Below, one piece after another: positions 1 through 22,865 of a stretch of 22,865 bases of DNA (position 1 is the stretch's first letter; every line of letters starts with the position of its first letter). Origin of the DNA: Rhizobiales bacterium TMED168 (GTDB lineage Bacteria > Pseudomonadota > Alphaproteobacteria > MED-G09). A model generated the notes under the pieces. It was given only the letters and a program-made list of their open reading frames with translations, had not been told where the DNA came from and did not search any database. A program made the translations under genes and the position numbers. The DNA is taken from contig NHHR02000008.1 in assembly GCA_002170885.2 (NCBI GenBank), positions 61,648 through 84,512 of the forward strand, written 5' to 3'.

Positions 1-8
1 TTATAAAA

Positions 9-1439
9 ATGTCAAAAAAAGTAGTTTTATTATTAGAGGATGATGAGTCAATTCAATTAGTAACTTCGGATTTTTTATCTAGTGAGGGTTATATTGTTAA
101 ACCTTCTAAAACCCTGAAAAGTTTGTGGAAGATGATAGAAAATGGTGATGGAGATGTTCTTGTAACAGATGTAATGCTTCCTGACGGCGAATCTTTTGAA
201 ATAATTCCCCAGATTAGAGAAATAAGACCAAATCTTCCAATAATTGTAGTTAGTGCTAGGAATAATCTTCAGACAGCTATTTCATCAGCAGAAAAGGGTG
301 CTTTTGAGTATCTACCAAAGCCATTTGATTTAAATGATTTAGGAGATCTTGTTGGAAAAGCAATTAAGATTAAACCTAAGGAGAAGGGTCAGTCATTAAT
401 TAGAAAAAAAAGTAATGATCTCATAATTGGTAGCTCTAAAATAATGCAAGAAATGTATAGGGTGATAGGAAGATTATCTCAAAATGATCTTACCGTTACA
501 ATTTATGGCGAAAGTGGTACTGGAAAAGAATTAGTTGCAAAAGCACTTCATATGTTTGGAAAAAGATCGAAAAATCCATTTATTGCAGTAAATATGGCTG
601 CTATTCCAAAAGAACTAATTGAAAGTGAATTATTCGGTCATGAAAAGGGCTCATTTACTGGTGCACATCAAAAAAGTGATGGTAAATTTAAACAGGCAGA
701 AAAAGGGACTCTTTTCTTGGATGAAATCGGTGATATGCCTTTAGACGCTCAGACAAGATTATTAAGGGTCTTACAGGAAGGAGAGTATACCTCGGTAGGG
801 GGCAAAGAAAAAATAAAAGTTGATGTAAGAATTATTACAGCTACAAATAAAGATCTTAAGAAATTAATAGATTTAGGAGTCTTTAGGGAAGATTTATATT
901 ATCGATTAAATGTTGTACCTATTGAAACTCCTCCATTAAGAGATAGAATTGATGATTTACCCGAATTGATAGATCACTTTTTAATTAAAACAGAAAAATC
1001 TGGTTTACCTCTAAAAAAAATAGAACGAAATGCAGTTAAAGAGATGATGGTTTATAGTTGGCCAGGAAACGTAAGAGAGTTAGAAAATTTTATTTTAAGG
1101 GTTTCCGCCCTATACTCTGAAGAAACTCTTACAGAATCCATAATTACCTCTGAATTAACACAAATTAAGAATGATAATAAGGGTAATGAAGAGTTGGGTC
1201 TATCAAAAATGATTGATAGATATTTTGAAAAAAATATGGATAAACTATTAAATAAGGAAAGCAATAATATTTATCCAAGTGTTATTGAGAAGGTAGAGAA
1301 ATCAGTTATTACAAAAATTCTTGAATTCACAAAGGGTAACCAACTTAAAGCATCTGAGATTCTTGGATTAAATAGAAATACACTTAGAAAAAAAATCGGT
1401 GACTTAAGTATCGATATAAAGTTAAATGATAAGAATTAA
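9..1439 (+). CDS. ntrC: Nitrogen regulation response regulator NtrC
   Basis: This is a 476-residue sigma-54-dependent response regulator. It should activate nitrogen-assimilation genes in the cytoplasm once phosphorylated by NtrB. A receiver domain (about 1-115) has the acidic pair D11/D12, phospho-acceptor D54, S82, Y101 and K104, the same numbering as enterobacterial NtrC. The AAA+ domain (about 139-370) has Walker A GESGTGKE at 167-174 and the sigma-54 contact loop as GSFTGA at 214-219. A Fis-type helix-turn-helix near 436-470 contains GNQLKASEILGLNRNTLRKK. The receiver-AAA linker and the AAA body match alphaproteobacterial NtrC better than NtrX. The start lies 8 bases into the window, so anything upstream, such as ntrB, is out of view. 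Downstream, where ntrY-ntrX usually follow, an unrelated CoA enzyme follows instead. NtrX is the main alternative, but a separate NtrX remnant lies at 10123. Confidence 0.93.
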   Translation: MSKKVVLLLEDDESIQLVTSDFLSSEGYIVKPSKTLKSLWKMIENGDGDVLVTDVMLPDGESFEIIPQIREIRPNLPIIVVSARNNLQTAISSAEKGAFEYLPKPFDLNDLGDLVGKAIKIKPKEKGQSLIRKKSNDLIIGSSKIMQEMYRVIGRLSQNDLTVTIYGESGTGKELVAKALHMFGKRSKNPFIAVNMAAIPKELIESELFGHEKGSFTGAHQKSDGKFKQAEKGTLFLDEIGDMPLDAQTRLLRVLQEGEYTSVGGKEKIKVDVRIITATNKDLKKLIDLGVFREDLYYRLNVVPIETPPLRDRIDDLPELIDHFLIKTEKSGLPLKKIERNAVKEMMVYSWPGNVRELENFILRVSALYSEETLTESIITSELTQIKNDNKGNEELGLSKMIDRYFEKNMDKLLNKESNNIYPSVIEKVEKSVITKILEFTKGNQLKASEILGLNRNTLRKKIGDLSIDIKLNDKN

Positions 1440-1461
1440 TAATTTATTTTGAGGGAATGTT

Positions 1462-2547
1462 ATGAAAACTGGACCATTATCGGGTGTAAGAGTTTTAGAG
1501 TTTGCTGGAATAGGACCCGGCCCATTTTGCGGGATGCTTCTATCAGACATGGGCGCTGATGTAATTCGAATTGATAGAAATAATAAAGGTTCTTCTAAGC
1601 ATGTCATTGAGGCAAGAGGAAAAAGATCAATAGAATTAAATTTAAAAAATCCTGATGATATTAAAGTTTGCATAAAGCTAATTAAAAAAACTGATATTCT
1701 TCAAGAAGGTTTTAGGCCAGGTGTGATGGAGAGATTGGGCTTGGGTCCAGAGGATTGTTTAAGAATTAACCATAAGTTGGTTTACGGAAGGATGACAGGT
1801 TGGGGACAAAATGGTTCTCTCTCTCAAGCAGCAGGACATGATATTAATTATATAGCTTTAACTGGGGCACTTCATTCGATAGGAAGAAAGGGTGAAAAGC
1901 CGGTCCCTCCTTTAAATTTAGTAGGGGATTTTGGCGGTGGAGCTTTATACTTAGCTATGGGTATTATTGCTGCTCTTTTCGAGTCTCAAAGATCAGGTAA
2001 AGGGCAGGTTGTTGATTGTGCAATGACTGATGGCTCCGCATCACTAATGAGTATGTTTTATGGGTTTTTAAGCTCAGGAATATGGAAAGAAAAAAGAGGA
2101 AATAATTTACTAGACTCTGGTGCTCATTTTTATAATGTTTATGAAACAAAAGATAAAAAATATGTATCTATTGGTTCCATTGAACCTCAATTTTACTCTT
2201 TACTTCTTGAAAAGTTAAATATTAAAAGTGAAATTTTTTTAGATCAAATGAATAAAAGTTTATGGGATAATCTTCAAATAGAATTAATAAAAACTTTTAA
2301 GAAAAAAACAAGGGATGAATGGTCTTCAATAATGGAAGGAACAGATATTTGTTTTGCTCCTGTCTTATCCATGGAGGAAGCTCCAAATCATCGACACAAT
2401 AAAGATAGGAAAACTTTTATAAATGATAATGGTGTAGTTCAACCTAATGTCGCCCCTAGATTTTCGAGAACTCCTTCCAAGATACAAGGGCCACCACCAG
2501 CAGTTACAACAAATCCTATGGAAATTTTATCAGAATGGGGTGAATAA
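1462..2547 (+). CDS. Alpha-methylacyl-CoA racemase / CaiB-BaiF family III CoA enzyme
   Basis: The 361-residue protein belongs to the CaiB/BaiF (family III CoA-transferase) fold and looks like alpha-methylacyl-CoA racemase, which interconverts (R)- and (S)-2-methylacyl-CoA in branched-lipid and sterol side-chain breakdown. The N-terminus carries the family signature (GPLSGVRVLEFAGIGPGPFC). H126 (in AGHDINY), D156 (in NLVGDFGGG) and E241 fall at the positions of the catalytic residues of the mycobacterial racemase MCR. Length is normal for a racemase and short for many CoA-transferases. A clear Shine-Dalgarno GAGGG (1451-1455) sits 6 bases before the ATG. The gene follows ntrC after 22 bases and may be read through from it. 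Racemase is favoured by the catalytic positions and the GDFGGG motif; a CoA-transferase with a different acyl substrate cannot be excluded. Confidence 0.88.
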   Translation: MKTGPLSGVRVLEFAGIGPGPFCGMLLSDMGADVIRIDRNNKGSSKHVIEARGKRSIELNLKNPDDIKVCIKLIKKTDILQEGFRPGVMERLGLGPEDCLRINHKLVYGRMTGWGQNGSLSQAAGHDINYIALTGALHSIGRKGEKPVPPLNLVGDFGGGALYLAMGIIAALFESQRSGKGQVVDCAMTDGSASLMSMFYGFLSSGIWKEKRGNNLLDSGAHFYNVYETKDKKYVSIGSIEPQFYSLLLEKLNIKSEIFLDQMNKSLWDNLQIELIKTFKKKTRDEWSSIMEGTDICFAPVLSMEEAPNHRHNKDRKTFINDNGVVQPNVAPRFSRTPSKIQGPPPAVTTNPMEILSEWGE

Positions 2548-2560
2548 ATTTTTATCAAAT

Positions 2561-3280
2561 TCAGTCGCCTTTTTTAGGAAAAAAAACTGTTCTTAGCCAT
2601 TTAAAAAAATTATTATCTTTTAAGTCCTCTTTTATAAGAAATTTCATTAAATCATTGTAATTATTATCTAAAAACATTTCCTCTCTTTTTTTTATTTCTT
2701 TATTTGTATTAATTTCACCAATTTTTTTTGCTGGATTTCCACCAAATATTTTATTATTTGGTACATTTGAAGTAACAACAGAACCAAGTCCTATAATTGA
2801 ATTTTTACCAATATTTACCCCTTTTGATATTTTTGCTCCTTCACCAATCCAAGAATTTTCTTCAATGCAAACTTTTTTACTTTTTCCTGGTGTATTAATT
2901 CTATCGTAAACTCCATGCCAATCAGAATCAGATATATAAACATTACTAGCAATCATGACATTTGATTTTATAATGATTTCATCTGCAGCAATAATTCTCA
3001 CACCTGGAGAAATTAAAACATTATCACCAATTTCAATTTTTCCATTACAATTATTCCTATTCCAAGCACAAATTTGCGTAGTGATATTTTTTGCTGTTCT
3101 TAGGTGAACGTTTTTTCCAATTGAAATATTGTTTCCATAAATATCAATATTCCAAGGTTGATTTATGTCAAGATTAGGTCCCACTTTTTTCATTTGAGGA
3201 ATTAAAAAGTGTTTAGACCAAAACCTATAATAGCTTTCAATTAATAAACGTATGTAATAAGGACGATTATCTTTTTGCAA
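2561..3280 (-). CDS. Hexapeptide-repeat (left-handed beta-helix) acyltransferase
   Basis: The 239-residue protein has repeated [IV]-G-x4 hexapeptides from about residue 48 to 195 (for example IGKNVHL, IGDNVLI, IGEGAKI, IGKNSII), forming the trimeric left-handed beta-helix of O- or N-acetyltransferases. The DSDWHGVYDR segment contains the likely catalytic histidine, and the fold ends in the usual GNPAKKIGE. An N-terminal helical segment (HFLIPQMKKVG) is shared with sugar or polysaccharide acyltransferases, which supports the full-length start. That start is a TTG, with no in-frame ATG before the upstream stop; it lies 5 bases after the hspQ stop codon, so translation is probably coupled. The acceptor is unknown. 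A role in cell-surface glycan modification is inferred from the family only. Confidence 0.85.
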   Translation of the reverse strand: MQKDNRPYYIRLLIESYYRFWSKHFLIPQMKKVGPNLDINQPWNIDIYGNNISIGKNVHLRTAKNITTQICAWNRNNCNGKIEIGDNVLISPGVRIIAADEIIIKSNVMIASNVYISDSDWHGVYDRINTPGKSKKVCIEENSWIGEGAKISKGVNIGKNSIIGLGSVVTSNVPNNKIFGGNPAKKIGEINTNKEIKKREEMFLDNNYNDLMKFLIKEDLKDNNFFKWLRTVFFPKKGD

Positions 3281-3285
3281 AATTA

Positions 3286-3612
3286 TTAGTGCATTCTTTC
3301 ATGAGAAACAAGGTATGAACCATCTTTATATTCACTAAAAAGTTCATCAACTTGTGGGTGTCTAACAGGGTCTTTATTAATATCATATAATAAATTTTGC
3401 TCTGACACATAAGCCACATATTCAGTTACATCATTTTCTGCAAGAAGATGATAGAATGGTTGATCTTTTTTTGGCCTTATTTCTTCGGGTATTGATAACC
3501 ACCATTCATCAGTATTATTGAATGTAGGATCCACATCAAAAATTACACCTCTAAAGGATAGAAATTTGTGTTTTACTATCTCACCGATTTTAAATTTTGC
3601 ATCACGTTCCAT
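3286..3612 (-). CDS. hspQ: Heat shock protein HspQ (YccV-like)
   Basis: The 108-residue small protein matches HspQ across its length. It has the N-terminal KFKIGEIVKHKFLSFRGVIFDVDP strand region, the central PFYHLLAEND segment and the YVSEQNLLYD segment typical of YccV-like proteins. In Escherichia coli HspQ is a heat-induced protein linked to Lon protease specificity and binds hemimethylated DNA; those roles are carried over from the family. A GGAG-type ribosome site lies about 7 bases upstream of the ATG. The gene is followed immediately on the same strand by the acyltransferase, so the two are probably co-transcribed. A candidate heat-shock-like promoter lies upstream at 3631-3658. Confidence 0.92.
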   Translation of the reverse strand: MERDAKFKIGEIVKHKFLSFRGVIFDVDPTFNNTDEWWLSIPEEIRPKKDQPFYHLLAENDVTEYVAYVSEQNLLYDINKDPVRHPQVDELFSEYKDGSYLVSHERMH

Positions 3613-3630
3613 TAAATAACTCCATAATTT

Positions 3631-3658
3631 AACATAGTAATTAAATATCTATCTTCAA
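3631..3658 (-). promoter_or_regulatory. Candidate promoter of hspQ, RpoH-like
   Basis: Reading the minus strand, TTGAAG (3653-3658) and TATGTT (3631-3636) are separated by 16 bases. One base further out, the -35 reads CTTGAAG, the hallmark of sigma-32 promoters, and CTATGT resembles the alphaproteobacterial RpoH -10 element. Assignment to a sigma factor is inference. Confidence 0.35.
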
Positions 3659-3810
3659 GACTTTTTTGAAAAATTTTATCAATATTTTACAATTTGATAT
3701 TTTCTAAAGTAAATTAACTCGATTCTTTTAAAATGGATTTAAGATGAATAAATTTTTTGAAAAACTATTTGGCCCCCATTCTTTAGTATCTTTATTCATA
3801 ATCATTCCAA

Positions 3811-3900
3811 TGGCGGAGGGGGAGGGATTCGAACCCCCGAGACGGTTGCCCGCCTGCCGGTTTTCAAGACCGGTGCCTTCAACCACTCGGCCACCCCTCC
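3811..3900 (-). tRNA. tRNA-Ser(TGA)
   Basis: The minus strand folds as a 90-base class II tRNA. The acceptor stem GGAGGGG/CCCCTCC is followed by discriminator G and an encoded CCA (3811-3813). The D arm begins TGGCCGAGTGG, the anticodon loop CTTGAAA carries TGA, a long variable arm GCGGGCAACCGTC marks it as a serine tRNA, and the T loop is GGTTCGAATCC. It lies 26 bases downstream of the alpha/beta hydrolase stop on the same strand. Any promoter of its own would overlap that gene's 3' end, where only weak -35/-10 matches are visible, so read-through from the hydrolase is possible. Confidence 0.97.
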
Positions 3901-3926
3901 GCGGGATCTTTATAATGGATATGTAT

Positions 3927-4907
3927 TTATATTTTTTCCAAAAAGTCTAATAAAATTTTATTTACTTTATCTGGTGCCTCTTGTTGTGTCCAATGTCCTA
4001 CATTCTCTATAATTTCTTTTGTTCTTAAATCATTGTAATTTTCTCCAATAGATTCGAATAAATTTACATTTGGAATAAAAAAATTAACTGGATCAAGTGA
4101 GCCAGTTATAAAACAAGCAGGTTTTTTTATTTTATTAAGAGATAAATGTTTTAACTCTCTCCAATCTAAATCCATGCACCTATAGCGATTAAGAGGCCCT
4201 GTCATTCCACTATTTTCAAATTCCTCAACAAAATATTTTAAATCAACTTTTGAAAGCCAATGTGGGAGTTTATTAGGGACACTTTCGAAATCTAAAAATA
4301 AGTCCCCTTTCTTCTTTTTTTTCGTAAGATTTTTTGAAAGTGACTCAATTCTGTTTTTCATTCCAAGCGCATCCGAATTACAAAATATTTGCTTTAAGGA
4401 TTTATTTAAATCAAATTCAAGCTCTTTTTCAGCGACTCCATATTTTTGAAAATAAAGAATGTAAAAAAAATCGCTCTTATAGATATTTTTAAAAATTTCT
4501 GTTGGCGGAATATCTAAAAAAGGATTAAAGGGTACTGACAAACCTGAAACCGATATTATTCTCCCTGGATAGAGAAGGGAGGTATACCAACTTATAGGCG
4601 CGCCCCAATCATGACCTATTATATGAGCATCTTTTTCATCTAAGTAATCTAATATTCCTATCAAATCTCCAGTAATCTTTTTTAAAGTATATTCTTCAAT
4701 TCCCTTTGGATTACTTGATTTTCCATAACCTCTTATATCAGGAACAATTACTTTATATCCAGCATTTTTAAATGGTTCAATTTGGTTTCTCCAGCTATAC
4801 CAGCTTTCAGGCCACCCATGAACAAACATAACTGGTTTACCATCGCCCTCAATCAAAGTATTTATCTCGACCCCATTCGTTTTAACAAGCTCAAAATTTC
4901 TTTTCAT
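3927..4907 (-). CDS. Alpha/beta hydrolase, epoxide hydrolase-like
   Basis: The 326-residue protein has the alpha/beta-hydrolase fold with epoxide hydrolase features. These are the oxyanion-hole motif HGWPES (30-35), the DIRGYGKS segment, the nucleophile elbow GHDWGAP with D100 as nucleophile, a cap region with the RYRCMDLDW tyrosines, the acid GSLDPV near the C-terminus and the final histidine in NVGHWTQQEAP. The family opens epoxides to diols, or in some members dehalogenates alkanes; the substrate cannot be told here. A strong ribosome site AGGGAG (4913-4918) precedes the ATG by 5 bases and a good promoter lies just upstream. Transcription runs away from rlpA, so the two genes share a short divergent control region. 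Confidence 0.88.
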   Translation of the reverse strand: MKRNFELVKTNGVEINTLIEGDGKPVMFVHGWPESWYSWRNQIEPFKNAGYKVIVPDIRGYGKSSNPKGIEEYTLKKITGDLIGILDYLDEKDAHIIGHDWGAPISWYTSLLYPGRIISVSGLSVPFNPFLDIPPTEIFKNIYKSDFFYILYFQKYGVAEKELEFDLNKSLKQIFCNSDALGMKNRIESLSKNLTKKKKKGDLFLDFESVPNKLPHWLSKVDLKYFVEEFENSGMTGPLNRYRCMDLDWRELKHLSLNKIKKPACFITGSLDPVNFFIPNVNLFESIGENYNDLRTKEIIENVGHWTQQEAPDKVNKILLDFLEKI

Positions 4908-4926
4908 AACATCTCCCTATATTTGT

Positions 4927-4954
4927 ATTCTAATTATTCTGATAGTTTTGTGAA
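4927..4954 (-). promoter_or_regulatory. Promoter of the alpha/beta hydrolase
   Basis: On the minus strand TTCACA (4949-4954) and TAGAAT (4927-4932) are spaced by 16 bases, each matching the sigma-70 consensus at 5 of 6 positions. The predicted transcript start lies close to the AGGGAG ribosome site of the hydrolase. No transcript evidence is available. Confidence 0.5.
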
Positions 4955-4972
4955 TAGCGAATCTTGTTATGA

Positions 4973-5728
4973 TTGAGAATGTATTATTTAAATTTTATTT
5001 TTTTGATATTTTTATTTATAATTTCATCCTGTTCGCCAATAAATAAGAACTATTCTATAAAAAAAAATCCATATTCTGGTGGCATATATAAAGTAGGAAA
5101 TACCTATCAAGTAGATGGTAAAATTTTTACCCCAAAAGAGAGTTTTGATTATGTTGAAAAAGGAGTTGCCTCATGGTATGGACCAAAATTTCATGGAAAA
5201 AAAACAGCTAATGGGGAAACTTTTAATATGAATTTACTTACAGCAGCTCATAAAACACTTCAACTTCCATCTCTTGTGAAAGTAACAAATATTGAAAATA
5301 AAAAATCTATTATTCTTAGAGTTAATGATAGAGGGCCTTTTGTAAAAAATAGAATAATTGATGTGTCTAAAAAAGCTGCATCTATTTTAGGTTTTCAAAA
5401 AAAGGGAACTGCAAATGTAGTTGTTGAATACTATGGAATAGCAAATATTTATGATAAAAATGGCAAAATTATTAGGAATAAAAAAAGTTTAAACTTTGGA
5501 GGTAATAAAAAAAATTTATATATAAGAGTTGGTATTTTTTCTAAATATGCAAGTCTTAAAAAAGTTAAATCTCAATTAAAAGGCTTAGGTGAAATAGGTA
5601 TTGAGAAAATCATTTCAGGTTATAAAGTCACAGTAGGGCCATTTTCTAATAAAAATTATGCTAAACGAATAGAAGATAGTATTAAAAAAAGGGGATTTGA
5701 AGATGCATTTCTTGAAAATATTAAATAA
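4973..5728 (+). CDS. rlpA: RlpA-family septal lytic transglycosylase lipoprotein (DPBB plus SPOR)
   Basis: The 251-residue lipoprotein has a hydrophobic signal peptide ending in a lipobox (ISSC, C20). A double-psi beta-barrel domain (about 63-150) includes GVASWYGPKFHGKKTANGE, and a C-terminal SPOR domain (about 178-248) should bind denuded septal peptidoglycan. H93 and D119, 26 residues apart, match the histidine-aspartate pair needed for lytic transglycosylase activity in Pseudomonas RlpA, so the enzyme is probably active. The start is uncertain. TTG at 4973 gives MRMYY, with the positive charge a signal peptide needs; ATG at 4979 gives a tract without charge. Neither has a clear Shine-Dalgarno. 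A TATGAT at 4968-4973 sits so close that the mRNA may be almost leaderless. It is the first gene of the rlpA-dacA-tmk-holB-metG run. Confidence 0.9.
   Translation: MRMYYLNFIFLIFLFIISSCSPINKNYSIKKNPYSGGIYKVGNTYQVDGKIFTPKESFDYVEKGVASWYGPKFHGKKTANGETFNMNLLTAAHKTLQLPSLVKVTNIENKKSIILRVNDRGPFVKNRIIDVSKKAASILGFQKKGTANVVVEYYGIANIYDKNGKIIRNKKSLNFGGNKKNLYIRVGIFSKYASLKKVKSQLKGLGEIGIEKIISGYKVTVGPFSNKNYAKRIEDSIKKRGFEDAFLENIK
5691..5695 (+). promoter_or_regulatory. Ribosome binding site that decides the dacA start
   Basis: GGGGA inside the 3' end of rlpA lies 7 bases before ATG 5703. An in-frame TTG at 5697 is only one base from it, so the ATG is the better start. Confidence 0.6.
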
Positions 5729-6878
5729 TTTTTCTAAAACTTTTTATTTTAAAAAGCAAAAATTATATTTTATTTTTATACTAATTTTTTATTCTTCTGT
5801 AGCCCATTCTTTTAACTCTAATTCTCAATATGCCCTTTTAATTGATTATGATACGGATCAGATTCTTTATGAAAAAAACTACAAGGCTAAGATCTACCCA
5901 GCATCAATGTCTAAGTTAATGACTTTGTATATATTATTTGATTATTTAGATAACAATATTATTACATTAGACGAAAAGATTTTTATCTCTGAAAATGCAT
6001 GGAGAAAGGGTGGTGCAGTTTCAGAATCTTCCACAATGTTTGCTGAAGTTTCATCATATATTTCAATAGAAAATATTATCAGGGGAATTGTTGTACATTC
6101 TGGAAATGATGCCTGTATTGCAGTTGCAGAGGCTCTTTCTGGTTCAGAGGAACTATTTGCAGATGAGATGAATTTTTATGCAAATAAATTAGGTATGAAA
6201 AATTCAAACTTTAAGAACTCAACAGGACTTCATAATAATGATCATTTTTCGACCCCTTATGATATGATAATTTTAGCTAAATCAGTAATAAAAGATTTTC
6301 CTCATTTTTATTATTATTTTTCAGAAAAAGACTTTACGTGGAATGGTATTTATCAACCCAATAGAAATAATTTATTAAATAATAATTTAGGTATTGATGG
6401 CTTAAAAACAGGAAAAACAAATGAATCTGGCTACAGCATGATTGTTTCTTCCAATAAAGATAATTCAAGATTAATAGGTATTATTGGAGGCTTAGATACA
6501 AAAGAACAAAGAACCACCGAAATGAAAAATTTAATAAATTATGGTCAAAAAAGTTTTAAAAAATATAACTTGTTTAAAAAAAGTGAAATTATTGACTCAA
6601 TTAAGGTTTGGGAGGGAAATATTGATAAATTGGATTTATTAATATCAGAAGATATTGAGCTAATATTAAATATAAGAACTAAAAGAAAATTAAATATTCA
6701 ATATTCATATAATGAGCCAGTTTTTGCTCCAGTAGAAAAAAATCAAATCATGGGTAAACTTATAATTTTTAATGATGACAGGGAGATATTTCAATCAAAT
6801 CTTATATCCAGCAATAATATTGAAAGAAAAAATTTTTTTGATAGGACATTAAATAAATTTAGGTATTTAATTAATTAA
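5703..6878 (+). CDS. dacA: D-alanyl-D-alanine carboxypeptidase (PBP5/6 type, DacA)
   Basis: The 391-residue low-molecular-weight penicillin-binding protein trims the terminal D-Ala from peptidoglycan stem peptides in the periplasm. It has a basic N-region and hydrophobic signal segment ending near AHS (36). The three active-site motifs of S11 peptidases are present: S68-M-S-K71, S133-G-N135 and K235-T-G237. The remaining 100 or so residues form the PBP5 C-terminal beta domain, and the end (ERKNFFDRTLNKFRYLIN) can form an amphipathic membrane-anchoring helix. The gene overlaps rlpA by 26 bases, which fits co-translation of two peptidoglycan enzymes. Confidence 0.95.
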   Translation: MHFLKILNNFSKTFYFKKQKLYFIFILIFYSSVAHSFNSNSQYALLIDYDTDQILYEKNYKAKIYPASMSKLMTLYILFDYLDNNIITLDEKIFISENAWRKGGAVSESSTMFAEVSSYISIENIIRGIVVHSGNDACIAVAEALSGSEELFADEMNFYANKLGMKNSNFKNSTGLHNNDHFSTPYDMIILAKSVIKDFPHFYYYFSEKDFTWNGIYQPNRNNLLNNNLGIDGLKTGKTNESGYSMIVSSNKDNSRLIGIIGGLDTKEQRTTEMKNLINYGQKSFKKYNLFKKSEIIDSIKVWEGNIDKLDLLISEDIELILNIRTKRKLNIQYSYNEPVFAPVEKNQIMGKLIIFNDDREIFQSNLISSNNIERKNFFDRTLNKFRYLIN

Positions 6879-6880
6879 TT

Positions 6881-7507
6881 ATGGCTAATTATTTTATTAC
6901 TTTTGAAGGCGGAGAGGGTTCAGGTAAATCCTCTCAAATAGATATTTTAAGATCTCGATTGATTAATAAAAATGTTGAATTTATATGTACACGTGAACCT
7001 GGAGGAATGCCCTCAGCAGAAATTATTAGGGAGTTGGTAATAACCGGTGATGTCGATAAATGGGAACCCATGACAGAGGCATTACTGATGTTTGCCTCTA
7101 GGTATGAGCACACCAAGAACTTAATTATTCCCGCTCTTGAAAAAGGAAAGTGGGTTATTTGTGACAGATATTATCATTCGACATATGCATACCAAGGCCT
7201 AGGTCATGGACTAGGGTTAGAAAAGATGGAAGCATTAAAAAAAATTACAATTGGTGATATTGAGCCTGATCTAACATTTTTTTTAGATATTGATCCTGTG
7301 GTGGGTATAAAAAGAACTGCAAGCAGAAAATCAAGTGAAGTAAGGTACGAAAATATGGATATCTCATTTCATAATAAACTTAGAGAGGCTTTTAAAAATT
7401 TTTCTAAAAAAAATCCCAAAAAATCTGTAATGATAGATGCCAATCAAGATTTGAATAAAATTTCAGATATTATATTCAAAGAAATTCAAGATAGGTTTAA
7501 ATTTTAA
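6881..7507 (+). CDS. tmk: Thymidylate kinase
   Basis: The 208-residue enzyme phosphorylates dTMP to dTDP with ATP. The P-loop GGEGSGKS lies at 10-17, followed by TREPGG (dTMP binding) and the DRYYHSTYAYQG motif (DR[YF] class). The length is normal for bacterial Tmk. The ATG comes 2 bases after the dacA stop with no visible Shine-Dalgarno, which suggests translation coupled to dacA. The following gene, holB, begins one base after its stop; tmk-holB linkage is common in bacteria. Confidence 0.97.
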   Translation: MANYFITFEGGEGSGKSSQIDILRSRLINKNVEFICTREPGGMPSAEIIRELVITGDVDKWEPMTEALLMFASRYEHTKNLIIPALEKGKWVICDRYYHSTYAYQGLGHGLGLEKMEALKKITIGDIEPDLTFFLDIDPVVGIKRTASRKSSEVRYENMDISFHNKLREAFKNFSKKNPKKSVMIDANQDLNKISDIIFKEIQDRFKF

Positions 7508-7508
7508 T

Positions 7509-8513
7509 ATGAATGATGATTCGATAGGTAAGGTTATCCCAAGGTCAAATTATTCAATTTTAGGCCATAAACAAAATATAGATTTTCTTATAGGTTCTTT
7601 TCTAAATAACTCAATGCATCACGCATACATTTTTTCTGGTAATAAAGGTATTGGAAAAGCTACCTTGGCTTATGCAATTACAAGAAATATTTTATCTGGA
7701 AATAATTTTAATGACCTAAGCATTGATAAGAATAATAAAGTTTGCAAGCTTATTGAAGCCAATTCTCACCCAGATTTATTAGTTATTGAACCTGAAGACC
7801 CCGAAAAGAAAACTTTTATTTCGATTGATCAGGTAAGAAAATGCTCAGAATTTTTTAATCAAACTCCTTCTATTAGTAATTGGCGCATATGTATCTTAGA
7901 TTCTATAGATTTTATGGATATTTCATCAACTAATACAATTTTAAAAATATTAGAGGAACCTCCAACAAATTGTTTATTTTTGATAATTTCCCATAATGTT
8001 GAAAAAGTAATTGATACTATAAAATCGAGGTGTTTAGAGTTGAAATTTCAAAATTTAAAGAATGAAATAATGATTAAGAAAATTAAAATCTTAAAGCCAA
8101 ACCTTTTGAAAAATGAAATAGATAGGATTCTTGATATTTCAGATGGGAGTATAGGAAAACTAATAAATCTCTCTCACTCAGACTCACTAAAAATTCAAGG
8201 TGAAATTGATAAAATTTTTAATGAAAGGAAGATTGATGAAAGTGTCTATAATTTTTCTGATTTTATTTTAAAAGAAGATACTAATATTAATAAATTCGAG
8301 GTCTTTATTGATGTGGTTAACAATAAATTAAATTCATTTATTAAAGAACTGGCAATTAACAATACTAACTTTATTCAAAACAGTATTATGGTCTTTAAAA
8401 TTAGAGACACTATTTTAAATTTAATTAGCCAAGAAAGAATATTTAAACTAAATAAAAAACAAGTGATTGTAAGTATTATTTCAAATTTAAACAAGATAAC
8501 AAAATTACAATAG
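7509..8513 (+). CDS. holB: DNA polymerase III subunit delta'
   Basis: The 334-residue clamp-loader subunit loads the beta clamp during replication. A RecA/AAA+ fold is seen from the P-loop GNKGIGKAT (44-52), the usual alphaproteobacterial form, the SHPDLLVIEPE segment, the Walker B-like CILDSIDFMD, the TNTILKILEEPP sensor region and the KSRCLEL (SRC) motif. No zinc-binding cysteine cluster is visible. Sequence after about residue 200 diverges, as is usual for the C-terminal collar domain. It sits between tmk and metG with 1- and 4-base gaps. Confidence 0.92.
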   Translation: MNDDSIGKVIPRSNYSILGHKQNIDFLIGSFLNNSMHHAYIFSGNKGIGKATLAYAITRNILSGNNFNDLSIDKNNKVCKLIEANSHPDLLVIEPEDPEKKTFISIDQVRKCSEFFNQTPSISNWRICILDSIDFMDISSTNTILKILEEPPTNCLFLIISHNVEKVIDTIKSRCLELKFQNLKNEIMIKKIKILKPNLLKNEIDRILDISDGSIGKLINLSHSDSLKIQGEIDKIFNERKIDESVYNFSDFILKEDTNINKFEVFIDVVNNKLNSFIKELAINNTNFIQNSIMVFKIRDTILNLISQERIFKLNKKQVIVSIISNLNKITKLQ

Positions 8514-8517
8514 ATAA

Positions 8518-10056
8518 ATGGAAAACTTTTATATAAGCACGGCTATTTCATATACTAATGGACCGCCTCATATGGGACATGCTTACGAAATTATTGCTGC
8601 AGACGTTATTGCTAGATTTAATAGGCTTAAAGGTAAAAAAGTTTTCTTTCTTACAGGCACTGACGAACATGGTTTAAAAGTTCAACAAAAAGCCGAAAAA
8701 TTAAATATTACCCCCGAAGAATTGGCCTACAATATGTCACAAATATTTATGAAAATGGCAAAAGAACTCAATTGCTCTAATGATGATTTTATAAGAACTT
8801 CAGAAAAAAGACACAAAAAAGCTGTTAAAGAAATTTGGTTAAAAATGATAAGTAATGGAGATATTTATCTTGATAATTATTCCGGATGGTATTCAGTAAT
8901 TGATGAAGCATTTTATCAAGAGAGTGAGCTTATAAAAAATGATAAAAATGAATATATTTCTCCAAACAACAATCCTGTTGAGTGGCTAGAAGAAAAAAGT
9001 TATTTCTTTAAGCTATCAAAATATCAAAAAAAGCTTTTAAAGCTATACGAAAAAAATGAAGTTTTTATTCAGCCTAAAAGTAGAGCCAATGAGATAAGAA
9101 ATTTTGTTAAAAATGGTTTAAAAGACATCTCTATTTCTAGGAAAGGTTTAAAATGGGGTATCAAAGTTCCAAATGATGAAGATCATTCAATATATGTATG
9201 GGTAGATGCACTTACAAATTACATATCAGCTCTTAATTGGCCCAATGAAGATGATAACAAATTTAAAAGTTTTTGGCCTGCCGATCTCCACTTAATAGGA
9301 AAGGATATAACTCGTTTTCATACTGTATACTGGCCAGCTTTTTTATTTTCTGCAGAAATAGAAATACCTAAAAAAATTTTTGCTCACGGTTTTATTTTAA
9401 ATAAAGGTAAAAAAATGTCGAAAAGTCTAGGCAATATTGAGGATCCAATGGAATTAATTGAGAGCTTTGGAGTTGATCAATTAAGATATTTTTTAATGAG
9501 TGAAACAGTATTTGGAAAAGATGGAAATTATAGTGATGAACTTCTTATTACTAAGGTTAATTCAGATTTATCAAATGATTTAGGTAATTTATCTCAAAGA
9601 TGTTTAACGATGGTTAAAAAACATTGCAATAGTTCTATTCCTAAAAGAGATATCTTAAATACTGAAGATCTAGAACTACTGAATTTATTGGATAAAAAAA
9701 TTGATAAAATTTATTACCATATGAATGATTTTAAAATTAACTCCTATATTGAAGAAGTATTTGAGGTAATTTCTTTGACTAATAAATATTTTTCCGATCA
9801 AAAACCATGGGAACTTAAGGATGAAGATCCTAACCGAATGTATACCGTTCTTTGGGTTACTATGGAAATGATAAGAAAGTTTGGTATCTTGCTTCAACCA
9901 ATAATGCCTGAGTCATGTAAAAAACTTTTGGATCTCTTATGTATTAAAAAGGATAAAAGAGATCTAAATTGTATAGGTAACAAATTTTCTCTCAGGTTTG
10001 GTGAACCAATAAAAGAGCCAACAATTATTTTTCCAAAAATAGAATATAAAAAATAG
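8518..10056 (+). CDS. metG: Methionine--tRNA ligase
   Basis: The 512-residue class I aminoacyl-tRNA synthetase charges tRNA-Met. The HIGH motif is HMGH (18-21), with TGTDEHG just after, and the KMSKS loop is at 299-303. The connective region (SGWYSVIDEAFYQE and VEWLEEKSYFF) has no zinc-binding cysteines, as in other alphaproteobacterial enzymes. There is no C-terminal tRNA-binding (Trbp111-like) domain, which fits the short length. It is the last gene of the run that starts at rlpA. In many alphaproteobacteria tatD follows; here the relict ntrX-trkA-hfq block follows instead, so a rearrangement junction lies between 10057 and 10122. Confidence 0.97.
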   Translation: MENFYISTAISYTNGPPHMGHAYEIIAADVIARFNRLKGKKVFFLTGTDEHGLKVQQKAEKLNITPEELAYNMSQIFMKMAKELNCSNDDFIRTSEKRHKKAVKEIWLKMISNGDIYLDNYSGWYSVIDEAFYQESELIKNDKNEYISPNNNPVEWLEEKSYFFKLSKYQKKLLKLYEKNEVFIQPKSRANEIRNFVKNGLKDISISRKGLKWGIKVPNDEDHSIYVWVDALTNYISALNWPNEDDNKFKSFWPADLHLIGKDITRFHTVYWPAFLFSAEIEIPKKIFAHGFILNKGKKMSKSLGNIEDPMELIESFGVDQLRYFLMSETVFGKDGNYSDELLITKVNSDLSNDLGNLSQRCLTMVKKHCNSSIPKRDILNTEDLELLNLLDKKIDKIYYHMNDFKINSYIEEVFEVISLTNKYFSDQKPWELKDEDPNRMYTVLWVTMEMIRKFGILLQPIMPESCKKLLDLLCIKKDKRDLNCIGNKFSLRFGEPIKEPTIIFPKIEYKK

Positions 10057-10083
10057 AACTTACTAGTGACATAAATAATTATA

Positions 10084-10106
10084 AGTTGTATTAAAGCAAC
10101 TATAAT
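10084..10106 (+). promoter_or_regulatory. Inverted repeat overlapping a consensus -10, upstream of the NtrX-like gene
   Basis: AGTTG (10084-10088) and CAACT (10097-10101) form a perfect inverted repeat with an 8-base spacer. The last base is also the first of TATAAT (10101-10106), a full -10 match 16 bases before the ATG at 10123. No -35 element is convincing. It could be an operator, for instance for autoregulation, or a weak hairpin after metG. Confidence 0.35.
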
Positions 10107-10122
10107 TTTTAATGGTGTAATT

Positions 10123-10338
10123 ATGGACAAATTTTTAGTTATTGATTTAGATATGGATATAAGGACTGCCAGGTCAAACTTTGAAAAAAAATATATTCTT
10201 GCTCAAATTAAAAAATTTAATGGTAATATTTCAAAAACTGCAAAATTTATTGGCATGGATAGAACAGCTCTTCATAGAAAAATGAAAGATTTAAATATTA
10301 TGCCAAATGAACGTTATAGGAATATTATAGGATATTAA
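10123..10338 (+). CDS. Stand-alone NtrX DNA-binding domain (Fis-type HTH)
   Basis: The 71-residue protein corresponds only to the C-terminal Fis-type helix-turn-helix of NtrX. The stretch from residue 13 (IRTARSNFEKKYILAQIKKF) through GNISKTAKFIGMDRTALHRK (34-53) to the KDLNI end matches NtrX C-termini, which I recall as LREAREQFE...GNISRTAEFIGMERSALHRK. Full NtrX has about 450 residues with receiver and AAA+ domains; neither exists here, because metG ends 66 bases upstream. So this is not a frameshifted gene. It sits directly before trkA and hfq, the position of ntrX in many alphaproteobacteria, which supports descent from ntrX. It should dimerise and bind DNA, but it cannot be phosphorylated or activate sigma-54 polymerase. 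A repressor, nucleoid-type or antagonist role is inference. The gap to trkA is 14 bases. Confidence 0.82.
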   Translation: MDKFLVIDLDMDIRTARSNFEKKYILAQIKKFNGNISKTAKFIGMDRTALHRKMKDLNIMPNERYRNIIGY

Positions 10339-10352
10339 TATCAGAGAAAAAA

Positions 10353-11729
10353 ATGCAAATATTAATATGTGGAGCTGGAAAAAGTGGGGCATCTATTGCT
10401 GAAAAATTATCCTTATTAGGTAATGAGGTTACAATTATTGACTCATCTGAAAAACTTGTAAGAAAATTAACAAATAAATTAGATATAAGGGGTATTGTCG
10501 GACATGGAGCACATCCTGATATTTTAGAAAAAGCTGGCGCTAAAGATGCGGATATGATGATAGCAATTACGTCATCTGATGAAGTAAATATGCTAGCATG
10601 TCAAATAGGTCATTCAATTTTCGAAGTTCCTAAAAGAATTGCTAGAATAAGAGATAAGTCTTACCTTGATCCAACTCATCAAGATTTATTTACAAGTGAT
10701 AAATTACCGGTAAGTGTCATTATTTCTCCTGAGAATGAGGTTGCTAAAAATGTTTTAAGAAGACTTGAGATTCCAGGAGCAATTGAAAATATCCCTTTTA
10801 TAAATGGTTCTTTAAAGTTTTTAGGAATAAAAATTGATGATGATTGTCCGATTATTGAAACAGAGATTTCAGAATTAACAAACCTTTTTCCAGATCTTAA
10901 AACTGTTATTGTTGGGCTCCAAAGGGGGAATAAAATGCTTATTCCTAAATCTGATGACAAGATTATAGTCGGAGATATTGCTTATCTTGTATGTCCTGCA
11001 GAATTATCAAAAAGAGCAGTTTCTATTTTCGGACACCCTGAAAAAGAGGCGAGAAAAGTTGTCCTAGTTGGAGGTGGGTCTGTTGGAGGTGAGGTTGCAT
11101 CATTGATAGATACGATGACTGATAAAATTAATTTAACCGTTATAGAAAGTGATGAGAGTAATGCATCGATCTTATCTGACAAATATAAAAATATTACTGT
11201 ACTTAATGGATCAGGGGTTGATAGAGAAATTTTACATGAAGCTGATATAGAAAATACCGAAACATTAGTTTCTTTAACTGATAGCGACGAAGTTAATTTC
11301 TTATCTGCTGCTTTTTCTTCAAGTGAAGGATGTAAAAAATCACTTGCCCTACTTAACACATCAGATTTTCAATCATTAATAATGTCATTAAAAATTGGAG
11401 AGTTTATTGATCCAAAAGCTATAACAATTTCATCTATTCTAAGACATGTCAGAAAAGGCCATATAAAAAGACTTTATTCTTTAATTGATGGTGATGCAGA
11501 AGTTATAGAGGGTGAGGTATCGTCTTCCTCAGAGCTTATTGGACCATCTATTGAAGAGCTAAAATTAGACTCTGGTTTAAGAATTGGCGGAATAATAAGA
11601 AAAGATAAATTTATTATGCCCACCGGGGATACTTATATTAAAGAAGGCGATAATATAGTTATTTTTTCTAAACCTCATTGTATTCACATGGTTGAACAGT
11701 TTTTCAGAATAAGTCCTGATTATTATTAA
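10353..11729 (+). CDS. trkA: Trk system potassium uptake protein TrkA
   Basis: The 458-residue peripheral membrane protein regulates TrkH/TrkG potassium channels. It contains two RCK (KTN) halves. The first begins with the Rossmann motif ICGAGKSGASIAE (6-18) and ends in an RCK-C domain; the second begins with LVGGGSVGGE near residue 238 and ends in another RCK-C domain at the C-terminus (GGIIRKDKFIMPTGDTYIKEGDNIVIF). Both nucleotide-binding halves look intact. No trkH is in the window. The gene lies between the NtrX remnant and hfq, as in other alphaproteobacteria, and is followed by a probable terminator. Confidence 0.95.
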   Translation: MQILICGAGKSGASIAEKLSLLGNEVTIIDSSEKLVRKLTNKLDIRGIVGHGAHPDILEKAGAKDADMMIAITSSDEVNMLACQIGHSIFEVPKRIARIRDKSYLDPTHQDLFTSDKLPVSVIISPENEVAKNVLRRLEIPGAIENIPFINGSLKFLGIKIDDDCPIIETEISELTNLFPDLKTVIVGLQRGNKMLIPKSDDKIIVGDIAYLVCPAELSKRAVSIFGHPEKEARKVVLVGGGSVGGEVASLIDTMTDKINLTVIESDESNASILSDKYKNITVLNGSGVDREILHEADIENTETLVSLTDSDEVNFLSAAFSSSEGCKKSLALLNTSDFQSLIMSLKIGEFIDPKAITISSILRHVRKGHIKRLYSLIDGDAEVIEGEVSSSSELIGPSIEELKLDSGLRIGGIIRKDKFIMPTGDTYIKEGDNIVIFSKPHCIHMVEQFFRISPDYY

Positions 11730-11746
11730 AATTTAGGGTTGCAATA

Positions 11747-11786
11747 AATAAGTAAATCATATTAGTTTAATTTTGCTTATTTTTTT
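11747..11786 (+). terminator. Probable rho-independent terminator after trkA
   Basis: AAATAAGTAAA (11747-11757) can pair with 11772-11782 over 11 positions, including one G-U pair, with a 14-base loop, followed by a T run ending at 11786. The stem is AT-rich, so it is weak, but it would separate trkA from hfq. Confidence 0.4.
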
Positions 11787-11840
11787 AAAGGAATAGGGGG
11801 GTACTTCAAAAATTTAACATAACAATTAAAGAGTAGGATA

Positions 11841-12092
11841 ATGTTAAAAGAAAATATTGAAACCCCGGATAATAATTTTTTAGATGATATTGAATCTGAT
11901 TTTATAAAGCATGCAATTGAAAATTCAAAAGAACTTACAATTTTTTTAGTAAACGGAATTAAATTAGAAGGCAATATTATCGCCTTTGGAAATAATAGTT
12001 TTTTATTAAAAAGAGATGAAAATATTCAATTGGTTTATAAACATTCCATTTCTACTATTCTACCCTTAGACTCAACAAGTTTTATTGGCTAA
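11841..12092 (+). CDS. hfq: RNA chaperone Hfq, divergent
   Basis: The 83-residue Sm-like protein should form hexamers that pair small RNAs with mRNAs. The Sm1 strand (LTIFLVNGIKLEG, 32-44) and Sm2 motif (QLVYKHSISTILP, 63-75) are clear. It differs from typical Hfq at RNA-contacting sites. E18 and S19 stand where E. coli has Q8 and D9, I26 and E27 replace the rim arginines 16/17, G50 replaces D40, N52 replaces F42, and F35 replaces Y25. Y66, K67, H68 and K41 are kept. It follows trkA as in other alphaproteobacteria, but hflX is missing downstream. A 110-base leader precedes it, with an unusual run of six G at 11796-11801. The last 4 bases overlap the convergent mazG. Confidence 0.92.
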   Translation: MLKENIETPDNNFLDDIESDFIKHAIENSKELTIFLVNGIKLEGNIIAFGNNSFLLKRDENIQLVYKHSISTILPLDSTSFIG

Positions 12093-12499
12093 ATTTCTAA
12101 TTTTTTCTCTTTATTTTTTATATTAACCCAATTTTCTTCGATTTCTTTTAGAGTATATTTTTTTTTCTTTGTATTATTAAATACATGAGGATTTCTCCTT
12201 ATCATTTTTCTATTTATTGACTTAATAATATCATTAATATCAAACTTTTTTTCATCACTTTTAATTTGTCCATGAAAAATTACTTGAAACAAAAGATCAC
12301 CTAATTCATCACATATTTTATTTTCATTACCTTCATTAATTGCCTCTATTACTTCATTTGCCTCTTCTAATGAATATTTTGCAATAGTTTTTGATGTTTG
12401 AGAATTACACCATAAACATCCTTCTTTTTTGTCTCTTAATTTTTCAACAATTTTTATTAAATTTATAAAATTTTCACTTATATTTTTTTCATTTTTCAT
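12089..12499 (-). CDS. mazG: MazG nucleotide pyrophosphohydrolase, single-domain form
   Basis: The 136-residue protein matches the N-terminal MazG domain: LRDKKEGCLWCNSQT at about 21-35, then the metal-binding helices EEANEVIEAI (E45, E46, E49) and DELGDLLFQVIFH (E65, D68), and KMIRRNPHVF. MazG hydrolyses NTPs to NMPs and pyrophosphate, clearing aberrant nucleotides. The usual proteobacterial protein has about 260-270 residues in two such domains; here the second is absent, with a stop soon after the ENWVNIKN segment. The metal ligands are intact, so it is probably active. A TATAAT lies only a few bases before the ATG, which would give an almost leaderless mRNA. Elsewhere mazG often follows hflX on the hfq strand; here it is inverted. 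Confidence 0.9.
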   Translation of the reverse strand: MKNEKNISENFINLIKIVEKLRDKKEGCLWCNSQTSKTIAKYSLEEANEVIEAINEGNENKICDELGDLLFQVIFHGQIKSDEKKFDINDIIKSINRKMIRRNPHVFNNTKKKKYTLKEIEENWVNIKNKEKKLEI

Positions 12500-12543
12500 T
12501 GAATTATAGCCATTAATTAAGTTTTAGCTCGAAAGTCAAATTT

Positions 12544-12571
12544 TTGACATAAAAATGTTAAATATTAAACT
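12544..12571 (+). promoter_or_regulatory. Candidate promoter of the miniature receptor gene
   Basis: A perfect -35 TTGACA (12544-12549) is followed after 16 bases by TAAACT (12566-12571, 4 of 6 matches). A second full TATAAT at 12596-12601 has no good -35. Either would give a short leader ending at the strong ribosome site at 12612. Confidence 0.4.
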
Positions 12572-12611
12572 AAGTTATTGTATTTTTTGTTATTTTATAA
12601 TTTTATTTGTT

Positions 12612-12616
12612 GGAGG
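12612..12616 (+). promoter_or_regulatory. Strong ribosome binding site of the miniature receptor gene
   Basis: GGAGG lies 4 bases before ATG 12621. It is one of the best Shine-Dalgarno matches in the window and selects this start over the in-frame ATG at 12555. Confidence 0.7.
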
Positions 12617-12620
12617 CAAA

Positions 12621-12863
12621 ATGTCAAAATTTTTAAATAAATTTTTATTAACTAACTTTTTATTACTCTCAGTATTATCTTTTGGTAATTTATCTATTAA
12701 TGCACAAGAAACTATTGAAAATTTAAATCCTGTTGAGGAAATAGTTGTTACTGGTTCAAGAATAAAAGGTATCAATACTGATAGTTTTGCCAATGACTTT
12801 GACCCTTCATATAGAACATGGGGATCACAATTTTGGTATGCTAGAGTTTCATCAAGATTTTAG
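12621..12863 (+). CDS. Miniature TonB-dependent receptor (signal peptide, TonB box, last beta strand)
   Basis: The 80-residue protein joins the two ends of a TonB-dependent outer-membrane receptor. Residues 1-29 form a signal peptide (MSKFLNKFLL... ending NAQ), and residues 36-50 include the TonB box-like NPVEEIVVTGSRIKG. The last 20 residues, beginning DPSYRTWG and ending YARVSSRF with a terminal phenylalanine, look like the final barrel strand and BAM recognition signal. The plug and nearly the whole barrel, several hundred residues, are missing, yet both ends are in one frame without a stop. A strong GGAGG site, a candidate promoter and a downstream terminator are present. It may be an in-frame deletion remnant or a small exported peptide with its own role; the sequence alone does not decide. 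It cannot form a receptor by itself. Confidence 0.65.
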   Translation: MSKFLNKFLLTNFLLLSVLSFGNLSINAQETIENLNPVEEIVVTGSRIKGINTDSFANDFDPSYRTWGSQFWYARVSSRF

Positions 12864-12873
12864 GCTTTTTAGT

Positions 12874-12919
12874 TAGCCTCTTTAGCTTTGGTTGTATCTA
12901 AAGAGGCTATCTTCTTCTT
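12874..12919 (+). terminator. Strong hairpin terminator between converging genes
   Basis: TAGCCTCTTTAG (12874-12885) is perfectly complementary to CTAAAGAGGCTA (12898-12909), giving a 12-base-pair stem and 12-base loop, followed on the plus strand by TCTTCTTCTT. It ends the miniature receptor transcript. The distal arm contains the stop codon of the minus-strand binding protein. On the minus strand no T run follows, so termination there is less certain. Confidence 0.7.
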
Positions 12920-14496
12920 AAATATCTTGATGCATGAAATGATGATGGATTTTCAATCCATCCTTCAATATCTTCTTGAACAAGATATCTGCTAATACCA
13001 AATAAAATTGGTGCTAAAGGCATATCCTTCATTAAGATTATCTCTGCTTCTTTTAAAATTTTTGCTCTATCTAAAATATTAACTTCATTTTGTGCCTCTA
13101 GCATCAAATCATCAAATATTTTATTAGAATACCTTCCATAATTTAATCCACCAGAGGACGATTGAAATAAAAATAAAAAATTTGAGGCATCATTAAAATC
13201 TGCAATCCAACCTGCATCACCAACTTGAAAATCACCAGTTCTTAAATAATTATATAAAACCTTTGGTTCTGATGCTTCTAAGGTTGTATTTATATTAGCC
13301 TTGCTAAGCATAGATTGAATTGCAACCATATGCTTTTTTTGATCTCCTCCGCTTCTATATTTAAGCGTAAACTTTAGAGGGTTATCATCACCATAACCCT
13401 TACTTAAAAGGATATTTCTTGCTAATTCGTATCTTTCCTCTTGGGATAATTTTTGTTCTTCTATTAGGTTACTGAATTCGTAATTTTCTATACCTTTGGG
13501 AACTAGAGACCAGGCTATTGTTTCATTAAAGTTTCTGATTTTGTTTACAATTACATCTCTATCTATAGATAATGAAACCGCTTTTCTTATGTCCTTATCA
13601 TCAAAGGGTGGCACCAGAGAATTAAATATTAGATAAGAAATTACCATGATATCATCGTGTTTTATATTATTTGACATATTTTTTTTCAGCCATTGAGATT
13701 TATTTTCAGGATAGCCATTATTAATATCTAATTCACCGGCTCTAAATTTTCTTAAAGCAGCCTCATTATCATCAATAGGATAAAAAATTACATCATCAAA
13801 CCAGACTTCTTTATTATCATAAAAAAAACTATTTCTTTTTAAATGAATATTATCATGTGGCCTCCAGTTGAATAACGAGTATGGACCATTGGTTTCTATA
13901 TTTTGGGGTTTAATCCAATCTTTACCGTATTTATTTAACACATGTCTGGGAATAGGGTAGGTAGTGTAATGTGTTAATAGTTCGATTAAGTAAGGAGCCG
14001 GATAATTTAAAATTATCTCTAATTCATAGTCATTGATAGCTTTAACACCTAAAGACTCAACATTTCTTTTTCCTGTATTAATTTCCTTTGCATTCTTAAT
14101 TAAATACAACAAAGAGGCATATTGAGATGCAGTTTTAGGATTTAAAACTCTTCTAAACCCCTCAACATAATCATGTGCAGTAACCTTAACCCCATCAGAC
14201 CAAAAATGATCCTCTCTTAAATAAAAATTATATTTTAGACCATCGATTGATTTTTTATGGTTTAGAGATGACCCACTTACTGGTTTACCATTCTCATTTT
14301 TCGTATAAAGACCTACAAAAAGATCATTTATTATATTACCTTCCCATGAACCTGTGGCTAAATGAGGATCTAGTGTGTCTGGCTCTGTTCCATTCCCTCT
14401 GTAAAGAGTTTTAAAATTATCAGCATATAAATTTGATGAAATGAAAAATAATAAAATAAATATAGAAAAGATTTTTTTAGTTGAATTTTTGAACAA
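12907..14496 (-). CDS. Peptide-type ABC transporter substrate-binding protein (SBP_bac_5, OppA-like)
   Basis: The 529-residue periplasmic binding protein has a signal peptide (residues 1-25, ending NLYA). The SBP family 5 features are GTEPDTLDPHLATGS near the mature N-terminus, LREDHFWSDGVKVTAHDYVEGFRR, the ETNGPYSLFNW segment and ADFNDASNF towards the end. This is the OppA oligopeptide-binding class, although family 5 also includes binders of other solutes. It starts with TTG immediately after the modC stop (TAATTG), with AGGAG inside modC 6 bases upstream, so it is translationally coupled. No oligopeptide permease or ATPase genes are adjacent; its partners must be elsewhere unless it uses other machinery. 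It is the last gene of the minus-strand operon. Confidence 0.9.
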   Translation of the reverse strand: MFKNSTKKIFSIFILLFFISSNLYADNFKTLYRGNGTEPDTLDPHLATGSWEGNIINDLFVGLYTKNENGKPVSGSSLNHKKSIDGLKYNFYLREDHFWSDGVKVTAHDYVEGFRRVLNPKTASQYASLLYLIKNAKEINTGKRNVESLGVKAINDYELEIILNYPAPYLIELLTHYTTYPIPRHVLNKYGKDWIKPQNIETNGPYSLFNWRPHDNIHLKRNSFFYDNKEVWFDDVIFYPIDDNEAALRKFRAGELDINNGYPENKSQWLKKNMSNNIKHDDIMVISYLIFNSLVPPFDDKDIRKAVSLSIDRDVIVNKIRNFNETIAWSLVPKGIENYEFSNLIEEQKLSQEERYELARNILLSKGYGDDNPLKFTLKYRSGGDQKKHMVAIQSMLSKANINTTLEASEPKVLYNYLRTGDFQVGDAGWIADFNDASNFLFLFQSSSGGLNYGRYSNKIFDDLMLEAQNEVNILDRAKILKEAEIILMKDMPLAPILFGISRYLVQEDIEGWIENPSSFHASRYLRRR

Positions 14497-15147
14497 TTAT
14501 ATCTCCTGAACTTTATTTAATTGATAATTTTCAATGCAAAATATTTTTTTAGTTAATATTTTAACTTCATTTTTATCATGAGTAACATATAAAACTGGTA
14601 AATTTTCTATTTTTGAAAAAATTTTTATGTAGCAAAGAATTTTTTCTTTTCTATTTTTTTCTACTCCCGAAAGTGGTTCATCCAATAAAAGTAAATTTGA
14701 CTTTGATATTAAAGCCCTACCTAGAGCAACTCTCTTTTTTTCGCCACCAGATAAATTTTTAATTCTTCTTTTTAAGATTTTACTGAGATCTAAAACATCA
14801 ATTATATCGCTTAAGTTTTTATTCTCCTCATTTTTGAAATTATAAGTTAAATTTTTAATAACGTTTAAATGAGGGAAAAGCCTCTCATCTTGAAAACAGT
14901 AACCAATATTTCTTTGATTGATTGGAATATTTATATTTTTTTTACTTTCATAGAAAATAGTATCTCCAAGTGATATTTTTCCTTCTATTGGCTTATTTAT
15001 TCCCGCTATCGCATTTAAAATTGAAGTTTTTCCTGAACCAGATGGTCCAAAAATTGAAATTATTTCCGGATTTATTTTAAAACTGGTGATTAATTTACTA
15101 TCACCAATTGATTGAGAAATATTTATATTAAATTTTTTATTAATCAT
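14497..15147 (-). CDS. modC: Molybdate ABC transporter ATPase ModC, short form
   Basis: The 216-residue ATPase has a complete ABC cassette: Walker A GPSGSGKTS (about 34-42), Q-loop YCFQDERLFPHLNV, signature LSGGEKKRVALGRAL, Walker B LLLLDEP and the switch histidine in YVTHDKNE. The order after modA and modB identifies it as ModC. Typical ModC has about 350 residues with a C-terminal molybdate-binding TOBE/MOP domain; that domain is absent here, so feedback by bound molybdate through ModC is probably lost. The start overlaps the modB end by 8 bases. Tungstate or another oxyanion as the real cargo cannot be excluded. Confidence 0.88.
   Translation of the reverse strand: MINKKFNINISQSIGDSKLITSFKINPEIISIFGPSGSGKTSILNAIAGINKPIEGKISLGDTIFYESKKNINIPINQRNIGYCFQDERLFPHLNVIKNLTYNFKNEENKNLSDIIDVLDLSKILKRRIKNLSGGEKKRVALGRALISKSNLLLLDEPLSGVEKNRKEKILCYIKIFSKIENLPVLYVTHDKNEVKILTKKIFCIENYQLNKVQEI
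14503..14507 (-). promoter_or_regulatory. Ribosome binding site inside modC for the binding protein
   Basis: AGGAG on the minus strand lies 6 bases before TTG 14494-14496, which directly follows the modC stop codon. It supports the TTG start and translational coupling. Confidence 0.65.
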
Positions 15148-15826
15148 CTTTTAGCCTTCTTAAGAAAGTCTTCTCAATTGATGTAGCTATTAATAATGCA
15201 GTAAAAGCAAGGCATATTGAAATAATACCCAATCTCATTATTTCATAATTATTATTTGAGGTTTCTATTAGAAGCCATAATGCTAATGGAAGTGTTTGAG
15301 TTTCTCCTGGAATATTACCTACAAAAGCAATGGTTGCCCCGAATTCTCCAATTGATCTAGCAAAGGATAGAACAAATCCTGCTAATATTCCTGGATAAGA
15401 AAGAGGGAGTGTAATAGTAAAAAATATTCTTAAATCTGAAGAGCCAAGTGTTTTTGCAGCAATTGCAAGTTTCTCGTCTTGAGCTTCCATTAAAACTCTA
15501 ATAGGTCTCACAAGCAGAGGGAATGACATTATGGAACATGCTAGTGACGCGCCAATCCAAGAAAATGAAAAGTTTATTCCAAAAGTTTCATAAAAAAATT
15601 CTCCTAAAAATGAATTATTACCAAAAAAAATTAAAAGAAAATATCCTATACCAACAGGAGGAATAACTAACGGGAGGTGAACTAACGCGTCAATTATAGT
15701 TTTACCAATGAAATTTTTTTTAGCTAAAATCCAGGCTAATAATATTCCTGGAATTAGAATAATAAATGTAGAAACAATTCCAATTTTAATACTTAAGAAT
15801 AAGGCGCTTATTTCAAAATCTGTCAA
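15140..15826 (-). CDS. modB: Molybdate ABC transporter permease ModB
   Basis: The 228-residue inner-membrane permease has about five hydrophobic segments. The EAA loop, which contacts the ATPase, is seen as AAKTLGSSDLRIFFTITLPLSYPGI at about 122-146, followed by GFVLSFARSIGEFGATIAFVGNIPGETQTLPLALW, the most conserved region of ModB. Length is normal. It overlaps modA by 4 bases (ATGA) and modC by 8. With ModA and ModC it forms a high-affinity molybdate importer in the inner membrane. Confidence 0.94.
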   Translation of the reverse strand: MTDFEISALFLSIKIGIVSTFIILIPGILLAWILAKKNFIGKTIIDALVHLPLVIPPVGIGYFLLIFFGNNSFLGEFFYETFGINFSFSWIGASLACSIMSFPLLVRPIRVLMEAQDEKLAIAAKTLGSSDLRIFFTITLPLSYPGILAGFVLSFARSIGEFGATIAFVGNIPGETQTLPLALWLLIETSNNNYEIMRLGIISICLAFTALLIATSIEKTFLRRLKDD

Positions 15827-16611
15827 TTATTTTCCTTTTTTGAAATTATTTCAAAACCATAATTTTTGAATATATTTTGAGCTTTATCACCAATTAACCA
15901 TTCTAAAAAATAATTATCATTATTTTTATTTTTAACTTTTGCAGCCCAATATATTGGTTGCTCATATTCGAATTTTTTATTATCTATTTGGGACAATATC
16001 TTTACCTTTGAAGAAAATATAGCATCTGATAAATAGGAAATACCAAGATTTACCTCACCTTGCGAAATAAATTTTAAATTAGCTTGAGCTGACGAAGTAT
16101 AAACTAATTTTTTTTCTATTGAGTCCCAAAGATCTAAAGATTTCAATGCTTGCTTTGAATATATTCCTAAAGGCACAGATGAGGGGTGAGGTATTGCAAT
16201 CATTGACGAAGATATTTGTTCGATGAAATCATATTTGAATTCAGGTGAGTTAATATCTAGGTAAATGGGTTTATTAATTCCACTTATTATTACTAATGAG
16301 TTTTTTGCAATTTTTAAAATACTATCCTTTTCAACAAGGCCTTTCTCCAACATCCATTCTAACCAATAGTAATTTGCAGTAATTATGAATTCTGATCTTT
16401 GACCTCTTTCTATTTGTCTAGCTAATAATGGTGTAGATCCAGGAATAATTATAATTTTAGTTTTTTCATTTTTTTCCCACTCATTTGCTAATTCTTTACT
16501 TACTTTATATAAACTTGAGGCAACCGAGATTATTAATTTATCTTTTTCAGCAAGAGCATTACTTGAAAGATGAATTATTATTAAAAAAATTAAAATTATT
16601 TTATTAATCAT
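15823..16611 (-). CDS. modA: Molybdate-binding protein ModA
   Basis: The 262-residue periplasmic binding protein has a signal peptide cut after ALA (21). Segments that line the oxyanion pocket in ModA are present: ISVASSLYK, PGSTPLLARQIERGQRSEFIITA, AIPHPSSVPLGIYSKQAL and GISYLSDAIFSS with the conserved tyrosine. The C-terminus (KAQNIFKNYGFEII) is typical. Its ATG directly follows the stop of the GNAT gene with no clear Shine-Dalgarno, so it is probably read by coupling. Molybdate is the likely ligand; tungstate is the main alternative. No molybdenum-cofactor genes are in the window. Confidence 0.93.
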   Translation of the reverse strand: MINKIILIFLIIIHLSSNALAEKDKLIISVASSLYKVSKELANEWEKNEKTKIIIIPGSTPLLARQIERGQRSEFIITANYYWLEWMLEKGLVEKDSILKIAKNSLVIISGINKPIYLDINSPEFKYDFIEQISSSMIAIPHPSSVPLGIYSKQALKSLDLWDSIEKKLVYTSSAQANLKFISQGEVNLGISYLSDAIFSSKVKILSQIDNKKFEYEQPIYWAAKVKNKNNDNYFLEWLIGDKAQNIFKNYGFEIISKKENN

Positions 16612-17133
16612 TTAGGTAACAGAGTAAATAATTTTTTTAGTTTCTTCAGCAAATACTTTAAAACCATATTCTTTATAAAAAGGAAGGGCTCTGTGATGAT
16701 CCAATGAGTTTGTTTGCAGTATAATTTTATCTATTTTTAATTCACTTATTCTAGAAATTGCATTATTCATTAATTCTAAACCAAATCCTCTACCAATATA
16801 GTCATTGATTAATCCAAAATGAACAATTCTTACTTCTTTAACTTTTAAATAATCATTTCTGAAATCTAGTTCAAAAAAACCAATATTTTTTCTATTTTTT
16901 TTCATTATATGCACTTCAACTTTATCATCATATATAATTTTTTTTAATTCATCATTGGAAATATTAAGCCTACCTAACCAACTATAATTTTTACCAACAT
17001 CCTTATATAATTTCTTATACTCATCCATATTAATTGTATCATTATGAAGAATTTCATAATTTTTCTTTAAAGGAGTTTTTTTGATTTCACCTTTATATTC
17101 AAGCCATTTTATATTTATTGATTTTGATTTCAT
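16612..17133 (-). CDS. GNAT-family N-acetyltransferase
   Basis: The 173-residue protein has the acetyl-CoA site of the GNAT fold: motif A VRIVHFGLINDYIGRGFGLELMNNAI (about 103-128, with the R-G-x-G pyrophosphate loop), then ILQTNSLDHHRALPFYKEYGFKVF (motif B). The N-terminal 60 residues are not recognised. The acceptor is unknown. It is the first gene of the minus-strand block that continues without gaps into modA, modB, modC and the peptide-type binding protein, so it is probably co-transcribed with the molybdate transporter. The reason for that link is not evident. Confidence 0.88.
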   Translation of the reverse strand: MKSKSINIKWLEYKGEIKKTPLKKNYEILHNDTINMDEYKKLYKDVGKNYSWLGRLNISNDELKKIIYDDKVEVHIMKKNRKNIGFFELDFRNDYLKVKEVRIVHFGLINDYIGRGFGLELMNNAISRISELKIDKIILQTNSLDHHRALPFYKEYGFKVFAEETKKIIYSVT

Positions 17134-17181
17134 AATAATATTAATAACAATAAAATTTTAATATATAATAAAAATTTATAC

Positions 17182-17207
17182 TATAATTTAACTACAAAAA
17201 TGGAGAG
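17182..17207 (+). promoter_or_regulatory. Candidate -10 and ribosome site of crcB
   Basis: A full TATAAT (17182-17187) lies in the 82-base divergent gap between the GNAT gene and crcB, with no convincing -35. A good ribosome site GGAGAG (17202-17207) follows, 8 bases before ATG 17216. Confidence 0.4.
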
Positions 17208-17215
17208 AAATTTTA

Positions 17216-17581
17216 ATGTCAATATTTTATATTGGAGCAGGTGGTTTCTTTGGGGCAACTTCAAGATACATAGTAAGTATATTTTTTGAAAATATAGGAT
17301 TAAATACTAATCTTTCTACGATTTTTGTAAATGTTTTTGGTTCCTTTTTAATGGGGACAATGTTTTATTTTTTAACATCAAATTCTTCAGATTTTTACAA
17401 AATGTTTTTTGTCATAGGTTTTTTAGGAAGTTTTACAACTTTTTCAGCTTTTTCACTAGATTCTCTTAACTTGCTTTTATCAAGAGAATATTTTGAACTG
17501 TTTATATATATAGCATCATCAGTTTTTGTATCCATTCTGTTTATTTTTATCGGTTTTATTCTTGCTAAAGAAATCTATTAA
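17216..17581 (+). CDS. crcB: Fluoride ion channel CrcB/FluC
   Basis: The 121-residue protein has four hydrophobic segments and the family motifs GAGGFFGATSRY at the start, STIFVNVFGSFLMG in the second segment and GFLGSFTTFSAFSLDS in the third, where the phenylalanines line the fluoride path. CrcB works as a dual-topology dimer exporting fluoride across the inner membrane. No fluoride riboswitch is evident in the short leader. Its stop overlaps the rluC start by one base, the common crcB-rluC pairing of alphaproteobacteria. Confidence 0.94.
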   Translation: MSIFYIGAGGFFGATSRYIVSIFFENIGLNTNLSTIFVNVFGSFLMGTMFYFLTSNSSDFYKMFFVIGFLGSFTTFSAFSLDSLNLLLSREYFELFIYIASSVFVSILFIFIGFILAKEIY

Positions 17582-18522
17582 TGAAAAATTTTACAGAGCA
17601 TAAAATAAATAAGGACTTTGCAGAAACTAGACTGGATAGATGGTTTCGACAATATTTTAGAGGTTTATCTCATAACGAATTAGAAAAATATTTGAGAAGG
17701 GGTCTTGTAAAAATAAATGGAAAAAAAATAAAATCCAATTATAGATTAAATATCGATGATGTAATAAAAATACCAAGTTTTTTTGATGATTTTTCTAACA
17801 TCGATAAAAAAAACATTAAAATCATTGGGTCAGAGGATTTCATAAAAAAACATACATTATATATCGATAATGATCTTTTAGTTTTAAATAAACCATACAA
17901 TCTTGCTGTTCAGGGAGGAACAGGAATTAAAAGGCATCTCGATGGTTTATTAATTTCTGCCTTTTTGTCCAAAAAGATAACCCCTAGGCTTGTTCATAGA
18001 TTGGATAGAGAGACATCAGGTGTTTTACTTGTAGCCTTGAGCAGGAAAATGGCCATTCATCTCTCAAGTATGTTTAAAAATAAAAAGATATATAAAACAT
18101 ACTGGGCTATAACTGAAGGTTCTCCCAAAAGTAAAAGAGGTAAAATAAATTTAAATATTGAAGATTCAACAAAAAATAATCTTAGTTCATTAACATTATT
18201 CCATAATATATTGAATATAAAAGATAATATTTCTTGGATTGCCTTTAGACCAATTACTGGAAGGACTCATCAAATAAGAAAACATGCAGCTATGTCTTTT
18301 TTTCCAATAGCTGGAGATAAAAAATATGGAAAAAAATCTGAAAAAGTTAAGAAATTTGATAAATTACACCTTCATAGTCATAGTGTTGATTTTATTGACT
18401 TAAATGGAGACATTTTACATTTTGAAGCACCACTTCCTGATCATATGATGGAAACTTGGGCTAAATATAATTTGCCATTAAAGCTGGAAAGTGATTTTTT
18501 TAGCAGTGATTGGGGTATCTAA
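17581..18522 (+). CDS. rluC: 23S rRNA pseudouridine synthase RluC
   Basis: The 313-residue RluA-family enzyme makes pseudouridines in 23S rRNA. An S4 RNA-binding domain (about 16-60) contains [11 protein letters not shown] and [15 protein letters not shown]. The catalytic motif [12 protein letters not shown] has the nucleophile D142. [11 protein letters not shown] and the C-terminal [10 protein letters not shown] follow. The S4 domain and crcB linkage point to RluC (positions 955/2504/2580) rather than RluA; RluD is the other alternative. Its TAA stop overlaps the pccB ATG (TAATG). Confidence 0.9.
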
Positions 18523-20054
18523 TGGACGATATAATTAAAGAATTAGAAAAAAGAAGGCTTAATGCTAAGCTTGGTGGGGGTCAGAAAAAAATCGACTCAC
18601 AACATGCAAAAGGTAAACTTACAGCCCGTGAAAGAATATCTCTTCTTTTGGATGAAGACTCTTTTGAGGAATATGACATGTTTGTTGAACATGACTCACA
18701 CGAATTTGATATGCAGAATCAAAAGATACCCGGTGATGGCGTTGTTATTGGCTCAGGCTTGATTAACGGAAGAACAGTATTTGTTTATGTTAAAGATTTT
18801 ACTGTTTTTGGTGGATCATTATCTTTGGCTCATTCAAAAAAAATTAATAAAATACAGGATATGGCATTAAAAAATAATTCTCCATTAATTGGAGTATTAG
18901 ATGCTGGTGGGGCAAGAATCCAAGAAGGCATAGACTCTCTTGGTGGGTATTCAGAAGTTTTTCAAAGAAATGTCTTAGCTTCCGGAGTTATTCCTCAAAT
19001 ATCTATAATTATGGGCCCTTGTGCTGGAGGCGATGTGTATTCTCCTGCTCTTACTGATTTTATTTTTATGGTTGAAAATACCTCTTATATGTTTGTTACA
19101 GGACCAGATGTAGTTAAAACTGTTACGAATGAAGAAGTTACATCAGAACAATTAGGTGGATCAGAGGTACATACAACAGTTTCTTCAGTAGCAGACGGTG
19201 CATATGAAAATGATTTGGAAATGATGGAGCAGATTAGAGAATTAATTGACTTTCTTCCTTCTAGTAATACTAACCAAGCTCCTATTAAAGAGACAAATGA
19301 TCCAATCGATAGAATAGAAAATAGCCTAGATACTTTAGTACCTGATAATTCTAACACACCTTATGATATTAAAGAACTAATACTAAAAGTTATCGACGAG
19401 AAGGATTTTTTTGAAATTCAAGAAAAATTTGCTCAAAATATTGTTACTGGTTTTGGAAGGTTTGACGGTTTTACAGCTGGTATAGTTGGTAATCAACCTC
19501 TTCATTTGGCTGGTGTTTTAGACTCAGATGCTAGTAGAAAGGCAGCAAGATTTGTAAGATTTTGTGATGCATTTTCAATTCCATTAGTGACCTTTGTGGA
19601 TGTTCCTGGTTTTTTGCCTGGTACTTCACAAGAATATGGCGGTTTAATAAAAAATGGAGCAAAGCTACTTTATGCCTATGCAGAAGCTACAGTGCCTAAA
19701 GTCACCATTATTACAAGAAAAGCTTATGGAGGAGCTTATTGTGTAATGGCACCAAAACATTTAAGGGGTGATATAAATTATGCTTGGCCAAGTGCTGAAA
19801 TTGCTGTTATGGGTGCTAAAGGGGCCGTTGAAATAATTTATAGAACTGACCTAGGTGATGAAGAAAAAATTGTAAAACACACGGAAGCATATGAAGACCG
19901 CTTTTTAAATCCTTTTGTTGCAGCTGAAAGAGGCTATGTTGATGATGTTATTTTACCCCATAACTCAAGAAATCGTATTGTTAAAGCCCTAAAGATGTTA
20001 AGGAATAAAAAACTATCAAATCCTTGGAAAAAGCACGATAACTTACCTCTATGA
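18522..20054 (+). CDS. pccB: Propionyl-CoA carboxylase beta subunit (carboxyltransferase)
   Basis: The 510-residue carboxyltransferase moves the carboxyl group from biotin to propionyl-CoA, yielding (S)-methylmalonyl-CoA. Family segments include the KLTARERI start region, [12 protein letters not shown], the biotin-side oxyanion hole region [16 protein letters not shown], and [27 protein letters not shown] for the acyl-CoA side. ATG 18522 is chosen over the in-frame TTG at 18510; it overlaps the rluC stop (TAATG) and has GGGG upstream. C407 in AYGGAYCVM occupies the position where many PccB proteins have an aspartate that affects acyl-chain choice, so acetyl-CoA or another short acyl-CoA may also be used. 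pccA follows 7 bases later. Confidence 0.92.
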
Positions 20055-20061
20055 GAAAAAA

Positions 20062-22041
20062 ATGTTTAAGAAAATCTTAATTGCTAATAGAGGGGAAATT
20101 GCATGTAGAATAATATCTTCCTGCAACAGTTTATCAATACCTACAGTTGCAGTTTACTCTGATGCAGATAAAAATGCTTTACATGTAAAGATGGCAGATG
20201 AAGCGGTAAATATTGGGCCAGCACCCTCAAATCAATCTTATTTATCAATTGATAAAATTATTTCAGCATGTAAAAAAACCAATGCTGATGCTGTTCATCC
20301 CGGATACGGTTTTTTATCTGAAAATCATTTATTTATGAGTAGTCTTACAAAAGAGGATATAACTTTTATTGGTCCATCAGCTGAACCTATTAGAGTAATG
20401 GGAGACAAAATAGAATCTAAAATTTTTGCTATTAATGCTGGTGTGAATACTGTTCCAGGATATCAGGATATTATAAAGAGTTCAGAAGAAGCAGTTCAGA
20501 TAGCTAATAATGTAGGTTTTCCAGTAATGATTAAAGCATCTGCTGGAGGAGGGGGGAAGGGCATGCGCATAGCATACAATGAGGATGACATTCCCGATGC
20601 ATATACATCATCTATAAATGAGGCTAAATCTAGCTTTGGTGATGATAGAGTTTTTATTGAAAAATTTATTATTAAACCAAGGCATATAGAGATTCAAGTT
20701 CTAGCCGATAATCATGGAAATGTCATTCATCTTGGAGAAAGAGAGTGTTCAATTCAGAGAAGAAATCAAAAAATTATTGAAGAGTCCCCAAGCCCTTTTG
20801 TTGACAATGAGTTAAGAGAGGCTATGGGAGCTCAAGCTGTTCAATTAGCTAAAAAAGTAGGCTACCAAAGTGCAGGAACTGTTGAGTTTATTGTTGATCA
20901 AGATAAGAATTTTTATTTCTTAGAAATGAATACAAGGCTCCAAGTTGAACATCCAGTTACAGAGTTAGTTACAGGATTTGACTTGGTTGAGGAAATGATA
21001 AAAATTGCAGCTGGCGAAAAATTAAATATATCTCAAAATGACGTTAAATTTGATGGATGGGCAATTGAATCAAGAATATATGCTGAAGACCCTGAAAGAA
21101 ATTTTATGCCTTCAACAGGAAGATTAGTTAATTATAAGCCTCCTATATCTTTTAATAATATAAGAAATGACACAGGCGTATATGAGGGCGGAGAAATATC
21201 TATGTTTTATGATCCAATGATCTCAAAACTTTGCTCTTATGGTAAAACCAGATCAGAGGCGTGTGAATTAATGAAAAATGCCTTAAATAATTTTGAAATA
21301 TCGGGAATACAAAATAACTTAAATCTTCTCTCTTCCATTATTAAAAATAAAAAATTTATTGCTGGAGATATTAATACTGGTTTTATTTCAGAGGAATATC
21401 CGGATGGATTCAGTTCAAAAATTAAAGATAGGAGTGATTGTTTAACTTTTTCATTGGCAAGTATTTTTGCTTTTTTAAAAATTAAAAATAGAAACAAAAA
21501 TAAAGACTTAAAAAATTCTCAAAAGTTTAATGAAAGGACTTTAATTGCAGAAATTAATAAAAATATTTTTGAATTTAAAACTTATAACACTGAAAAAAAT
21601 AGTATGATTGAATATGAAGGCAATCTCATTCCATTAGAATCAGACTGGAATATTGGTGATAGGGTAATGAACATAAAAATTGGTGAAGATGATTTTACTA
21701 TACAAATTAATAAAACAATTAAAGGCTTTGAAATTAAAGGCTATGGAATGGAAGGTATAATAAAAATCAGATCTAAAATTGCTAATGAATTATCTTCTTA
21801 CATGATTGAAAAAGTAATTGAGAAAAATAATAAAGAAATAAAATGTCCTATGCCTGGTTTAATTGTTTCAATTAATGTTGAAGAGGGACAGTCGATTGAG
21901 GATGGAGACAAATTATGTGTTATAGAGGCTATGAAAATGGAAAATATTATTAGATCAGAAATCTCTGGAACTATTAAAAAGATCCATTGTGAAGAAGGTG
22001 AGAGCCTTGCAACAGAACAAATTATGATAGAGTTTGAATAG
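20062..22041 (+). CDS. pccA: Acetyl/propionyl-CoA carboxylase alpha subunit (biotin carboxylase plus BCCP)
   Basis: The 659-residue biotin-containing subunit carboxylates its own biotin with ATP and bicarbonate. The biotin carboxylase domain (about 1-446) shows KILIANRGEIACRI, the glycine-rich ATP loop GGGGKGMRIAY, HIEIQVLADNHGNVIHLGERECS and FLEMNTRLQVEHPVTE. A less conserved BT region linking to the carboxyltransferase spans about 450-590. The C-terminal biotin carboxyl carrier domain has EAMKMEN with biotinylated lysine K625. It pairs with pccB just upstream. The last 20 bases overlap lipB on the other strand. No methylmalonyl-CoA mutase or epimerase is in the window. Confidence 0.95.
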   Translation: MFKKILIANRGEIACRIISSCNSLSIPTVAVYSDADKNALHVKMADEAVNIGPAPSNQSYLSIDKIISACKKTNADAVHPGYGFLSENHLFMSSLTKEDITFIGPSAEPIRVMGDKIESKIFAINAGVNTVPGYQDIIKSSEEAVQIANNVGFPVMIKASAGGGGKGMRIAYNEDDIPDAYTSSINEAKSSFGDDRVFIEKFIIKPRHIEIQVLADNHGNVIHLGERECSIQRRNQKIIEESPSPFVDNELREAMGAQAVQLAKKVGYQSAGTVEFIVDQDKNFYFLEMNTRLQVEHPVTELVTGFDLVEEMIKIAAGEKLNISQNDVKFDGWAIESRIYAEDPERNFMPSTGRLVNYKPPISFNNIRNDTGVYEGGEISMFYDPMISKLCSYGKTRSEACELMKNALNNFEISGIQNNLNLLSSIIKNKKFIAGDINTGFISEEYPDGFSSKIKDRSDCLTFSLASIFAFLKIKNRNKNKDLKNSQKFNERTLIAEINKNIFEFKTYNTEKNSMIEYEGNLIPLESDWNIGDRVMNIKIGEDDFTIQINKTIKGFEIKGYGMEGIIKIRSKIANELSSYMIEKVIEKNNKEIKCPMPGLIVSINVEEGQSIEDGDKLCVIEAMKMENIIRSEISGTIKKIHCEEGESLATEQIMIEFE

Positions 22042-22690
22042 ATTTAATTTTAATCTTAAAAATTTTTTCAAAGTTTGATATTAGAATATTATCAAATTTA
22101 TTTTTTGATATTTTTACACCAATTTTTTCTATACTCGTTACACCGCTTCCTTCATTACCACAAGGAACTATTCCAGAAAAATGATCTATATTTGGATTTA
22201 TGTTAAGACTTATTCCGTGATAGCTTACTCCTTTTCTTATTCTTAATCCCAAGGAACCAATTTTTTCTTCACAATTATTTTTTTTATCATTCATTACCCA
22301 TATCCCAATCTTATCTTTAATTAAGTATGATTTAATTCCAATTTCCATAAGTGAATTTATTAACCATTGTTCAAGAAGCCTTATATAAGACTTTACATTA
22401 TAATTTCTTCTACGAACATCCAGCATTACATAAGCCACCCTTTGTCCAGGGCCGTGGTAAGTATATTCACCACCTCTATTTGTTTTGAAAACAGGTAATA
22501 GATTTTTATTCAGTAAATCTTTTTCTTTTGAGCTTGTACCGGCTGTGTAAACAGATGGATGCTCCAAAAACCATAGTAATTCAGACTCAGTATTATCGTT
22601 AATTTTTTTTACTCTTTGTTCCATTAGCTTTATGCTTTTTTTATAATCAACTAACTCATTTGAACAAAAAAATTCTATAGTATTTTTCAT
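22022..22690 (-). CDS. lipB: Octanoyl-[acyl-carrier-protein]:protein N-octanoyltransferase
   Basis: The 222-residue cytoplasmic enzyme transfers octanoyl groups from ACP to lipoyl domains, the first step of lipoate synthesis. Typical segments are LEHPSVYTAGTSS, TNRGGEYTYHGPGQRVAYVMLDVRRR, the lysine of the catalytic dyad K143 in EEKIGSLGLRIRKG, SYHGISLNIN, and the catalytic cysteine C177 in GIVPCG. Length is normal. The gene converges on pccA with a 20-base overlap of coding ends. No lipA is present in the window. Confidence 0.95.
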   Translation of the reverse strand: MKNTIEFFCSNELVDYKKSIKLMEQRVKKINDNTESELLWFLEHPSVYTAGTSSKEKDLLNKNLLPVFKTNRGGEYTYHGPGQRVAYVMLDVRRRNYNVKSYIRLLEQWLINSLMEIGIKSYLIKDKIGIWVMNDKKNNCEEKIGSLGLRIRKGVSYHGISLNINPNIDHFSGIVPCGNEGSGVTSIEKIGVKISKNKFDNILISNFEKIFKIKIKSIQTLS

Positions 22691-22747
22691 AATTATTAAT
22701 TTGCAAAATTCTTTAATTAAATTTTAAAATAAATTAAAAATATTATA

Positions 22748-22776
22748 TTAACTCTTTTTGTATAAAGCTATATGAT
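22748..22776 (+). promoter_or_regulatory. Promoter of tRNA-Leu
   Basis: TTAACT (22748-22753, 4 of 6) and TATGAT (22771-22776, 5 of 6) are separated by 17 bases. The expected transcript start lies a few bases before the tRNA at 22787. The rest of the 96-base gap shows nothing else clear. Confidence 0.5.
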
Positions 22777-22786
22777 AAATAATATT

Positions 22787-22865
22787 GCGGCCGTGGCGGA
22801 ACTGGTAGACGCGCAGCGTTGAGGTCGCTGTGGGATAAAACCCGTGGAAGTTCGAGTCTTCTCGG
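22787..22865 (+). tRNA. tRNA-Leu(GAG), 3' end cut by the window
   Basis: The sequence begins with acceptor strand GCGGCCG, then D arm TGGCGGAACTGGTAGACGC. The anticodon arm CAGCG-TTGAGGT-CGCTG carries anticodon GAG, a long variable arm (TGGGATAAAACCCGT) follows, then T arm GGAAG-TTCGAGT-CTTCT. Only the first 2-3 bases of the 3' acceptor strand are inside the window. The class II form and anticodon identify tRNA-Leu. Confidence 0.95.

Follow-up and report, generated by a model that had tools for sequence, protein, structure and literature searches.

The window, which is the whole stretch of 22,865 nt of DNA analysed here, carries at positions 10123..10338 a small open reading frame that starts with ATG and encodes a 71-aa protein (MDKFLVIDLDMDIRTARSNFE). 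We named this gene fisX; like its neighbours, it lies on the forward strand. Upstream, metG (8518..10056; Pfam) ends 66 bp before the fisX start codon, and downstream, trkA (10353..11729; Pfam and NCBIfam) follows after 14 bp, a spacing from which the two are probably co-transcribed. hfq (11841..12092; Pfam and NCBIfam) comes next after trkA, and a full-length, intact paralogue, ntrC, occupies 9..1439 (TIGR01818, 578.9 bits; cut-off 558.6). These coordinates agree with the sequence-only reading, which had placed a 71-residue gene before trkA-hfq and 66 bases behind metG. fisX is a real, conserved gene and no chance ORF, because a length-limited search among 5.8 billion proteins returned 65 relatives, many of them 70–73 aa long, and 15 genome records hold the gene in the same place. 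Among the 24 of these 65 relatives that were aligned, most share the N-terminus MDKFLVIDLDM or a near variant of it.

Elsewhere in the window, a 102-aa ORF at 12555-12863 resembles both ends of a TonB-dependent receptor gene, with the bulk of the gene missing. A receptor gene of 936–943 aa occupies the corresponding place, flanked by mazG and oppA, in 9 of the 13 relatives checked (L002 and L003, for example), and no such gene stands there in L004–L007.

Scanning 84,980 species genomes yielded 43 matching loci, 15 of which contain the short gene. The records behind these 15 are titled PS1 clade, OCS116 cluster, Rhodobiaceae, Hyphomicrobiales or only alphaproteobacteria, and it is on account of these labels and of a shared family that we call this group of small marine bacteria PS1. 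The remaining 28 loci (SAR116, a few Holosporales/Rickettsiales, and unlabelled alphaproteobacteria) harbor an NtrX-type gene. All 15 short-gene loci have the order metG-fisX-trkA, with hfq detected in 14. The ancestral ntrX place before trkA-hfq, named by the sequence-only reading, holds up. Within the family of genome G012, fisX sits between metG and trkA in 15 of 18 genomes; the assemblies of the other three gave no match to trkA either, and the fisX region is thus probably unassembled in them. More broadly, the helix-turn-helix (HTH) was matched in 321 of 385 alphaproteobacterial genomes, and among the matches listed, a short frame matched from residue 1 occurred in the five PS1 genomes alone. 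Two further short frames among the matches listed measure 85 aa (G045; at a contig start and probably a cut gene) and 238 aa (G154).

Pooled within each of three clades (Nei-Gojobori), dN/dS values for fisX were 0.018, 0.017 and 0.055, compared to 0.043, 0.032 and 0.056 for trkA, 0.091, 0.071 and 0.107 for metG, and 0.120, 0.066 and 0.117 for hfq; the exact values are rough due to near-saturated synonymous divergence in many pairs, while the contrast with 1 stands. Fifteen of 16 sequences entered this comparison, the most divergent relative (L011) falling outside the three clades. The gene is hence kept by selection and is not decaying, as had been claimed before. Its shortness and fusion-like N-terminus could suggest a dead ntrX fragment with a frame left open by luck, but dN/dS at 0.017–0.055 is nowhere near the value of about 1 that the sequence-only reading had named as a sign of such a fragment, and both length and N-terminus are conserved across the clade; we consider this reading extremely unlikely.

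FisX residues 18–56 (10174..10290, forward strand) form a Fis-type HTH that is homologous to the NtrX C-terminus and belongs to Pfam HTH_8 (47.9 bits; gathering cut-off 22). The top NCBIfam match of the protein is NtrX (NF051870), at 68.2 bits over profile positions 404–451 of 452, a score far below the whole-protein cut-off of 600 bits. NtrC (TIGR01818) and Fis (PRK00430; cut-off 99) each reached 16.3 bits. The closest PDB sequence is Brucella NtrX (5m7n; E 1.1e-14), and the same protein was the best fold match (E 6e-4; 57% identity in the HTH, 0.6 Å rmsd over 49 columns) of an AlphaFold2 model built from 18 sequences (mean pLDDT 78.5; 83–93 per block for residues 11–60, 59 for residues 1–10). 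The DNA-binding domain of NtrC4 ranked second, and Fis matched much more poorly (E 0.6 or higher). An NtrX-type C-terminal HTH thus heads the matches in NCBIfam, PDB sequences and PDB folds alike. N-terminal beta-hairpin arms are a feature of Fis; none appears in the FisX model, where residues 1–10 are of low confidence. Neither a receiver with a phospho-acceptor Asp nor an AAA+ domain was detected by Pfam in the 71 aa. Derivation from NtrX and loss of its receiver and AAA+ domains, both asserted by the sequence-only reading, are therefore upheld. FisX descends from NtrX but is not one by membership (no receiver, AAA+ or kinase), and it likewise falls outside Fis. A free-standing NtrX HTH was not described in the titles and abstract openings of the open-licence papers listed in the literature searches.

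The claim that the gene matches only the C-terminal HTH has to be amended: the HTH match holds, but the first 14 residues also resemble the start of the NtrX receiver. Codons 1–14 (10123..10164, forward strand) align with DILIVDDExDIR and probably represent a remnant of it; a start like MASDILIVDDEADIRE is common among NtrX receivers, and the NtrX HTH begins like LPLREARExFE. We compiled profiles of 12 receiver starts and 10 linkers, chosen from 46 NtrX proteins; starts that did not fit the search pattern, SAR116 ones among them, were left out. None of 6634 12-mers from the other window proteins scored as high against the receiver profile as FisX residues 3–14, 18 of 6636 reached the score of residues 3–12 (without the LR common to the HTH side), and the eight residues 3–10 alone gave p 0.019, figures that are somewhat optimistic as the likeness was spotted before the test and SAR116-type starts lie outside the profile. 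In L011, the likeness is weaker (173/6634). The NtrX linker was also considered as a source of the FisX N-terminus and discarded, its fit being at chance level (2346/6636). The simplest history would be that ntrX lost its middle in frame, by deletion between two similar IRE/LRE stretches, and kept both ends, with ntrY lost as well.

A full-length ntrX elsewhere in the genome, which the sequence-only reading had named as a possible sign of a dead fragment, was not found in 17 of the 18 (incomplete) family assemblies, and the NtrX profile cut-off was exceeded in none of the 18. The one true NtrX-like protein (541 bits) is encoded in G001 on an 11-kb contig (G001:C34; L044) together with ntrY and a second trkA. 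We did not accept it as the native ntrX of the family: the second trkA is only 39% identical to the window TrkA, the contig looks foreign, and we read it as binning contamination. This contig is also the sole source of the NtrY domain (PF19312), seen in 1 of the 18 incomplete assemblies. Fourteen other full-length matches were rejected as NtrX and are NtrC instead, being 58–85% identical to the window NtrC and 30–33% to the G001 NtrX. The 18 genomes are single-cell and metagenome assemblies of 0.9–1.4 Mb that come without completeness figures. Full-length NtrC was seen in 14 of them and RpoN in 15; because NtrC itself was missed in four, absence from any single genome is weak evidence, and absence from 17 is stronger.

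The gap between metG and fisX holds a palindrome, GTTGTATTAAAGCAAC (10085..10100, unstranded), a putative operator of the form GTTGY-N6-RCAAC. The window and all 15 relatives, i.e. 16 of 16 upstream regions, carry GTTGTAWTVAAGCAAC in this gap. At 16 bp, the palindrome is one base pair longer than the canonical Fis-type core of 15 bp, and it ends 17–34 bp before the fisX start codon. A –35-like GTGACA (10066..10071, forward strand) precedes it; in each of the 16 regions, RTGACA lies at a constant distance of 13 bp upstream of the palindrome and may serve as a promoter element. Directly abutting the palindrome at its 3′ end is TATAAT (10101..10106, forward strand), an alternative –10 element that is not kept in all relatives. 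The palindrome thus overlaps or abuts the likely core promoter (the exact –10 being uncertain), an arrangement as expected for self-repression. Allowing up to one mismatch, no operator was found in a 20-kb stretch of G012 (C1:378000-397900) that includes ntrC and stops 1.5 kb before fisX.

Near-copies of the site precede ntrY in most of the alphaproteobacterial outgroup loci that encode full-length NtrX. Searching from –200 to +50 of the called ntrY start, we found GTTGY-N6-RCAAC with at most one mismatch in 12 of 16 usable outgroup loci, which stand for fewer than 16 independent lineages since several are near-identical pairs. Nineteen outgroup regions had been fetched, three of which (L223, L228, L230) offered no usable ntrY upstream region. 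Other spacings (N0–N14) gave at most 4 of 16 loci, the reversed motif 4 of 16 at N6 and, whatever the spacing, no more than 6, and 500 shuffles a mean of 0.38 loci and a maximum of 3. In SAR116-type windows upstream of ntrY, the motif occurred in 0 of 19 even at two mismatches, a result that argues against its being common to all NtrX proteins; 16 of these windows are labelled SAR116 and three only alphaproteobacterium, one (L036) is misplaced with a broken ntrY frame, and 9 of the 28 non-PS1 loci were likewise left out.

Three outgroup loci (L215, L217, L218) contain three tandem copies of the palindrome, separated by 3 and 1 bp. The first junction, CAAC-NNN-GTTG, yields CAAN5TTG, the form of a published NtrX motif, CAAN3-5TTG (also given as CAAN2-5TTG), and the Sinorhizobium meliloti ntrY probe of the same report contains CAACACCGTTG (PMC9223101). 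The other published motif, GCAN9TGC (PMC7240162), is compatible with GCAAC-N5-GTTGC. Going by these sequences, both published motifs may be junctions between neighboring palindrome copies.

The motif has 73 occurrences in the 18 PS1 genomes (2–9 sites per genome), 15 of them at fisX and 58 elsewhere. Frames of 80 aa or more contain 26 of these 58; the other 32 are intergenic and comprise 21 sites before TonB-dependent receptor genes (in 13 genomes), eight before gltB and three others. The reversed motif gave 36 sites (31 coding, five intergenic), none before gltB and none before receptor genes, although this control may have overlooked highly divergent receptors, its receptor references being drawn from the loci of the motif sites themselves. 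One receptor and one gltB were checked with Pfam and the rest assigned by BLAST likeness, and the predicted regulon is that of the relatives' genomes rather than the window's own. gltB was found in nine of the 18 genomes: an exact site precedes eight of these genes, and the corresponding position of the ninth holds one that deviates by a single mismatch. By eye, the five clade I gltB promoters continue downstream of the site with 6 bp, TTGCAW, 17 bp and TATATA, an order that would suit an activator. Clade II (G005–G008) yielded a single receptor-gene site among its four genomes; gltB had no match in any of them, reflecting either real loss or incomplete assemblies. That receptors may be an old NtrX target follows from a report that an NtrY mutant of Paracoccus denitrificans had altered levels of TonB-dependent transporters (PMC9409073).

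Some sites have further features nearby. Upstream of the clade I gltB genes (L238–L242), the palindrome directly adjoins a Fur-box-like TGAGAATGATTATCA (in places slightly varied), which hints at combined control by iron and nitrogen. The PII gene (glnK/glnB) was considered as a target owing to three nearby sites and was dismissed: a tRNA-like sequence on the reverse strand (by eye) intervenes, and at L157 a receptor gene stands on the site's other side, so that PII went uncounted. The PII ORF of L157, L169 and L172 measures 169 aa and has an N-terminal extension of ~57 aa without a Pfam match, followed by the P-II domain at 58–163 (one was scanned); the extension looks ribbon-helix-helix-like, which is an impression only.

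This distribution bears on what kind of protein FisX is. A nucleoid-type architectural protein with broad, low-specificity binding, like gammaproteobacterial Fis and as entertained in the sequence-only reading, would fit a free-standing Fis-type HTH below but near Fis size. However, a strict palindrome with so few sites per genome, and with its intergenic copies clustered upstream of two kinds of gene, is hard to square with such a role, as are the low score against the Fis profile and the armless model; we regard it as very unlikely and consider FisX more likely a site-specific regulator that acts on its own gene and on a small set of others. The palindrome could, in turn, belong to a different regulator, either NtrC or some unrelated repressor, with FisX an active protein whose gene is merely one of the targets. 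The persistence of NtrC and RpoN in most of the genomes and the fact that gltB is a nitrogen gene speak for this, but the NtrC consensus differs from GTTGY-N6-RCAAC, the gltB sites stand before σ70-like boxes (by eye), and the recognition-helix sequence of NtrX is kept in FisX and different in NtrC. Moreover, the motif recurs upstream of ntrY, and NtrX of Rhodobacter sphaeroides reportedly binds in front of its own operon and autoregulates (PMC7240162). Binding by another regulator is thus improbable, if less so than the nucleoid-type role. The suggestion that FisX competes with NtrC drew no support from our results.

We favor, at a probability of roughly 0.75, FisX being a phosphorylation-independent mini-NtrX that keeps the DNA site of NtrX and its autoregulation. 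An in-frame internal deletion in ntrX would have left little of the receiver and nothing of the AAA+ domain, fusing the ~14 N-terminal receiver residues to the HTH, and the cognate kinase NtrY would have been lost. With neither phosphorylation nor an ATPase switch, FisX may bind the ancestral NtrX palindrome as a constitutive dimer. At its own promoter, this would probably mean self-repression, holding its level constant; the gltB site just upstream of a σ70-type –35 box and the receptor-gene sites further upstream would rather suit activation or modulation. Unphosphorylated NtrX has been argued to have a key role in Caulobacter (PMC5892882), and loss of the receiver would therefore be tolerable. 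Against the favored reading stand the SAR116-type loci without the site, the few predicted targets of clade II, the differing form of the published NtrX motifs, a site one base pair above the Fis-type core, and the weaker receiver likeness of L011.

More tentatively, and at somewhat less than even odds, the entire NtrYX system may have been condensed into one 71-residue, always-on regulator that inherited the operator, the autoregulation and part of the regulon (receptors and gltB), and whose retained receiver strand took on a new purpose, e.g. in dimerization or in contacting polymerase. The true NtrX dimer site would then be the 16-bp palindrome, with CAAN3-5TTG and GCAN9TGC as junctions of adjacent copies. 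GTTGY-N6-RCAAC would offer a sharper, testable DNA site for NtrX, for which the published motifs disagree. If the favored reading is right, FisX illustrates that a streamlined bacterium of the ocean may dispense with sensing while keeping a regulon. It would further be a plain example of how a large regulator under signal control turned into a free-standing Fis-like protein, a transition caught with operator and predicted targets still visible. The same route has been proposed for Fis itself, from NtrC (Morett and Bork 1998, as cited in PMC11407668).

Among known systems, FisX shares with NtrX (Brucella abortus 5m7n/5m7p) the HTH, the place before trkA-hfq, probably the DNA site and autoregulation, and a receiver-like start of ~14 residues, but lacks the phospho-acceptor receiver, the AAA+ domain and the NtrY partner, and has 71 instead of about 460 residues. 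With gammaproteobacterial Fis it has the free-standing Fis-type HTH in common, whereas its ancestor is another one (NtrX), sequence-level Fis membership and predicted beta-hairpin arms are absent, and its specific sites are few. NtrC, with which FisX coexists in the window, belongs to the same σ54-activator superfamily; unlike FisX, it is full-length and has another recognition helix, and it is not the source of FisX.
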